64,000 nt of DNA, from contig NZ_FZOO01000010.1 in the NCBI RefSeq assembly GCF_900188375.1, positions 1 through 64,000 on the forward strand, read 5' to 3'. This DNA is from Geodermatophilus pulveris (lineage in GTDB: Bacteria > Actinomycetota > Actinomycetes > Mycobacteriales > Geodermatophilaceae). A program made the translations under genes and the position numbers. Position 1 is the stretch's first letter. Every line of letters starts with the position of its first letter. The notes beneath the pieces were generated by a model. The model searched no databases. It was given only the letters and a program-made list of their open reading frames with translations, and had not been told where the DNA came from. Shown in pieces: positions 1 to 64,000 of this stretch.

Positions 1-188
1 GGCTGATCTACCGGGCGATGGGCTTCCCCACCCGCATGTTCACCGTGCTGTTCGCCCTGGGCCGGCTGCCCGGCTGGATCGCCCAGTGGCGGGAGATGAT
101 CGCCGACCCGGCCACCAAGATCGGCCGCCCCCGGCAGGTCTACACCGGCGCCACCGAACGGGCCTACACCCCCCTCGACCAGCGCTGA
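1..188 (+). CDS. Citrate synthase, C-terminal end (partial)
   Basis: Only the last 61 codons are present, read in the frame that starts at base 3 and stops with TGA at 186-188. The visible end ([20 protein letters not shown], then [16 protein letters not shown] and a final TPLDQR) matches the C-terminus of citrate synthases, where the chain closes over the active site near the IAQW segment. The enzyme condenses acetyl-CoA and oxaloacetate in the TCA cycle. The start lies outside the window, so the type (gltA-like or 2-methylcitrate synthase) cannot be decided. It converges on the SDR gene, with a strong hairpin between them. Confidence 0.9.
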
Positions 189-197
189 CCGGCGGTC

Positions 198-238
198 CCG
201 CCGCCCCCGCCGCGAGCTGTCGACGGCGGGGGCGGCGG
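198..238. terminator. Strong GC hairpin, bidirectional terminator candidate
   Basis: Bases 198-212 (CCGCCGCCCCCGCCG) pair perfectly with 224-238, a 15-bp stem around an 11-base loop. It lies 10 bases after the citrate synthase stop, between two convergent genes. No U-run follows, as is usual in high-GC actinobacteria. The terminator role is inferred from structure and position. Confidence 0.6.
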
Positions 239-240
239 CG

Positions 241-294
241 GCCCCCTGCAGGGTCCCGCCGCGAGCTGGCGAGTGGTGGGGGGCAGGGGGTCCT
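241..294. repeat. Intergenic hairpin repeat, copy 1
   Basis: The segment holds ccccctgc at 242-249, cccgccgcgagct at 255-267 and gcaggggg at 283-290, so its ends can pair in an 8-bp stem. It ends directly before the SDR stop codon. The reverse complement of 61551-61602 has the same order of blocks, and both copies abut a stop codon, which suggests a dispersed repeat serving as a transcript end. Confidence 0.5.
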
Positions 295-296
295 CT

Positions 297-1085
297 TCAG
301 ATGGCGCGGACCATGCCGCCGTCCACGAGCAGGTTCTGGCCGGTGACGTAGGTGTTGGCACCGGAGGCGAGGAACGCGACGACCCGGGCGAACTCCTCCG
401 CGGTGCCGTAGCGGCCCAGCGGGATCGCCTTCTCCGTCTGCGCCCGCACCTCCTCGATGGTGATGCCCGCCTTCTCGGCGCGGGAGGCGTCCAGGCCGGC
501 GACGCGGTCGGTGGCGATCCGGCCCGGGCCCACGGTGTTGAGCAGCACCCCCTCGGGCGCGAACTCGATGGCCAGGGACTTCGCCAGCCCCAGCAGGGCC
601 ACCCGGTAGGTGTTGGACAGCAGCAGGTTCTCGATCGGCTGCTTGATCGACGACGACGCGATCGTGACGATCCGGCCCCAGCCCTGCTCGCGCATGTGCG
701 GCAGCACGCCCCGAAACAGCCGCACGGTGCTCATCAGGTTGAGGTCGTGCGCGGCGTACCACTTCGCGTCGTCGAGCGCGTCGAACCCGCCCGGCGGCGG
801 CCCGCCGGCGTTGTTGACCAGGACGTCGACGCCGCCCAGCCGCCGTTGCGTCTCGGCCAGCAGCCGGTCGAGGTCGGCGGCGTCGGCGACGTCGGCCGGG
901 CAGTGCTCGACCTGCGCGCCGGTGGCCTCGCCGATCTCCTCGGCGGTGCGGGCCAGCTGGTCGGCGCCACGGCTGGAGATCATCACCCGCGCCCCCTCGG
1001 CGGCCAGCCGGGTGGCGGTGGCGCGGCCCAGGCCCTTGGAGGCGGCGGTGACCAGGGCGACCCGGCCGGTGAGTTCGAGGTCCAT
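297..1085 (-). CDS. SDR-family oxidoreductase with altered catalytic dyad
   Basis: A 262-aa short-chain dehydrogenase/reductase. The Rossmann glycine motif (TAASKGLG) is near residue 14 and NNAG near residue 87. The usual YxxxK is not seen: where classical SDRs read Y-x-x-x-K before the ALLGLAKSLA helix, this protein reads S-N-T-Y-R. This LSNT..R type is found in a subset of SDR proteins annotated as 3-oxoacyl-ACP reductases. The ATG at 1085 is chosen because the fold starts there; the longer open frame upstream overlaps the FAH gene. It is the last gene of a three-gene minus-strand run with the FAH hydrolase and the DapA-like protein. Substrate unknown. Confidence 0.85.
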   Translation of the reverse strand: MDLELTGRVALVTAASKGLGRATATRLAAEGARVMISSRGADQLARTAEEIGEATGAQVEHCPADVADAADLDRLLAETQRRLGGVDVLVNNAGGPPPGGFDALDDAKWYAAHDLNLMSTVRLFRGVLPHMREQGWGRIVTIASSSIKQPIENLLLSNTYRVALLGLAKSLAIEFAPEGVLLNTVGPGRIATDRVAGLDASRAEKAGITIEEVRAQTEKAIPLGRYGTAEEFARVVAFLASGANTYVTGQNLLVDGGMVRAI

Positions 1086-1114
1086 CGCAGGTGTGCTCCG
1101 TGGGGTCGGGGCCG

Positions 1115-1969
1115 TCAGGCCACGGGGTTGGTGAGCTCGCGGAAGCCGGTGATCTGCACGCCGGCGGTGTCGCCGGAGCGGATGTGCACCGCGCCGGGCG
1201 TGCCGGTGGAGATGACGTCGCCGGGCAGCAGGGTCATGACCCGCGAGTGGAAGGCGACCAGCCACCACGGCCGGAAGGTCATGTTCGACACCACGTTGCG
1301 CCGGTGCACCTGCCCGTTGTGGATGGTGGCCACCTCGAGGGCGTCGACGTCGGCCACCTCGTCGGCGGTGACCAGCTCGGGGCCGAAGCTGAAGAAGGTG
1401 TCGAAGCTCTTGGACCGGGTGAGGTAGCGCGGGTTCTCCTCCAGGATGTCCTCGGCGGTCATGTCCACGATCGTGGTGAAGCCGGCGACCACCGAGGGGG
1501 CGTCGGCCTCGTCGACGTCCTTGCACTCGCGGCCGATGACCACGCCGAGCTCGCCCTCGGCGGTGGTGCGCTGCGACTGCGGCGGGATCCGGATGGCGTC
1601 GCCCGGTCCGATGATCGTGGTGTCCGGCTTGAGGAAGCTGGCCGGCTCGGTGGACGGCGCCTTCTCGGACAGGTCGGCGGCGTGCTCCACGTAGTTCAGC
1701 CCGATGCCCCAGATCTTGCGCGGGCGCCGGTACAGCGGGGCGTACGCCAGCTGTTCCTGCGGCACGACGAGCCCGTCGAGCGCGGCAGCGTCCCGGCCGG
1801 CCACCCAGTCGCGCAGCTCGCCGACCCGGCCGGTCTCCAGCAGCTCCTGCACGGTCACCGGCCAGTCGGTGCCCGCGTGCTCGTTCAGCGCGGGCAGCGG
1901 CACCGCGCCGCCGGGGCGCACCAGCGCACCGGGCTCGGCGCCGTCCAGGCGCAGGGTGGTCAGTCGCAC
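1115..1969 (-). CDS. Fumarylacetoacetate hydrolase family protein
   Basis: A 284-aa protein with a roughly 75-residue N-terminal lead, then the FAH catalytic domain opening at KIWGIGLNYVEHA (residues 85-96). Metal-ligand acidic residues are visible in EGELGVVIG and later segments, and FRPWWLVAFHSRVMTLLPGD and STGTPG are typical family motifs. Members cleave or hydrate 2-oxo or acylpyruvate acids (2-keto-4-pentenoate hydratase, acylpyruvase, 2,4-diketo-3-deoxy-L-fuconate hydrolase). The GTG start at 1969 follows a GAGAGGA sequence. The neighbours (aldolase-like DapA protein, SDR, 2-hydroxyacid oxidase) point to breakdown of a sugar-acid or hydroxy-dicarboxylate; the exact substrate is open. 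Confidence 0.85.
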   Translation of the reverse strand: MRLTTLRLDGAEPGALVRPGGAVPLPALNEHAGTDWPVTVQELLETGRVGELRDWVAGRDAAALDGLVVPQEQLAYAPLYRRPRKIWGIGLNYVEHAADLSEKAPSTEPASFLKPDTTIIGPGDAIRIPPQSQRTTAEGELGVVIGRECKDVDEADAPSVVAGFTTIVDMTAEDILEENPRYLTRSKSFDTFFSFGPELVTADEVADVDALEVATIHNGQVHRRNVVSNMTFRPWWLVAFHSRVMTLLPGDVISTGTPGAVHIRSGDTAGVQITGFRELTNPVA

Positions 1970-2030
1970 GGGGGGTCCTCTCGCGGGCAGGCCGGGGACG
2001 CGCGTCGGTGCGCGCCCGGGGTGGGGTGGG

Positions 2031-2918
2031 CTACAGGCCGACGGCGGTGATGAGGTCGTCGAGCTCGGCCAGGGTCAGCTCGTCGACCGGCGGGGCCGGG
2101 AAGCGGGCGTGCGGCGAGGCGATGGCGCCGCGGCGGGCGAAGACCTGCTTGCGGATGGTCACCCCGCCGACGCCGAGCTGGGCCTCGTACCGGATGAGCG
2201 GCAGGTAGCGGAAGAAGAACTCCTGCGCGCCCGCGCGGTCGCCGGCGGCGAACCGCTCGTAGGTGCCGACGAGCACCTGCGGGAAGCCGAAGCCGGTCAT
2301 GATGCCGTCGGCGCCGCGCTGCAGCTCCTCGTACAGGTACAGCCCGCCGAGGCCGCCGAAGACACCGACCGGCTCCTCCACCCGCTGCTTCACCGCGGTG
2401 ATCTTCGGCAGGGTCGGGGTCTCCTCGAGCTTGAGGTAGCGGCAGCCCTCGATCTCGTCGAGCAGCCGCACGAGGAACGGCGCGGGCATGACCACCCCGG
2501 TGTTGACCGGCTCGTCCTGCACCACGACCGGCACCGACAGCGCCTCGGCGACCTGCCGGAAGTGCTCGAAGACCAGGTCCAGGTTCCGGGTGTTCTCCGG
2601 CGGGGCGAGCATGACCGCCGCGGCGCCGGCGTCCTCGGCGCGTCGGGCGTAGTCCAGCGCCATCACGGTGGCCCGCGCCGAGACGCCGGCCACGACCGGC
2701 ACCCGCCCGGCGGTGGCCTGCAGGTAGCGGCGCAGCACCCGCTCGCGCTCCTCGTCGAGCAGCTTGGCGGCCTCACCCATGATTCCCAGGATGGTGAGGC
2801 CGTGCGCCCCGGCGCCGAGGTAGTCCTCGACCAGGGTGTCGATGCTGCCCTCGTCGACCGCGCCGTCGTCGGTGAACGGCGTCAGTGTGATCGGCAGCAC
2901 ACCCGTCAGGGCGCTCAC
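2031..2918 (-). CDS. DapA/NAL-family aldolase, non-canonical active site
   Basis: A 295-aa TIM-barrel protein of the dihydrodipicolinate synthase / N-acetylneuraminate lyase family. The Schiff-base lysine lies in YLKLEETPTLPK and the GxxGE strand is present as GIMGEAAKL. Two family hallmarks differ: the T-T pair after GxxGE is missing, and the YNxP tyrosine motif is replaced by QDEPVNTG. It is therefore unlikely to be a true DapA. GTG start at 2918. It heads the minus-strand run with the FAH protein and SDR, and is divergent from the L-2-hydroxyglutarate oxidase gene across 118 bases. Confidence 0.85.
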   Translation of the reverse strand: MSALTGVLPITLTPFTDDGAVDEGSIDTLVEDYLGAGAHGLTILGIMGEAAKLLDEERERVLRRYLQATAGRVPVVAGVSARATVMALDYARRAEDAGAAAVMLAPPENTRNLDLVFEHFRQVAEALSVPVVVQDEPVNTGVVMPAPFLVRLLDEIEGCRYLKLEETPTLPKITAVKQRVEEPVGVFGGLGGLYLYEELQRGADGIMTGFGFPQVLVGTYERFAAGDRAGAQEFFFRYLPLIRYEAQLGVGGVTIRKQVFARRGAIASPHARFPAPPVDELTLAELDDLITAVGL

Positions 2919-3036
2919 CGGGAACTACCCTGCGGACGGGGACGACGGCCTCGGGCCGGCCATGCGACGGAGATCACGACGGTCACCGTAGCCGCTCGTC
3001 ACGATCGGCTCCCAGGCCTGTCGAGAACGGAGAGCC

Positions 3037-4248
3037 ATGTCGGTGCAGCGTTACGCCGTGGTCGGGGGCGGGATCATCGGGACGGCGGTGGCCCGCCGGC
3101 TGCTCGCCCGGCGGCCCGACGCCGTGGTGACGGTCCTGGAGAAGGAGGACCGGCTCGCCACCCACCAGACCGGCCGCAACTCCGGGGTGGTGCACGCCGG
3201 CCTGTACTACGAGCCCGGCTCGCTCAAGGCCCGGCTGTGCCGCCGCGGGGTGGGGCTGCTCAAGGAGTTCTGCGCCGAGCGGGGCCTGCCCTACGACGAG
3301 GTGGGCAAGGTGCTGGTCGCGCTCGACGGGGCCGAGGAGCAGCGGCTGGGCGCGATCGCCGAGCGGGCCCGCGCCAACGGCGTCCCCGGCATCCGGGTCA
3401 TCGACCGCGCGGAGCTGCGCGAGCTGGAGCCGCACGTCGCCGGCATCGCCGCGCTGCACTCGCCGAGCACCGCGATCTGCGACTACGTGTCGGTCACCGA
3501 CCGGCTCGCCGACGACGCCCGCGCGGCCGGGGCGACGATCCGCACCGGCTTCGCGGTGGCCGGGCTGCGGCACACCGGCGGGCAGGTCGTCGTGAGCAGC
3601 ACGGCCGGCGAGGAGGTCGTCGTCGACCGGGTGGTGCTGTGCGCCGGGCTGCAGGTCGACCGGCTGGCGCGGCTGGCCGGGGACGACGACGCCCCGCGGA
3701 TCGTGCCCTTCCGCGGGGAGTACTACGCGCTCACCCCGGACAAGCGGTCCCTGGTCAACGGCCTGGTCTACCCGGTGCCCGACCCGCGGTACCCGTTCCT
3801 CGGGGTGCACCTGACCCCGCGGTTCGACGGCGAGGTGCTGGTCGGCCCCAACGCCGTCCTGGCGCTGGCCCGCGAGGGCTACACGTGGCGGGACGTCTCC
3901 CCCGCCGAGCTGGCCGCCATCGTCCGCTTCCCCGGGTTCCGGCGGTTCGCCCGGCAGCACTGGCGCACCGGCCTGGCGGAGATGCGCGGGTCGCTGTCGA
4001 AGAAGGCGTACACGGCCGCGGCGCGGCGGTACGTGCCGGAGCTGACCGCCGACGACATGGTCCCGGCGGTGGCGGGGATCCGCGCGCAGGCGCTGGAGTC
4101 CGACGGCAGCCTGGTCGACGACTTCCGGATCACCCGGCGCGGCGCGGTGGTGGCCGTGCGCAACGCGCCCTCGCCCGCGGCGACGTCGTCGCTGGCGATC
4201 GCCGAGCACCTGGTCGAGGTGCTGCTCGACGACGACGACGCGGCATGA
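3037..4248 (+). CDS. lhgO: L-2-hydroxyglutarate oxidase
   Basis: A 403-aa FAD-dependent oxidoreductase of the DAO fold. The dinucleotide-binding motif VVGGGIIGTAVARRL sits at the N-terminus, followed by the family signature THQTGRNSGVVHAGLYYEPGSLKA, here split as TGRNSGVVHAGLYY and PGSLKA. The C-terminal GIRAQAL and DDFRI motifs also match LhgO. Such enzymes oxidise L-2-hydroxyglutarate to 2-oxoglutarate and pass electrons to the quinone pool. ATG at 3037 is preceded by ACGGAGAGCC. The stop overlaps the ATG of the following MFS gene (ATGA), so the two are almost certainly co-transcribed. Confidence 0.9.
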   Translation: MSVQRYAVVGGGIIGTAVARRLLARRPDAVVTVLEKEDRLATHQTGRNSGVVHAGLYYEPGSLKARLCRRGVGLLKEFCAERGLPYDEVGKVLVALDGAEEQRLGAIAERARANGVPGIRVIDRAELRELEPHVAGIAALHSPSTAICDYVSVTDRLADDARAAGATIRTGFAVAGLRHTGGQVVVSSTAGEEVVVDRVVLCAGLQVDRLARLAGDDDAPRIVPFRGEYYALTPDKRSLVNGLVYPVPDPRYPFLGVHLTPRFDGEVLVGPNAVLALAREGYTWRDVSPAELAAIVRFPGFRRFARQHWRTGLAEMRGSLSKKAYTAAARRYVPELTADDMVPAVAGIRAQALESDGSLVDDFRITRRGAVVAVRNAPSPAATSSLAIAEHLVEVLLDDDDAA

Positions 4249-5471
4249 GCGCGCGCCGGGAGCGGTCTGCGGGCACCGCCCGCGCGGCGACCGCCGCGGT
4301 CACGGTGACCACCGCGGGCGTGCTCCCGGCGTACCTGGTCGGCGTCCTGTGGGTGCAGGTGAGCGCCGACCTGGAGGTGGGCCCGTCGCTGCTCGGTCTG
4401 CTGGTCGCGGCGTTCTTCGGCACCTCGGCGGTGGCGGCCCTGTCCGCCGGCACCCTGGTGCGGCGGCTGGGCACGGTGGTCGTCGTGCGGCTGGCCGGCC
4501 TGACCGCGGCGGCGGCGATGCTGCTGGTCGCGGTGGCCGCCCGCGACACCGCCGTCCTGGTGGCCGCGCTCGTGCTGGCCGGGTGGGGCAACGGCATCGG
4601 CCAGCCGGCCAGCAACGACCTCATCGCCTGCTCGGTCTCCTCCGGGCGGCAGGGGCTGGCCTACGGCCTCAAGCAGGCGGCCATCCCGCTGTCCACCCTG
4701 CTGGCCGGCGTGGCCGTGCCGCTGGTGGCCATCCCGCTGGGCTGGCGGACGGCGTTCGGGCTGGGCGCCGGCCTGGCGGTGCTCATCGTGCTGTCGGTGC
4801 CCAGCGCGCGGCGGCTGGGGACGGCGGGGTCGTCGTCGGCGCCGTCGGAGGCGGCCGGGCCGTTCCGCCGGGCGCCGCTGTACGTGCTCGCGGTGGGGCT
4901 GATGCTGGGCGCGGGCACCGGCAACGCCCTGGGCGCCTTCTTCGTCAGCACCGCCGTCGCCGGCGGCATCGCCCCCGCGACCGCCGGCGTGCTGGCCGCG
5001 GTGGCCAGCGGCGCCGGCGCCCTGGCCCGGGTGCTCGTCGGCTGGCTCGCCGACCGGGTGCGCACCCGGTGGCTGCTGGTCGTCGCCGCGCAGATGTCGC
5101 TGGGCGGGCTGTCCTACGCGCTGCTGGGCACCGGGGTCGAGGCGCTCATCGTCGTCGGCGCGGTGGTCGGCTACTGCACCGGGTGGGCGTGGGCCGGGCT
5201 GTCGACCTACGCCATCACCCGGATGCACCACGGCATGGCGGCCCGTGCCACGTCGATCACCCAGGGCGGGATGGGCCTGGGCGCCGCGCTGGGGCCGCTG
5301 GCCTTCGGCGCGGTGGTGTCGGCCGGCTCCTACGCGGTCGCCTGGACCGCCACGGCAGCACTGGCCGTGCTCGGCGGACTGGTCATCGTGCTGGGCCGGC
5401 GCCTGCTGCTGCGCGAGCGGCCCGCGCTGGTGGCCGCGCACCGCCAGCGCCGCGCCGCCGCCCGCGCCTGA
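4245..5471 (+). CDS. MFS transporter
   Basis: A 408-aa protein with about 12 hydrophobic segments and the MFS loop 2-3 basic pattern (SAGTLVRRLGT). It overlaps lhgO by 4 bases, so it probably imports or exports a substrate of that pathway. It is clearly paralogous to the second MFS protein at 9954-11180: both share GVLPAxLVG near the N-terminus, GNxxxQPxxN and the GxKQxxIP helix. ATG at 4245 is the only start giving a full first helix. Substrate not identifiable from sequence. Confidence 0.85.
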   Translation: MSARRERSAGTARAATAAVTVTTAGVLPAYLVGVLWVQVSADLEVGPSLLGLLVAAFFGTSAVAALSAGTLVRRLGTVVVVRLAGLTAAAAMLLVAVAARDTAVLVAALVLAGWGNGIGQPASNDLIACSVSSGRQGLAYGLKQAAIPLSTLLAGVAVPLVAIPLGWRTAFGLGAGLAVLIVLSVPSARRLGTAGSSSAPSEAAGPFRRAPLYVLAVGLMLGAGTGNALGAFFVSTAVAGGIAPATAGVLAAVASGAGALARVLVGWLADRVRTRWLLVVAAQMSLGGLSYALLGTGVEALIVVGAVVGYCTGWAWAGLSTYAITRMHHGMAARATSITQGGMGLGAALGPLAFGAVVSAGSYAVAWTATAALAVLGGLVIVLGRRLLLRERPALVAAHRQRRAAARA

Positions 5472-5731
5472 CCCACTGCGGCCGTCGGACGGTCGGCGGC
5501 TACTGGGCGCGCCGGGCGCAGATCACGCGCGTCACTCCCACGTGCCTTCGAAGGCGGCCGCAGGGACACGACCAACGCGCAGTCCGTGCCCGCGCTAGGC
5601 CGATGCCACATCCCGCCAGATTGGTAGACCTCGCCCCATCAACCTCCAGCCTGGACAGGTCGTGACGGATCCACTACAGCCAAGGGCGCAGCTGCCCTAG
5701 GGTCGGGGCCTCGTCGCCCCGACGCACGTTA
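5472..5731. other. Left flank of a lower-GC segment, no gene
   Basis: No convincing coding frame. From about 5530 onward the base composition is visibly less GC-rich than in the neighbouring catabolic genes. TAGGGT near 5697-5702 could be a -10 element for the following gene, but without a clear -35 this is weak. Confidence 0.4.
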
Positions 5732-6997
5732 ATGGGGGACGGCACCGTGAAGGCTGCCCTTGACTACGGCCTCGTGGCCATGTTCGGCGTTCTTGTGGGC
5801 GCCAGTGAACTCGTGTCCCGTTACCGCGACGCACCGTGGAGCGCCATCAAGAATCCGGCCTCGGCTGCTTACGTATCGGTCAATGCCATCGCGGCAGCCG
5901 CGACGCTGGCACTTCTTCGGATATTTGACGTGACCTTCGACATCCCAGATGCCACGGGGCAGCGCGCCGTACAGGTGCTCGTGTCAGGTTTTGGCGCAAT
6001 CGCGGTGCTCCGCACGTCGCTGTTCATCGTTCAGGTTGGAGGGCGCGACGTCGGGGTCGGTCCGGCTACGCTCCTTCATGTATTACTCTTCGCCACCGAC
6101 CGCGATGTCGACCGTCGGCGTGCGAAACAGCGGGCGAAGGCGGTCAGTGATGCATTGAGAGGTCTTTCCTATACGGACGTCGGGGAGGCATTGCCTAATT
6201 ACTACCTGACTCTGATGCAGAACGTTCCGGACAGCGAACAAGCGGAGCTACGGCAGAGACTCAAGGAAATCGCCGACTCGACGATGGAGGATGCGCTCAA
6301 GGTCAACGCTGTGGGCTTGACGCTCATGACCGTCGTCGGCCAGAGGGTACTCGAGGCGGCAGCGGACACTGCTCGAACCCGGTTGCTCGAGAGGGGGGTG
6401 CTCGGGGAGGTCTATCCACGACTGCGCGAAGCGATCGACCGAGTCACGCGGCCGGACGATCGCGTCCTTGACGTCCTCGGCCTCACCCTCTACACCGCCT
6501 GGCCCAACGTCCGAGCTTGGCTCGACGATCATACGTGTCTACTGGACGGCTGGACCATCCGAATGCGCATGGTCGATCCCGACATACTGGCTGGCCCTTT
6601 ACGCCACTGGTTTGACCCTCACTGGCTCGACGAGGTCCGGGGCGTCCTTGAAGACGTCCGACGCTACGTCGTCGAGAATGAGGAGTCACTGGAGCGGCGA
6701 GGGGTCAAGCTGACCATCACGACCTATGCCCTAGTCCCAGTCGTGCACGGATTCAGGACTGGCGGCGGCACTTATTTCATCTCCTTCGGCCGCTGGGACG
6801 ACAAGACCGGTGAGCTTGGCAGGCCCTACCAAAGCTACGAATACCTGCCGCCGGACGACCACAGTCCCCGCACTTGTCAGTACAAGGCGATTTTCGACAA
6901 TTGGCTGCGGCGTGCGGATCAGGTTCCACCCACATCTTCCGGCTCGCTCATGGCGCGGGACAACCAGTCGGTCGCGACCGAGGCGACAGCGCACTGA
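5732..6997 (+). CDS. Orphan membrane protein with large cytoplasmic domain
   Basis: A 421-aa protein not recognised as a named family. The first ~110 residues hold three hydrophobic segments (around residues 7-27, 43-64 and 76-98). The rest is soluble: a charged helical linker (residues 125-190), then a C-terminal alpha/beta region that starts VLGLTLYTAWPNVRAWL, continues with MRMVDPDIL and HGFRTGGGTYFISFGRWD, and ends near FDNWLRRA. This resembles degenerate phospholipase-D-like ligand or effector domains seen in bacterial regulators, but no HxK motif is present; that comparison is tentative. Codon use is less GC-biased than in its neighbours, suggesting acquisition. ATG at 5732; GTG at 5747 is an alternative. 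Confidence 0.75.
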   Translation: MGDGTVKAALDYGLVAMFGVLVGASELVSRYRDAPWSAIKNPASAAYVSVNAIAAAATLALLRIFDVTFDIPDATGQRAVQVLVSGFGAIAVLRTSLFIVQVGGRDVGVGPATLLHVLLFATDRDVDRRRAKQRAKAVSDALRGLSYTDVGEALPNYYLTLMQNVPDSEQAELRQRLKEIADSTMEDALKVNAVGLTLMTVVGQRVLEAAADTARTRLLERGVLGEVYPRLREAIDRVTRPDDRVLDVLGLTLYTAWPNVRAWLDDHTCLLDGWTIRMRMVDPDILAGPLRHWFDPHWLDEVRGVLEDVRRYVVENEESLERRGVKLTITTYALVPVVHGFRTGGGTYFISFGRWDDKTGELGRPYQSYEYLPPDDHSPRTCQYKAIFDNWLRRADQVPPTSSGSLMARDNQSVATEATAH

Positions 6998-7184
6998 GGC
7001 CGATCGCCAGAGCGGGGCCATACCCAGGGATCCCCGCAATGGAGCGTGAGGATCGAGCATCCGAGGCGGCCGAGCGGCGGCCCCATTGTGTCCCTACGTG
7101 GGCCGCTCTGGGACACCGGCCGGCTTGCCGTGGGTGCGGCAGAGACACCCGCGACCGCGTAGACAGCTGTGGTCGGCAGCCGCT

Positions 7185-7544
7185 TCAGCGCCGTTGGCGT
7201 CGGTGGGCCGTGCCGATGAGGGCGGCGCTCGCGCTGAGTGCCAAGATCGCCGACAGTCCGGAGGATCTGCACGCCGTTCCCTGCTGCAGAGGTCCACGCG
7301 GGACCACGAACAGCGTCCACAGGGCGATGGAGGCGGCGCTCGCCGCACGAGGTGCGGTGGAGGCCGTCGTGGTAATCAGCACGACCGCCGCCACGATGGA
7401 CAGCGGCAGGGTGAGTAGGCCTAGGGTCCCGGCACGGATGTTCGCGCTGTGCTCTGGCGGGGTCGCCAGGATCGCGATGACGACCAACCGGAGGGCATCG
7501 GCCACGACCGTGAGCGCCACACCGGCCTTCTGACCCGACATCAT
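7185..7544 (-). CDS. Small four-helix membrane protein, unknown
   Basis: A 119-aa protein made almost entirely of hydrophobic stretches, about four membrane segments: ALTVVADALRLVVIAILAT, TLGLLTLPLSIVAAVVLIT, AASIALWTLFVV and LSAILALSASAALIG. It ends in a basic tail (HRRQRR). The pattern of alternating hydrophobic segments makes it more believable than the overlapping plus-strand frames. No family is recognised. It lies in the same lower-GC segment as the 421-aa protein, facing it across 187 bases with no gene. Confidence 0.6.
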   Translation of the reverse strand: MMSGQKAGVALTVVADALRLVVIAILATPPEHSANIRAGTLGLLTLPLSIVAAVVLITTTASTAPRAASAASIALWTLFVVPRGPLQQGTACRSSGLSAILALSASAALIGTAHRRQRR

Positions 7545-7890
7545 GGCCCCGTCATCCGGCGGACGGGTGTCGGCGGCGGCACGTCGTCATGACCATCTGT
7601 GGCCGACCGCAGCACCCGTGAGGTCGCACGGACGGGAGCCCTCGCCGATTCACGTGCACGCGACGCGGCGAACGACCTGTCCCTCAGTGGGTCGCTCAGG
7701 AGCAGGCCCACCGGCAGCCGCGGCAGGTCCACCGGCCGGGCCATCGCCCAGTCCACCAGCACGCCCTCGGCGAGCGAGACCCGGCCGGTGGCCAGCGCCA
7801 CGCCCCGGAACCCACGGCCGGGGTACGACAGTCCCGGGCGTCTGACCGGCGGATCCGTGACGAGCGGCGAGCTGGGTCCTGCCGGTGCCG
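7545..7890 (-). pseudogene. Probable truncated coding remnant, family unknown
   Basis: This 346-base gap holds one protein-like stretch on the minus strand, about 7880-7690: VRRPGLSYPGRGFRGVALA, then TGRVSLAEGVLVDWAMARP and VDLPRLPVGLLLSDPL. It has normal high-GC codon use, then dissolves where composition drops near 7690. No good start codon or ribosome site is seen apart from a GTG at 7801. It may be a gene cut by the low-GC insertion. No other gene is seen in the gap. Confidence 0.3.
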
Positions 7891-8325
7891 TCAGCGGGCC
7901 GGCCAGGCGGCCAGGGGCGGCAGGTCCTCCCCGTGGCTGCCCCCGGCGTGCGCGACGGCGGCCAGGACCAGGGCCAGGTGGTCGCGGTCCAGCCCGGCGG
8001 CGAGGTCACCGAGGTCGACCGGCTGCCCGTCGGCGAGCGAGGCCGCCGCCCGGAGCACCCGCAGCTGGCTGCCGCTGCCGCCGATGGTGCCGGCGCGCAG
8101 GGCGGCGTCGACGTCCGGCCAGGCGACCTGCGCCCACATCCCCTCGCCGTCGACGTCCCCGAGCAGGGACACGAGGCCGGCCTGCTGGAGTTGGGCGGGC
8201 CAGTGCCCGGCGTTGACCAGCAGCAGGACGGCGGCCTCGGCGGCGTAGTCACCGACGGCGGCGCGCAGCAGGGCGGTCTCGACGTCGACCAGGTCCAGGT
8301 CGGTCGCCCTCGGCTCGGGGATCAC
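7891..8325 (-). CDS. Hypothetical protein, 144 aa
   Basis: A small soluble protein, GTG start at 8325 with a good GAGGAGGGGG ribosome site. It begins MIPEPRATDLDLVDVETALL and is rich in Ala, Leu and Asp, mainly helical. A short Trp-containing segment (GMWAQVAWPDVDAAL) stands out. No domain is recognised. It lies just upstream of the gene remnant and downstream of the TRAP/dehydrogenase operon on the same strand, separated from it by 68 bases. Confidence 0.6.
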   Translation of the reverse strand: MIPEPRATDLDLVDVETALLRAAVGDYAAEAAVLLLVNAGHWPAQLQQAGLVSLLGDVDGEGMWAQVAWPDVDAALRAGTIGGSGSQLRVLRAAASLADGQPVDLGDLAAGLDRDHLALVLAAVAHAGGSHGEDLPPLAAWPAR

Positions 8326-8393
8326 CGTCGCCCCCTCCTCGAGTCGTGTGGCGGGTCACCGCCCACCCTGCCGGAGGGGTCCGACGGTTCGGC

Positions 8394-9275
8394 TCAGCCG
8401 GGCAGCCCGCGCAGCACCTCCAGCGCCTCGGCCAGCGTGGCCGGCACCTCGCCGGGCGCCCGGCCGCTGAGCTCCAGCCCCCGGGCGGTGCGCTCCTGGC
8501 GGGCCACCAGGGCCGCGGCCATGAGCGGCGGCACGCCGGTGGCCGCGACGGTGTCGCGCACCATCCGCGCCTCGACCTGCCGGCGGCCGGCGTGCGCGAC
8601 GTGCGTGGTGACCAGCATCGTGGCGAAGTCGCGGGTGGGCCAGCGGTCCAGCGTCTCCTCCACCATCGCCAGCAGCGGCTCGACCACGTCCATCTCGTGC
8701 GCGGCCAGCAGCGCCTCGGTCCACAGCGCCTCCATCCCCTTGACCACCACGCTCCGCAGCATCTTCAGCGCCGCCGCGGCGCCCACCCGGTCGCCGACGA
8801 CCGCGGCGTTGAGCCCGGCCGCGGCCAGCAGCCCGGCGGCCTCCGCGGCGTCCGGCCCGGCCAGCGAGACGGGGATGCGGCTGCCGTCGAGCCGGATGCC
8901 CCCGCCGGTCATCACCCCGTCGACGACGCGGGCGCGGGGCAGCGCGGCGACCACGGCCTCCTTGACCTGCGGCGCGGTCGAGTTGAGGTCGACGTAGAGC
9001 ACGCCGTCACCGGCCGCCGGGGCGAACGCCTCGGCCGCGGCCAGCGCGGTGGCCGGGGTGACCAGGGAGAGGACGACGTCCCGCCCGGCCAGGCCGGCGA
9101 GGTCACCGACCGGCTGCGCGCCCGCCGCGCGCACCGCCTCGGCGACGCCGGGGCCGCGCGACGGGTCTCGCAGCAGCCGGTCGTGCACCGCCAGGTCGGC
9201 GCCGGAGGCGGCCAGCGCGCCGCCGATGACCCGGCCGGCCTCGCCGAAGCCGACCAGCCCCCACCGGGTGGTCAC
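8394..9275 (-). CDS. NAD(P)-dependent dehydrogenase, DUF1932 type
   Basis: A 293-aa member of the 6-phosphogluconate / 3-hydroxyisobutyrate dehydrogenase superfamily. The N-terminal Rossmann motif is GLVGFGEAGRVIGG, and the C-terminal helical half (MLRSVVVKGMEALWTEALLAA) matches DUF1932. GTG at 9275 overlaps the RraA stop by 4 bases, which fixes the start. As the last gene of the eight-gene TRAP operon it probably oxidises a beta-hydroxy acid intermediate. Relatives pair with RraA-like or Ldh-like proteins in hydroxy-acid catabolic clusters, but the substrate is not evident. Confidence 0.85.
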   Translation of the reverse strand: MTTRWGLVGFGEAGRVIGGALAASGADLAVHDRLLRDPSRGPGVAEAVRAAGAQPVGDLAGLAGRDVVLSLVTPATALAAAEAFAPAAGDGVLYVDLNSTAPQVKEAVVAALPRARVVDGVMTGGGIRLDGSRIPVSLAGPDAAEAAGLLAAAGLNAAVVGDRVGAAAALKMLRSVVVKGMEALWTEALLAAHEMDVVEPLLAMVEETLDRWPTRDFATMLVTTHVAHAGRRQVEARMVRDTVAATGVPPLMAAALVARQERTARGLELSGRAPGEVPATLAEALEVLRGLPG

Positions 9276-9943
9276 GGCGCCACCCGCACCTCGGTGAGCG
9301 CCGCGGTCACCCACGAGCGGTCCAGCGTGCCGGCCGCGATGTCGGCGAACACCGCCTCCTCGGCCCGCAGCAGCCCCTCGCCGTCCGCGAGCACCTCCGC
9401 GGCGCGCTCGTGCGGGACCACCACCACGCCGTCCGCGTCGCCGACGACGACGTCACCGGCGCGCACCACCGTGCCGCCGGCCTGCACCGCCCCGCCGACC
9501 TCCCCCGGGCCGTCCTTGTACGGGCCGACGTGGGTCACGCCGCGCGCGAAGACCGGCAGGGCGCCCGCGGCCAGCCCCTCGACGTCGCGCACCGCGCCGT
9601 CCACGACCAGGGCGGCCAGCCCGCGGGCGGCGGCGTAGCGGGCCATGATCTCCCCCAGCACCGCCCGGTCCAGCGCACCGCCGCCGTCGACGACGAGCAC
9701 GTCGCCGGGCCGGGCGAGGTCCAGGGCGCGGTGGACGACGAGGTTGTCGCCGGGGCGGGTGCGCACGGTCAGCGCCGGGCCGGCGACCCGCGGCCAGCGC
9801 CCGCCCGGCACGGGCAGCACGCCGGTGACGCCGCCGGTGCGGGCCAGGGCGTCGGACAGGATGCTCGTCGGCAGCGCGCGGGCCCGGGCCAGCAGGCCGT
9901 CGTCGGGGCGGGGGCCGGGCGGGTGCACTCGGCAGGTGCTCAT
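9272..9943 (-). CDS. RraA-family protein (HMG aldolase / oxaloacetate decarboxylase-like)
   Basis: A 223-aa RraA/MenG-fold protein. Motifs include VVDGGGALDRAVLGEIMARYAAARG split over strand and helix, VVDGAVRD (the arginine-aspartate pair of the aldolase active site) and VVVGDADGVVVVP. Family members cleave 4-hydroxy-4-methyl-2-oxoglutarate or decarboxylate oxaloacetate with Mg; others bind RNase E. Its operon context favours the enzymatic role. The second methionine (9943), preceded by CTGAGGAG at good spacing, is chosen over one at 9973 that would overlap the MFS gene by 20 bases. Confidence 0.85.
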   Translation of the reverse strand: MSTCRVHPPGPRPDDGLLARARALPTSILSDALARTGGVTGVLPVPGGRWPRVAGPALTVRTRPGDNLVVHRALDLARPGDVLVVDGGGALDRAVLGEIMARYAAARGLAALVVDGAVRDVEGLAAGALPVFARGVTHVGPYKDGPGEVGGAVQAGGTVVRAGDVVVGDADGVVVVPHERAAEVLADGEGLLRAEEAVFADIAAGTLDRSWVTAALTEVRVAP

Positions 9944-9953
9944 GCGGGACTCC

Positions 9954-11180
9954 TCAGGTCGGGTCGAGGACACGGGCGCGCCGGCCCACCGGCAGGCCCC
10001 GGGAGCGGCGCACCATCCGGCGGCTGACCCGGACGGTGACCGCGCCGGCCAGGCTCAGCGCCGCGGCGGTGAGCCAGGCGGCGGAGTAGGAGGCGGCCTC
10101 GGCGACGACGCCGAACAGCAGCGGCCCGGACGCCGCACCCAGCGACAGCCCGGTCTGCACGGAGCCGGTGACCGACGCCGCCGCGCCCCGGTTGTCGCGG
10201 ATGACGGCGAAGTGGAACAGGCCGGTCCACGCCCAGCCGGCGCCGTAGGCGAGCACGCCGCCGGCGACGAAGGCCGGCACCGCCCCGACGGCCATGAGCG
10301 CGTAGCCCAGCGTGCCGAGGGTCAGCAGGTTGGCGATGAACAGGTAGGCGCTGCGGGCCGGGTGCCGGTCGACGAACATCCCGTACCCGACCCGGCTGGC
10401 CAGGCCGAGCACCGAGCAGCCGGCGAACAGCAGCCCGGCCGCCCCGGCGCCGACACCGGCGGCCACCGCGGAGTCGACGAGGAAGACCCCGGTCGGGGTG
10501 GCCGCGGCCGAGCCGAGGAAGCCGCCGAGGGTGAGCACCACCAGCCCGCCGCGGGGCAGCCCCCGGTCCGGCGCGCGGGCCCCGGCGGCCTCGCGCGCCG
10601 CGGCGGCCCGCTGACCGGCCTCCCGGCCGGCGAGGGAGGCCAGCAGCAGGAGCAGCGCCAGGGCGACCGCGCCGGCCACCGCCCACCGCCAGCCGGCCAC
10701 CAGCGCGATGCCGGGGACGGCGAGGCCGCCGAGCAGGGTCGCCGCGGGGATCGAGGACTGCTTGATGCCGAACGCGACGCCCAGCCGCGCGTCGGTGACC
10801 AGCTCGGAGACGACCGCGTTGGCCGACGGCTGGGCGACCGCGTTGCCCAGCCCGCCGACCGCCAGCCCGGCCATCAGCGCGGCCGGCGACCCGGCCAGGC
10901 CGATCACGGTGAGCGACGTGGTGGCCAGGGCGGCGGCCAGCGCGGCCCCGCGGCGCGAGCCGAGCCGCTGCACCAGCCGGCCGGCGGGGCGGGCGAGGGC
11001 GCCGGAGACGGCGAACAGGGTCGCCGCCGCGAGGCCGAACAGGCCCAGCCCGACGTCGAGGTCGGCGCGGATCTGCACGGCGAGCGCGCCGACGAGGAAG
11101 GCCGGCAGCACCCCGAGCGCGGAGACCGACACCGCCCGGACGACGGCGCGCGCGGCCCCGCCCCCGTCCACGCCCGTCAC
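9954..11180 (-). CDS. MFS transporter, paralogue of the 4245-5471 protein
   Basis: A 408-aa, roughly 12-helix MFS protein, GTG start at 11180. It shares GVLPAFLVG, GGLGNAVAQPSANAV and FGIKQSSIPAATLLGG with the MFS protein next to lhgO, so the two derive from one family serving related substrates. It lies 10 bases upstream of the RraA gene and 48 bases downstream of the fused dehydrogenase. The operon thus carries two unrelated transporters, TRAP and MFS; one may move the substrate and the other an intermediate or analogue. Confidence 0.85.
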   Translation of the reverse strand: MTGVDGGGAARAVVRAVSVSALGVLPAFLVGALAVQIRADLDVGLGLFGLAAATLFAVSGALARPAGRLVQRLGSRRGAALAAALATTSLTVIGLAGSPAALMAGLAVGGLGNAVAQPSANAVVSELVTDARLGVAFGIKQSSIPAATLLGGLAVPGIALVAGWRWAVAGAVALALLLLLASLAGREAGQRAAAAREAAGARAPDRGLPRGGLVVLTLGGFLGSAAATPTGVFLVDSAVAAGVGAGAAGLLFAGCSVLGLASRVGYGMFVDRHPARSAYLFIANLLTLGTLGYALMAVGAVPAFVAGGVLAYGAGWAWTGLFHFAVIRDNRGAAASVTGSVQTGLSLGAASGPLLFGVVAEAASYSAAWLTAAALSLAGAVTVRVSRRMVRRSRGLPVGRRARVLDPT

Positions 11181-11228
11181 TGCCCTTCGCGGGCGGGAGG
11201 CGGTGACGGGGGGCGCAGGAGGGCGGGA

Positions 11229-13397
11229 TCAGGCACGCGCGGGCACCCCGAGCGGCCGGCCGACGTGCCCGGCCAGCTCCTGCAGCGCCCGGTGCGTGCC
11301 GGCGTCGAGGGGGACGCCGTGGACGCGGCGCAGCGCGCGCTCGGCGGCGGCCCGCTGTCCCGGCGTCCGGACCGGCCGCTCCGGGTCGACCGGGGCCAGC
11401 GCGCGCAGCCCGGCGAGCAGGCGCGCGGCCCCCGCGCTCAGCTCGGCGGGGTCGCCGAGGCGGCCCGGGTCCAGGACGACGACCAGGTGGCTGACGCCGG
11501 GGTGCCCGCTCCCGGCCCGGAAGGTCAGGTTCCCCACGCCGGGGCCGGTGGGGCCGCGGCCGAGCACGGCGGTGAGCACCTCGACCAGCAGGGCCAGCCC
11601 GTAGCCCTTGTGCACCGACCGCTCGCGGTCGCTGCCCAGCGGCAGCAGCGCGCCGCGGCCGGGGAAGACGGCGGCCGGGTCGGTCGTCGGGCGCCCGTCG
11701 GCGTCCACGCCCCAGCCGAGCGGGACCGGGCGGCCGGCCCGCAGCGCGATCTCGAACTTGCCGGCGGCGACCGCGGAGGTGGCCATGTCGAACACCATGG
11801 GCTTCTCCCCCGCCACCGGCACGCCGAGGGCGAGCGGGTTGGTGCCCAGGTACGGGCGGGCGCCGCCGGCGGGGGCGACGACCGGGCCGGTGTTGGTGGC
11901 GGCCAGCCCGACCAGCCCCTGCGCGGCCGCCTCGAACACGTAGGCGCCGCTGGCGCCGTGGTGGCTGCTGTCGCGCACGTTGACCCACCCGACCCCGTGC
12001 TCCCGGGCCCGGTGCACCGCCTCGGCCAGCGCGAGGGTGGTGACCGGGTGGCCGAGCAGCCCGTGCCCGTCGACCAGCGCGACCGCGCCCTCGCCGCTCA
12101 CCGTGGGCTCGCCGTCGGTGGCGATCGCCCCGGCCCGCACCCCGCGCACGTAGGCGGGCAGCCGGGCGACGCCGTGGGAGTCGATGCCGGACAGGTCGGC
12201 GTAGCCGAGGACCCGCGCCACGTCGCCGGCGTGCTGGCGGCGCACCCCGACGGCGGTCAGGACGGCGGTGGTCCACCCGGCCAGCACGTCGGCCGGCACC
12301 CGCACCGGCGGCTCCTCGACGGCCACCGGTACGGCGGGCCCCCCGGCGTCGTCGAAGGCGGCCAGCACCGCGTCGGCGACCGCGCCGGTGGGCGCCGGCG
12401 GGGTGCCCTCCGGCGCCAGGTCGTAGGTCCACGGGCCGCCCTGCAGCACCCGGTCGACCGCCGCCCGCACCCGGTCGCCGAGCGCGCGGGTGGCCGGGAA
12501 GTGCCGCAGCAGCGCGGCCAGGGCCAGGAAACCGCCGAGCGGGTCGACCTGGCCGCGCAGCGCCCGGCGCGGCGCCGACCCGTGCGCCGGCTCGAACAGC
12601 CCGACGCAGCGGCCGCGGACCGGCTCGCCGGGGTGCACCGAGGCCGAGCCGCACAGCGCCGGCGACCCCGCCCGCCCGGCGGCCAGGTCGGAGAGGATGT
12701 CGCCGAGCAGCCCCTCGGTGACCAGCACGTCGGGCACCGCGGCGCCGGAGCCGAGCTCGTAGGCGGCGCGGTCGACGTAGCGGTGCTCGACGTCGACGCC
12801 GCGCTCGCGGGCCACCTCGCCGGCGACCTGCCGCCACAGCCGGCCGGTGACGTACAGGTTGGCCTTGTCGACCGAGACCAGCCGCCCCGCCACACCGGAC
12901 CGGGCGGAGCGCTGGGCGAGCACGTCGCAGGCGGTGTGCACCACCTCGGCGATCCGCCGGCGGGTCAGCCGGAGCACGTCGGCCGCCTCGTCCTCGCCGA
13001 GCCACCGGTCGTCGGCGCCGCCGTAGGAGCCGCCGATGAGGTTGCGCACCACGGTCAGCTCGGTGCCGTCGCGGAACGGGACGTCGCGCACGGAGATCCG
13101 CAGGTCGTAGCGCTCGCGCAGCCGGTGCAGCGCGACCTCCGGGCGCGGGCACACCCCGTCCGGCACGCGCGGGTCCTCCCCCACCGCGCCGAGCAGGACG
13201 GCGTCGGCGGCGTCGCAGGCGGCCAGCGTCTCCGCGGGCAGCACGTCGCCGGTGGCCGCCGCGGCGCGGGCGCCGACCGGCCAGGGCCCGGTGACCTCGA
13301 CCGCGCCGTCGGCGGCCAGCCGCCGCAGCAGCCGGGCCGGCCCGTCGAGCACCTCCTCGCCGATGCCGTCCCCCGGCAGCAGGGCGACCCGGATCAC
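11229..13397 (-). CDS. Fused isopropylmalate-DH-like / Ldh-family dehydrogenase
   Basis: A single 722-aa open frame joins two unrelated NAD(P)-linked enzymes. Residues 1-350 are LeuB-like: ALLPGDGIGEE at the start, RNLIGGSYGG, SVDKANLYVTGRLWRQV near 175-191, DILSDLAAG, and GLFEPAHGSAP near 267-276. Residues 366-722 are an Ldh-family (malate/L-lactate/ureidoglycolate) dehydrogenase: GYADLSGIDSHGVARLPAYV, RDSSHHGASGAYV near 475-487, GTNPLALGVP, and KGYGLALLVEVL. A short Pro/Val-rich linker joins them. GTG at 13397 overlaps the DUF6282 stop by 4 bases. Both halves retain family motifs, so a bifunctional enzyme for two oxidation steps is likely; substrates are unknown. Confidence 0.85.
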   Translation of the reverse strand: MIRVALLPGDGIGEEVLDGPARLLRRLAADGAVEVTGPWPVGARAAAATGDVLPAETLAACDAADAVLLGAVGEDPRVPDGVCPRPEVALHRLRERYDLRISVRDVPFRDGTELTVVRNLIGGSYGGADDRWLGEDEAADVLRLTRRRIAEVVHTACDVLAQRSARSGVAGRLVSVDKANLYVTGRLWRQVAGEVARERGVDVEHRYVDRAAYELGSGAAVPDVLVTEGLLGDILSDLAAGRAGSPALCGSASVHPGEPVRGRCVGLFEPAHGSAPRRALRGQVDPLGGFLALAALLRHFPATRALGDRVRAAVDRVLQGGPWTYDLAPEGTPPAPTGAVADAVLAAFDDAGGPAVPVAVEEPPVRVPADVLAGWTTAVLTAVGVRRQHAGDVARVLGYADLSGIDSHGVARLPAYVRGVRAGAIATDGEPTVSGEGAVALVDGHGLLGHPVTTLALAEAVHRAREHGVGWVNVRDSSHHGASGAYVFEAAAQGLVGLAATNTGPVVAPAGGARPYLGTNPLALGVPVAGEKPMVFDMATSAVAAGKFEIALRAGRPVPLGWGVDADGRPTTDPAAVFPGRGALLPLGSDRERSVHKGYGLALLVEVLTAVLGRGPTGPGVGNLTFRAGSGHPGVSHLVVVLDPGRLGDPAELSAGAARLLAGLRALAPVDPERPVRTPGQRAAAERALRRVHGVPLDAGTHRALQELAGHVGRPLGVPARA

Positions 13398-14245
13398 CGC
13401 AGCACCAGCTCGCGGCCGACGGTGGTCAGCGCCCGCTCGGTGCCGGCCTCGCCCAGGCAGGCCTCCAGCTCGGCCAGCCAGCCGGGCAGGGCCTGCGCCA
13501 TGGTCGGGTGGTCGGCGTGGCCGAGGTCGCCGCCGAAGGCGAGCTGGTCGTGCGGGTAGACCTCGCCCAGCGTGGTCGAGCGCGGCCCGTCGGGGGTGAG
13601 GATGTCGGGCAGGATGCCGAGCTCCAGCACCACGCCGAGCCGGGCGAACTCCGGGGCGGCGGCGTCGTCCCAGTGCAGGAACGGCATCCGCGGGTGGTTG
13701 AGCAGCATCCGGCGCACCCCGGCGGCGTGCGCGGCGCGGAACAGCACCAGCGCCTCCGCGCAGGTGAGGTGGCCGGAGGCGAGCACCAGGTCGTGGGCGG
13801 CGACCACGTCGAGGACCTCCTGCCAGGCGGGCAGCAGGGCGCCGTCGTCGGCGAGCACGTCGACCTGCCGGAAGGACAGCGAGCGGTGCACCGCCAGCTC
13901 GGGGCGGGCCGCCGACGCGACGTGCGCGGGCGCGGAGACCGTCGGCATCCACACCACGCGCCCGCCGAGCCGGGCGGCCACCTCCACCGCGTCGGGGTTG
14001 GCGCCGCCGACCGGGGAGTTGAGCACGATGCCGCCGAGCACCTGCACGCCGCCGGTCTCCGCCCGCCCGGCGGCCAGGGCGGCGCGCTCGGCGGTGGACC
14101 CCTCGTGCGCCTTGAGGACGGCGAGGTCGATGCCGACCCGGGCGTGCGCGCCGACCACCTCGTGGTCGGCGCCGTGCCGGGGCACCAGGCTGGGTGACCC
14201 GTGCACGTGCAGGTCGGCGACGCCGGAGACCAGGAGCGGACTCAC
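13394..14245 (-). CDS. DUF6282-family metal-dependent hydrolase
   Basis: A 283-aa amidohydrolase-fold protein. The metal-site HxH appears as ADLHVHGSPSLVPRHGAD near the N-terminus. Further conserved elements are the lysine in LAVLKAHEGST, GGIVLNSPVGGANP, ASGHLT and LLNHPRMPF. It resembles the DUF6282 family, whose reaction is not known to me. Start and stop overlap both neighbours (GTGA with the TRAP permease upstream, GTGA with the fused dehydrogenase downstream), so translation is probably coupled and the protein belongs to the same pathway. Confidence 0.8.
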   Translation of the reverse strand: MSPLLVSGVADLHVHGSPSLVPRHGADHEVVGAHARVGIDLAVLKAHEGSTAERAALAAGRAETGGVQVLGGIVLNSPVGGANPDAVEVAARLGGRVVWMPTVSAPAHVASAARPELAVHRSLSFRQVDVLADDGALLPAWQEVLDVVAAHDLVLASGHLTCAEALVLFRAAHAAGVRRMLLNHPRMPFLHWDDAAAPEFARLGVVLELGILPDILTPDGPRSTTLGEVYPHDQLAFGGDLGHADHPTMAQALPGWLAELEACLGEAGTERALTTVGRELVLR

Positions 14246-16464
14246 CGCTCCGTCCGCGGCCGCTCGGCCGCCGTGGCGCCGGCCACGGGGGGCGCCGTGG
14301 AGGCGGGCACCGGCCGGGTGGTCGTGGCGTCGTCGGCCTCCGCCGGCGTGCCGGTGCCCGTGCCGCCGGCGGTGTCGCCGCGGCGGCGGGTGAGCAGGTG
14401 CACGACCAGCCCGGCGACGGCGAACCCGGCGCCGACGGCGATGAGCGTCGGCGTCATGACCAGCAGCGCGATCGCCGCGACGAGGAACAGCAGCCGCTCG
14501 GGGACGCGGGCCGGGCCGAACAGCCAGGCACCGGTGACCACCGCCAGGGAGGCGACGGCGACGACGGACGTGACGAAGGCGATCAGCACCGTCTCGGTCC
14601 CGCCCTCGAACAGCAGGCCCACGCCCCGCGGGGACAGCACGAAGATGAACGGCACGAGGAACGCCGGCAGCGTGTACTTCCAGGTCAGCCACATGGTCTT
14701 GACCGGTTTGCCGCCGGTGATGGCCGCCGCGGCGAACGGCGAGAGCGCCGTCGGCGGGGAGACCTCGCTGAGCACCGCGTAGTAGAAGATGAACATCGCC
14801 GCGGCGAACGGCTCCACGCCCACCTGCTGCAGCGCCGGGGAGATGACGACGAACGAGATGATGAAGCTCGCCGTCACCGGCACGGCCAGGCCGAGCAGGA
14901 TGACCACCACCGCGGAGAAGACGGCGGTGAGGACGACGTTGCCGTTGGCGAAGTCGACGATGATCCCGGCCAGCCGCAGCGCCAGCCCGGTCAGGGTCAT
15001 GACGCCGACGATGATGCCGGCGACGGCCATGACCGGGATGACCGACAGCGCGCCGGTCGCGCCCGCGGCGAGCGCGTCCCAGAACCGCCGCGGCGTGATC
15101 CACGACCGCCGCTCCAGGAAGCTGAGCAGGAACGCCAGCACGGTGGCGTAGACCACCGAGCGGAAGGGCGTGTAGCCCAGCGCCAGGAAGACCACGATCG
15201 CGGCCAGCGAGGAGAAGTGGTAGCCGAAGCGCAGCAGCAGCTTGCCCGCCGACTGGGTCTGCATCTCCACGGTGTGCGTGCCGTGCCGGCGGGCGTCCAT
15301 CTCGATGGCCAGGACGATGCCGAGGTAGTACAGGATCGTCGGGATCGTCGCCCAGACGAGCACCTCGAGGTAGGAGACCTGCAGCAGCTCGGCGATGATG
15401 AACGCCGCCGCGCCCAGGGTCGGCGGGGACATGATCGCGCCGATGCCGGCGGCCGCCAGCACGCCGCCGCCGGCCTCCTTGGGGTAGCCGGCCTTCTTCA
15501 GCAGCGGCCAGGAGATGCCACCGAGGGTGACGGTGGTGGCCACGCCCGAGCCGGACACCGTGCCCAGCAGGAAGCCCGACAGCGTCACGGTGCGGCCCGG
15601 CCCGGCCGGGGACTGCCCGAAGGCGGCGAAGGACAGGTCGATGAAGAAGCGGGTGGCGCCCGAGGCGGCCAGGACGGCGCCGTAGATGGTGAACAGGATG
15701 ATGTAGGTGGCGGCGACCTCCAGCGGCGTGCCGAAGATGCCCTGGGTGCCCATGACGTTGTGCCCGACCAGCCGCGGCCAGCCGAAGTTCGCGGTGGTGA
15801 ACGGCGAGGGCATGAACGAGCCCCAGTACGCCGAGGCGATGAACAGCAGGACCACGATCGGGACGAGCACGCCGACGGTGCGCCGCGCCGCCTCCAGGAC
15901 CAGCAGGATGAGCAGCGTGCCGATCAGCAGGTCGGTATCGGTGGGCAGGATCGCCCGCCGGAAGAAGCCCTGCCAGTCCGAGACCATGTAGACGGCGGGC
16001 ACGAGCGAGGTGAGGGCCAGCAACCAGTCGAGGACGTTGGGGTGGTCCCGCTTGCCGGCCTCCTTGGCCTTGGCCGAGCGCGGCCAGCCGCGGTAGGTCA
16101 GGAAGGTCAGGAACAGGCCGAGGGAGAGGAACGTCGGCAGGTACACCTGCCGGGGCATCGGGTTGAACACCCAGTAGAGGGCGAACAGCGACAGCCCGAC
16201 GCCGACCACCGAGGTCACCCAGCTCGGCCAGCCGGTGAGGTGGCGGGCCGGCTTCTCGGCCTCGAACTCCGCGATCAGCGCCTCCTGGTCGATCCGGTCG
16301 GGGTCGTCGACCGGGTCGGCGTCGGGCCGCTTGTCGAGGGTGGCGACGTCGAGGACCCCGCCCTGCCGGTGCGCGGCGGCGTGGGCGGTCCGGTGCGCAC
16401 TGCTGTGGGCCCGCTCGTCCTCGGCGGTGCGGGTGCGCGGGCGGCCGGGCAGCTTGATCTTCAT
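14242..16464 (-). CDS. TRAP transporter fused permease (DctQM-type)
   Basis: A 740-aa membrane protein in which the small 4-helix and large 12-helix TRAP permease subunits are fused, the usual form for TAXI-type systems. The N-terminal ~90 residues are a charged cytoplasmic lead. Large-subunit motifs include SGFLLGTVSGSGVATTVTLGG and ASFIISFVVISPAL. With the TAXI-type binding protein and the DUF1850 protein it forms a sodium-driven uptake system for an organic acid. Its ATG overlaps the DUF1850 stop by 4 bases. Confidence 0.9.
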   Translation of the reverse strand: MKIKLPGRPRTRTAEDERAHSSAHRTAHAAAHRQGGVLDVATLDKRPDADPVDDPDRIDQEALIAEFEAEKPARHLTGWPSWVTSVVGVGLSLFALYWVFNPMPRQVYLPTFLSLGLFLTFLTYRGWPRSAKAKEAGKRDHPNVLDWLLALTSLVPAVYMVSDWQGFFRRAILPTDTDLLIGTLLILLVLEAARRTVGVLVPIVVLLFIASAYWGSFMPSPFTTANFGWPRLVGHNVMGTQGIFGTPLEVAATYIILFTIYGAVLAASGATRFFIDLSFAAFGQSPAGPGRTVTLSGFLLGTVSGSGVATTVTLGGISWPLLKKAGYPKEAGGGVLAAAGIGAIMSPPTLGAAAFIIAELLQVSYLEVLVWATIPTILYYLGIVLAIEMDARRHGTHTVEMQTQSAGKLLLRFGYHFSSLAAIVVFLALGYTPFRSVVYATVLAFLLSFLERRSWITPRRFWDALAAGATGALSVIPVMAVAGIIVGVMTLTGLALRLAGIIVDFANGNVVLTAVFSAVVVILLGLAVPVTASFIISFVVISPALQQVGVEPFAAAMFIFYYAVLSEVSPPTALSPFAAAAITGGKPVKTMWLTWKYTLPAFLVPFIFVLSPRGVGLLFEGGTETVLIAFVTSVVAVASLAVVTGAWLFGPARVPERLLFLVAAIALLVMTPTLIAVGAGFAVAGLVVHLLTRRRGDTAGGTGTGTPAEADDATTTRPVPASTAPPVAGATAAERPRTER

Positions 16465-17099
16465 CGCTCGATCTCCAGTAGCACGGTGGCGTCCTCGCCG
16501 GTCACGAGCCGCCAGATCGGGACGGGCTCGGCGCCCGGGGTGTACAGGGTGCGCTCACCCAGGTCGGTCGCGGCGATGTTCAGTCGCTCGAAGACGGCCG
16601 GCCGGGCCGGGTCGGGCTCGGCCACGTGGTCCAGGCGGTCCCCGGGCGGCGCCGGGCGGGGCGCCCCGGGGACGGCGTAGTACTCCTCGAGGACGGCCAC
16701 CTGCTCGGCGGCCAGCTGCTCGAGCGCGAAGCGGCCGTCGGGCAGCACACGGTACCGCTCCTCGGCGAGGGTCGTGTAGACGCTGTTGCGGTAGCCGACG
16801 GCGAACCCGTCCCCGGTCAGCGGGACGCTGGCGACGACCTCGCCGTCCGGCGTCCGGACGACGACCGCCGGCCCGCCGTCGGTGGCCGTGGCCGTGGCCG
16901 TGGTCACGGCCACCCCGGCGCCCACGAGCACGGCCACCACCAGCAGGGCCTCCACCAGCACGACGGCCGCCCCCGGCAGCACGGTGGCGGGCCACCGGGT
17001 GCCGCGGCGGGGGGCCGGACGTCGGCGGGTGGGCGGGGCGTCGGCCGACGTGCCGCCGGGGCCCGCGGTGCGGACCCCGGACCCCGACGGCACGACCAC
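16461..17099 (-). CDS. DUF1850 protein, TRAP-associated
   Basis: A 212-aa protein with a cytoplasmic Pro/Arg-rich start, one membrane segment (about residues 38-65, GAAVVLVEALLVVAVLVGAG) and an extracytoplasmic DUF1850 domain opening at TPDGEVVASVPLTGDGFAVGY, with IWRLVTGEDATVLLEIE at the end. DUF1850 proteins are regularly encoded between TAXI binding proteins and fused TRAP permeases; their function is not established. GTG start at 17099, 29 bases after the binding-protein gene. Confidence 0.8.
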   Translation of the reverse strand: MVVPSGSGVRTAGPGGTSADAPPTRRRPAPRRGTRWPATVLPGAAVVLVEALLVVAVLVGAGVAVTTATATATDGGPAVVVRTPDGEVVASVPLTGDGFAVGYRNSVYTTLAEERYRVLPDGRFALEQLAAEQVAVLEEYYAVPGAPRPAPPGDRLDHVAEPDPARPAVFERLNIAATDLGERTLYTPGAEPVPIWRLVTGEDATVLLEIER

Positions 17100-17128
17100 G
17101 ACCGGTTCCTCCTCGGGTGCCGGGTGGG

Positions 17129-18136
17129 TCAGCTCACCGAGTCGAAGTAGGCCTGCGCGCCGGGGCAGGTCTCGATGAAGCCGACCTCGCCGGCGGTGGC
17201 CGGGTCGAGCTCTGCGGCCGCCGGGTGGACGGTGAGCAGCTGCTCCTGGTTCTCGAAGATCGTCCGCGTGATGTCCTCCTGCAGCTGCTCGTCCATGTCG
17301 TTGCGGACGACGAGGATGTTGGGCGAGACGACCTGCGGGGAGGCCTCGGGCTGGCCCTCGTAGGTGTCGGCCGGGATCTCGTCGGCGAAGTAGTAGTCGC
17401 CGTACTGCTCGGCCATCGCGTCGGCGTACTCCCCGGTCGGGATGAGCACCAGGTCGGCGTTGTTGGCCAGCTCCACGATCGCGCCGGTGGGCAGGCCGCC
17501 GGACCAGAAGCCGGCGTCGACGGTGCCGTCCTGGATCGCCGCGACGGTCTCCGCGACCCCGAGCTGGGCGCGCTCGATGTCGGCCTGCGGGTCCAGCCCG
17601 GCCGCCTGCATGATGCGGTCGGCGGTGACCTCCGAGGCCGACCCGACCGCGCCGGGCGACACCCGCCGGCCGCGGAGGTCCTCGATCGTGGTGATGCCGG
17701 TGGCGGCGGTCGTGAAGACGTGGGTGAAGTTGTTGTAGATGTTGCCGAGGGAGCAGACGGGCAGCGGCTCGGTGAAGGTGTTCTCCCCGTTGACCGCGTC
17801 GGCCACGACGTCGCCGAGGGCGAAGGCCATCTGCGCCTGGCCGGAGGCCAGCAGCTGCATGTTGTCCACCGAGGCGTTGGTCTCCTGGACGGTGACCGTC
17901 GTCCCCTCCAGCTCCGAGCTCAGCAGGTTGGCGATGCCGCCGCCGTAGGGGTAGTAGACGCCGCCGGTGCCGCCGGTGGCGAACGTGAGCGGCCCGCCGG
18001 GCGCGGCGGCCTCGCCACCGCCGGCCCCGCCGCCGCCGGAGTCACCCCCGCCGCAGGCGGTGAGCAGGAGGGCTGCGGCCAGGCCGGTGCCGAGCAGGCG
18101 CCGGACCGGGCGGGGGGAGTTCGGGCTGGAGGTCAT
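17129..18136 (-). CDS. TAXI-family TRAP solute-binding lipoprotein
   Basis: A 335-aa periplasmic-type binding protein. A signal peptide ends in the lipobox LLTACGGG (Cys 28), followed by a Gly/Ser linker. TAXI-family motifs: FATGGTGGVYYPYGGGIANLL, TNASVDNMQLLASGQAQMAF, RVSPGAVGSASEVTADRIM. It delivers the substrate to the fused permease. It is the first gene of the minus-strand operon and is divergent from the GntR regulator gene across 178 bases that carry an inverted repeat. Confidence 0.9.
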   Translation of the reverse strand: MTSSPNSPRPVRRLLGTGLAAALLLTACGGGDSGGGGAGGGEAAAPGGPLTFATGGTGGVYYPYGGGIANLLSSELEGTTVTVQETNASVDNMQLLASGQAQMAFALGDVVADAVNGENTFTEPLPVCSLGNIYNNFTHVFTTAATGITTIEDLRGRRVSPGAVGSASEVTADRIMQAAGLDPQADIERAQLGVAETVAAIQDGTVDAGFWSGGLPTGAIVELANNADLVLIPTGEYADAMAEQYGDYYFADEIPADTYEGQPEASPQVVSPNILVVRNDMDEQLQEDITRTIFENQEQLLTVHPAAAELDPATAGEVGFIETCPGAQAYFDSVS

Positions 18137-18233
18137 CGTCGGCCTTCCTGGTGCGTGCGGTCGGGCGCCCCGGGCCGGGGTCCTCCTGGAGGCGCGGGGC
18201 CCGGGACCCGGACGGTCGCCAGCGAGTGAAGCA

Positions 18234-18275
18234 GGTCACAAGATCCCTTGTCTACTGTTTACGATCCGTGTGACC
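18234..18275. promoter_or_regulatory. Inverted repeat, candidate GntR operator/promoter region
   Basis: GGTCACA at 18234-18240 and TGTGACC at 18269-18275 form perfect 7-bp inverted arms. Between them lies AT-richer DNA with TTGTCTACTGTTTAC, similar in style to FCD-type GntR half-sites. The block sits between the divergent TAXI operon and the GntR gene, so it could control both. Assignment is inferred from position and symmetry. Confidence 0.45.
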
Positions 18276-18314
18276 ATTCCGTTGCGCGCCGACCCGGGAG
18301 GTGGAGATCCGAAG

Positions 18315-19061
18315 GTGGCCCGGCCTGAGCACATCACCGCCGTCCCGCTGCGCGAGCACGTCTACGGGCGGCTGCAGGAGCTGTTGATCGCCCGCGCCCT
18401 GGCCCCCGGTGACCACCTCGTCGAGGAGCGGCTGGCCGCCGAGCTGGGGGTCAGCCGCGGCCCCGTGCGCGAGGCGCTGCAGCGGCTGCACCGCGACGGC
18501 TGGATCACGCTGCGGCCGCGCCACGGGGCCTTCGTCAACCAGCCGACCCGCCGCCAGGTCGAGGAGTTCTTCGAGACCCGGGAGCTGGTGGAGCGCTCCG
18601 CGGCGGAGCTGGCCGCGCAGCGGTGCACGCCGGAGGACGCCGCGGCGCTGCTGGCCATCTGCGACGAGGCCGACGCCGACTGGGTGCGCGGCGTGCCCAC
18701 CCAGCAGATGGCCGGGCACACCGCGCGCTTCCACCGCACCGTGCTGCTGTGCGCGCGCAACCACCTGCTGCTGGAGTTCGGCGAGCAGCTCTCCCAGCGC
18801 AGCCGCTGGTTCTTCGCCCCGCTGGTCGGGGCCATCGCCCCGCGGGCGTGGGCCGAGCACCGCGAGGTCGCCGAGCTGATCGCGGCCGGCCGGACCCGGG
18901 AGGCCGCGGAGGCGATGCGCGTGCACGTCGAGGAGTCCCGCGACTCCTACCTGGACACCCAACTGGTCGCCGACACCCCGTCGGAGCCGGTGGCCCTCCG
19001 CCGCACCCGCGCGCCGTCGGGCTCGCGGGCCGCCCCCCTCCCCCGAGCACAGGAGACCTGA
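18315..19061 (+). CDS. GntR-family (FCD) transcriptional regulator
   Basis: A 248-aa regulator. The winged helix-turn-helix covers about residues 8-75 (LVEERLAAELGVSRGPVREALQRL, here in two adjoining parts, then HGAFV), and a helical FCD ligand-binding domain follows. Metal-binding histidines of FCD domains are plausible in TARFHRTVLL and in AEHREV. GTG at 18315 is chosen because GGAGGTGGAG lies just upstream; an earlier in-frame GTG at 18269 lies within the inverted repeat. It probably represses the divergent TRAP operon until an organic acid is bound. Confidence 0.9.
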   Translation: MARPEHITAVPLREHVYGRLQELLIARALAPGDHLVEERLAAELGVSRGPVREALQRLHRDGWITLRPRHGAFVNQPTRRQVEEFFETRELVERSAAELAAQRCTPEDAAALLAICDEADADWVRGVPTQQMAGHTARFHRTVLLCARNHLLLEFGEQLSQRSRWFFAPLVGAIAPRAWAEHREVAELIAAGRTREAAEAMRVHVEESRDSYLDTQLVADTPSEPVALRRTRAPSGSRAAPLPRAQET

Positions 19062-19820
19062 GTGGACGCTGGACGGATCGTGCTGGTGACCGGCGCCTCG
19101 AGCGGCATCGGCCGGGCCTGCGCCGAGGCGTTCCTCGCCGAGGGCGCCCGGGTGGTCGCCGCCGCGCGGCGCACCGAGCGGCTGGCGGACCTGCAGGCCG
19201 CGCACGGGGACGCCGTGCTGCCGCTGACCCTGGACGTCCGGGACCGCGCCCAGGTCACGGCCGCGCTGGGCTCGCTGCCCGCGGAGTGGACGCCCATCGA
19301 CGTGCTGGTCAACAACGCCGGGCTGGCCGCCGGCCGCGGGCCGGTGCACACCGACGACCCCGACGACTGGGACCGGATGCTGGACACCAACGTCCGCGGC
19401 CTGCTCAACGTCTCGTCCTGCGTGCTGCCCGGCATGGTGGAGCGCGGGGCCGGGCACGTGGTCAACATCGGCTCCAACGCCGGCCGCGAGGTCTACCCCG
19501 GCGGCACGGTGTACTGCGCGACCAAGGCCGCCGTCGAGCGGATCACCCGGGGCATGCGGATGGACGTCCTCGGCAGCGGCGTCCGGGTCAGCCAGGTCGA
19601 CCCCGGGATGGTGGAGACCGAGTTCTCCCTCGTCCGCTTCGGCGGCGACGAGGCCCCGGCGAAGGCCGTGTACGAGGGGCTCACGCCCCTGTCGGCGGCG
19701 GACGTCGCCGAGGTGGTCACCTGGATCGCCAACCGCCCGCCGCACGTCGTGATCGCCGACGTCCTGGTGTACCCGCTGGACCAGGCCGGCTCCGGGAAGG
19801 TGGCCCGCCGCGGCTCCTGA
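19062..19820 (+). CDS. SDR oxidoreductase, YdfG-like
   Basis: A 252-aa classical SDR. TGASSGIGRA lies near residues 9-18, NNAG near 84, the catalytic serine in NIGSNAGREV, and YCATK supplies Tyr and Lys. The pattern VYCATKAAVERITRGMRMD and the C-terminus resemble YdfG / serine 3-dehydrogenase proteins, which oxidise 3-hydroxy acids (L-allo-threonine, 3-hydroxypropionate). GTG start abuts the GntR stop (TGA|GTG), so the two are co-transcribed. It likely acts on a pathway intermediate of the TRAP cluster. Confidence 0.85.
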   Translation: MDAGRIVLVTGASSGIGRACAEAFLAEGARVVAAARRTERLADLQAAHGDAVLPLTLDVRDRAQVTAALGSLPAEWTPIDVLVNNAGLAAGRGPVHTDDPDDWDRMLDTNVRGLLNVSSCVLPGMVERGAGHVVNIGSNAGREVYPGGTVYCATKAAVERITRGMRMDVLGSGVRVSQVDPGMVETEFSLVRFGGDEAPAKAVYEGLTPLSAADVAEVVTWIANRPPHVVIADVLVYPLDQAGSGKVARRGS

Positions 19821-19835
19821 GCCGCGCGGGCGCCC

Positions 19836-21023
19836 TCAGCGCGCCGGGCCGTCGCCCCCGTCCAGGCCCAGCCGGCGCAGCGTCTCCGCGGTGTGCTGGC
19901 CCAGCGCCGGTGCGGCCGGCACCCGCGGGGTGCCGCTGCGGCTGAACGTCCAGGGCAGGCGGGCGTGCACCAGCGGGCCCTCCGTCGGGTGCTCGACGGC
20001 CTCGAAGAACCCGACCGCGGCCAGGTGCTCGTCGGCGAAGAGGTCCTCGACGGTGTTCACCGGCATGGCCGGGACGTGCCGGGCGCGCAGCTCGGCCAGC
20101 CAGTACGCGGTGGGCCGGCGGGCCAGCTCGTCGTCGACCAGCCGGTAGAGCTCGTCGATCCGGCGGGTGCGCCCGCCGATGGAGGCCAGCTCCGGGTCCG
20201 CGGCGAGGTCGTCGCGGCCCACCAGCGCGAAGAACTCCCGCCAGTGCGCGTCGGTGTAGAGCAGCACCGCGACCACGCCGTCGGCGGTGCGGTGCGGGCG
20301 GCGGTAGGGCGACGCCGTCCGGGCGTACCCGGTGCCGCCCGTGCGCCCGGCGTACACCCGGCCGCCCTGCTGCTCCATGAGCAGGAAGCCGGCCATCGAC
20401 TCGAACATCGGCACCTCGACGGCCTGCCCGCGGCCGGACACCGACCGCTCGTGCAGGGCGGCGAGGACGGCGGCCAGCGCCATGACGCCGACGGTCTTGT
20501 CCACCACCTGGGTGCGCACGTACTGCGGCTCGCCGCTGCCGCCCTGCACCGCGGCCAGCCCGGACACGCCCTGGACCACGTCGTCGTAGGCCGGCTCGTC
20601 GCGGTAGGGGCCGGCCGAGCCGTAGCCGACGGCGGCACAGTGCACGATCCGCGGGTTGCGGGCCAGCACGGTGTCCGCGTCCACGCCGAGGCGGGCGGCC
20701 GCCCGCGGGCGCATGTTGTGCAACAGCACGTCGGCCTCGTCGACCAGCAGGTCCAGCGCCGCCCGCCCGGCCGGGGTGGTCAGGTCGAGGACGACGGACT
20801 CCTTGCCCCGGTTGAAGGTGAGGAACGCCGGGCCCAGGCCGGAGCCGCGCTCGTCACCGACGCCGCGGATGATGTCGCCCGCGGGCGGCTCGACCTTGAC
20901 CACCCGCGCGCCCATCTGGGCCATCAGCACCGCGCAGTACGGGCCGAGGAACGTCGAGGTGAGCTCGACGACGGTCAGCCCGGCGAGCGGTCCGGGCAAC
21001 GGCGGCGCGGGCTCTGCCGTCAT
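19836..21023 (-). CDS. CaiB/BaiF-family CoA transferase
   Basis: A 395-aa class III CoA transferase. Family landmarks: LTVVELTSTFLGPYCAVLMAQ at the N-terminus, ARVVKVEPPAGD, NRGKESVVLDL, and YDDVVQGVSGLAAVQGG holding the catalytic aspartate. Such enzymes move CoA between acyl-CoA and a free carboxylate without acid release. It converges with the SDR gene across 15 bases. It could activate a dicarboxylate imported by the TRAP system, but the family is too broad to name donors and acceptors. Confidence 0.9.
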   Translation of the reverse strand: MTAEPAPPLPGPLAGLTVVELTSTFLGPYCAVLMAQMGARVVKVEPPAGDIIRGVGDERGSGLGPAFLTFNRGKESVVLDLTTPAGRAALDLLVDEADVLLHNMRPRAAARLGVDADTVLARNPRIVHCAAVGYGSAGPYRDEPAYDDVVQGVSGLAAVQGGSGEPQYVRTQVVDKTVGVMALAAVLAALHERSVSGRGQAVEVPMFESMAGFLLMEQQGGRVYAGRTGGTGYARTASPYRRPHRTADGVVAVLLYTDAHWREFFALVGRDDLAADPELASIGGRTRRIDELYRLVDDELARRPTAYWLAELRARHVPAMPVNTVEDLFADEHLAAVGFFEAVEHPTEGPLVHARLPWTFSRSGTPRVPAAPALGQHTAETLRRLGLDGGDGPAR

Positions 21024-21693
21024 GGTTCGCGGCCCTCCAGGGTCGGCGGCGGTGCGGGCAGCGTGCCAGAGCCGGTTGCGGGCGCCGCCCGGCGGCTCAC
21101 CGCCGGCCGACGTCGGCGAGCGTGTGCGGGGGCGGGCCGGTGTCGGCGAGGCCCTGGGCGACGGTGCCGACCGGCCCGGGGTCGCCGAGCCGGCGGACCG
21201 ACGGGTCGACCGAGACGGTCGGCGGCCGCTCGTCCGGGGCGGCCAGCGGGATGCGCGGCTCCTCCCCCGCCTGGGCGCGGGCGTGCAGCGCAGCGCCGGC
21301 CCTCCCCCGGCGGCAGCCCGAACAGCAGCTCGGCGGCGCGGTCCCAGGTGACCAGCCGGTCGTCGGGGTCGGTGCCGCGGACCCCGCACCGGAGGGGCGG
21401 CCGGTCGGCGTGCAGGTCGTCCGGCGCCACGCGGCCGAGGAGACCCTGCTCGGTGCCGCCGCGCTGCTGGAGGAGGCGTCGCCGTGGGCGGACCGCCGCC
21501 CGGCCGTGCTGGCCCGCTGACCCGGCGGACCCGCCGGGGCGCCGGTCCCCGGTGCCGGCGATCGGGCGGCGGGACGGGCCGTACGGTGACCGGGTACGGC
21601 GACGAGCGGACCGGCGGCCGGCGGGCACGGTCCGCTCGGGCCCGGACCGGCGCCGCCGGTGAGGCGGCAGGAGAAGGTGGAGGACGCGGCACG
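21024..21693. other. 670-base region of gene remnants
   Basis: No intact gene fits here. The minus strand shows protein-like text in two frames that do not join: RLVTWDRAAELLFGLPPGEG (PAS-like) and, after a +1 shift, PSVRRLGDPGPVGTVAQGLA, ending at a stop near 21097. The plus strand shows an amidase-like C-terminus (listed separately). With this GC content antisense frames can mimic proteins, so at most one of these is real. GAAGGTGGAGG near 21673 serves the next gene. Confidence 0.4.
21385..21520 (+). pseudogene. Amidase C-terminal fragment
   Basis: About 45 codons ending at TGA 21518-21520 read EGRPVGVQVVRRHAAEETLL followed by GAAALLEEASPWADRRP. This is the standard end of amidase-signature enzymes (L-P-x-G-V-Q-V-V, then the ATLL helix and PWADRRP). 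No amidase catalytic Ser-Ser-Lys region or start codon is found upstream in any frame, so this is a fragment left by deletion rather than a gene. Confidence 0.4.
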
Positions 21694-23574
21694 GTGACCA
21701 CCCACGCGCCCGCGGCCCCGGCACAGGTCGACGCGGCGGCCGCGCTGGCCGACGCGCTCGTCGACGCCTGGGGCAGCTGGGGCCCCAACATGACCCCCGA
21801 CGCCCGGCAGGTCGCCTTCGTCAGCGACCGCTCCGGCGTCCCGCAGGTGTACATCCAGGAGGTCGTGCTCGACGGGGCCCAGCCCGAGGCGCGGCCCCTG
21901 CGGCTGTCCGACGACCCGGTCACGGCGGTGCGGTGGGCCGCGGACAGCGGCTGGCTGACCGTCGAGGTGGCCACCGGCGGCGGCGTCCGGACGGCGGTGT
22001 GGGTGGTGCGCCCGGACGGCTCCGGCGCGCGCCGGGTGGCCGGGGACGCCGAGACCCACGCGGAGCTGGGGCCCTGGACCCGCAGCGGGCACCGCTTCGT
22101 GGTCACCTTCCCCGGCGCCGCCGAGGGCGGACCGACCCGCTGCTACCTGGCCGACCCGGCCACCGGCCGGCTGGACCCGCTGGCCGAGGGCGAGCTCATC
22201 CACGTGCTGGACGTGTCGCTGGAGGAGCGCTTCATCGTCGTGCGCGACGGCGGCCGCGGGCAGCAGTTCGTCGTCGTGGTAGACCGGCTCACCGACGAGG
22301 CGCTCAGCGTGCTGCCGCCCGGGGCGACCGGCTCGACCGACGTCGCGCTGATCCGCCCGGCGCCGGAGGACCACTCCGGCCCGGTGTACGTCTACCTCGC
22401 CTCCGACGTGGGGCTGCCCCGCCGGCAGCTCATCGGCGTCCCGTTCGGGCCCAACGGCTGGCGCGGCGAGCCGCGGACGCTGGCCGCCCGCGACGACGCC
22501 GAGCTGGAGTTCGTCGACGCCGACGACGCCGGCCGGCTGCTGCTGCTGGTGTGGAACGTGGCCGGCCGCAGCGAGCTGGAGCTGATGGACACCGCCACCG
22601 GCGGGCGCACCCCCATCACCGGGCTGCCCGGCCTGGTCGCCGCCGACCCGGTGCTCAGCCGCGACGGCTCCAGCGTGGTGCTCGGCGTCCAGGGCCCCAC
22701 CCGCCCGCGCGAGCTGTGGCAGGTGGACACCACCACGCACGCCTGGACCCGGGTCACGCACTCGCCGCCGCTGCCGCGGCAGCGCCTCGTCGTCCCGCGG
22801 CTGGAGACCTTCCCCGCCCGGGACGGCCTGGCGCTGACCGGCTGGCTGTACCGGGCGCCGGGACACCTCAAGGAGCCCGGGCCGGTGGCGCTGTACCTGC
22901 ACGGGGGCCCCGAGGCGCAGGAGCGGCCGGCGTTCTCCCCGCAGCACCAGGCCCTGGCCGCGGCCGGCATCACGGTGTTCGCGCCCAACATCCGCGGCTC
23001 CTCGGGCTTCGGCCGGGAGTTCGTGCACGCCGACGACCTCACCGGGCGGTACGCCGCGTTCGCCGACGTGCTCGCCGCCGCCGACCACCTGGTCGCCACC
23101 GGGGTCGCCGACCCCGCGCGGATCGCGGTGACCGGCCGCTCCTACGGCGGGTACCTGACCCTGGCCTCGCTGGCGTTCTCGCCAGGGGTGTTCGCGGCCG
23201 GCGTCGACGTGTGCGGCATGTCGGACCTGGTGACCTTCTACCGGGACAGCGAGCCGTGGATCGCCGCGGCGGCGGTGACCAAGTACGGCCACCCGGAGCG
23301 GGACCGGGCGCTGCTGGAGGACATCTCCCCGCTGGCCTCGGCCAACCTCATCGACGTCCCGCTGCTCGTGGTGCACGGCGAGCACGACACCAACGTGCCG
23401 ATCGGCGAGGCGCGCCAGGTCGTGGCCGCGCTGCGGGCGCTGGACCGGCCGGTGGAGTACCTGGAGCTGCCCGGCGAGGGCCACGACTACCGCCGGGCGG
23501 ACACCCGCAAGCTGCTCACCCGCACGATGCTGCAGTTCCTCTGCGCCACGCTGAGCGGCTCCCGGACGCCGTAG
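21694..23574 (+). CDS. S9-family prolyl oligopeptidase-like peptidase
   Basis: A 626-aa serine peptidase. The first ~370 residues form a beta-propeller (repeated WD/TolB-like units such as PDARQVAFVSDRSGVPQVYI). The C-terminal alpha/beta hydrolase carries GRSYGGYL with Ser 483, Asp in VHGEHDTNVP and His in GEGHDYRR. No signal peptide, so likely cytoplasmic, cleaving short peptides or acyl-peptides. GTG at 21694 is preceded by GGAGGACGCGG. The neighbouring DUF3048 gene converges with a 3-base gap. Confidence 0.9.
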   Translation: MTTHAPAAPAQVDAAAALADALVDAWGSWGPNMTPDARQVAFVSDRSGVPQVYIQEVVLDGAQPEARPLRLSDDPVTAVRWAADSGWLTVEVATGGGVRTAVWVVRPDGSGARRVAGDAETHAELGPWTRSGHRFVVTFPGAAEGGPTRCYLADPATGRLDPLAEGELIHVLDVSLEERFIVVRDGGRGQQFVVVVDRLTDEALSVLPPGATGSTDVALIRPAPEDHSGPVYVYLASDVGLPRRQLIGVPFGPNGWRGEPRTLAARDDAELEFVDADDAGRLLLLVWNVAGRSELELMDTATGGRTPITGLPGLVAADPVLSRDGSSVVLGVQGPTRPRELWQVDTTTHAWTRVTHSPPLPRQRLVVPRLETFPARDGLALTGWLYRAPGHLKEPGPVALYLHGGPEAQERPAFSPQHQALAAAGITVFAPNIRGSSGFGREFVHADDLTGRYAAFADVLAAADHLVATGVADPARIAVTGRSYGGYLTLASLAFSPGVFAAGVDVCGMSDLVTFYRDSEPWIAAAAVTKYGHPERDRALLEDISPLASANLIDVPLLVVHGEHDTNVPIGEARQVVAALRALDRPVEYLELPGEGHDYRRADTRKLLTRTMLQFLCATLSGSRTP

Positions 23575-23577
23575 CCC

Positions 23578-24621
23578 TCAGCCGGTGGTCACGGCGCCGG
23601 TGCCGTTGGGCACCAGCTCGACCCAGGTGCTGCCCTCCGCCAGGCGGACCGGCTGCCCGTCGGCGCCGGTGAGCACCACCGGCTCGCCGACGGACGCCTT
23701 GCGCCAGGTCGCGGGGACCGCCTTGCCGCCGGTGGCCACCAGGGCCTCTCCCCCGCCGACCATCACCGTCTCCGGGACGGGGTTGCCGGCGCTGTCGACG
23801 AAGCGGGTGTCCACGACGTCCACCCGCAGGACGACGACGTTGGCGGCGCGCAGCACGGCGCCGTCGGCCCCGACCGCGGGCGTGCTGCCCTCGGCGCGCA
23901 GCCAGGCGCCGTCCGGCGCGCTCCACGTCCAGCGGGGCGTGGCGACCCGGGACAGCCGCAGGTCCAGCAGCCCGGCCGGCGTGCCGGCGGCGACGGCGGT
24001 GGGCTGCTCCCCGGGGGCGGCCACGGCGAACTGCGCGGGCGGCGCCGCGGCGTGGGCGGGGTCGGCCTGGGCGACGAGGGCGGCGGGGTCGACGTAGGTG
24101 TTGTGCGGGGCGACCCGCTCGGGGATCCGGTAGAAGCCGTCGATGCCGGGCTTGAGCACCTGCAGGCCGGCGGCGCCGGTGGCCTCGACGAAGGGCTTCT
24201 GCCCGCCGGAGAAGGCGAACAGGCCGCGCAGCGGCCCGGCGATCGCCGGGTCCATCGGGCGGACCGAGCGCACCGGCCCGACGGCGGGCGGCAGCGTGGA
24301 GTGGTAGACGGCGACGTAGCGGCTGATGCCGCCCTCGACGACCTCCTCCCACACCACGTCGGCGGCGCCCAGGCCGGTCTGCGGCCGGGCGGCGGCGGAG
24401 TTCTCGACCTTCACCGCGAGCGCCGGCCGGGCGACGTCCGCACCGGCGCTGTCCACGCCGGTCAGCGGCCAGCGGACCGGCGGGGGCGGCGGGGGGCTCG
24501 CCGGGGCGGCCTCGGCGGCCGACGCGGGCTCCGGCGCGGCGGGCGACCCGCAGGCCGTCGTGACGCTCAGGGCCAGGCCGGCGAGCAGGGCGGCGGCGAG
24601 GCACCGGCGGACGGTCGTCAT
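23578..24621 (-). CDS. DUF3048 lipoprotein (YerB-like)
   Basis: A 347-aa secreted lipoprotein: signal peptide, lipobox TTACGS with Cys 24, a Pro-rich linker (residues 38-50), then the DUF3048 domain with RPALAVKVENSAAARPQTGL, ADVVWEEVVEGGISRYVAVY and GPVRSVRPMD, and a second C-terminal domain (WRKASVGEPVVLTGADGQPV). Relatives include YerB of Bacillus; biochemical role unknown, presumably envelope-associated. ATG at 24621 is the start that gives a complete signal peptide. Confidence 0.9.
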   Translation of the reverse strand: MTTVRRCLAAALLAGLALSVTTACGSPAAPEPASAAEAAPASPPPPPPVRWPLTGVDSAGADVARPALAVKVENSAAARPQTGLGAADVVWEEVVEGGISRYVAVYHSTLPPAVGPVRSVRPMDPAIAGPLRGLFAFSGGQKPFVEATGAAGLQVLKPGIDGFYRIPERVAPHNTYVDPAALVAQADPAHAAAPPAQFAVAAPGEQPTAVAAGTPAGLLDLRLSRVATPRWTWSAPDGAWLRAEGSTPAVGADGAVLRAANVVVLRVDVVDTRFVDSAGNPVPETVMVGGGEALVATGGKAVPATWRKASVGEPVVLTGADGQPVRLAEGSTWVELVPNGTGAVTTG

Positions 24622-24697
24622 GGGGTGCTCATCGGCAGCCCGGGGCCCCCGAGGGACCGCGCGGTTCGCCGCGGCCCGGCCGGGACATGCAGGGGTC

Positions 24698-24774
24698 GTG
24701 AGCGAGCTCGCGAGCTCACGCACGGGTGGAGCAGCGCCGCGAACGCGGCCGACGAGCGCCAGCGAGGAGGACTC
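24698..24774 (+). repeat. Upstream dispersed-repeat-like element with embedded ribosome site
   Basis: The stretch contains the perfect 14-bp palindrome GAGCTCGCGAGCTC (24704-24717) and, further on, CGACGAGCGCCAGCGAGGAGG, whose last bases form the ribosome site of the next gene. I recall closely similar text ahead of many genes in high-GC actinobacteria, where it is often mistranslated as a false N-terminus; that recollection cannot be checked here. Confidence 0.4.
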
Positions 24775-25197
24775 GTGAGCGACCCCTTCGACCTCGAGCG
24801 GTTCGTCCGGGCCCAGGACGGCGGCACCTACGACGCGGCGCTGCGCGAACTGCGGGACGGCGCCAAGCGCGGGCACTGGATGTGGTTCGTGTTCCCGCAG
24901 GTCGCCGGGCTCGGCCGCAGCCCGACCGCGCAGCGGTACGCGGTCTCCGGGCTGGAGGAGGCGCACACCTACCTGGCGCACCCGGTGCTCGGGGCCCGGC
25001 TGCTGGAGTGCGCGCAGGCGCTGCTGACCCTGCCCGGCCGCGACCCGGTGGCGGTGCTCGGCCCGGTCGACGCGGTGAAGCTGCGCTCGTCGATGACGCT
25101 GTTCGAGGCGGCGGCGCCGGACGAGCGGGTGTTCGGCGAGGTGCTGGAGCGGTACTTCGACGGGGAACGGGACGAGGCGACCACCACGCGGCTCTGA
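24775..25197 (+). CDS. DUF1810 family protein
   Basis: A 140-aa soluble protein. It opens DPFDLERFVRAQDGGTYDAA, followed by the DUF1810 signature GHWMWFVFPQVAGLGRS and by RYAVSGLEEAHTYLAHPVLG. These proteins have a calpastatin-like annotation in some databases but no proven function; the fold is small and all-helical. GTG at 24775 follows GCGAGGAGGACTC, which fixes the start and excludes the longer frame. It stands alone between the DUF3048 gene and the glutathione-transferase-like gene. Confidence 0.9.
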   Translation: MSDPFDLERFVRAQDGGTYDAALRELRDGAKRGHWMWFVFPQVAGLGRSPTAQRYAVSGLEEAHTYLAHPVLGARLLECAQALLTLPGRDPVAVLGPVDAVKLRSSMTLFEAAAPDERVFGEVLERYFDGERDEATTTRL

Positions 25198-25234
25198 CGA
25201 GCGGTCCGGCGCCCGGTCGACCACGCTGGGGCCC

Positions 25235-26272
25235 GTGGCAGACGAGAACAGCGGCTCCGGGTACGTCACCTCGGGGGACTTCCGGCGGGACACGAACTAC
25301 ATCCCCGACCGGGTCACCGCCGACGGCTCGGGCGGGTGGCCGGTGGAGGCCGGACGGTACCGGCTGGTGGTGGCGCGGGCCTGCCCGTGGGCGAACCGGG
25401 CGGTCATCGTGCGGCGGCTGCTCGGCCTGGAGGACGCGATCTCCCTGGGCCTGTGCGGGCCCACCCACGACGAGCGGTCGTGGACCTTCGACCTCGACCC
25501 CGGCGGCCGCGACCCGGTGCTGGGCCACGAGCGGCTGCAGGAGGCCTTCCTGGCCCGCTTCCCCGACTACGACCGCGGCATCACCGTGCCGGCGCTGGTC
25601 GACGTCCCCACCCGGCAGGTCGTCACCAACGACTTCATGCAGATGACGCTGGACCTCTCGACCGAGTGGACGCGGTTCCACCGCGACGGCGCCCCGGACC
25701 TCTACCCGGAGCGGCTGCGGGAGGAGATGGACGAGGTGATGCAGCGGGTCTACACCGAGGTCAACAACGGGGTGTACCGCTGCGGCTTCGCCGGCGACCA
25801 GGCCGCCTACGACGCGGCCCACGAGCGGCTGTGGACCGCCCTGGACTGGCTGAGCGACCGGCTGGCCGGGCAGCGCTACCTGATGGGCGACACGATCACC
25901 GAGGCCGACGTGCGGCTGTTCACGACGCTGGCCCGCTTCGACCCCGTCTACCACGGCCACTTCAAGTGCAACCGGCAGAAGCTGTCCGAGCTGCCGGTGC
26001 TGTGGGCCTACGCGCGCGACCTGTTCCAGACCCCGGGGTTCGGCGACACGACGGACTTCCCGCAGATCAAGGAGCACTACTACGTGGTGCACGCCGACAT
26101 CAACCCGACCCAGGTGATCCCGCTGGGCCCGGACACGGCGAACTGGCTGACCCCGCACGGGCGCGAGGAGCTCGGCGGCTCGCCGTTCGGCGACGGGACG
26201 CCGCCCGGGCCGCCGCCGGAGGGCGAGCGGGTGCCCGCCGACCACGGCCCCGGCGGCCTCGGCCACCGCTGA
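25235..26272 (+). CDS. Glutathionyl-hydroquinone reductase-like protein
   Basis: A 345-aa member of the omega-class-like GST family (YqjG/ECM4). The redox cysteine is in RACPWANR (Cys 50), followed by a thioredoxin-like N-terminal domain and a helical C-terminal domain with YRCGFAGDQAAYD, ALDWLSDRLAGQRYLMGD and DVRLFTTLARFDPVYHGHFK. Family enzymes remove glutathione from glutathionyl-hydroquinones. Actinobacteria mostly use mycothiol, so the natural thiol here may differ; that is inference. GTG start at 25235. A Pro/Gly-rich tail of about 30 residues is longer than usual. Confidence 0.9.
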   Translation: MADENSGSGYVTSGDFRRDTNYIPDRVTADGSGGWPVEAGRYRLVVARACPWANRAVIVRRLLGLEDAISLGLCGPTHDERSWTFDLDPGGRDPVLGHERLQEAFLARFPDYDRGITVPALVDVPTRQVVTNDFMQMTLDLSTEWTRFHRDGAPDLYPERLREEMDEVMQRVYTEVNNGVYRCGFAGDQAAYDAAHERLWTALDWLSDRLAGQRYLMGDTITEADVRLFTTLARFDPVYHGHFKCNRQKLSELPVLWAYARDLFQTPGFGDTTDFPQIKEHYYVVHADINPTQVIPLGPDTANWLTPHGREELGGSPFGDGTPPGPPPEGERVPADHGPGGLGHR

Positions 26273-26294
26273 GCGGAGGGTCTCCCACCCCGGG

Positions 26295-26975
26295 TCACTC
26301 GCAGCCGACCCCGTCACCATCCCGGTCCAGGTGCCGGCCGTAACCGGGGTCGCCCGCGCGGACGGGAGCGGCGCCGGCGGTCCGCGCGGCGGTGCAGTTG
26401 TCGAAGTAGGTGCTCACCGGCGCCCGCGGCGCAGGCTCGGCCGCCGGCGCCCTCCCTGCCCCGGACGCCACCGACCCGGACGTCGCGGAGCCGGACGACG
26501 AGGGGGAGCCGCCGGATCCGGCGCCGGCGCTCGACCCCGAGCTGCCGGGTGCGGCCTCAGCGGCCCGCAGCGCGCTCTCGCGGGCGACGAGCCCCTGCTC
26601 GCGCTGGTCGAGCGCGGTGCTGCGCTGGGCGATGGCCGCGGTCTGCTCGGCGAGCCGGGCCTCCGCCGCCGCGCCCGCCTGCCTGATCTGCTCCTCGGCG
26701 GCGGCCACCTCGTCGGTCAGCGCCCCGGCCTGGTCCTGGGCGACCTGCAGGTCGTCCTGCAGCGTGAGGTACTGCGGCGTGGTGGTCGGGTCCGGCTGCT
26801 CACCCACACCCCCGACGCCGAGGCCGATCAGGAAGGCCAGCAGCGGGACCGCCCACCGCAGCCACCTCCGCCGCTCGCCGGCCGGCTCGTCCGCGTCCGG
26901 GGACGGGAGCGGCCACTGCATCGTCCGGGTCGTCTGCTGGGGCGGGCCCTGGGAGCCCTGGCCGGTCGGCATCAT
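26295..26975 (-). CDS. Membrane-anchored excalibur calcium-binding protein
   Basis: A 226-aa protein: cytoplasmic N-terminus, one membrane helix (about residues 38-58, LRWAVPLLAFLIGLGVGGVG), a long coiled coil (about 70-140, with DQAGALTDEVAAAEEQIRQ), a Ser/Gly-rich spacer, and a C-terminal excalibur domain (FDNCTAARTAGAAPVRAGDPG, with DRDGDGVGCE). The DxDxDG loop binds calcium and two cysteines form a disulfide in known members. It probably sits at the cell surface. It converges with the GST-like gene. Confidence 0.9.
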   Translation of the reverse strand: MMPTGQGSQGPPQQTTRTMQWPLPSPDADEPAGERRRWLRWAVPLLAFLIGLGVGGVGEQPDPTTTPQYLTLQDDLQVAQDQAGALTDEVAAAEEQIRQAGAAAEARLAEQTAAIAQRSTALDQREQGLVARESALRAAEAAPGSSGSSAGAGSGGSPSSSGSATSGSVASGAGRAPAAEPAPRAPVSTYFDNCTAARTAGAAPVRAGDPGYGRHLDRDGDGVGCE

Positions 26976-27164
26976 CGCGTCCCCCGATCGTCGGATGTCC
27001 CGCGGGACGGTACGTGCGCGCCGGGATCCCGGTGGGTCGCCTGGACAGCGGCGTGACCCCCGGTGCCCGTGGGCCCGATGAGGAGCCCACCGGATCGACT
27101 CTCGCGCGTGAAGGGCACCTGGGCCGGCGCGTGGGCGGCGGCGGCGGTCGGTCAGGCTGGCCGG

Positions 27165-27914
27165 GTGAGCAGCGTCGCGGGTCCCGATCTGGTCCTGCCC
27201 AGCGCCGGGCCCGACCCCCTGCCGCTGGCGACCGCGCTCGCGGCCGTGCTGGGCTACGCCCGCGGACGCCGGCCGCTGTACTTCCGGTCACCGGGCCACC
27301 CGCGGGGGCGCTGGGTGCAGGTGCCGGCGTTCGGCTACGAGCGCTTCGACCGCCGGCCCCGGGCGCACGGCCCGCTCGGTGACGACGACGTGCTGACCGC
27401 GGAGGGGCTGCACGGCCGGCTGGACCCCGCCGGGTGGGCGGCGGTCCGGGCCGCCCTGGACGACGCCGGCGACCTCGCCGACGCCGCCACCGCGCGGGCC
27501 GGCGGGCGCCCGCTGTGGGACCTCCCCGACGGCGAGTTCTCGCTGCTCGGCGAGCCGGGGACGGTCGGCGCCGCGCTCCGCGGGCTGCGGGGGGTCGGCG
27601 GGGGGCCGGTGCCGGCCTACGTCTCGGCGGCGCTGCACCACCGGCGCCCGGAGCTGTTCCCGCTGGCCGGCCCCACCACCCGCCGCCAGCTGCTGCCGCA
27701 CGTCGAGGAGGGCGACAGCGGGGTCGAGGCGGTGGTGCACCGGGAGCTGCGGGCCAACGCCGACGGCTTCGGCGCCCTGGAGGCGGCGGTGGCCGACGCC
27801 CTGCGTCCGGCGGGTGGGCTCGTCCCCACCCGGCTGCGGCTGCACGACGTGCTGGTGTGGGCCGGCGGCAGCCTGCGGCTGGCCCACGCGGTGTCGCTGG
27901 GCGCCGGCCGCTGA
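27165..27914 (+). CDS. Hypothetical protein resembling DUF6308
   Basis: A 249-aa soluble protein, GTG start at 27165 close after the expected spacing of a purine-rich stretch. Landmarks: LPLATALAAVLGYARGRRPL, the aromatic segment VPAFGYERFDRRP, FSLLGEPGTVGAALRGLRG and a C-terminal LHDVLVWAGG. The overall pattern resembles DUF6308 proteins; function is not known. The longer frame starting at 27063 lacks protein-like sequence before residue 35, so it is not used. No operon partner is evident. Confidence 0.65.
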   Translation: MSSVAGPDLVLPSAGPDPLPLATALAAVLGYARGRRPLYFRSPGHPRGRWVQVPAFGYERFDRRPRAHGPLGDDDVLTAEGLHGRLDPAGWAAVRAALDDAGDLADAATARAGGRPLWDLPDGEFSLLGEPGTVGAALRGLRGVGGGPVPAYVSAALHHRRPELFPLAGPTTRRQLLPHVEEGDSGVEAVVHRELRANADGFGALEAAVADALRPAGGLVPTRLRLHDVLVWAGGSLRLAHAVSLGAGR

Positions 27915-28020
27915 CCGGTCCGGGAGTGGTCCCCCGCGGGGCGATCCGGCAGGCTGGGCCGGTCGCTGGTGGCAGGGGCGGCCGGCGTCCGCCGGGCCGC
28001 CCGGGACGGGGGTCGGAGCC

Positions 28021-29250
28021 GTGACGGACGCGGTGCACGTCGACGAGCAGCTGCTCGGCCGGTACGTCGCCGAGCTCGGCGCCATCGGGGAGACCCCCGA
28101 CGGCATGTACCGGTTCATGTACGACGCGGCCTGGCAGCGGGCCCGGGACACCCTGCTGCGCTGGATCGCCGACGCCGGCCTGGAGCCCCGGGTCGACGCG
28201 GTCGGCAACGTCTTCGGGCGGCTGCCCGGCTCGGGGGACGGCGGGGTGGTCCTCACCGGCTCGCACGTCGACACCGTCCCCTCCGGCGGGAGGTACGACG
28301 GCGCACTGGGCGTGGTCGGCGGGCTGGCCGCCCTGGCGGCACTGCGCGCGCACGGCACCCCCGCGACCACGCTGGAGGTCGTCGCGCTGTGCGAGGAGGA
28401 GAGCAGCCGCTTCCCGGCCAACTTCTTCGGCACCCGGGCGATGCTCGGGCTGGTCGGCCCGGACGAGCCGGACCGGCTGCGGGACCGGGACGGCACCACG
28501 ATGGCCGAGGCCATGCGCGGGGCCGGCCTGGACCCCGCCGCGGTGGGCGCCGCCGAGCGGCACGACCTGCGCGCCTTCCTCGAGCTGCACATCGAGCAGG
28601 GCCGGGTGCTCGCCGACGAGGGCACCGACATCGGCCTGGTGGAGGTCATCCCCGGCATCGCCTGGGAGACCGTCACCGTGCGCGGCCGGCAGGACCACGC
28701 CGGCGCGACCCCGATGGACCTGCGCGCCGACGCGCTGCAGGCGGCCGCGCAGATGGCCCGCGAGCTCACCTCGGTGGTGGAGCGGGAGGGCCGGCCGGCG
28801 GTGGCCACCACCGGCCGCTGGACGGTGGAGCCGGGGCAGCCCAGCGTCGTCCCGGGCCTGGTGCGGTTCTCCCTGGACCTGCGCCACCCCGACCTCGCCG
28901 TCCGGGACCGGCTGCTCGACGAGGTGCACCGCACCTGCGCGGACGTCGCACGGCGGCACGGCGTGGAGGTGGACGTCGTCCGGGACAAGGACGAGGAGCC
29001 GGCCGTGATGGACGCCGGCCTGCTCGACGTGCTGCGCGGCTCCGCCGAGGCCTGCGGCGCCAGCTGGCGGCGGATGCCCAGTGGCGCCGGGCACGACAGC
29101 CAGCTGATGGCCACGCGGGTGCCGACGGCGATGCTCTTCGTGCCCAGCGTGGAGGGGCGGTCGCACACCCCGGCCGAGTACACGACACCGGAGGACTGCG
29201 TCCGCGGCGCCTCGGTGCTGGCCACCGCCCTGCACCGGCTCGCCTGGTGA
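28021..29250 (+). CDS. Zn-dependent M20 amidase (allantoate / N-carbamoyl-amino-acid hydrolase type)
   Basis: A 409-aa amidohydrolase of the M20 AllC/HyuC group. Metal ligands are visible in TGSHVDTVPSGGRYDGALGV, CEEESSRFP and ELHIEQG; the dimerisation domain holds GRQDHAGATPM; the C-terminal ligand is in GAGHDSQLMA and HTPAEYT. Such enzymes hydrolyse allantoate, ureidoglycine or N-carbamoyl amino acids, releasing ammonia. GTG at 28021. It converges on the amidohydrolase/ABC-transporter operon, so it may share a nitrogenous substrate with that system. Confidence 0.85.
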   Translation: MTDAVHVDEQLLGRYVAELGAIGETPDGMYRFMYDAAWQRARDTLLRWIADAGLEPRVDAVGNVFGRLPGSGDGGVVLTGSHVDTVPSGGRYDGALGVVGGLAALAALRAHGTPATTLEVVALCEEESSRFPANFFGTRAMLGLVGPDEPDRLRDRDGTTMAEAMRGAGLDPAAVGAAERHDLRAFLELHIEQGRVLADEGTDIGLVEVIPGIAWETVTVRGRQDHAGATPMDLRADALQAAAQMARELTSVVEREGRPAVATTGRWTVEPGQPSVVPGLVRFSLDLRHPDLAVRDRLLDEVHRTCADVARRHGVEVDVVRDKDEEPAVMDAGLLDVLRGSAEACGASWRRMPSGAGHDSQLMATRVPTAMLFVPSVEGRSHTPAEYTTPEDCVRGASVLATALHRLAW

Positions 29251-29270
29251 GGAGGGCCGGGGGTCCTCCC

Positions 29271-30503
29271 TCAGGCGGTCGGGACGGCGGCCCCCGTGCC
29301 GGGCAGCTCGTTCCGGTGCACGACGCCGTCCTTGACCACCAGGGCCACCCGGCCGGTGGCGGCGACGTCCTCCACCGGGTCGCCGTCGACCAGCACCAGG
29401 TCGGCGAGCTTGCCGACCTCCAGCGTGCCGATCTCGTGGGCCAGCCCCAGGTTCTCCGCGGCCGCCCCGGTGGCCGCGACCAGGGCCTGCATCGGCGAGA
29501 GCCCGTGCCGCACCATGAGCGCCAGCTCGGCGGCCAGGTCGTCGTGCGGGTTGAACGGGGTCCCGGCGTCGGTGCCCGCGGCGATCCGCATGCCCGAGGA
29601 GACCGCGTCGGCGAAGCTCTTGCGCTGCTGGGCGGCCTCCGCCTCGGCCTTGTCCACCGCCCAGCCCGGGATGCCCCCGGCCCGGCCGTTCCGGACGATC
29701 CCGTCGACGGCGAGCATGGTCGGGACGAGGAAGGTGCCCTGGGCGACGGCGAGCTCCAGCAGCTCGTCGTCGAGGTAGAAGCCGTGCTCGACGGAGTCGA
29801 TCCCGGCCAGCAGGGCGTTGTGGATGCCGGCCCGCCCGATGGCGTGCGTGGTCACCCGGCGGCCGGAGTTGTGCGCCTCCTGCGCGACGGCGGCCAGCTC
29901 CTCGGGCAGCAGCGCGGTCTGGGTGGGCGTGACGCCGGGGGTGAGCACCCCGCCGGTGGCCATCACCTTGATCACCGCCGCGCCGGCCTTGATCTCGGCC
30001 CGGGTGGCCTTGCGCACCTCGTCGGGGCCGTCGGCCTCCCGGCCGATGAAGTGCCCGTGCCCGCCGGTCATGGTGATCACCCGGCCGGCGGCCTGCACCC
30101 GCGGGCCGGGCACCATCCCCCGGTCGATCGCCTTGGCCAGCTCGACCACGACGTCGTCGGCCGCGCCGCAGTCGCGCACCGTGGTCACCCCCGACCGCAG
30201 GGCGGACACGGCGCTCTGCGCGGCCCGCAGGGTGGCCTTGGGCACGGTGTCGCCCGCGACCTGGGCCATCAGGTCCGGCGCGCCGTCGGCGGTGAGGTGC
30301 ACGTGGCAGTTGATGAGGCCGGGCAGCAGGGTGCGGCCACCGCCGTCCACCACGTGCTCCGGCGCGGTGGCCGGCGCGGCGTCCTGCGGCCCGATCCAGG
30401 CGATCCGGCGGCCCTCCACCACCACGGCCCGGCCGGGGACGGGTGCGGCGCCGGTGCCGTCGACGACGGTGACGTTGCGGAGCAGGAAGCTGGTGGGGGT
30501 CAT
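29271..30503 (-). CDS. Amidohydrolase (imidazolonepropionase/prolidase-like)
   Basis: A 410-aa amidohydrolase-superfamily enzyme. N-terminal beta-sandwich (VVDGTGAAPVPGRAVVVEGR), metal site CHVHL, the bridging lysine region AAVIKVMATGGVLTPG, histidines in VTTHAIG and SVEHGFYL, and the aspartate in AAGTDAGTPFNPHDD. Members with VIKVMATGG act on dipeptides ending in proline or on cyclic amides. Its ATG overlaps the PLP enzyme stop by 4 bases (ATGA). As the last gene of the dipeptide ABC operon it probably hydrolyses the imported compound. Confidence 0.85.
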   Translation of the reverse strand: MTPTSFLLRNVTVVDGTGAAPVPGRAVVVEGRRIAWIGPQDAAPATAPEHVVDGGGRTLLPGLINCHVHLTADGAPDLMAQVAGDTVPKATLRAAQSAVSALRSGVTTVRDCGAADDVVVELAKAIDRGMVPGPRVQAAGRVITMTGGHGHFIGREADGPDEVRKATRAEIKAGAAVIKVMATGGVLTPGVTPTQTALLPEELAAVAQEAHNSGRRVTTHAIGRAGIHNALLAGIDSVEHGFYLDDELLELAVAQGTFLVPTMLAVDGIVRNGRAGGIPGWAVDKAEAEAAQQRKSFADAVSSGMRIAAGTDAGTPFNPHDDLAAELALMVRHGLSPMQALVAATGAAAENLGLAHEIGTLEVGKLADLVLVDGDPVEDVAATGRVALVVKDGVVHRNELPGTGAAVPTA

Positions 30504-31507
30504 GGGACCTCTCGCTCGTGGGTGGGCTCGGGGGTGGGCAGGCGCCCGAACAGCGCCAGGTCGACGTTCCCGCCACTGGCGACGGAGACGACGCGGGTGC
30601 CCGGGGGCAGCTCGAGGACGCCGGTCATGAGGGCGGCCAGGGGCGCGGCGGCCGACGGCTCCAGGAGGAGCTTGGTCCGCGTGACGGCGAGGGCCAGCGC
30701 CCGCAGGATGTCCTCGTCGGCGACCCGGACGACCCGCTCGACGTGGGCCTGCACGTGGTCGACGGTCACCTGCCCGGTCATCGGCGCGGCCAGCCCGTCG
30801 GCCACGCTGCGCGCTCCGGGCAGCCGGACCGGCGCGCCGGCCTGCAGGCTGCGGGACATCGCGTCGGCGGTCTCCGGCTCCACGCCGATCACCCGGGTGC
30901 CCGGTGCGAGCGCGGCCAGGGCGGTGGCGACCCCGGAGACCAGCCCGCCGCCGCCGACCGGGACGAGGACGACCTCGGCGTCGGGCACGTCCTCGGCGAT
31001 CTCCAGCCCGACGGTGCCCGTGCCGGCGACCACCTCGGGGTCGTCGAAGGGGTGCACCGGGACGCGGCCGGTGCGGGCCACGGTGGCCAGGTAGGTCTCC
31101 AGCAGGTCGCCGTCGGTGAGGACCACCTCGGCCCCGTACGCCCGGCAGGCGGCGATCTTGGCCGGCACCGCGGTGGCCGGCATGACCACCGTGCCCGGCA
31201 CGCCGACGCAGGCCGCCGCGCAGGCCACGGCCGCGCCGGCGTTGCCGGCGGACAGGGTGATCACGCCCCGGGCCCGCTCGGCGGGGGGCAGGGTGAGCAC
31301 CGCGTTGAGCGCGCCGCGCAGCTTGAAGCTGCCGGTCCGCTGGAACAGCTCGGCCTTGAGGTCCAGCCGCACGCCCCAGGCCGCGCCCAGGCCGCCCTGG
31401 CGCAGGACCGGCGTGCGGTGCACCCGGCCGGCGAGCCGGGCGGCCGCGGCCCGGACGTCGTCGAGGGTGACCAGGCGCCGGGCGGCCGTGCCGACGGCGG
31501 CGGTCAC
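30500..31507 (-). CDS. PLP-dependent threonine/serine dehydratase-like enzyme
   Basis: A 335-aa fold-type II PLP enzyme. The PLP lysine lies in TGSFKLRGALNA, the asparagine loop is SAGNAGAAVA (SxGNHxQ in most dehydratases, so His and Gln are replaced), and the phosphate-binding glycine loop is PVGGGGLVSGVA. No regulatory ACT domain. It could be a threonine dehydratase, serine racemase or ectoine-type eutB homologue. GTG start at 31507 overlaps the permease stop. Its place in a peptide-uptake operon suggests deamination of the released amino acid. Confidence 0.85.
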   Translation of the reverse strand: MTAAVGTAARRLVTLDDVRAAAARLAGRVHRTPVLRQGGLGAAWGVRLDLKAELFQRTGSFKLRGALNAVLTLPPAERARGVITLSAGNAGAAVACAAACVGVPGTVVMPATAVPAKIAACRAYGAEVVLTDGDLLETYLATVARTGRVPVHPFDDPEVVAGTGTVGLEIAEDVPDAEVVLVPVGGGGLVSGVATALAALAPGTRVIGVEPETADAMSRSLQAGAPVRLPGARSVADGLAAPMTGQVTVDHVQAHVERVVRVADEDILRALALAVTRTKLLLEPSAAAPLAALMTGVLELPPGTRVVSVASGGNVDLALFGRLPTPEPTHEREVP

Positions 31508-32349
31508 CCGGCCGGCCGGTCGACGCTGCGCATCCGGGGGTCCAGCGCGTCCCGCAGGCCGTCGCCGAGCAGGTTGAACGCCAGGATGGCCAGGAAGATC
31601 GCGACCCCCGGGAACGTGGTGAGGTGCGGGGCGCTGAAGATGAACTGCCGGCCCTCCCCCAGCATGGTGCCCCACTCCGCGGTGGGTGACTGGACGCCCA
31701 GCCCGAGGAAGCCCAGCCCGGCCGCGAGCAGGATGCTCACCCCGATGCTCAGCGTGCCGTGCACCAGCACGGGGGTCAGCGCGTTGCGGAACACGTGCCG
31801 GGTGATGATCCGCAGGTCGCCCGCGCCGAGCATCCGCGCCGCCTCGACGTAGGGCTCCTCCCGGATGCTCAGCACCGAGGAGCGCACCAGCCGGATGATC
31901 ACCGGGATGACGCTGATCCCGACCGCGATGATCACGTTCTGCAGGCTCACGCCGAGGACGGCGACCAGGGTGAGGGCCAGCAGGATGCTGGTGAAGGCGA
32001 ACATCATGTCCGCCAGCCGCGAGATGGCCAGGTCGGCCCACCCGCCGTAGTACCCGGCGAGGATGCCCAGCGGCACGCCGACGGCCAGCCCGATGGACAC
32101 CGCGAGCACCCCGATGAGCAGCGAGATCCGGCCGCCGTACATCAGCCGGGTGGCGATGTCCCGGCCCAGCTGGTCGGTGCCCAGCCAGTGCTCGGCCGAC
32201 GGGCCCTGGATGGCCGAGCCCAGGTCCTGGGCGTTCGGGTCGTAGGGGGACAGCACCGGCGCGAACACGGCCAGCGCGACGAAGACGAGGACGATGCCGA
32301 GGCCGATCAGCCCCGGGGGGTGGCCGCGGAAGCGACGCCAGGCGGTCAC
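31504..32349 (-). CDS. Dipeptide-type ABC transporter permease (DppC-like)
   Basis: A 281-aa membrane protein with about six helices. The N-terminal PFAM-like extension (FRGHPPGLIGLGIVLVFVAL) and GTDQLGRDIATRLMYGGRIS are hallmarks of DppC/OppC permeases, and the EAA loop is present as EAARMLGAGDLRIITRHVFRN. It pairs with the DppB-like permease encoded 16 bases upstream. Together with the binding protein and two ATPases it imports short peptides, nickel chelates or related small molecules. Confidence 0.9.
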   Translation of the reverse strand: MTAWRRFRGHPPGLIGLGIVLVFVALAVFAPVLSPYDPNAQDLGSAIQGPSAEHWLGTDQLGRDIATRLMYGGRISLLIGVLAVSIGLAVGVPLGILAGYYGGWADLAISRLADMMFAFTSILLALTLVAVLGVSLQNVIIAVGISVIPVIIRLVRSSVLSIREEPYVEAARMLGAGDLRIITRHVFRNALTPVLVHGTLSIGVSILLAAGLGFLGLGVQSPTAEWGTMLGEGRQFIFSAPHLTTFPGVAIFLAILAFNLLGDGLRDALDPRMRSVDRPAG

Positions 32350-32365
32350 GGGACGGCCCTCTCGG

Positions 32366-33292
32366 TCAGTAGCGGATGCGGGGGTCGACCACGACGTAGA
32401 GCACGTCGACGACCACGTTGAGCAGGATGAACGCGGCGGCGTAGACCAGGACGATGCCCTGGACGACGGCGAAGTCGCGGGCCCCGATCGAGTCGACCAG
32501 CAGCCGCCCGATGCCCGGCCAGCCGAACACGGTCTCGGTGAGCACCGCGCCGCCGAGCAGCGCGCCGAACTGCAGGCTGATGACGGTGAGGACCGGGATG
32601 AACGCGTTGCGCAGCCCGTGCTTGACGATCACCGTCGGCGGGGCCGCGCCCTTCGCCTGCGCCGTCCGGATGTAGTCCTGTCCCAGCACCTCGAGCATGC
32701 TGGCGCGGGTCATCCGGGAGATCAGCGCGGTGGAGAACGCGGCCAGCGTCACCGCGGGCAGCACGATGCTCAGCGGCTCGCCGCTGCCCGCGGCCGGCAG
32801 CCAGCCGAGGGTGACGGCGAACAGCAGGATGAGCAGCAGGCCCAGCCAGTAGACCGGCATGGACACCCCCATCATCGCCACGCTGGAGATCGCGTGGTCG
32901 ACGAGGGAGTTGCGGCGCACCGCGGCGAGGACGCCCGCCGTCACCCCCACCACCGAGCCGATGACCGTGGCGACGACCGCCAGGATCAGCGTCGCCGGCA
33001 GCCGGACGGCGATCTCGGAGGCGACCGGCCGGGAGGTCCGGGCCGACTGGCCCAGGTCGCCGGTGAGCACTCCGGTGATGAACGACCAGTACTGCGACAG
33101 CAGCGACTCGTCCAGGCCGAGCTGCTCGCGCAGCCGGCTGACCTGCTCCTCGCTGGCGTTGAGCCCGGCGAGGACCCGTGCCGGGTCACCGGGCAGCACG
33201 CGCAGCATGAGGAAGATGAGCACCGACACCCCGAGGAGGGTGATCAGCGACAGCAGCAGCGTGCGCACGATGTGCGCGGTGGTGCCCGTCAC
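32366..33292 (-). CDS. Dipeptide-type ABC transporter permease (DppB-like)
   Basis: A 308-aa permease, GTG start at 33292. It opens with a membrane helix (LLLSLITLLGVSVLIFLMLR) followed by the DppB signature VLPGDPARVL, and carries the EAA-type loop EVLGQDYIRTAQAKGAAP and the family segment LTETVFGWPGIGRLLVDSI. It forms the membrane channel with the DppC-like partner downstream. Confidence 0.9.
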   Translation of the reverse strand: MTGTTAHIVRTLLLSLITLLGVSVLIFLMLRVLPGDPARVLAGLNASEEQVSRLREQLGLDESLLSQYWSFITGVLTGDLGQSARTSRPVASEIAVRLPATLILAVVATVIGSVVGVTAGVLAAVRRNSLVDHAISSVAMMGVSMPVYWLGLLLILLFAVTLGWLPAAGSGEPLSIVLPAVTLAAFSTALISRMTRASMLEVLGQDYIRTAQAKGAAPPTVIVKHGLRNAFIPVLTVISLQFGALLGGAVLTETVFGWPGIGRLLVDSIGARDFAVVQGIVLVYAAAFILLNVVVDVLYVVVDPRIRY

Positions 33293-33364
33293 CGGGGACC
33301 CCTCATCCCTGGCCTCCCTCGTCCGGCCGGCGGGCCCGCCGCCCGCCGGCCCGGCGGTCGCTGG

Positions 33365-34963
33365 TCAGTTCGCCGGCCGCGCGTAGACGGCGGAGAACTT
33401 CTCGGTCGGCGTGGCGCTGATGCCGGTGACGTCGGTGGACCACACGATCGGGAAGGACTGGGTCCACAGGAAGATCCACGGGGCGTCGTCCCAGATGATC
33501 TGCGAGGCGTCGCAGTACAGCTGCTCCCGCCGGGCCTCGTCGGTCTCCACGTCGGCCTGCGCGAGCAGCTCCTCGACCTGCGGGTTGGTGTAGAACGACG
33601 TCGCCAGGCCCGCCGGCGGGTGGGTCGCCTGCCGGAACATCTGCATCTGGAAGTCCGCGTCCAGGAACGGCGGTGCCCAGCCCAGCAGGTGCATGTCGAC
33701 CGTGTTCTCCGACGGTGCGGCGTTCACCCGTGCCAGGAACGAGGGGAAGTCGCTGGTCGAGACGCTGACGTCCAGGCCGACCTCGCGCAGGTAGCCGGCG
33801 ATGGCCTCGGCGGCCTGCTGGTCCTGCACGTAGCGGCCGCTGGGGGTGAGCAGCTCCAGGCTGGCCCCCTCCGCGCCGGCCTCGGCCAGCAGCTGCCGCG
33901 CCCGCTCGGGGTCGTGGTCGTAGGAGCCGGTCTCGCAGTAGCCGAACAGGCTGGGCGCCATCGGGGCGTCGAGGACCTCGGCGGCGCCGAACAGCACGTT
34001 GTCGACGATGGCCTGCTTGTCGACCGCGTAGTTGAGCGCCTGCCGCGCCCGGGGGTCCGACAGCAGCGGGTCGTTGGTGTCCAGGGCGATGAAGATCGTC
34101 CGGTCGCTCTCGGCGAGCAGCACCTCGACGTCCTCGTTGGCCTGCAGCGCCTCGAGGTCCGACACCGGCGGCAGGATCATCATGTCCACCTGCCCGGACA
34201 GCAGCAGGCTCTCCCGGGTGGCCGCCTCCGGGACGACCCGGAAGACCACGGTGTCGTAGTGCGGCTCCTCGCCCCAGTAGTCGGCGAACTTCTCCACCGT
34301 GACGCTCTCGCCGGCGGTGTAGGAGCCGAAGGTGTACGGCCCGGTGCCCACCGGCCGCTGGTACTCCAGGTTGGTGTTGCCCTCGGCGGTGACCGAGGCC
34401 GGGGAGATCATGCCCGCCGTCGTCACCGACAGCGCGCTGAGGAAGCCCGGCGACGGCCGGCTGAGCGCGATCTCCACGGTGGTGTCGTCGACCGGGGTCA
34501 CCGACTCGATGACCTCGAACGGCGAGCCGAGCGGGACGGTGAGGGCGGGGTCGACGATCCGCTCCAGGTTGAACCGCACGGCCTCGGCGTCGAACGGCGT
34601 CCCGTCGTGGAACACCACGCCGTCGCGCAGCACCAGGGTGACCGTGCGCCCGTCCTCGGAGACCTCGAAGCTCTCGGCGAGGTTGCCGACCAGCTCGTCG
34701 TTCTCGTCGAACACGACCAGCGTCTCCACGACGTAGTCGACGATGTTCTGCACCGTGGTGGTCGTCTGCCCGGCCGGGTCGAAGGTGTCCGGGTCGATGC
34801 CCACGGCGATGGAGAAGGTGCCCCCGCCGCCGCCCTCGCCACCGCCGGTGGCCGGCGCCTCGGGGTCGCTGACGGTGCAGGCGCCGAGGAGCAGGGCCAG
34901 CGCGGACGCGGCGGCCAGGGACCGGGCCCGGGACGGGCGACGGCGTGCTCGGATCGTGGTCAT
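33365..34963 (-). CDS. Dipeptide-type ABC transporter substrate-binding lipoprotein
   Basis: A 532-aa SBP family 5 protein. Signal peptide with lipobox LLGACT (Cys 29), a Gly/Glu-rich linker, then the family 5 fold: FSIAVGIDPDTFDPAGQTTT, NLAESFEVSEDGRTVTLVLR, LRDGVVFHDGTPFDAEAVRF, and GTGPYTFGSYTAGESV. It determines the specificity of the transporter; ligand class (peptide, opine, glutathione, heme) cannot be told. ATG at 34963; 72 bases separate it from the DppB gene. Confidence 0.9.
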   Translation of the reverse strand: MTTIRARRRPSRARSLAAASALALLLGACTVSDPEAPATGGGEGGGGGTFSIAVGIDPDTFDPAGQTTTTVQNIVDYVVETLVVFDENDELVGNLAESFEVSEDGRTVTLVLRDGVVFHDGTPFDAEAVRFNLERIVDPALTVPLGSPFEVIESVTPVDDTTVEIALSRPSPGFLSALSVTTAGMISPASVTAEGNTNLEYQRPVGTGPYTFGSYTAGESVTVEKFADYWGEEPHYDTVVFRVVPEAATRESLLLSGQVDMMILPPVSDLEALQANEDVEVLLAESDRTIFIALDTNDPLLSDPRARQALNYAVDKQAIVDNVLFGAAEVLDAPMAPSLFGYCETGSYDHDPERARQLLAEAGAEGASLELLTPSGRYVQDQQAAEAIAGYLREVGLDVSVSTSDFPSFLARVNAAPSENTVDMHLLGWAPPFLDADFQMQMFRQATHPPAGLATSFYTNPQVEELLAQADVETDEARREQLYCDASQIIWDDAPWIFLWTQSFPIVWSTDVTGISATPTEKFSAVYARPAN

Positions 34964-35060
34964 GGTCTCCCGCTTCGACGAGGTGGCACGGAACTGGACC
35001 CGGCCGGGGGCGCGGACGCGGCCGGCGGTGACGGTGGCGCTGGCGGTGGCGGGTGCGCGG

Positions 35061-36113
35061 TCACGGGACCACCGGCCGCACCTCGGCGAAGTGGCAGGCG
35101 CTGGGGTGGCCGTGGCCGAAGCGGTCGACCAGCGCCGGCTCCTCCTCCGCGCAGATCGGCTCGGCGCGGGGGCAGCGGGTGCGGAAGTTGCAGCCCGAGG
35201 GCGGGGCGGCCGGGCTGGGCACGTCGCCGGTGAGCACGATCCGCTGCCGGGCGCCCCGCTTGGCCGGGTCGGGGATGGGCACCGCCGACAGCAGCGCCTG
35301 CGTGTAGGGGTGGGTGGGGGTGCCGTAGATGTCCGCGCGGTCGCCGATCTCCACGATCTTGCCCAGGTACATGACCGCGACCCGGGTGGAGATGTGCCGG
35401 ACGACGGACAGGTCGTGGGCGATGAACACGAACGCCAGCCCCAGCCGCGCCTGCAGCTCCTGGAGCAGGTTGACCACCTGCGCCTGGATGGACACGTCCA
35501 GCGCGGAGACCGGCTCGTCGAGGACCAGCACCTGCGGGTCCAGGGCCAGGGCCCGGGCGATCCCGATCCGCTGCCGCTGCCCGCCGGAGAACTCGTGCGG
35601 GTAGCGGTCGGCCTGCTCGGTGCTCAGCCCCACGCCGGCCAGCAGCTCGTCGACCCGGGAGCGCAGCTCGGCCCCGGCGGCCAGGCCGTGGATGCGCAGC
35701 GGCTCGCCCACGATGGCGCGCACCGTCATGCGGGGGTTGAGCGAGGTGTAGGGGTCCTGGAAGACGAACTGCATCTCCCGGCGGACGGCCTTCATCTGCC
35801 GGCGGCTCAGCCCGGTGATGTCCGTGCCCTTGAACAGCACCCGCCCCGCGGTGGGCTCCAGCAGCTTGACGATGGTCCGCCCGGCGGTGGTCTTGCCGCA
35901 GCCGGACTCCCCCACCAGGCCCAGCGTCTCGCCGGCGGCCACCTGGAGGCTCACGCCGTCCACCGCGTAGACCGTGCCGACCTGCCGCCGGGTCACCCCG
36001 CCGCGGATCGGGAAGTGCGTCTTGAGGTCCTCGACCCGCAGGATCTCCTCGCCGCGGCCGACCCGCTCGTGCAGGTCCCGCGGCGGCGCGTCGGGCACCG
36101 TCGGGGTGCTCAC
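35061..36113 (-). CDS. Dipeptide-type ABC transporter ATPase (DppF/OppF-like)
   Basis: A 350-aa ATPase. Walker [13 protein letters not shown], signature [15 protein letters not shown], Walker [14 protein letters not shown]-loop IAHDLSVV. The C-terminal Cys motif [15 protein letters not shown] is typical of oligopeptide ATPases and may hold a 4Fe-4S cluster. GTG at 36113 overlaps the stop of the upstream ATPase gene by 4 bases. It energises import together with the DppD-like subunit. Confidence 0.9.
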
Positions 36114-37153
36114 CGGCCGGCGCTCCCCGGGTCGGCGCCCATCGCCCGGGACACCTCGGCCATCGCGGCGGGGACCTCCTCGGCGAAGTGGCAGGCCGAC
36201 TGCTGCCCGCCGCCGACGTCGTAGAGCGGGGGCACCTGGGTGCGGCAGACCTCGCGTCCCCGCGACACCCGGCAGCGCGGGTGGAACGAGCAGCCCGTCG
36301 GCAGGTCGATGAGGCTCGGCGGCGAGCCGGGGATGGGGTCCAGCCGCTCCAGCTCGACGTCCAGCCGGGGCAGGCTGGTCATCAGCCCGAGGGTGTAGGG
36401 GTGCCGGGGCGCGGCGAAGACGGTCCGCACGTCGGCGACCTCGACCACCTTGCCGCCGTACATGACGACCACCCGGTCGGCGTGCTCGGCGATCACGCCC
36501 AGGTCGTGGGTGATCAGCACCGTCGCCGCGTTGGTCCGGTCCCGGGCGGCCCGCAGCACCTCCAGGACCTGCGCCTGGATGGTCACGTCCAGCGCGGTGG
36601 TCGGCTCGTCGGCGATGAGCACCGTCGGGTCGTTGGCGATGGCCATCGCGATCATGGCCCGCTGGCGCATGCCGCCGGAGAACTCGTGCGGGTACTGGTC
36701 GTAGCGGCCCTCGGGGTTCGGGACGCCGACCAGGGCGAGCAGCTCGACGGTGCGGGCGCGGGCGCGCTCGCGGCCCAGGCCGCGGTCGTGCAGCAGCAGC
36801 GCCTCGGCGATCTGCCGGCCCACGCTGAGCACCGGGTTCAGGCTGGTCATCGGGTCCTGGAAGACCATGCCGATCCGGCTGCCGCGCAGCTGCCGCAGCT
36901 CCCGCGCCGGCATGGTGCGCAGGTCCCGGTCCTCGAACAGGATCTCGCCGGCCACCACCCGCCCGGGCGGGCTCGGGACCAGTCCGAGGATCGACATCGC
37001 GGTGACGCTCTTGCCCGACCCGGACTCGCCGACGACCCCCAGCGTCTCGCCGGGGTACAGGTCCCAGCTGACGTCGTTGACGGCCTTCACGACCCCGGCC
37101 GGGGTGACGAATTCCGTCGTCAACCCCCGGATGGAGAGAACGGGACTGCTCAC
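36110..37153 (-). CDS. Dipeptide-type ABC transporter ATPase (DppD/OppD-like)
   Basis: A 347-aa ATPase. Walker [14 protein letters not shown], signature [16 protein letters not shown], Walker [14 protein letters not shown]-loop [14 protein letters not shown], and the C-terminal [16 protein letters not shown] cysteine motif. The GTG at 37153 is chosen because GAGGAGG lies 8 bases upstream and the domain starts at [13 protein letters not shown]; a start at 37219 would add 22 residues without support. First gene of the seven-gene operon that runs to 29271. Confidence 0.9.
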
Positions 37154-37301
37154 CAACAGCGCCTCCTCGACCGATCCGTGGCTGAAAGCTAGGGCACGAC
37201 GGGGTCCTGTGGGTGACATCGGGATAACAGCGGCGGGTCCTGGCTGTGGGTGACCGGTGTCACACGGCTGGGTGACGGGGCACAGGGTGCCGGGGCGCCG
37301 C

Positions 37302-38321
37302 TCACCGCCCGGGCGACACCGGCTCGCGCCAGACGTCCATCCGCACGGTCCCCGTCGCCCGCCCGGCGGCGTCCAGCAGCCGCCCCATCCGCTTCACCGA
37401 GCGGAGCACGACCAGCCGGTCGACCACGTCGACCTCGGGCACCTGGTGCACCAGGTCCTGCTCGAAGCGGTGCACCTCCTCCAGGGAGGGCAGCCAGGCG
37501 ATCACCAGCATGCTGGGCGTGCCGGCGAGGGTGGCCGACAGGCGCACCTGCTGCAGCCGGCCCAGCCGGGCGGCCGCGTCGTCCAGCCGGCTCGCCGGCG
37601 CGTCGGCGGACAGGACGACCATCACCGGGAGCCCGGCCAGCGGGGCCGCCACGTCGGTGCGCAGCAGGACCGCCCCTGAGCTGATCAGCCGGTCGACCCG
37701 GCGGCGCGCCGTGGGCTGGCTGATGCCGGTCAGCTGGGCCAGCGTGGCGAACGAGGCCCGGCCGTCCTCCCCCAGCGCCGACATGAGGTCCCGGTCCACC
37801 TCGTCCAGCACCGCGGGCCGGATGGCCGGCATGGCGTTCCCGTTGCCGGTCGAGGGCAGCACGCCCAGCCGCCAGGTGCTGCCCTCGGCGTACAGCCGGG
37901 TGGCGATCCGGGCGCGGGTGCCGGTCACGCCGGGCACCCGGTCCAGCCGCTCGAGCAGGTACCGCCCCAGGGTGGGCAGGTCGACCGCCGCCACGGTCAG
38001 CAGCAGGTCCCGGCCGCCGGCGGTGATGTCGACCGACAGCGCGTGCGCGTCACCGGCCAGCTCGTGCGCCACCCGGGTCTTCTCGCTCGGCGTGCAGGTC
38101 ACGTCGACGTAGGCGAGCACCTGCGCGTGGTACGACCCGGGCCCGGGGGTGCCGGTGATCCACGCCGCGCCGGTCGACCGCAGCCGCTCCCAGCGACGGG
38201 ACGCGGTGACCGCGTTGGTGCCGACCACGTCGGCCACCGACGTCCACGGCGCCCGGGGATCGCGTTGCAGCGCCTCGACCAGGGCCAGGTCGTCCTCGTC
38301 CAGCACAACCGATCCCGACAC
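37302..38321 (-). CDS. Two-domain Lrp/AsnC-family regulator
   Basis: A 339-aa protein with two consecutive Lrp-like units: HTH (DEDDLALVEALQRDPRAPW) plus ligand domain, residues 1-150, then a second HTH (LDEVDRDLMSALGEDGRASF) plus ligand domain from about 170. Doubled Lrp proteins are common in actinobacteria. GTG start at 38321. It is flanked by the peptide ABC operon on one side and a divergent M20 amidohydrolase on the other, so it probably controls one or both in response to an amino acid. Confidence 0.9.
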   Translation of the reverse strand: MSGSVVLDEDDLALVEALQRDPRAPWTSVADVVGTNAVTASRRWERLRSTGAAWITGTPGPGSYHAQVLAYVDVTCTPSEKTRVAHELAGDAHALSVDITAGGRDLLLTVAAVDLPTLGRYLLERLDRVPGVTGTRARIATRLYAEGSTWRLGVLPSTGNGNAMPAIRPAVLDEVDRDLMSALGEDGRASFATLAQLTGISQPTARRRVDRLISSGAVLLRTDVAAPLAGLPVMVVLSADAPASRLDDAAARLGRLQQVRLSATLAGTPSMLVIAWLPSLEEVHRFEQDLVHQVPEVDVVDRLVVLRSVKRMGRLLDAAGRATGTVRMDVWREPVSPGR

Positions 38322-38411
38322 CGGGCGAGCCTCCCATGACCGATGCCTGCAAATCCGAGCCGTCGCGGCGGCGCACTCCTACCGTGCGGGCATGGACTCG
38401 GAGGATGCCGC

Positions 38412-39629
38412 GTGACCCGGTCGGAGACGCTGCGCGAGGACGCCCGCGCCCTGCAGGGCGAGCTGGTGGAGCTGCGACACCGGCTGCACCGCCGTCCCGA
38501 GGTGGGCCTGCACCTGCCGCGCACCCAGGAGACGGTGCTGGCCGCGCTGGACGGCCTGGACCTGGAGGTGTCCACCGGCACCTCGACGACGTCGGTGACC
38601 GCGGTGCTGCGCGGCGGGCGGCCGGGACCCGCCGTCCTGCTCCGGGGCGACATGGACGCGCTGCCCGTGCAGGAGGAGACGGGGCTGGACTACAGCAGCG
38701 AGGTCGACGGCGTGATGCACGCCTGCGGCCACGACCTGCACACGGCGATGCTGGTGGGCGCCGCGCGGCTGCTGCACGCGCACCGCGACACCCTGGCCGG
38801 CGACGTCGTCCTCATGTTCCAGCCCGGTGAGGAGGGGTGGGACGGCGCCGGGCACATGCTCGCCGAGGGCGTCCTCGACGCCGCCGGGCAGCGGGTGTCG
38901 TCGGCCTACGGCATGCACGTCATGTCGGCGGTGCACCCGCACGGGGAGTTCACCACCCGGCCGGGCACGCTCATGGCGGCCAGCGACGAGCTCCGGGTGA
39001 CCGTGCGTGGCGAGGGCGGCCACGGGTCGGCGCCGCACCTGGCGCGCGACCCGATCACGGTGGCCGCGCAGCTGGTCGGCGACCTGCAGACGATGGTGAC
39101 CCGCACCTTCGACGTCTTCGACCCGGTGGTGGTGACCGTCGGGCTGTTCCGGGGCGGGACGAAGCGCAACATCATCCCGGACGAGGCGAGCTTCCAGGCG
39201 ACGGTCCGCACCTTCTCCGCCGCGGCCCGCGAGCGGGTCCGGGAGGCGTCGGTGCGGCTGTGCGAGTCGGTGGCCGCCGGCTACGGCCTGACCGCCGACG
39301 TGGAGTTCATCGAGGAGTACCCGGTGACCGTCAACGCCCCCGACCACGCCGCCTTCGCCGCCGGGGTGGCGGCGGAGGTCTTCGGTGAGCAGCGGTACGC
39401 CCCGCGGGTGTCCCCGCTCACCGGCTCCGAGGACTTCTCCCGCGTGCTCGAGGAGGTCCCCGGCTGCTACGTCTTCCTCGGCGCCGCCGTCGGCGGGGAC
39501 CACCGGACCGCGCCGAACAACCACAGCCCGCGCGCCCGGTTCAGCGACGACGTCCTGTCCGACGGCGTGCTGCTGCACGCCGAGCTCGCCGCCCGCGCGC
39601 TGGACCGGGACGCCGCCGCGGCCGGCTGA
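38412..39629 (+). CDS. M20D amidohydrolase (hippurate / IAA-amino-acid hydrolase type)
   Basis: A 405-aa metallo-amidohydrolase. Metal ligands: Cys/His in HACGHDLHTAMLVG, Glu in QPGEEGWDGAGHM, His in a later loop, and the C-terminal ligand in PLTGSEDFSRVL; the lid domain holds GEGGHGSAPHLARDPI. Enzymes of this group cleave N-acyl or N-aryl-acyl amino acids. GTG at 38412 lies 90 bases from the divergent Lrp start; the earlier in-frame ATG at 38343 would place the start inside that regulatory gap. Likely works on N-acyl amino acids brought in by the neighbouring transporter. Confidence 0.85.
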   Translation: MTRSETLREDARALQGELVELRHRLHRRPEVGLHLPRTQETVLAALDGLDLEVSTGTSTTSVTAVLRGGRPGPAVLLRGDMDALPVQEETGLDYSSEVDGVMHACGHDLHTAMLVGAARLLHAHRDTLAGDVVLMFQPGEEGWDGAGHMLAEGVLDAAGQRVSSAYGMHVMSAVHPHGEFTTRPGTLMAASDELRVTVRGEGGHGSAPHLARDPITVAAQLVGDLQTMVTRTFDVFDPVVVTVGLFRGGTKRNIIPDEASFQATVRTFSAAARERVREASVRLCESVAAGYGLTADVEFIEEYPVTVNAPDHAAFAAGVAAEVFGEQRYAPRVSPLTGSEDFSRVLEEVPGCYVFLGAAVGGDHRTAPNNHSPRARFSDDVLSDGVLLHAELAARALDRDAAAAG

Positions 39630-39691
39630 CACCGGCAGCCGCGGGTGCGAGGTGAGCCGGCCCGCGTCCCCCGGCAGGGGGCAGTTGCGCC

Positions 39692-40441
39692 TCAGACCAC
39701 GCGGATCCGCAGCCGGCGGAAGCCCCTGCCCTTGTTCTCCATCTTGACCACCTCGACCCGGCCGACCATCGCGGTCGAGGCGACGTGCGTGCCGCCGTCG
39801 GCCTGGGTGTCCAGGCCGACGATGTCGACGATGCGGACCACCTCGATGTCCGGCGGCAGCAGGTCGGTCGCGGTGCGGATCAGGTCGGGGATGGCGTAGG
39901 CCTGCTCGCGCGGCAGCGTCCGGACCTCGATCCGCCGGTCGGCGGCGAGCTCGGCGTTGACCGCCTCGGCGACCCGGTCCTTGAAGTCCGGCGGGACCTC
40001 CGGCAGGTCGAAGTCCATCCGGGCGACGAGCGGCTCCATGTTCCCGCCGGTGACCTTCGCGCCGAAGTCGCGCAGCACGACGCCGGTGAGCACGTGCAGG
40101 CCGGAGTGGGTGCGCATCAGCGCGGTGCGCCGCTCGTCGTCCAGGGCGCCGCGGACGGCGGTGCCCGGCGGCGGCAGCGGGTCGCCCTCGACCGGGACGA
40201 GGTAGAGCTCGTCGCCCTTGCGGGTGCCGGCGATCCGGGTGCGGACGCCGCCCCACAGCAGCACGCCCTCGTCCGGCGGCTGCCCGCCCCCGCCGGGGTA
40301 GAAGGCGCTGCGGTCCAGCACGATGCCCTGCTCGGCGTCGGACGCGACGACGGTGGCGTCCCACTCCCGCACGGTGGCGTCGGCGAGGTCCAGGCGGTGG
40401 GTGTGCCCGTGTCGGTCGCTCAGGCTGCTCACCCCCCGCAT
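39692..40441 (-). CDS. Alanyl-tRNA editing protein AlaX
   Basis: A 249-aa free-standing editing domain related to AlaRS. SAFYPGGGGQPPDEG opens the fold, the zinc motif HxxxH is in MRTHSGLHVLTG, and the C-terminal part reads QADGGTHVAST (the AlaRS cysteine of CGGTHV is Asp here, as in some AlaX proteins). It deacylates Ser- or Gly-tRNA(Ala). ATG at 40441 is used; a GTG three codons in is possible. A strong hairpin separates it from the gene upstream. Confidence 0.85.
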   Translation of the reverse strand: MRGVSSLSDRHGHTHRLDLADATVREWDATVVASDAEQGIVLDRSAFYPGGGGQPPDEGVLLWGGVRTRIAGTRKGDELYLVPVEGDPLPPPGTAVRGALDDERRTALMRTHSGLHVLTGVVLRDFGAKVTGGNMEPLVARMDFDLPEVPPDFKDRVAEAVNAELAADRRIEVRTLPREQAYAIPDLIRTATDLLPPDIEVVRIVDIVGLDTQADGGTHVASTAMVGRVEVVKMENKGRGFRRLRIRVV

Positions 40442-40449
40442 GCTGCCCG

Positions 40450-40486
40450 CCCGGGGTGGACGACGGCCACCGCCGTCCACCCCGGG
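40450..40486 (-). terminator. 13-bp stem hairpin between two minus-strand genes
   Basis: CCCGGGGTGGACG (40450-40462) pairs perfectly with 40474-40486 around an 11-base loop. It lies 7 bases beyond the stop of the 160-aa hypothetical gene and just before the AlaX start, so it probably ends the upstream transcript. Confidence 0.6.
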
Positions 40487-40493
40487 ACCGGGG

Positions 40494-40976
40494 TCAGGCC
40501 GCCTGGCTCAGGTTCCGCAGGCTGCCGGCCATGGTGAGGGCCAGCCGGCGGGTGACCCGGAGGCCCTGGTCGGCCAGGCCGTAGGTCGCCTCGATGACGT
40601 CCTCCGGGCGCACGAGGACGGCCGGGACGACGCTGCGGACGATCGTCGTGATGCCCTGCACGACGCCGGTGACGGCGTCCTCGCTGCTGCGCGTGGCCCG
40701 CTCCAGGTGCCGGCGGGCCTCCTCCTGCTCCTGCTCGCGCAGCTCGGCCGCCAGGTCGGCCCGGGTGGAGGTGACCAGCCGGCCGGTGCGCTCGTCGGCG
40801 TCGCCGCCGTCCTGCGCCCGGGCCGCCAGGTCGCCGGCGACCAGCTGCCGGGCGCGCTGCGCCACGTCCTGCTGGGTGCGGGCGAGCTCGCCGAACTCCC
40901 GGTCGGACCCGCCCTGGTGCTCCTCGGCCTCGGGGGTGTGGGTGGTCTGCTCGGTCGTGGTGTCCGTGTCGGTCAT
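40494..40976 (-). CDS. Hypothetical acidic coiled-coil protein
   Basis: A 160-aa soluble protein, not recognised. Thr/Glu-rich start, a long charged helix (about residues 60-100, RADLAAELREQEQEEARRHL), and a C-terminal amphipathic half containing VVQGITTIVRSVVPAVLVRP. The organisation resembles a phasin- or scaffold-like helical protein, without specific matches. ATG at 40976 follows GCAGGAGGACCC; the in-frame ATG at 41036 lacks a ribosome site. Confidence 0.6.
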   Translation of the reverse strand: MTDTDTTTEQTTHTPEAEEHQGGSDREFGELARTQQDVAQRARQLVAGDLAARAQDGGDADERTGRLVTSTRADLAAELREQEQEEARRHLERATRSSEDAVTGVVQGITTIVRSVVPAVLVRPEDVIEATYGLADQGLRVTRRLALTMAGSLRNLSQAA

Positions 40977-41102
40977 GGGTCCTCCTGCGCTCGTGCGGTC
41001 GGGAACCCGAGCGTCGGCGCGGCAGGTGAACGACACCCGCGCCGACGGCGCAACGCCGGGCGAGGGCGCGAGGAACTCCGGGGCGCGCGGGTGACCCGGC
41101 TC

Positions 41103-42440
41103 TCAGCGGGTTGCGCCGGCTGCCGCGACCAGCGCGACGGTCTGGTCGACGACGGCCTCCCGGTCGGCCTCGAACTCCGGGCTGGTCAGGACGGCGGGGT
41201 CCGCCGGGTACTCCAGCGCCGAGATGTGCAGGTGACCGCCGGGGACGTCCCAGGCCTGCAGGCCGATCCGCAGCCGGTTGGAGCGGTACATGCTCTCGTT
41301 GGGCAGGTAGCTGCCGCCCGGGCCGGACGCCGCGGTGGAGCCCTCCGACGGGTCGTCCTGGCAGCGCACCGCCGAGGGGGTCGGGAAGGTGCCGGCCGGC
41401 CACTCGCAGATGCCGTCGTTGAGCACCACCGGCCACGGCCCGGTCCCGGCGTCGATCATCGCCTGGTGGGGCAGGGTCGTCTCGATCCACTGCGGCGAGT
41501 CGAACGGCTGCGGCCAGTGCGACGGCCGGGAGACCGGCCCGAACAGCGTGTTCCGGTTGTTGTCCGGGGAGCCGCCGCGGGCGTTGGCGGCCCACTGCTC
41601 GACGTCCATCCGCCCGCGGGAGGTCTGGCTGATCGTCATGATCAGGTCGGCGCGGTCCTCCCCCGGGACGAGGACCTGGCCGAAGGCGTCCTCGACCACA
41701 CCCTGGTCGAAGTCGGTCCAGTTGACCGGGAACACGACCGACTGCACGACGACCGGGCCGTCCGCGGTCTCCAGCCGCCGTCCGTCGAGCTGCAGCGCCG
41801 TGGCGCCCGAGGGGTTGGAGTTCCGCAGGCTCGCGTCGAGGCTGTACGTGTCGAAGCCGCTGATCATCACGCGGCGGGCGTCCCCGGCGTCCTCCGGCCA
41901 GGCCACCGTGGTGATCCCCCGCGAGGAGCGGTCCAGGACGTGCACCAGCGCGTTGCGCTGGATCCCGGTGAGCTCGAAGGGCGCCTCGTACTGGCGCACC
42001 GCCCGCGTCATGTGCAGCCGGGCCCAGTACAGCGGCCGGTCGTCGTACCGGTCGATCGTGCCGAGCTGCACCTCGCCCTGCGCGCGGGCCACGGCCAGCT
42101 CCCACAGCGCCTCCCCGTGGCGGGCGGCGAGCTCCTCGACCTCGACGAGGGTGCGGGCGGCGCAGAGGTCGTCGGTGAAGGCCGTCACCGCCTCCTCGAA
42201 GCCGGCGGCGCGCAGGAACTGGGCGGCGGCGGACTCCCCGCCCTCGACCAGCGGCAGGCCGATGCGCTGCTCCTCGACGGTGAGCACGCCGGGCCCGCCG
42301 GTGCACGGGGCCGGCGGGACGCCGGTGGCCTCCGTCGCGCCCCCGGAGGGGACGGTCCACAGGGCGAGCGTGGAGCAGGCGACGGCGGTGCACAGGCCGA
42401 CGCGTGCGGCCCGCCTGGACAGGGACCGGTGCTGGGACAT
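41103..42440 (-). CDS. Secreted pyroglutamyl-peptidase-fold protein, nucleophile altered
   Basis: A 445-aa protein with a signal peptide (residues 1-36). Residues 189-410 follow pyroglutamyl peptidase I: VMISGFDTYSLDAS at the start, SQTSRGRMDVEQWAANARGG around the catalytic glutamate (Glu 281), TLPHQAMIDAG, EWPAGTF, and GHLHISALEYP with the catalytic histidine (His 405). In peptidases the loop reads A-G-[TR]-[YF]-x-C; here it is A-G-T-F-P-T, so the nucleophile position seems to be Thr 354. A 150-residue N-terminal region is extra. ATG at 42440 follows GGAGGTCCGC. Cys 345 or Cys 360 could act instead. Confidence 0.75.
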   Translation of the reverse strand: MSQHRSLSRRAARVGLCTAVACSTLALWTVPSGGATEATGVPPAPCTGGPGVLTVEEQRIGLPLVEGGESAAAQFLRAAGFEEAVTAFTDDLCAARTLVEVEELAARHGEALWELAVARAQGEVQLGTIDRYDDRPLYWARLHMTRAVRQYEAPFELTGIQRNALVHVLDRSSRGITTVAWPEDAGDARRVMISGFDTYSLDASLRNSNPSGATALQLDGRRLETADGPVVVQSVVFPVNWTDFDQGVVEDAFGQVLVPGEDRADLIMTISQTSRGRMDVEQWAANARGGSPDNNRNTLFGPVSRPSHWPQPFDSPQWIETTLPHQAMIDAGTGPWPVVLNDGICEWPAGTFPTPSAVRCQDDPSEGSTAASGPGGSYLPNESMYRSNRLRIGLQAWDVPGGHLHISALEYPADPAVLTSPEFEADREAVVDQTVALVAAAGATR

Positions 42441-42649
42441 GCGGACCTCCGCGGTGTCGGGGGGGCCGCGTGCGAGCGCACCGGACCCGCTGCCCCACCC
42501 TCGCACCGCAGCCCGGGGCCCGCAGGCCCGCGGCCGGGCGCACCGGGGCGTTGCCCGCCGGCGGGGGCGGGAGGACCCTGGGCGCCGCGGCGATGCCGCC
42601 GGGGCACCGCCGGCTGGGGACTCCAGCGTCTCGGGAGAGGAGCGGTGCC

Positions 42650-43270
42650 GTGTACGCACGCTCGACGACCATCAGCGGCGACCCGCAGGCCCTCGACAGG
42701 GGGATCGCGTACGTCCGCGACGAGGTGATGCCCGCCGTCCAGGACATGGCCGGCTGCCTCGGCCTGTCCATGCTCGCCGACCGCGGGTCCGGCCGGTGCA
42801 TCGTGACCACGTCCTGGCGCGACCGCGAGGCGATGCAGGCCAGCGCCGAGGGGGTCCGGTCGATGCGCGACCGGGCGGCGGAGGTGTTCGAGGGTGGCTT
42901 CGAGGTGCGCGAGTGGGAGATCGCCGCCATGCACCGCCGGCACGAGGCCCACCACGGCGCCTGCACCCGGGTGACCTGGCTGCGCGGCGAGCCCGACGGC
43001 ATGGAGCGCAGCATCGAGGGGTTCCGGACCACCCTGGCGCCCCGGCTCGACGACCTGCCCGGCTTCTGCAGCGTGAGCCTCATGACGCACACCGCGGAGG
43101 GGATGGCGGTCGCCGCGGTCACCTACGACAGCCGGGAGGACATGGTCGAGACCCGGGGGCAGGCGCAGGCGCTGCGCGACGAGCTGGCCCCCGCCCTGGG
43201 CCTGGCGGTCACCGAGGTCGCCGAGTTCGACCTGGTCCTGGCCCACCTGCGGGTGCCCGAGACCGTGTGA
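42650..43270 (+). CDS. Duplicated dimeric alpha-beta barrel (ABM-like) protein
   Basis: A 206-aa protein made of two ferredoxin-like halves (about 1-100 and 105-206). The first holds GCLGLSMLADRGSGRCIVTT and SWRDREAMQAS; the second FCSVSLMTHTAEGMAVAAVT and YDSREDMVETR. These are the strand-helix patterns of antibiotic-biosynthesis-monooxygenase / EthD-like proteins. It lacks residues that would define a heme or quinone substrate. GTG at 42650 follows GGGAGAGGAGCGG. A hairpin terminator follows the stop. Confidence 0.7.
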   Translation: MYARSTTISGDPQALDRGIAYVRDEVMPAVQDMAGCLGLSMLADRGSGRCIVTTSWRDREAMQASAEGVRSMRDRAAEVFEGGFEVREWEIAAMHRRHEAHHGACTRVTWLRGEPDGMERSIEGFRTTLAPRLDDLPGFCSVSLMTHTAEGMAVAAVTYDSREDMVETRGQAQALRDELAPALGLAVTEVAEFDLVLAHLRVPETV

Positions 43271-43277
43271 GCCGACG

Positions 43278-43312
43278 CCGCGCGCTGCCTCCCGCGCGGG
43301 GGCGGCGCGCGG
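43278..43312. terminator. 12-bp hairpin between convergent genes
   Basis: CCGCGCGCTGCC (43278-43289) pairs with 43301-43312 with one T-G wobble; the loop TCCCGCGCGGG is itself partly palindromic. It sits 8 bases after the ABM-like stop and before the acyl-CoA dehydrogenase stop, serving both strands. Confidence 0.6.
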
Positions 43313-43315
43313 CCG

Positions 43316-44389
43316 CTAGACCACCCGGGTGAGCGCCGGCCAGAGCTCGTCGCCGCCCCGGGACAGCAGCCCCGCGCCGAGCACCCGCGACCAGGTCAGC
43401 TCCGAGCCGGCCTCGTCGCGCCAGGACCACAGCCGCCGCGTGAGGTGGTGCAGCCGGTACTCCTGGGTGAACCCGATCGCGCCGTGCACCTGGTGCGCCA
43501 GCCGGGCCACCACCTCCACGGCCGCCCCCGCGCGCACCTTGGCCGCCGCCGCGGCCAGCACGACGTCCTCGTCGCGCTCCAGCACGTGGACGGCGGCGTC
43601 GACCAGCGCGGTCACCGCGGTCACCTCGCCGGCCATCTGCGCCAGCTGCATCTGCACCGACTGGAACTTGCCCAGCGGCCGGCCGAACTGCTGCCGCTCG
43701 CCGGCGTACTGCACCGTCCAGGCCAGGACCCGCTCCAGGGCCGCGCCCAGCTGCACCGCGCGTGCCAGGGCGTAGCGGGCGCGCACCACCGCGGCCTGCT
43801 CGGCGGTCAGCAGCGCCCCGGACGCCGGCGCTCCGGCCAGCACCAGGGAGCCGCGCGGCTCCCCGGCCAGGTTGCGCGCGTCGCTGGTCGCCAGCCCCTG
43901 GGCGTCGACCAGGGCGAGCACCGCGCCGTCGATGCCCTCGGGCGCGGCGGCCAGGACGGCGACGTGGCGGGCCACCCCGGCCCAGGCGACATCGGTCGCG
44001 GTGCCGGTGAGCGTCCAGCGCCCCGGCCCGTCGCCGTCGTCGGACGGCGCGGCGGTGACCGCCCCGGCGACCGCCAGGGTCAGCGGCTCGGCCGGGTCGG
44101 GCAGGTCCAGCCCGGCGGCCAGCAGCGCCGGCCCCGCGACCAGCAGCTGCTCGGCCACCGGCACCGCCCCGGCGCCGGAGGCCAGCGTGCGGACGACGGC
44201 GATGGCGTCGGCCAGCTCGCCGCCGGACCCGCCGGCCTCCTCGGGCAGCCCCACGCCGGTGAGCCCCGCCTCGGCGAGGTCGGCCCACAGGCCGGCGTCC
44301 CAGGCGGTGTCCGCGGTCAGCGCGAACGGCTCGTGCCCGGCGAGGACGTCCTGGACGGTCTCGACCACCAGGTCCTGGTCGGAGGCCAT
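43316..44389 (-). CDS. Acyl-CoA dehydrogenase family protein (subunit 2 type)
   Basis: A 357-aa protein with the acyl-CoA dehydrogenase fold: helical N-domain, GVGLPEEAGGSGGELADAIA, FAD-contacting QQFGRPLGKFQSVQMQLAQM near residue 230, and a C-terminal VHGAIGFTQEYRLHHLTRRL. The active-site glutamate position is not obvious, as is common in partner subunits of heteromeric FadE pairs. Its ATG overlaps the stop of the upstream dehydrogenase (TGATG), indicating a two-gene unit that acts as a complex, perhaps on steroid or branched acyl-CoA side chains. Confidence 0.85.
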   Translation of the reverse strand: MASDQDLVVETVQDVLAGHEPFALTADTAWDAGLWADLAEAGLTGVGLPEEAGGSGGELADAIAVVRTLASGAGAVPVAEQLLVAGPALLAAGLDLPDPAEPLTLAVAGAVTAAPSDDGDGPGRWTLTGTATDVAWAGVARHVAVLAAAPEGIDGAVLALVDAQGLATSDARNLAGEPRGSLVLAGAPASGALLTAEQAAVVRARYALARAVQLGAALERVLAWTVQYAGERQQFGRPLGKFQSVQMQLAQMAGEVTAVTALVDAAVHVLERDEDVVLAAAAAKVRAGAAVEVVARLAHQVHGAIGFTQEYRLHHLTRRLWSWRDEAGSELTWSRVLGAGLLSRGGDELWPALTRVV

Positions 44390-45555
44390 CAGCGCAGCCC
44401 GAGCCCGCGGGCCACGATCCCGCGCAGGATCTCGTTGGTCCCGCCGCGCAGCGTGTAGCCCGGCGAGTGCAGCTGCGCCTCGGCCAGCGCCCGGCCCAGC
44501 GGGTCCGGCGAGTCCAGCGACACCGGCACCTCGACCACCTTGCGGACCTCCTCGGCCACGTCGGCCTCGAACGTCGTCCCCACGTCCTTGACCAGCGCGG
44601 CCGGGATGTCGGGCAGCTCGCCGCGGTCCAGCGCCGCGGCGATCCGCAGCGAGAGCTGGCGCAGCGCCAGCAGCCGCGCCGAGAGCCGGCCCAGGGTGGC
44701 CAGCTGCGCGGCGTCGCCGGAGTCGGCGGCGCGGCGGGCGAACTCGGCGAGCAGAGGGTAGGTGGACAGGAACCGCTCGGGGCCGGACCGTTCGAAGGCC
44801 AGCTCCGCGGTCACCTGGTGCCAGCCGGCGCCCTCCTCGCCCAGCAGCATGTCACCGGGGACGACGGCGTCGTCGAACACCACCTCGTTGAAGTGGTGGC
44901 CGCCGTCGAGGATGCGGATCGGGTTGATCGTGATGCCCGGCAGCGACAGGTCGACGAGCAGCTGGGTCAGCCCCTGGTGCTTGCCGCGCGGGCCCTCGCC
45001 GGGTGGGCCGGTGCGCACCAGCACGATCCCGTAGTGCGAGTGGTGCGCGTTCGACGTCCACACCTTGGCGCCGTTGACCACGAAGTCGCCGTCGCCGTTG
45101 CGGACCGCCCGGGTGCGGATGGAGGCGAGGTCGGAGCCGGAGTCGGGCTCGCTCATGCCGATGACGAAGTAGCACTCCCCTGCGGCGATCCGCGGCAGGA
45201 TCTCCTTGCGCTGGGCCTCGGTGCCGTAGCGCAGCAGGTTGGGGCCGGACTGCCGGTCGGCGATCCAGTGCGCGGCCACCGGGGCGCCGGCGGCGAGCAG
45301 CTCCTCGGTGACGGCGTAGCGCTCCATCGCCGTCCGCTCGTGGCCGCCGTACTCCTTGGGCCAGGTCATGCCCAGCCAGCCGCGCTCGCCCAGCTTGCGG
45401 GAGAACGCCGGGTCCACACCGGACAGCCAGGTGTCCACGTGCGTGGTGAACGTGCCCGCGGCCAGCTCGGCGGCGAGGAAGTCGCGCACCTGCGCGCGGA
45501 CCTCCTCGGCGGCCTCGGACGGCGGCGCGGGCGCCAGGGTCAGCGAGCTGCTCAT
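44389..45555 (-). CDS. Acyl-CoA dehydrogenase
   Basis: A 388-aa acyl-CoA dehydrogenase. TWPKEYGGHERTAMERYAVTEE, FVIGMSEPDSGSDLASIRTRA (FAD loop), DFVVNGAKVWTSNAHHSHYG and the C-terminal YTLRGGTNEILRGIVARGLG are all present. It introduces the 2,3-double bond into an acyl-CoA and passes electrons to ETF. It is encoded first in a two-gene unit with the shorter paralogue, as in actinobacterial FadE heterotetramers. Confidence 0.9.
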   Translation of the reverse strand: MSSSLTLAPAPPSEAAEEVRAQVRDFLAAELAAGTFTTHVDTWLSGVDPAFSRKLGERGWLGMTWPKEYGGHERTAMERYAVTEELLAAGAPVAAHWIADRQSGPNLLRYGTEAQRKEILPRIAAGECYFVIGMSEPDSGSDLASIRTRAVRNGDGDFVVNGAKVWTSNAHHSHYGIVLVRTGPPGEGPRGKHQGLTQLLVDLSLPGITINPIRILDGGHHFNEVVFDDAVVPGDMLLGEEGAGWHQVTAELAFERSGPERFLSTYPLLAEFARRAADSGDAAQLATLGRLSARLLALRQLSLRIAAALDRGELPDIPAALVKDVGTTFEADVAEEVRKVVEVPVSLDSPDPLGRALAEAQLHSPGYTLRGGTNEILRGIVARGLGLR

Positions 45556-45622
45556 GCGGTGCGACTCCCCACTCCGGTGTGGCTGTGCTCCTCTGGTTGT
45601 ACAGGCAGATCGCGACCGGCGG

Positions 45623-45988
45623 TCACGCCGGGGGCGGCGGGCCGGGCGGGCGCGGGCCGCCGTCGTCCCGGCCGTCGTCCCGGCCGTCCCCGTCGGGGCC
45701 GCGGGTGAGCTGGCGCAGCTCGGCGACGACGTCCCCGGCCACGGTCGCCAGGGAGGTCACCGCGCCGGACACCAGCCGGCGCACGCCGGGGGCGTCCAGG
45801 GCGAGCAGCGCGCCGAGCGCGGCGTCGGCCCCGGGCAGCGCCCACGGCGGCGGGCCGGCCACCGGCTGCCCCTCGGCCAGCTCCGGGGACCACCGCATGG
45901 CGTCGCCGGACATCGTCATGTCACCGGTGGCCCCGTCGATCGACTGCGTGACCGGGTTGGGGGCCCCGGGGTTGGCTGGACGCTCCAT
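45623..45988 (-). CDS. Hypothetical protein, 121 aa
   Basis: A small soluble protein, not recognised. Pro/Gly-rich start, a central helical region (ALPGADAALGALLALDAPGV, then VRRLVSGAVTSLATVAGDVV), and a low-complexity Asp/Arg/Pro tail with DDGRDDGG repeats. ATG at 45988 follows GCGGGAGGCGGCC. It lies 69 bases downstream of the PAS/PP2C phosphatase on the same strand and could be a small partner of that module, but nothing in the sequence proves it. Confidence 0.5.
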   Translation of the reverse strand: MERPANPGAPNPVTQSIDGATGDMTMSGDAMRWSPELAEGQPVAGPPPWALPGADAALGALLALDAPGVRRLVSGAVTSLATVAGDVVAELRQLTRGPDGDGRDDGRDDGGPRPPGPPPPA

Positions 45989-46057
45989 GGCCGCCTCCCG
46001 CGCCGCTCGTGCGGTACCGATGGTCGCGCGCCGGTGCACCGGGCGCCAGGGCCGGTG

Positions 46058-48331
46058 CTACGCGCAGCGGGTGATGGCCAGCAGCGCCACGTCGTCGGCG
46101 CGCAGCCCACTGGCCAGCTCGGCCACCACCCGGTCGCACAGCTCGTCGGGCCCGGTGCTGCCGACCCGCGCCGCGACGTCGAGCAGGGCGGCCAGGCCGA
46201 GGTCGATGTCGGCCTCCCGGCTCTCCACCAGCCCGTCGGTGTAGAGCAGCAGCGTCGCGCCCGGTGCCAGCACCCCGGTCCACTCCTGCGCCGGGTGGTC
46301 GGCCGGCGGAGCGCCGAGCATCCGGCTGGGCCGCACGTCGAGCAGCCGCGCCGTCCCGCCGTCGACCAGCAGCGGCGGCGGGTGCCCCGCGGAGGCGACC
46401 TGCAGCCGGCCGGTGGCCGGGTCGAGCACCGCGAACAGCGCGGTGGCCATCCGCTGCAGGCCCAGCAGCGACCAGGCCGACTGCAGCCGCTCGATGACCT
46501 CGCTGGGCGCCGGCCGGTCGCCCAGCAGCGCCCGGTAGACGCTGCGCAGCTGCCCCATGACCGCGGCGGCGGTGATGTCGTGCCCGACGACGTCGCCCAC
46601 GGCCAGCGCCACCTGCCCGCCGGGCAGCGGGACGACGTCGTAGAAGTCGCCGCCGACGTCGGCGCCGCGGCTGGCGGGCAGGTACCGGACGGCGGCCGCC
46701 AGCCCGGGCACCGGCGGCGGGGCCGGGGGCAGCAGGTTGGCCTGCAGGGTGTGCGACGTCCGGGTCTCCAGCTCCAGGCGCTGGGCCTTGTCCACCACCT
46801 GCGACACCTGCAGCGCCAGCTGCTCGGCGACCTCGACGTCGGCCGGGGTGAGCGGCCCGCGCCGCCGGTCGCTGCACAGCGTGATGACGCCGAGGCTGCG
46901 CCCGCCGGCCATCAGGGGCACGCAGACCATGGTGACCAGGTCCAGCGCGCGGGCGATCTCCAGGTGCCGCGGGTCGGTGGTGACCTCCGCCAGCCACCGG
47001 TCGGTGACCTCCCGGATCCACACCGTCCGGCCCAGCTCCATCGCCCGCACGCTGGGGTGCGGCGCCCCGCGGTGCGGCAGGTGCTGCAGCTCCAGCTCGG
47101 TGACCAGCTCGCGGCGCGCCGGGTCGCCGTGCCGGGCCGCGGGGCGGGTGAGCCCGCGCTCGGTGGCCAGGTCGATGACGCACAGGTCGGCCAGCCGCGG
47201 GACGGCCAGCTCGGCCAGCCGCTCGGCGGTCTCGACGACGTCGCCGGCCGCGGCCATGAGCCGCGCGGCGTCCAGCAGGAACGCCGAGCGCTCGGCCGAG
47301 CGGGCGGTCTCCTCGTACAGCCGCACCCGCTCCAGCGCCTGCCCCGCCTGGCGGCCCACCGTGGCCAGCAGCTCGGCATCGGCCTGCGCCAGCGTCCCCC
47401 GGTCGCCGGGCGGCGCCAGGTCGATCAGCCCGCTGTCCCCGGTCACCCCGAGCAGCAGCACCAGCGCGCCCAGGTGCCGGGAGTCGGCGTCCACCGGGAC
47501 CACGACCAGCGCCTCCTGGCCGGCGTCGGCCATGGCGGCGGCCAGCCCGGGCCACACCGCGCGCAGCCCCGCGCCCAGCGGCACCGTGTGCACCCCGCCG
47601 TCGCGCACCAGCTCGGCCCCGCCGAGCGCGGCGGCCTCCATCGCGGTCAGCAGGTCGGCGGGGATGCCGTCGGAGGCGGCCAGCCGCAGCGGCGGCAGCG
47701 ACAGCTCGGACCGCGTCGTCCCCCGCCGCTCCCGGCCCAGCCACAGCCCTGCGCCGCTGGCCCCCACGGCCTCCCGGCTGCGGCGCACGATCACCTGGGC
47801 GACGTCCCGCGCCGACGCACCCGCGGACACCTCCGAGACCACCTGCTGCAGCGTGCGCGCCCGGCGCTCGGACTCCGCGGCCGCCCGCTGCGCGGCCAGC
47901 AGCGCGCGCTCGTACCGGCGCCGGGCCGTGGCCTCGAAGACCGTCGCGCGCACCAGCAGCGGCGCCCCGCGGTCGTCGCGCACCTCGACGGCGTTGACCA
48001 GGCACGGCAGCAGCGACCCGTCGGCGCGGACGACGTCCAGGGCGACCTCGCGCACCATGCCCTGCATGCGCAGCAGGGGGGCCAGGTGGGTCTCGTAGAA
48101 CACCCGGCTGCCCACGCCGAGCAGGTCCTGGAAGCGCTGCCCGACCAGCTCGCCCACCGGGCGGGCGGTCCACTCGCAGAACGTGCGGTTGGCCTTGACG
48201 ACCTGGCCGTCGGGCAACGCGGAGAAGTACCCGCAGGGCGCGTTCTCGTACAGGTCGGCCGGGTCGTCCTCCAGCAGCCGCCGCAACCCCGCCGGGCCCT
48301 CCCGGGGGTCGGGTCGCCGCGCCGCGTCCAC
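46058..48331 (-). CDS. PAS-GAF-GAF-PP2C (SpoIIE-type) phosphatase, RsbP-like
   Basis: A 757-aa sensor phosphatase. Order: PAS (about 26-135, YENAPCGYFSALPDGQVVKA), a first GAF (about 165-310), a second GAF (about 335-490, with VTMVCVPLMAGGRSLGVITL), and a PP2C/SpoIIE domain (about 515-757) with metal-site motifs GADVGGDFYDVVPL, GDVVGHD and ADDVALLAI. No membrane helices. Such enzymes dephosphorylate anti-anti-sigma factors (RsbV/SpoIIAA type). GTG at 48331 begins 5 bases after the stop of the RsbQ-like gene, so the two form one unit as in Bacillus rsbQ-rsbP. Confidence 0.85.
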   Translation of the reverse strand: MDAARRPDPREGPAGLRRLLEDDPADLYENAPCGYFSALPDGQVVKANRTFCEWTARPVGELVGQRFQDLLGVGSRVFYETHLAPLLRMQGMVREVALDVVRADGSLLPCLVNAVEVRDDRGAPLLVRATVFEATARRRYERALLAAQRAAAESERRARTLQQVVSEVSAGASARDVAQVIVRRSREAVGASGAGLWLGRERRGTTRSELSLPPLRLAASDGIPADLLTAMEAAALGGAELVRDGGVHTVPLGAGLRAVWPGLAAAMADAGQEALVVVPVDADSRHLGALVLLLGVTGDSGLIDLAPPGDRGTLAQADAELLATVGRQAGQALERVRLYEETARSAERSAFLLDAARLMAAAGDVVETAERLAELAVPRLADLCVIDLATERGLTRPAARHGDPARRELVTELELQHLPHRGAPHPSVRAMELGRTVWIREVTDRWLAEVTTDPRHLEIARALDLVTMVCVPLMAGGRSLGVITLCSDRRRGPLTPADVEVAEQLALQVSQVVDKAQRLELETRTSHTLQANLLPPAPPPVPGLAAAVRYLPASRGADVGGDFYDVVPLPGGQVALAVGDVVGHDITAAAVMGQLRSVYRALLGDRPAPSEVIERLQSAWSLLGLQRMATALFAVLDPATGRLQVASAGHPPPLLVDGGTARLLDVRPSRMLGAPPADHPAQEWTGVLAPGATLLLYTDGLVESREADIDLGLAALLDVAARVGSTGPDELCDRVVAELASGLRADDVALLAITRCA

Positions 48332-48336
48332 CCCGG

Positions 48337-49131
48337 CTACCCGAGGAAGGCGCGGATCGCGGCGGTGGTCTCCGCCGGGGCCGACAGGTGCGGGCAGTGC
48401 CCGGTGGCGCGCAGCTGGGTGAGCACGCTGCCGCGCACCTGCTCGTGCACGTAGCGGCCCACCGCCTCGGGGGCGATCGCGTCGGCGCTGCACTGCAGGA
48501 CCAGGGTGGGCACCCGGACGCCGGGCAGGTCGGCGCGGTTGTCGGAGAGGAAGGTGACGCGGGCGAAGTGCCGGGCGATGTCCGGGTCGGTGCGGCAGAA
48601 GCTGTCGGCCAGTTCGGCGGTCAGCTCGGGACGGTCGGGGTTGCCCATGACCACCGGGGCCATCGCGGCCGACCAGCCCAGGTGGTTGGCGTCCAGGGAC
48701 TCCAGCAGCGCCGCGACGTCCTCCCGCGAGAAGCCGCCGGTGTACCCCTCGTCGTCCACGTAGCGGGGGTTGGGCCCGACCATGACCAGCGCGCCGAACA
48801 GCCCCGGGGCTCGGGCCGCGGCCAGGACGCCGATCATCGCGCTCACCGAGTGCCCGACGAGGACGACGTCGTCGAGGTCCAGCGCCCGGCAGATCTCGAT
48901 GACGTCGGCGGCGTACCCGTCCAGCGAGCCGTACTTGCCGGGGTCGTAGGCCGACAGGTCCGACCCGCCGGCGCCGACGTGGTCGAACCGGACGACGCGG
49001 TGGTCGCGCTCGAACTCGGGGGCGACGAGGCGCCACATCTCCTGGGCGCACCCGAACCCGTGGGCGAAGACCATCGGCCGCCCGTCGTCGGCCCCGCTCA
49101 CGCGGACCCGGTTCCGGGCGATCACGCTCAC
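48337..49131 (-). CDS. rsbQ: RsbQ-like alpha/beta hydrolase
   Basis: A 264-aa alpha/beta hydrolase closely resembling Bacillus RsbQ: RNRVRVSGADDGRPMVFAHG start, GFGCAQEMW, FDHVGAGGSDLSAYD, and the GHSVSAMIG nucleophile elbow (Ser 95), Asp 217 in QCSADAIAP, His 245 in GHCPH. RsbQ supplies or removes a small hydrophobic ligand needed by the PAS phosphatase RsbP, signalling energy stress. The phosphatase gene follows directly. The same fold includes plant KAI2/D14 receptors. GTG start at 49131. Confidence 0.85.
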   Translation of the reverse strand: MSVIARNRVRVSGADDGRPMVFAHGFGCAQEMWRLVAPEFERDHRVVRFDHVGAGGSDLSAYDPGKYGSLDGYAADVIEICRALDLDDVVLVGHSVSAMIGVLAAARAPGLFGALVMVGPNPRYVDDEGYTGGFSREDVAALLESLDANHLGWSAAMAPVVMGNPDRPELTAELADSFCRTDPDIARHFARVTFLSDNRADLPGVRVPTLVLQCSADAIAPEAVGRYVHEQVRGSVLTQLRATGHCPHLSAPAETTAAIRAFLG

Positions 49132-49201
49132 CGCCGCACGGTATCCGTCCGGGGTCCCTCCTGTCCCGGCCCGCGCCGCGCTCCGCCGCGGCGGCGGCGG
49201 C

Positions 49202-49369
49202 TCAGTAGCGGGACGTGCCGCAGTCGCTGCAGCGCTTGCGCGGCGGGTGGGTCACCCGCCGGCAGTTGGGGCAGGTCCAGGCGCCCAGGTCGGGGCGCGG
49301 GCGCAGGCGGGCACCGGGGCTGTGCCGCAGCCGGGGGTCGGTCTGCCGGTCAGTGGCGGTCGGGCTCAT
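49202..49369 (-). CDS. Small zinc-ribbon protein
   Basis: A 55-aa protein with one zinc ribbon at its C-terminal half (WTCPNCRRVTHPPRKRCSDC) preceded by an Arg/Pro-rich arm. ATG at 49369 follows GGAGGTGCCCC at ideal spacing. The CPxC...CxxC arrangement suits zinc binding, perhaps to nucleic acid or a protein partner. It lies upstream of the RsbQ-like gene on the same strand, separated by 70 bases. Confidence 0.7.
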   Translation of the reverse strand: MSPTATDRQTDPRLRHSPGARLRPRPDLGAWTCPNCRRVTHPPRKRCSDCGTSRY

Positions 49370-49519
49370 GGGGCACCTCCAGGGATCGCTCCCCGACGGT
49401 AGGCAGCCCACGTGTCGCCCAGATGACCACCGGGTTGCCACCGGCGCCGCGTGCCGGCCCACCCGTCCCACGCGCCCGCCGCGCGCCGATGGGCCCGGCG
49501 ACGGGCGAGGGCGTGGCCG

Positions 49520-50083
49520 TCAGTGGGGCGGGGGGTCGGTGACGGCGGTCGGCCCGGTGGGGGTGGTGACGGTCAGCGTGCCGTCGGGGCCCAGGGTGTG
49601 GGTCCAGCCGGGGGCCTGGTGCTTGCCGCGGTGGTCGGTGGTGCAGAAGCAGGCGAGGTCGGCCGCGGCGGTGGGCCCGTCGGGTCAGCGGCGGAGGTGG
49701 TCCAGCTCGCCGGCGGCGGGGATGCGGCGGCGGCAGCCGGGGAACCGGCAGCGCCGGTCGCGGGCGCGCACCCACCGGTCCAGCGCCGGGCCGGGCCGGT
49801 AGCCGCCGGCCGGGCGGGGGGGGGCCCAGGCCGGGGCGGCCGCTGTGCCCGGCGCGGCGCAGCCCGGGCAGGTCGGTGGGTGCGCGCAGCGCCCCGGTGA
49901 CCGCGTCGGTGACCGCGATCCGGGGCCGGTCGGCCAGCCCGCCCCGCCGGTGGCGGCGAGCAGCGCGGCCAGCTCCCCGCGCTGGGCGTCGGCGGCCGCG
50001 GCCAGCGCGGCGAGCGCGTCGTCGGCGGCGGTCACCCGCCCGGCCTGGCTCACGGCCCAGGTGGTCCCAGCGGCCTGCACCAC
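49520..50083 (-). pseudogene. DUF222/HNH endonuclease, frameshifted and interrupted
   Basis: Remains of a DUF222-HNH endonuclease. Pieces in order: [21 protein letters not shown] in one frame; [21 protein letters not shown] in a second; [38 protein letters not shown] back in the first; then a TGA stop, and [20 protein letters not shown] up to TPTGPTAVTDPPPH in the same frame. The TGA stands where relatives have Trp (RRWPDGPT), so it is a single-base nonsense change. The second shift lies in a run of nine G (49816-49824). The N-terminal DUF222 part is missing. Such genes are numerous and often broken in this group. Confidence 0.75.
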
Positions 50084-50338
50084 ACCCGACGGACCCGCGG
50101 TTCACCCCACCGCGGGCGCCACCACACCCGGGGCGGCGAGGACGGCGTCGGTCACGTGTCGATCGCATGTTCGGAGAGTTCACCACGCAAGGGCAGACGC
50201 CCAGGTCGGACGTTCATCGGCTGCCAGGGGCGGGCACGAGGCCCCGGCCCGGGAGCGCCTCGCGGCACCGGGGGGAATGCGGGGGCACCATGGGCGTTCG
50301 TCTGTGTCCGCAGACGGGTCCCGACAGAGAGACGCGCA

Positions 50339-52651
50339 GTGCCGACGACGCAGCACGAGGTCGTTCCCCACCCCGACCTGGAGACCGAGCAGCAGTACGT
50401 CAAGGACCTGTACGGCCGCCTGGACGCCGCCCGCGACCTGGCCGAGCACCGGCTGCGGCAGGCCATCGCCTGGCCCGCGGTCGACCCGCAGGCGCTGCAG
50501 GAGCGCGACGCCACCGTCCGCTTCCAGACCGAGCGGGTCACCGCCCTGGACGCCGCCGAGGCCGGCCTGTGCGTCGGCCGGATCGACCGCACCGGTGGCG
50601 GCCCGCTCTACATCGGCCGCATCGGGCTGGCCGCCGACGACGCCGGCGGCGACCCCGCGCTGGTCGACTGGCGGGCCCCGGCGGCGCGGCCGTTCTACAC
50701 CGCGACCCCGGTGCACCCACTGGGCGTCGAGCGCCGCCGGCACATCCGCACCCGTGGGCGCGCCGTCGTCCGGCTGGACGACGAGCTGCTCACCGGCGGG
50801 CTGGCCACCTCCGGCCTGACCGGCGAGGCGTCGCTCATGGCGGCGCTGGACACCGCCCGCACGGGCCGGATGACCGACATCGTCCGCACCATCCAGGCCG
50901 AGCAGGACGCCGTCATCCGCGCCGACGACCGCGGCGTCCTCGTGGTCCAGGGCGGCCCGGGCACCGGCAAGACCGCCGTCGCGCTGCACCGCGCGGCCTA
51001 CCTCCTCTACACCCACCGCGAGCGGCTGGCCCGCCGCGGCCTGCTCGTCGTCGGCCCCACGCCGACGTTCCTGCGCTACATCGCCGACGTGCTGCCCTCC
51101 CTCGGCGAGACCGGCGTGCTGCTCGCCGGGCTCGGCCAGCTGCGCCCCGGCCTGGACGCCCGCGGCACCGAGCCGCCCGCGAGCGCGGCGGTCAAGGGCC
51201 GGCTGGAGATGGTCGAGGTGCTCGAGCGCGCGGTCGCCGACCGGCAGGTGGTGCCCGGCGACCCGGTCGAGGTGACCGTCGACGGCTTCGCGCTGCGGCT
51301 GCGGCCGGTCGACGTCCGGCGCGCGCAGGCCGCGGCCCGCCGGGCCGAGCGGCTGCACAACCTGGCCCGGCCAGTGTTCGCCCGCCGCGTCGTCGACCTG
51401 CTCACCCGGCGCTACGCCGAGCGGATCGGCGCCGGCATCGACGGCGGGGCCGACCTGCTCGACCGCGAGGACACCGCCGCCCTGCGCCGCGAGGTCGCCG
51501 AGGAGCCCGCCGTCCGGTTGCTGGTCGACGACCTGTGGCCGGTGCTCACCCCCGAGCGGCTGCTGACCGACCTGTTCGCCGACCCCGCCCGCGTCGCGGC
51601 CGCCACCCCGGGGTGGGACGACGCGACCCGCGCGCTGCTGCACCGGCGCAAGGGGTCGCCGTGGACGCCGGCCGACGTCCCGCTGCTCGAGGAGGCCGAG
51701 GAGCTGCTCGGCTTCGACGACGGCGCGCAGCGGGCCCGCGAGGAGCGGGACCGCCGGCGGCGGCTGGCCGAGGCGCAGGAGACCCTCGACGTGCTGCACG
51801 GCTCGCGGTCGGTCGACCTGGACGACGACGCCCTGACCGCCCGGCACCTGGACGAGGAGGTGCTCAGCGCCGGCGACCTGATCAGCGCCGAGGAGCTGGC
51901 CGACCGGCAGCGGTCGGTCGACACCCGCAGCACCGCCGAGCGGGCGGCCGCCGACCGCACCTGGACCTTCGGGCACGTCGTGGTCGACGAGGCCCAGGAG
52001 CTCTCCCCGATGGCCTGGCGGCTGCTGGTGCGCCGCTGCCCGACCCGGTCGATGACCGCCGTCGGCGACCTCGCCCAGACCGGCTCGCCGGCCGGCGCCT
52101 CCGACTGGGCGGAGACCCTGCGCCCGCACGTCGGGGACGCCTGGCGGCTGGCCGAGCTCACCGTCAACTACCGGACGCCGGCCGAGGTGATGGCCGTCGC
52201 CGCCGACGTCCTCGCCGCCGGCGGCACCGGGGCCACCGCGCCGCGCTCGGTCCGGCCGGCCCCGGCCGCGCCGTGGGCGGAGGTGACCGGGGAGGAGCAG
52301 CTCGCCGCCCGCGCCGTGGAGGTCGTCGCCGGCTGGGCGGCCGAGGAGGGCACCACCGCCGTCGTCGCCCCGGCCGGTCGGGTCGCCGGCCTGGCCGCCG
52401 CGCTCGCCGCCCGGGTGGACGGGGTCTCCTCCGGCCCGGACGCCGACTCCTCCCGCGGGCCGGTGGTGCTCACCCCGGGCGAGGCCAAGGGCCTGGAGTT
52501 CGACCGGGTGCTCGTCGTCGACCCCCGGCGCGTGCTCGACGAGGGTGTGCGCGGGCACAACGACCTGTACGTCGCGCTCACCCGGCCCACCCAGCGACTC
52601 GGCGTCCTCTCCCCCGGGGAACTGCCCGCGGAGCTGGCCCGGTTGTCCTGA
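50339..52651 (+). CDS. helD: HelD-type RNA-polymerase-associated helicase
   Basis: A 770-aa UvrD-like ATPase of the HelD family. N-terminal coiled arm ([20 protein letters not shown]), a family-typical insertion [20 protein letters not shown] (here [10 protein letters not shown]), Walker [19 protein letters not shown] near residue 205, Walker [12 protein letters not shown], and the C-terminal [10 protein letters not shown] and [12 protein letters not shown] motifs. HelD releases stalled RNA polymerase; some actinobacterial forms (HelR) give rifampicin tolerance. GTG at 50339 follows AGAGAGACGC. I see no inverted repeat of the rifampicin-associated type upstream. Confidence 0.9.
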
Positions 52652-52719
52652 CCATTGCGCTGCGGCGCCCTTCCGGGGGTAGCAGCCGCCGGACACCCCT
52701 CCCAGAACGGACGACGTCC

Positions 52720-54705
<1,986 letters not shown>

Positions 54706-54738
54706 GCGGGCACCCGCCGGCTACCCGCCGGTGCCCGC
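54706..54738. terminator. Hairpin between APC permease and P450 genes
   Basis: GCGGGCACC (54706-54714) pairs with 54730-54738, a 9-bp stem around a 15-base GC-rich loop that contains the P450 stop codon. It directly follows the permease TGA and can serve both convergent transcripts. Confidence 0.55.
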
Positions 54739-55992
54739 CCCGCGCACCCGCAGCCGCACCCCGCTGGCCGGGCGGGCGGGGATACGCCGCAGCGAGATGG
54801 ACAGGTCCTGCTCGGGGAGGTCGGCCCGCAGCCGGGCCAGCCGCACGGCCAGCGCGGACAGCACGGCGATCGTGACCTGCTCGCCCGGGCAGCGGTGACC
54901 GGTGCTCGGGTCCCCGCCGCCCTGGGGCACCAGCTCGAAGGGGCCGATCTCCCGGTCGAGGAACCGCTCGGGCCGGAACGCGTACGGGTCGCCCCACAGG
55001 TCGGGGTCGTGGTCCTGGCCGTAGAGGTCCAGCAGCACCATCGTGCCCGCCGGCACCCGCTCGCCGTCCCACTCGACCGCGCGGGGCGCGCGCCCGCCGA
55101 TGAACGGTGCGAACGGGTAGAAGCGGCGGGTCTCGTGCGCCCAGGCCTCCGCGAAGGCGGCGTCGCCGGACGCCAGCCGCGGGCGGTGCTGCGGCCAGCG
55201 GGCCAGCGCGTGCCCGGAGAAGGCGACGAACCAGCAGACGGCGACGGTCGGGCGGAGCACGTTGAGCACCTCGACGGCGGCCGTGTGCGGGTCGAGCAGC
55301 TCGCCGCCGGCGTCCCGGTGCCGGGCGACGGTGTCCAGCACCGAGCCCGGCGGGGCGGCCACCGTGCCGTCGCGGACACCCTGCACCAGCCCGACCAGCT
55401 GCGCCTCGCGCCGGCCGCGCGCCCGGCGGGCGCGCCAGTGCCGCGGGCCGGCGGTCGCGAAGCCGTCCACCATGGCGGTCAGGTCCCGGGCCAGGGACGG
55501 CGCGTCGCCGTCGGCCACCGGGACGCCGGCCCACCCGCACACCGCCCGGGTGAGCACCTCGGCGGCCTCGTCGAACAGGACGACCTCGCCGCGCTGCACC
55601 CAGCCCGGCACCGCGGTGTCCCAGGCGGCGGTGACGCGGTCGACCAGCGCGGCGACCCGGTCGTCGTCCATCAGCAGGCCGACGAACAGCGCCTTGCGCG
55701 CCCGGTGCGCCGCCCCGTCCAGGGTGTGCACGGCGCCCTTGCCGAACAGCGTGCCCTGCACCGGCTCGGGGACGGCGTGCGCGCGGCGCACGTGGTCCTC
55801 GTCGTAGAGGAAGCGGGCGGCGGCGGGGCCCTCGATGCCGAGCACCGGCAGCCCGCCCAGCCGCGCGGCGACGGTGCGCCGGCCGCGCGCCCGGCGGGCG
55901 TCGGGCAGCCAGCCGTAGCCCTTGGCGATCAGCAGGAGGCTGTTCTCGAGTCGGCGCACGGGTCGCCCCTGCCCAGGCCCCCCGCCGCTCAC
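54721..55992 (-). CDS. CYP152-family P450 peroxygenase / fatty acid decarboxylase
   Basis: A 423-aa P450 of the peroxygenase type. The heme loop reads FELVPQGGGDPSTGHRCPG with Cys 368; the long GGGD insertion is specific to CYP152. The I-helix carries Arg 247-Pro 248 (NVLRPTVAVCW) that binds the fatty-acid carboxylate, replacing the acid-alcohol pair. In LFGKGAVHTLDG, His 89 aligns with His 85 of OleT, the terminal-alkene-forming decarboxylase, rather than with Gln 85 of P450BS-beta. It uses H2O2 without redox partners. ATG-type start at 55992, 6 bases from the SIR2 stop. Confidence 0.9.
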   Translation of the reverse strand: MSGGGPGQGRPVRRLENSLLLIAKGYGWLPDARRARGRRTVAARLGGLPVLGIEGPAAARFLYDEDHVRRAHAVPEPVQGTLFGKGAVHTLDGAAHRARKALFVGLLMDDDRVAALVDRVTAAWDTAVPGWVQRGEVVLFDEAAEVLTRAVCGWAGVPVADGDAPSLARDLTAMVDGFATAGPRHWRARRARGRREAQLVGLVQGVRDGTVAAPPGSVLDTVARHRDAGGELLDPHTAAVEVLNVLRPTVAVCWFVAFSGHALARWPQHRPRLASGDAAFAEAWAHETRRFYPFAPFIGGRAPRAVEWDGERVPAGTMVLLDLYGQDHDPDLWGDPYAFRPERFLDREIGPFELVPQGGGDPSTGHRCPGEQVTIAVLSALAVRLARLRADLPEQDLSISLRRIPARPASGVRLRVRGAGTGG

Positions 55993-55998
55993 ACCGCG

Positions 55999-57621
55999 CT
56001 AACCGGCGCGCTGCTGCTGCAGGCGGTCGTCGCGGGGCGCGCTGGCCTCGTCCGGCGGCGGGGGCCCGCCGGCCGCCGTCCGGCGGGAGCCCAGCCGCCG
56101 CAGCAGCGCGGCGACCTCGCCGACCGCCGACGACGTCGCGCCCTCCGGCACCGCGCCCTCCACCTGCTGCAGCGCCGCGGCGAGCGCCCGCTCCTCCCCC
56201 GAGAGCATCCCCCGGTATGCCGGGTCGAGCAGGTAGCCGGTGGGCGGGGTGGACAGGCAGCAGAGGCAGTCCAGCAGCACCTCCAGCAGCCGGGCCGCCT
56301 CCGCCGGCGGGGTGTCCGCGGGCGCCATGGCCACGGTCTGCACGTCGCGCTCCCACAGCCGGGCGCGGGCCGGGTCGTCGGTCAGCGTGAGCACGGTGCC
56401 GCTGCGCCGGCGGGGCGCCGCCCCGGGGGCCTGGACGGCGCTGCGCACCTGGTGGGCGATGCGGATGAGGTCGTCGTCCTGCATGGAGGTGCCGACGAAC
56501 AGCACGTGCCGGGTGAGCAGCAGGGAGTGCAGCACCCCGGCCAGCGCCGCGCGGCTGTCGCCGAACTGCAGGTACTCCTCGCGGGTCAGCACGATGCTCG
56601 CCGGGTGCGCGGCGTCCCCGTGCAGCTTGAGCAGCCACGGCCGGCCGGGCTCGGCCTCGTCGAAGGGCAGCACCGCGAGGTCCCGGCCGATGTCGGCGGC
56701 GGCGAGCTCGACCAGCGGGTCGTAGTTGGTGGTGACGAACTCCTGCACCGGCAGGTCGGCGATCAGCGCGTGCGCCAGCGCGTACTGGCCCGGCCCGAAC
56801 CGCTCCTGGACGTAGCGCTCCAGCTCCTCCCGGCCGAGCTCGCGGGCCAGCAGCGCCGCGGCGTCCTGCGCCGGCAGCCGGGCCAGGCCGGCGCGCAGGC
56901 CGTCGTCCAGGCCGGTGCGCCCGGCCAGCTCGTCGAGCAGCTGCTCCCAGGTCGGCAGCCCGGCCGCGGCGCTCACCCCGGCGCCGACGAAGGCGGCCAG
57001 CTGGCCGCGCCGGGCGCGCTCGCCGAGGTCGGCGGCCAGCTCGGCCAGGTGCTCGGGCAGGTCCCAGCTGTCCGGCTCCGCGCGGCGCACCCGCTGGGCG
57101 GCGGCCAGGTCGCTGGGGCCGCGCAGCACCAGGGCGACGTCGAAGCCGTGCTCGGCGGCGCCCTCGCGGAGCACCGGCAGCAGCCGCTGCAGCAGCGTGC
57201 CGCGCTGCCCGGCGGCGCCGCCCCAGCCGGTGCCCAGCGCCGGCAGGGCGACCAGCCGGCGGGCCCGCCCGTGCACCGGGGCGGACACCTCGCGGCGGGC
57301 CACCGCGGTCAGCGCCAGCCGCGCCCCGTCGACCAGCCAGCGCAGCGCGTCCTCGCCGTCGCGCTGCTGCTCGTCGACGGTGTCGACCAGCCACAGCCCG
57401 CGCTCACCGGCCCGCCCGCCGGGCACCCGGAGCACCCGCTCGCCGTCGCGCCACGCCAGGCCGAGGCACACCCCGTCGGGGTCCTCGCTGGTCACCACGT
57501 CGTCGGGGAGGAGGTGGCGCCACTCGGAGGTGACCCGCAGCGACCGGTCGGTGGGCACCAGGACGTCGTCGCACACCAGCCGCCGGAGGTCGGCCCCGAC
57601 GACGAAGACGTGTCCGGTCAC
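55999..57621 (-). CDS. SIR2-domain protein with N-terminal macro-like region
   Basis: A 540-aa protein. Residues 1-190 form an unnamed domain that looks macro-like (VFVVGADLRRLVCDDVLVPT; LVALPALGTGWGGAAGQRG). Residues 205-420 are a SIR2_2 NADase/deacylase core: GAGVS at 213-217, TTNYD at 297-301, KLHGD at 332-336 with the catalytic histidine, GTSMQDDD. A helical tail of 120 residues follows. No transmembrane segment. Solitary SIR2 proteins in bacteria often deplete NAD+ in phage defence; an alternative is metabolic deacylation. Start: GTG at 57621 is used, but 57639 is possible. Confidence 0.8.
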   Translation of the reverse strand: MTGHVFVVGADLRRLVCDDVLVPTDRSLRVTSEWRHLLPDDVVTSEDPDGVCLGLAWRDGERVLRVPGGRAGERGLWLVDTVDEQQRDGEDALRWLVDGARLALTAVARREVSAPVHGRARRLVALPALGTGWGGAAGQRGTLLQRLLPVLREGAAEHGFDVALVLRGPSDLAAAQRVRRAEPDSWDLPEHLAELAADLGERARRGQLAAFVGAGVSAAAGLPTWEQLLDELAGRTGLDDGLRAGLARLPAQDAAALLARELGREELERYVQERFGPGQYALAHALIADLPVQEFVTTNYDPLVELAAADIGRDLAVLPFDEAEPGRPWLLKLHGDAAHPASIVLTREEYLQFGDSRAALAGVLHSLLLTRHVLFVGTSMQDDDLIRIAHQVRSAVQAPGAAPRRRSGTVLTLTDDPARARLWERDVQTVAMAPADTPPAEAARLLEVLLDCLCCLSTPPTGYLLDPAYRGMLSGEERALAAALQQVEGAVPEGATSSAVGEVAALLRRLGSRRTAAGGPPPPDEASAPRDDRLQQQRAG

Positions 57622-57691
57622 GGGTGCAGGGGTGCCCACTGCGCGGGCGGCGAACCGGCCGCCGCGCGCGCGGGCGGCACCGGGCGGGCGG

Positions 57692-58294
57692 TCAGCGCGG
57701 GATGCCGCAGCCGCCGGCGCTGCACGCGCAGCCGGCACAGGCCGCCGGCCGGGCCGGCGCCGGGCGGGCCGCCGCGGCACGCAGGTCGAGGGCCGCGACG
57801 ACCAGGGTCACGCCGAGCAGGCCGAGGCCCAGCGCCCCGACGACGGTGGCGGCCCCCGCGGCGCGCGGCCACCCGGCGACCAGCCCGGTGACGGCCAGCA
57901 GGCCGGTCACCAGCACCCACCAGACCAGCGCGGCCTGCCCGCTGCGGCGCACCGCTCCCCCGCGGCGCAGCAGGGTCACCGCCCCGGCGAGCAGCACCGC
58001 CGGGACGGCGGCCAGCACCGCCCAGCCCGCGACGCCGGCGGGACCGAGGGCCATCGCGACGGCCACGCCACCCGCCGCCCCGACCGTCGCGCCCGGCGCG
58101 CCCCGGCCGCCGGTGACCAGGGGCACCGCGCGGGCGACCGCGAGCACGCCGCCCACCCCGAGCAGCAGCCGGGCGCCGCCGCCGGTCCAGGACACCGCCG
58201 CCGCTGCCACTCCGAGCAGGGCGGCGCCGCCGGCCATCCACGCGGGCCACGCCCGCCGCGCCCGCTCCGGGCTCGTCCCCGCCACCGCCGTCAT
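57692..58294 (-). CDS. Multipass membrane protein with Cys-rich tail
   Basis: A 200-aa protein with about five hydrophobic segments (such as WMAGGAALLGVAAAAVSW and VAGWAVLAAVPAVLLAGAV) and a hydrophilic, cysteine-rich C-terminus CAGCACSAGGCG, which could bind a metal or form disulfides. Not recognised as a named family. ATG at 58294 is used; a GTG four codons upstream (58306) is equally likely. It lies upstream of the SIR2 gene on the same strand with a 70-base gap. Confidence 0.65.
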   Translation of the reverse strand: MTAVAGTSPERARRAWPAWMAGGAALLGVAAAAVSWTGGGARLLLGVGGVLAVARAVPLVTGGRGAPGATVGAAGGVAVAMALGPAGVAGWAVLAAVPAVLLAGAVTLLRRGGAVRRSGQAALVWWVLVTGLLAVTGLVAGWPRAAGAATVVGALGLGLLGVTLVVAALDLRAAAARPAPARPAACAGCACSAGGCGIPR

Positions 58295-58413
58295 CGCGCT
58301 CGCCACGGCACCGAGTGTCCCCCACCGGCGCCGGAGCACCCGGCGGGAGCACCGGCGCTGTGCCACCCTGGTGCCCCCGGGGACGGTGCGAGGCAGTGCG
58401 GGAGGAGCCGGCC

Positions 58414-59259
58414 ATGGGCGGGACGACGGGTCGGGCGGCGGGCGCCGCGGACCGCGCGGGCAACAGCGACACCCTCGAGCACCTGGCCCGTGTCGGGCTG
58501 GTCGCCTACGGCGTCGTGCACCTGCTCATCGCCTGGCTGGCCGTCCAGCTGGCCTGGGGCGTCGGCGGCAGCGCGGCCCAGCCCGACCAGAGCGGGGCGC
58601 TGGCCACCCTGGCCCAGCAGCCGTTCGGCACGGTGCTGCTGTGGGTCCTCGCGATCGGCATGGCGGCGCTGGCGGCGTGGCAGGCCGCCGAGGCGCTGCG
58701 CTGGCGCGGCGGCCTGTCCGCGTCCGGGGAGGCGCGGAACAAGGCGGTGGTCACGGTCGTGAAGGCGGTGGCCAAGGCCGTCCTCTACGTGGCCATCGCG
58801 GTGCTCGCCGTGCGCTACGCCACCGGCGGGGGACAGTCCGGCGGTCAGGAGCAGCAGGCCGCGGCCGGCATCTTCGGCCTGCCCGCCGGGCGCTGGATCG
58901 TCCTGCTGCTCGGCCTCGGCATCGTGGGCATCGGCGGCTACCTGGTCCACAAGGGGATCACCAAGCGGTTCCTCAAGGAGATCGACCTCCGCGAGGCGCC
59001 GCCGGAGGCCACCCGGCTGGTGACCCGCCTCGGCCAGGCCGGCTACCCCGCCAAGGGCGTGTCCTTCGGCCTGGTCGGCGCGCTGCTGGTGTGGGCCGCG
59101 GTCACGTACGACCCGGCCGACGCCAGCGGCCTGGACAGCGCCCTGCGCAGCCTGCTGACCGTGCCGTTCGGCCAGTGGCTGCTCACCGTCGTCGCGGTCG
59201 GCATCGCCGCGTTCGGCGCCTACTGCCTCGTCCGGGCGCGCTATCCCGAGCGGACCTGA
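58414..59259 (+). CDS. DUF1206 membrane protein 1
   Basis: A 281-aa integral membrane protein with six predicted helices and two or three internal repeats of about 90 residues: LARVGLVAYGVVHLLIAWLA, then KAVLYVAIAVLAVRYATGG and LGQAGYPAKGVSFGLVGALL. The repeated R-x-G-x-x-A-[YK]-G pattern is diagnostic of DUF1206. Function unknown. ATG at 58414 follows GGGAGGAGCCGG. The stop overlaps the ATG of a second DUF1206 gene (TGATG). Confidence 0.9.
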   Translation: MGGTTGRAAGAADRAGNSDTLEHLARVGLVAYGVVHLLIAWLAVQLAWGVGGSAAQPDQSGALATLAQQPFGTVLLWVLAIGMAALAAWQAAEALRWRGGLSASGEARNKAVVTVVKAVAKAVLYVAIAVLAVRYATGGGQSGGQEQQAAAGIFGLPAGRWIVLLLGLGIVGIGGYLVHKGITKRFLKEIDLREAPPEATRLVTRLGQAGYPAKGVSFGLVGALLVWAAVTYDPADASGLDSALRSLLTVPFGQWLLTVVAVGIAAFGAYCLVRARYPERT

Positions 59260-60200
59260 TGGAGGAACCCCTCGCCCCCCACCGCTCGTGGCCCCGTCCG
59301 GGGGCTCGCCGCGAGCCTGCGGACGGTGAGGGGGACGGGGTCCTCCCCCGGCAGGGGGGCCGCATCGGACGCCTCCTCGAGTCGGCTCGCGAGGTCACCG
59401 ACCACCCGGTGCTGGCGGCGGTGGCCCGGGTGGGCCTGGTGGCCTACGGCGTGCTGCACCTGCTGATCGGCTGGCTGGCGGTCGCGCTGGCCCGGGGCGT
59501 CGACGGCGATGACGCCGACCAGACCGGCGCCCTGCAGGCGGTGGCCGACAGCCCCGGCGGCACGGTGCTGCTGTGGCTGATCGGGCTGGGCCTGTTCTCC
59601 CTCGCGCTGTGGCAGGCCGGCGAGGTGCTGCTGTGGTGGCGCGGGCTGCTGGACCGAGCGCACCGCCTGCGGACGGCGTTCGTGTGCACGAAGTGCCTGG
59701 CCAAGGCGGGCGTCTACGCCGTGCTGGGCGTGACCGCGCTGCTGTTCGCGCTCGGCTGGGAGTACCAGGCCGACGAGCGGTTCCGCGAGCTGACCGGCGA
59801 GGCGCTGGAGGTGCCCGGTGGCGCGCTGCTGGTGTACGCCGTCGCGGCCGGGGTGGCCGCCGTCGGCCTCTACACCCTGGCCCGGGGGGTGACCGGCGGC
59901 TTCATGAAGGACATCGACCTGCCCGCCGCGCCCGACCGCTGGGAGCCGGTCATCGAGGCCGTCGGCCGGGTCGGCTACGTCGCCAAGGGCATCGCCTTCA
60001 GCCTGGTGGGCGTGCTCCTGTGGCGGGCGGCGAGCACCGCCGACATCTCCACGGCGACCGGCCTGGACGGCGCGCTGACCGCGATCGGCTCGGTCCGCGC
60101 CGGGCCCTGGCTGCTCGGTGCGGTGGCCGCCGGGTTCGCCGCCTTCGGCGTGTACGCCCTCGCCCGGGCCCGCTACCCCGACCGGGACCCGTCGTCGTGA
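59259..60200 (+). CDS. DUF1206 membrane protein 2
   Basis: A 313-aa paralogue of the preceding protein: VARVGLVAYGVLHLLIGWLA, KAGVYAVLGVTALLFALGW and GRVGYVAKGIAFSLVGVLLW. It has an additional 45-residue N-terminal arm, Arg/Gly/Pro-rich, that is encoded by a stretch resembling the intergenic hairpin repeat (59285-59345), so the arm may have been gained from repeat insertion. The two DUF1206 genes and the DUF2254 gene overlap at each junction and must form one transcript. Confidence 0.85.
   Translation: MEEPLAPHRSWPRPGARREPADGEGDGVLPRQGGRIGRLLESAREVTDHPVLAAVARVGLVAYGVLHLLIGWLAVALARGVDGDDADQTGALQAVADSPGGTVLLWLIGLGLFSLALWQAGEVLLWWRGLLDRAHRLRTAFVCTKCLAKAGVYAVLGVTALLFALGWEYQADERFRELTGEALEVPGGALLVYAVAAGVAAVGLYTLARGVTGGFMKDIDLPAAPDRWEPVIEAVGRVGYVAKGIAFSLVGVLLWRAASTADISTATGLDGALTAIGSVRAGPWLLGAVAAGFAAFGVYALARARYPDRDPSS
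59285..59345 (+). repeat. Repeat-like sequence inside the 5' end of a coding region
   Basis: The stretch reads gctcgccgcgagcctgcg followed by gacggtgagggggacggggtcc. The same block order occurs in the reverse complement of 61551-61602 (cccgccgcgagcctgcgagc, then gggcagggggtcc). Here it is translated as part of the second DUF1206 protein. Confidence 0.4.
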
Positions 60201-61546
60201 CCGGGCAGGGCAGGTTGGCGAGGGTCCGCGAGGCGGTCACCGGTGCACTGTGGCCGCTGCCGACGGCGGCCATCGTGCTGGCCGTCGGCCTGGGCATCGG
60301 GTTGCCGGTCCTGGACGAGGTGCTGGAATCGGGTCAGCGGCCGCTGGCCCTGGTGTTCGAGGGCGGGCCGTCGGCGGCGCGCGGCATCCTCTCGACGATC
60401 GCCGGCTCCATCATCTCGGTGACCACGCTGCTGTTCTCGCTGACCATCGTGACGCTGCAGCTGGCCAGCAGCCAGTACTCGCCGCGGCTGCTGCAGACGT
60501 TCGTCCGCGACCGCGTCGTCCAGGTCTGCCTCGGGGTGCTGCTCGGCACCTTCGTGTACGCGCTGGTCGTGTTGCGCAGCGTGCGCTCGGAGGACGAGTC
60601 GGACGACTCCTCGTTCGTGCCCCGCCTGGCGGTGACCGTGGCGCTGCTGCTCAGCCTGGCCTCGGTGGCGGCGCTGGTCACGTTCCTCGCCCACCAGACC
60701 CGCCAGCTGCGGGTCGAGACGATGATGCGCGACGTGCACGCCGAGGCCACCACCACCCTCGGGCGGCTGGTCGGGCAGCTGGCGGCCGACGACCAGCCCG
60801 ACGCGCCGCTCCCGGCGGTGCCCGGGCACGCCCGTCCGCTGTGCGCCCGCGCGAGCGGTTTCCTGGTGCGGGTCGAGGCGGCGCCGCTGCTGGAGACGCT
60901 GGCCGGCTGCGGGGCGGTGCTGCGGCTGGACCGCCGTCCCGGGGAATCGGTCGTCGCCGGGACGCCCCTGGCCTGGGCGTGGACCGACGACCCGGCGGCG
61001 TGGCCGCCCGCCGACGAGCTGGAGGCGGCGCTGGCGCGGCACGTGGTGCTGTCCTTCGAGCGGTCCCCGGCGGCCGACCCCAGCTACGGGCTGCGCAAGC
61101 TGGTCGACATCGCCGCCCGCGCGCTCTCCCCCGGCATCAACGACCCGACGACCGCCGTCCACGCGCTGTCGCACGTCTCCGCGCTCATCGGGCAGCTCAG
61201 CTCGCGCGACACCTGGCACCGCCGGGTGACCGGCGACGACGGTGTCGTCCGGCTGCTGCTGCCGTCGTGGGACCACGGGGCGCTGCTGGACCTGGCGGTC
61301 ACCCAGGTCCGCAGCTACGGCCGGCAGGACACCACCGTCGTCGAACGGCTGTTCTCGCTGCTCGCCGAGGCGGGCTGGCGGGCGCGCAGCGCCGAGCAGC
61401 GGCAGGCGGTGCGGGAGCACTGCGCGGCGCTGACCGCCCAGTCGCTCGAGGAGGTGCCGGCCGGGCGCACCGAGGACGACGTGCGGCGGATGGCCGCCGC
61501 GGTCGAGCGGGCGCTCGAGGGCCGGTGGGAGCCCCTGCGGTCCTGA
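60197..61546 (+). CDS. DUF2254 membrane protein
   Basis: A 449-aa protein with about four N-terminal membrane helices (residues 15-160) and a cytoplasmic C-terminal half. Family signatures: SVTTLLFSLTIVTLQLASSQ, SPRLLQTFVRDRVVQVCLG, TFLAHQTRQLRVE and ARALSPGINDPTTAVHALSH. Function unknown; some members are proposed to be channel-like. GTG at 60197 overlaps the DUF1206 stop by 4 bases. Ends before a hairpin repeat. Confidence 0.9.
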   Translation: MTGQGRLARVREAVTGALWPLPTAAIVLAVGLGIGLPVLDEVLESGQRPLALVFEGGPSAARGILSTIAGSIISVTTLLFSLTIVTLQLASSQYSPRLLQTFVRDRVVQVCLGVLLGTFVYALVVLRSVRSEDESDDSSFVPRLAVTVALLLSLASVAALVTFLAHQTRQLRVETMMRDVHAEATTTLGRLVGQLAADDQPDAPLPAVPGHARPLCARASGFLVRVEAAPLLETLAGCGAVLRLDRRPGESVVAGTPLAWAWTDDPAAWPPADELEAALARHVVLSFERSPAADPSYGLRKLVDIAARALSPGINDPTTAVHALSHVSALIGQLSSRDTWHRRVTGDDGVVRLLLPSWDHGALLDLAVTQVRSYGRQDTTVVERLFSLLAEAGWRARSAEQRQAVREHCAALTAQSLEEVPAGRTEDDVRRMAAAVERALEGRWEPLRS

Positions 61547-61550
61547 GCGG

Positions 61551-61602
61551 GGACCCCCTGCCCGACCGCTCGCAGGCTCGCGGCGGGCCCCTGCAGGGGC
61601 CC
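61551..61602. repeat. Intergenic hairpin repeat, copy 2, with perfect palindrome
   Basis: GGGCCCCTGCAGGGGCCC at 61585-61602 is an 18-base perfect palindrome; cccctgc near 61555-61561 can also pair with gcagggg at 61593-61599 to close a longer hairpin. Located between convergent DUF2254 and fabG genes, ending at the fabG stop. Related in block order to 241-294. Probable bidirectional terminator. Confidence 0.6.
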
Positions 61603-62370
61603 TCAGTTCCGGGGGCCGCCGGCGACGTAGAGGACCTGGCCGGAGACGAAGCCGGCACCCTCGCTGGCCAGGAACGACACCGTGTGCGCGATGTCGTCGG
61701 GGCGCCCGGCCCGCTGGACGGGGATCGCGGCCGCCCGCTCGGCGACGTACTCCTCCCAGTCGCGGCCGATGCGGGCGGCGGTGGCGCGGGTCATGTCGGT
61801 GGCGATGAAGCCGGGGGCGACCGCGTTGGCGGTGACGCCGAACCGGCCGAGCTCGACCGCGACGGTCTTGGTGAAGCCCTGCAGGCCGGCCTTGGCGGCG
61901 GCGTAGTTGGCCTGGCCGCGGTTGCCCAGCGCCGAGGTGCTCGACAGGTTGATCACCCGGCCCCAGCCGGCCGCGACCATGTGCTGCTGCACCGCGCGGG
62001 TCATGAGGAAGGACCCGCGCAGGTGCACGTGCATGACGACGTCCCAGTCGGCGTCGGTCATCTTGAACAGCATGGCGTCCCGGGTGACGCCGGCGTTGTT
62101 GACCAGCACCACCGGCGGGCCGAGCTCCGCGGCCACCCGGTCGACGGCGGCCTGCGCCTGGCCGGCGTCGCCGACGTCGGCGCCCACCGCGAGGGCCCGG
62201 CCACCGGCGGCCTCGATCTCCTGGGCGGTGCCGCGGGCGTCGTCCTCGGCCAGGTCGAGCACGGCCACGGCGAAGCCGTCCCGGGCCAGGCGGAGGGCGG
62301 TGGCGGCGCCGATGCCGCGGGCCGCGCCGGTGACGATCGCGACCCGCTGCTGGGCGGTGGGGCTGGACAT
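61603..62370 (-). CDS. 3-oxoacyl-ACP/CoA reductase (FabG-type SDR)
   Basis: A 255-aa classical SDR: TGAARGIGAATA glycine motif, NNAGV, catalytic Ser in INLSSTSALG, YAAAK supplying Tyr and Lys, and PGFIATDMT. It reduces 3-oxoacyl thioesters with NADPH. It lies downstream of a thiolase gene on the same strand, so it more likely serves acetoacetyl-CoA or longer 3-oxoacyl-CoA metabolism than fatty-acid synthesis. ATG at 62370. Confidence 0.85.
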   Translation of the reverse strand: MSSPTAQQRVAIVTGAARGIGAATALRLARDGFAVAVLDLAEDDARGTAQEIEAAGGRALAVGADVGDAGQAQAAVDRVAAELGPPVVLVNNAGVTRDAMLFKMTDADWDVVMHVHLRGSFLMTRAVQQHMVAAGWGRVINLSSTSALGNRGQANYAAAKAGLQGFTKTVAVELGRFGVTANAVAPGFIATDMTRATAARIGRDWEEYVAERAAAIPVQRAGRPDDIAHTVSFLASEGAGFVSGQVLYVAGGPRN

Positions 62371-62407
62371 GCGGCAACTCCGGTGGTGAGAGGACGGGGT
62401 GGATCGG

Positions 62408-62439
62408 CCACCCTCCAGGGGCGTGTGGGGGGAGGGTGG
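62408..62439 (-). terminator. 9-bp hairpin after the thiolase stop
   Basis: CCACCCTCC (62408-62416) pairs perfectly with 62431-62439 around a 14-base loop. It lies 7 bases beyond the thiolase stop codon, ahead of the fabG start. The tail tggtcctccttcag is similar to the end of the copy-1 repeat (gggggtcctcttcag), so it may be a divergent member of the same repeat. Confidence 0.5.
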
Positions 62440-62446
62440 TCCTCCT

Positions 62447-63658
62447 TCAGACCCGCTCGAACAGGGCGGCGAGGCCCTGGCCGCCGCCGATGCACATCGT
62501 CTCCAGCCCGTACCGGGCGTCGCGGCGGGCCATCTCGCGGGTCAGGGTGGCGAGGATCCGGCCGCCGGTCGCGCCCACCGGGTGGCCGAGGGAGATGCCG
62601 GAGCCGTTGACGTTGGTCCGCTCCCAGTCGGCGTCGGTGAAGCCCCACTCCCGGGCGACGGCCAGCACCTGGCTGGCGAACGCCTCGTTGAGCTCGATCA
62701 GGTCGACCTCGGCGAGCTTCACGTCGGCCAGCGCGAGCGCCTTGGCCGTGGCGGGCACCGGGCCGATGCCCATGGTCTTCGGCGGGACGCCGGCCACGGC
62801 CCACGACACCAGCCGGGCCAGCGGGCGCAGGCCCAGCTCGGCGGCCTTCTCCGGCGAGGTCACCACGCACACCGCGGCGCCGTCGTTCTGCCCGCTGGCG
62901 TTGCCGGCGGTGACGGTGGCCTCCGGGTCGTCCCTGCCGAGGATCGGCCGCAGCTTCGCCAGGGTCTCCACGCTGGAGTCCGGTCGGATGTGCTCGTCCC
63001 GGTCGACGACCGTGTCGCCCTTCCGGCCCCGGATGGTCACCGGCACGACCTCCTCGGCGAACCGGCCGGCCTCGGCGGCCGCGGCGGCGCGGTGGTGGCT
63101 GCGGACGGCGTACTCGTCCTGCTCCTCGCGGCTGATCCGGTACTCCCGGCGCAGGTTCTCCGCGGTCTCCAGCATGCCGCCGGGCACCGGGTGGTGCTGC
63201 CCGCCGGCGGTGACCCGGCCGCGGGCCAGCCCGTCCTGCAGCAGCACGCCGGGACCGGCCTTGACGCCCCAGCGCATGGCGGTGGAGTAGAACGGCGCGT
63301 TGCTCATCGACTCCGCGCCGCCGGCCAGGACGACCTCGGACGCGCCGGTCTGCACCTGCATCGCCGCGTACAGCACCGCCTGCAGGCCCGAGCCGCAGCG
63401 CCGGTCCACCTGGATGCCCGAGGCGGTCACCGGCAGGCCCGCGTCCAGCGCGGCGACGCGGCCGAGGGCCGGGGCCTCCATCGTCGGGTAGCAGTGCCCC
63501 AGCAGGACGTCGTCCACCGTCTCCGGCGGCAGGCCGGTCCGCTCCATCACGGCGCGGACGACGGTGGCGGCGAGGTCCTGGACCGGCACGTCGCGCAGGG
63601 CGCCGCCGAACCCCCCCACCGCGGTCCGGAGTGGCTCACAGATGACCGCATCGCGCAC
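62447..63658 (-). CDS. Acetyl-CoA C-acyltransferase (thiolase)
   Basis: A 403-aa thiolase. Nucleophile cysteine in QVDRRCGSGLQAV, GGAESMS loop, NASGQNDGAA, ELNEAFA, NVNGSGISLGHPVGATGGR with the catalytic histidine, and the C-terminal CIGGGQG cysteine. It carries out acetyl-CoA acetyl transfer or 3-ketoacyl-CoA thiolysis. With the FabG-type reductase downstream it could make or break 3-hydroxyacyl-CoA. GTG start at 63658. Diverges from the MFS gene at the edge. Confidence 0.9.
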   Translation of the reverse strand: MRDAVICEPLRTAVGGFGGALRDVPVQDLAATVVRAVMERTGLPPETVDDVLLGHCYPTMEAPALGRVAALDAGLPVTASGIQVDRRCGSGLQAVLYAAMQVQTGASEVVLAGGAESMSNAPFYSTAMRWGVKAGPGVLLQDGLARGRVTAGGQHHPVPGGMLETAENLRREYRISREEQDEYAVRSHHRAAAAAEAGRFAEEVVPVTIRGRKGDTVVDRDEHIRPDSSVETLAKLRPILGRDDPEATVTAGNASGQNDGAAVCVVTSPEKAAELGLRPLARLVSWAVAGVPPKTMGIGPVPATAKALALADVKLAEVDLIELNEAFASQVLAVAREWGFTDADWERTNVNGSGISLGHPVGATGGRILATLTREMARRDARYGLETMCIGGGQGLAALFERV

Positions 63659-63780
63659 GGGGTCCTCCTCGTCGGGTCGCCGTCGGCACCGTGAGTCTGC
63701 CCCCGCGCACCCCGCAGCGTCCCGTCGGCCTCCCCGCCCGCCGCGGGCGGCACCGGCGCCGCGCTCCGTAGGGTGCCGCG

Positions 63781-64000
63781 GTGGCCTGGAGGCGAGCGGT
63801 GTTCACGTTGTTCGCGGTCGCGGCCGGCACCAACGTCCCGACGCCGCTGCTGCTGGTCTACCAGGAGCGGCTGGACCTCTCCGCCGAGGTGCTGACCGCG
63901 CTGTTCGGCTGCTACGCCGCCGGCCTGGTGCCCGCGCTGTTCCTCGCCGGGCCGCTGTCGGACCGGCTGGGCCGCCGCCGCGTCGCGCTGCCCGGCGTGG
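63781..64000 (+). CDS. MFS transporter, N-terminal part (partial)
   Basis: 73 codons, cut by the window end. Starts GTG at 63781 (WRRAVFTLFAVAAGTNVPTP), with a first membrane helix, then LTALFGCYAAGLVPALFLAG as the second and the loop 2-3 motif GPLSDRLGRRR that is diagnostic for the major facilitator superfamily. Substrate cannot be judged from this part. Confidence 0.8.
   Translation, partial: MAWRRAVFTLFAVAAGTNVPTPLLLVYQERLDLSAEVLTALFGCYAAGLVPALFLAGPLSDRLGRRRVALPGV

Follow-up and report, generated by a model that had tools for sequence, protein, structure and literature searches.

Relation to described tandem dehydrogenases

The aldehyde-alcohol dehydrogenases AdhE and BdhE are fusions with known activities, and the structures of BdhE have been solved; genomic neighbouring of separate genes is reported to underlie the fusions (PMC12454647). 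The fused gene of Geodermatophilus pulveris analyzed here resembles AdhE and BdhE in carrying two unrelated dehydrogenases in tandem, and separate neighbouring genes are found for its two families as well, but it differs from these fusions in its families and its chemistry. Tandem fusions of dehydrogenases have thus been described before, and what is new here is the combination of two known families. The initial annotation knew of no described fusion of a LeuB-like with an Ldh-family enzyme, and likewise no description of an Iso_dh-Ldh_2 fusion was found in the papers searched. One open frame holds two complete and conserved enzyme families in an operon context, and the association of Iso_dh, Ldh_2, and RraA genes recurs. 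In the following, the window is the whole stretch of 64,000 nucleotides that was analyzed (NZ_FZOO01000010.1, positions 1 to 64,000), the family is Geodermatophilaceae, and the genus is Geodermatophilus.

Domain structure and conservation of the fusion protein

The fused gene is located on the minus strand at positions 11229..13397, begins with GTG, and encodes 722 amino acids followed by a stop codon, within a stop-to-stop frame of 1074 codons. Coordinates, strand, and length were all given correctly in the initial annotation. The gene has a GC content of 80%, and its 5' end overlaps the end of a DUF6282 gene by 4 bases. Only two Pfam families are detected in the protein (E 0.001), and the proposed domain check for these two returned scores far above the cut-offs. 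The Iso_dh domain comprises residues 4–331 (12405..13388, minus strand; PF00180, 179.6 bits versus a cut-off of 27) and is complete, covering profile positions 2–336 of 348; the Ldh_2 domain comprises residues 368–705 (11283..12296, minus strand; PF02615, 357.4 bits versus 38.8) and is equally complete, with profile positions 2–332 of 333. Comparison with solved structures using phmmer matched residues 3–354 to 1v5b, a 3-isopropylmalate dehydrogenase (E 3.4e-46), and residues 360–713 to 1v9n, a malate dehydrogenase (E 4.2e-58), the nearest solved relatives being isopropylmalate dehydrogenases for the N-terminal half and malate/lactate-type dehydrogenases for the C-terminal half. Pfam and phmmer thus split the protein alike, in agreement with the earlier proposal of two unrelated dehydrogenase families in one polypeptide. 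When the predicted structure is divided into blocks of ten residues, the mean pLDDT exceeds 80 in 33 of the initial 35, which cover the Iso_dh half, and is mostly below 60 in the poorly modeled Ldh_2 half, because only two Ldh_2 rows were present in the model's alignment.

The full-length open fusion was found in 20 of 112 family genomes, representing 5 of 12 genera, with 75–100% identity; within the genus, 9 of 26 genomes carry it. All 20 orthologues start with GTG at residue 1, and the junction contains no stop codon in any of them. Two possibilities that had been raised against the fusion, a stop and start hidden between the halves and homologues that are always two separate genes, are excluded by these unbroken frames and by this occurrence in the family. 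When the 20 proteins were aligned, invariant positions made up 65% of residues 1–100, 48% of 101–200, and 68% of 201–300, decreasing to 40% at 301–335, 29% at 336–352, and 13% at 353–367, before rising again to 38% at 368–380, to 48, 57, and 53% in the blocks spanning 381–660, and to 45% at 661–722. The least conserved stretch lies in a variable linker at approximately residues 349–367 (12297..12353, minus strand), whose length around residues 349–363 ranges from 15 to 32 residues across the orthologues. Median dN/dS relative to the gene of the window (19 pairs) was 0.30 for the Iso_dh half, 0.32 for the Ldh_2 half, and 0.67 for residues 332–367, values in which dS derives from DNA with 99% GC at third positions and which are compared only with each other. 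Together, the conservation and dN/dS patterns look like those of two functional domains connected by a flexible tether.

The Iso_dh half

The kinship of the N-terminal half was analyzed in a midpoint-rooted tree. It contained 40 Iso_dh rows of the contig search, sampled from 80 that had been chosen by likeness to the query. The half clusters with Escherichia coli LeuB and with 33 of these 40 rows (support 0.983), whereas DmlA and Icd of E. coli and the Iso_dh genes of Tct clusters fall outside this group. The best-scoring curated model is also that of LeuB, but the score remains below its cut-off (TIGR00169, 172.6 versus 353.2), as it does for a second LeuB model (PRK03437, 129.2 versus 393) and for tartrate dehydrogenase (TIGR02089 TTC, 103.3 versus 470.4). 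By comparison, five of five sampled rows of the contig search pass the LeuB model. A different gene of the host genome passes PRK03437 (555.2 versus 393), two further genes pass the tartrate dehydrogenase model, and the isocitrate dehydrogenase model is also passed by another gene, indicating that the fusion is none of these enzymes. The half was therefore rejected as the LeuB of leucine synthesis, given its TIGR00169 score and the separate LeuB-passing gene. The earlier description of this half as LeuB-like holds with regard to kinship and does not extend to identity with LeuB.

In an alignment with E. coli LeuB, DmlA, and Icd as well as YiaK, AllD, and HcxB, in which three of the 20 fusions were displayed, residues Arg-94, Arg-104, Arg-118, Lys-178, Asp-209, Asp-233, and Asp-237 are present and align with LeuB and DmlA; these arginine, lysine, and aspartate positions correspond to the catalytic set of Thermus thermophilus LeuB. 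Three differences from the E. coli enzymes are seen. The GSAPD motif of LeuB and DmlA reads GSAPR, the (S/T/E)NLFGD motif reads TEGLLGD and lacks its asparagine, and the segment after Arg-104 is shortened. The first two changes are shared by stand-alone relatives and thus mark a subfamily. These relatives are four Iso_dh proteins (L148–L151), each from a different genome of the order or class, that are 46–50% identical to the N-terminal half and have in common with it the motifs SVDKA(N/S), TEGL(L/F)GD, and GS(A/S)P(R/H)R as well as a DUF6282 neighbour. Unlike the fusion, they are not joined to an Ldh_2 domain, and the surrounding stretches of 6 to 19 kb gave no match to this family either. 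In the Iso_dh superfamily, a basic residue replacing the aspartate of GSAPD points to NADP, and E. coli Icd has a lysine at this position in our alignment. The exchange of GSAPD for GSAPR, read with structural knowledge of the superfamily, suggests that the Iso_dh half may perhaps prefer NADP.

The Ldh_2 half

The C-terminal half contains the motifs SHGVAR (407), SSHHG (477), DMATS (537), and HKGYG (596), which are presumably catalytic. Its scores fall short of the cut-offs for L-sulfolactate dehydrogenase (NF040650, 208.5 versus 500), malate/lactate/ureidoglycolate dehydrogenase (PRK10098, 206.8 versus 336), and AllD (TIGR03175, 174.4 versus 496.2). As neither half of the protein reaches an NCBIfam equivalog cut-off, the substrates cannot be read from kinship. 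In the tree, the fused Ldh_2 halves group with two Ldh_2 genes of the genus (L147 and L152) with a support of 1.0. A search of viral contigs found no relative of this half.

Operon and flanking genes

Directly upstream of the fusion is the gene for the DUF6282 family protein (13394..14251, minus strand, start uncertain; PF19799, 203.6 bits), preceded on the same strand by a TRAP transporter fused permease (14242..16464; TIGR02123, 457.6 bits versus 320.65), a 212-amino acid protein with no Pfam match (16461..17099), and a TAXI-family solute-binding protein (17129..18136; TIGR02122, 266.3 bits versus 84.35). On the plus strand beyond these lie a divergent GntR/FCD regulator (18180..19061, start uncertain; PF00392 and PF07729 in a search on the ORF 17967–19061) and a short-chain dehydrogenase (19062..19820; PF00106). 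Downstream of the fusion, on the minus strand, are the directly adjacent MFS transporter (9954..11180; PF07690), an RraA-like aldolase family protein (9272..9973; PF03737, 146.9 bits; PRK06201, 250.5 versus 231), which passes only an unnamed subfamily model, and an oxidoreductase with a DUF1932 domain (8394..9314, start uncertain; PF09130, 42.4 bits in a search on 8394–9242). The proposed operon with a TRAP transporter, here of the TAXI type, and an RraA protein is thus supported. Further away are a gene for an L-2-hydroxyglutarate oxidase of the LhgO family (3037..4248, plus strand; NF008726, 542.5 bits versus 299) and one for a DHDPS-family protein (2031..2918, minus strand; PF00701, 106.3 bits, under the DapA cut-off).

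The TAXI protein, the TRAP permease, and the downstream MFS transporter are present at all 19 other fusion loci, and DUF6282, RraA, and DUF1932 each at 18 of the 19, the RraA match being partial in L137. The L-2-hydroxyglutarate oxidase gene was found at 17 and the DHDPS-family gene at 15 of the 19 loci, the remaining stretches ending too early to include them; both are only possible members of the pathway. One locus (L141, genome G032) consists only of the TAXI protein, the small gene, the TRAP permease, the fusion, and the MFS transporter, lacking DUF6282 and DUF1932, and no RraA match was found anywhere in its genome. Since this locus keeps the transporter and the fusion, RraA is not an obligate partner and an aldolase step is not obligatory. 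The 212-amino acid gene between the TAXI protein and the TRAP permease is kept at all 19 other fusion loci.

Distribution and origin

Wider samples of the order (397 genomes at 1e-60), class (394 at 1e-58), and phylum (296 at 1e-50) contained no fusion outside the family at these strict cut-offs, under even sampling with mostly two or three candidates scored per genome, a design that may overlook fusions that are rare or more divergent. The 18 matches in the order sample were 15 family fusions and three genomes of one other family with Iso_dh alone; the three in the class sample were two family fusions, including that of the window, and one genome (G782) with Iso_dh alone; and the nine in the phylum sample were the window's own fusion and eight genomes with Ldh_2 alone. 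A widespread occurrence of the fusion in bacteria was rejected on these grounds. The search for the same architecture in other actinobacteria that had been proposed finds it in 20 of 112 family genomes and at none of the sampled places outside, and the pairing is, as far as sampled, seen in one bacterial family. No fusion was present among 80 of the 203 loci of a genome-contig search, from which near kin of the window were perhaps excluded, and none of 636 matching plasmid records had one place spanning 80% of the query; both families fell under one match in 1 of the 40 plasmid matches listed.

The four Iso_dh-only genes of other genomes each follow a DUF6282 gene, and together with the N-terminal half of the fusion they form one clade with a support of 1.0. 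In the simplest scenario, an Iso_dh linked to DUF6282 would have acquired its Ldh_2 partner in this family, and the fusion itself probably arose by loss of a stop codon between adjacent genes.

Unfused pairings of the same families

The host genome has two Ldh_2 genes, counting that of the fusion, six Iso_dh genes, and two RraA genes; each of the Ldh_2 and RraA genes is accompanied by an Iso_dh gene. On host contig C6, Ldh_2, Iso_dh, and RraA occur as separate genes near TctA, TctB, and TctC. If random gene order is assumed, the chance that each Ldh_2 gene falls no more than 5 kb from any of the six Iso_dh genes is about 2e-4, a value that serves as a rough guide. Across the genus, 19 unfused Ldh_2 places in 18 loci were surveyed, and an Iso_dh gene lies within 5 kb in 15 of the 18 loci. 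TctA and TctC are carried by 14 of these 15, with RraA in 13 of the 14 and the stretch of the fourteenth ending with its contig. The 14 Tct loci probably represent one inherited cluster and hence not 14 independent events. Like the fusion locus, the TctABC cluster of the genus places the Ldh_2, Iso_dh, and RraA families beside a carboxylate transporter; unlike it, the genes are separate, Ldh_2 and Iso_dh are divergent, and both the subfamilies and the transporter type differ. The Tct clusters (L153–L155 and L187–L197) hold Ldh_2, an Iso_dh of another subfamily, and a tripartite tricarboxylate transporter.

An archaeal tandem has the two genes in the order of the fusion. On a plasmid of Halorussus limi (NZ_CP096661.1, M0R89_RS21375 and RS21370), an Iso_dh gene is followed by an Ldh_2 gene, both confirmed with Pfam, and in the corresponding locus (L164:11494-13656) Iso_dh ends at 12555 and Ldh_2 begins at 12556 in the same frame. 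It differs from the fusion in being two genes of an archaeon and of other subfamilies (31% and 35% identity). The Halorussus Iso_dh is near tartrate dehydrogenase, with a TTC score of 467.2 versus a cut-off of 470.4, and the Iso_dh of the unfused pair of the host genome (L172) reaches no cut-off among the models listed. As the Iso_dh genes of Halorussus and of the Tct clusters belong to other subfamilies, the association either arose more than once or is old. It is not general, since no Iso_dh was found near the unfused Ldh_2 in 3 of the 18 genus loci (L152, L198, and L199) and none was annotated within 8 kb of the plasmid Ldh_2 genes of Streptomyces canus and Methylobacterium currus. Locus L052 was rejected as an informative pair, consisting of a LeuB-passing gene and two Ldh_2-like genes with other genes between them. 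The Halorussus tandem adjoins a mandelate racemase-family gene.

Proposed function

We favor, at somewhat better than even confidence, a predicted role of the protein as a bifunctional catabolic tandem dehydrogenase for imported hydroxy-di/tricarboxylates. The TAXI-TRAP transporter would import a di- or tricarboxylic acid carrying a hydroxyl group. As a β-decarboxylating dehydrogenase, the N-terminal Iso_dh half would produce a 2-oxo acid by oxidation and decarboxylation of a malate-type unit. The C-terminal Ldh_2 half would likewise form a 2-oxo acid, in its case by oxidizing a 2-hydroxy acid, and the two together would yield a 4-hydroxy-2-oxo acid from the imported compound. A β-decarboxylating dehydrogenase can give 2-oxo-4-hydroxy acids from a 3-substituted malate with an extra hydroxyl group, and a 2-hydroxy acid dehydrogenase can do likewise. 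RraA, and perhaps also the DHDPS-family protein, would then cleave the 4-hydroxy-2-oxo acid to pyruvate, and the fusion would hold the two activities at a 1:1 ratio. From sequence and gene context we infer that both halves are active, together with the cofactor, the order of the steps, the substrate class, and the aldol cleavage. Gene fusions strongly point to linked steps. Genes of an operon need not act in sequence. More speculatively, and less likely than not, Iso_dh and Ldh_2 may constitute a recurrent, unrecognized two-enzyme unit for imported hydroxy-di/tricarboxylates, present as separate genes with RraA near Tct transporters and as adjoining genes in a haloarchaeon. In this family the unit would be fused into one enzyme with an Iso_dh part of an uncharacterized subfamily, such that the product of one active site would be passed directly to the second in an undescribed route.

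The main rival is that the halves act in parallel, each oxidizing one of two compounds or stereoisomers, such as an R- and an S-hydroxy acid, delivered by the same transporter, with the reactions meeting at one 2-oxo acid. We regard this as a serious though less likely option. Unfused pairs join Ldh_2 with different Iso_dh subfamilies, one near tartrate dehydrogenase in Halorussus and another in the host genome (L172), and Iso_dh relatives use D-malate-type substrates and Ldh_2 relatives S-2-hydroxy acids, which would fit parallel use. Nothing speaks directly against it, but a 1:1 fusion would be less needed for parallel reactions.

A start within the fused gene might, in addition, produce the Ldh_2 half alone, which is unlikely and would be compatible with the other readings. 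A GTG codon is present at residue 365 or 367 in 19 of the 20 orthologues, at both positions in the gene of the window, and by raw count a string resembling GGAG or GAGG occurs within 17 bases 5' of it in 14 of the 20. Such purine-rich strings are, however, common in DNA of 80% GC, one orthologue has neither GTG, and the fusion is made in any case. An internal start could not replace it, because the frame never closes.

Somewhat less likely again is a redox-neutral pair, in which NAD(P)H made by the Iso_dh half along with a 2-oxo acid would be spent by the Ldh_2 half in reducing the same or another 2-oxo acid, with net non-oxidative decarboxylation as the outcome. Some Ldh_2 enzymes are reductases, YiaK being annotated as 2,3-diketo-L-gulonate reductase, and a fusion would couple the cofactor; the presence of another 2-hydroxy-acid oxidase, LhgO, in the conserved flank would instead favor oxidation if LhgO is part of the pathway. 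The consecutive oxidation of one hydroxy-dicarboxylate that had been suggested initially fits no better than parallel use or a redox-neutral pair.

The absence from the Iso_dh half of the asparagine of (S/T/E)NLFGD and the aspartate of GSAPD could indicate that one half has lost catalysis and serves as a structural or regulatory partner. This is improbable, as the remaining presumed catalytic residues are retained in both halves, dN/dS is similar in both, and the stand-alone relatives carry the same two changes as subfamily marks. An assembly or sequencing error that conceals a stop codon is ruled out for practical purposes by the open fusion in 20 family genomes, and nothing was found in its favor.

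The fusion ties the uncharacterized Iso_dh subfamily, Ldh_2, DUF6282, DUF1932, and the RraA-like protein to one uptake operon. Annotation of these families often goes no further than 'Ldh family oxidoreductase' or 'isocitrate/isopropylmalate family dehydrogenase', and an assay of this one gene could settle the chemistry of both.

DUF6282 in other genomes

DUF6282 was detected in 28 of the 108 family genomes searched, 19 with the fusion and nine without it, and hence does not depend on the fusion for its occurrence. No match was found in five genomes of other groups, an uninformative sample, and nothing on DUF6282 was found in the papers searched. Among plasmids, the neighbours of DUF6282 differ between the six records inspected of 31. 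On Thermus oshimai plasmid pTHEOS01 (L180:6962-9996), DUF6282, PIG-L, an RraA-type aldolase, and a DUF1932 oxidoreductase are arranged in a row. The RraA protein of this row passes the model for 4-carboxy-4-hydroxy-2-oxoadipate aldolase/oxaloacetate decarboxylase (PRK09262, 193.9 versus 179) and fails a second model of the same activity (TIGR02798, 180 versus 304.5). The row, which may reveal the role of DUF6282, stands near ring-cleavage genes of aromatic degradation.
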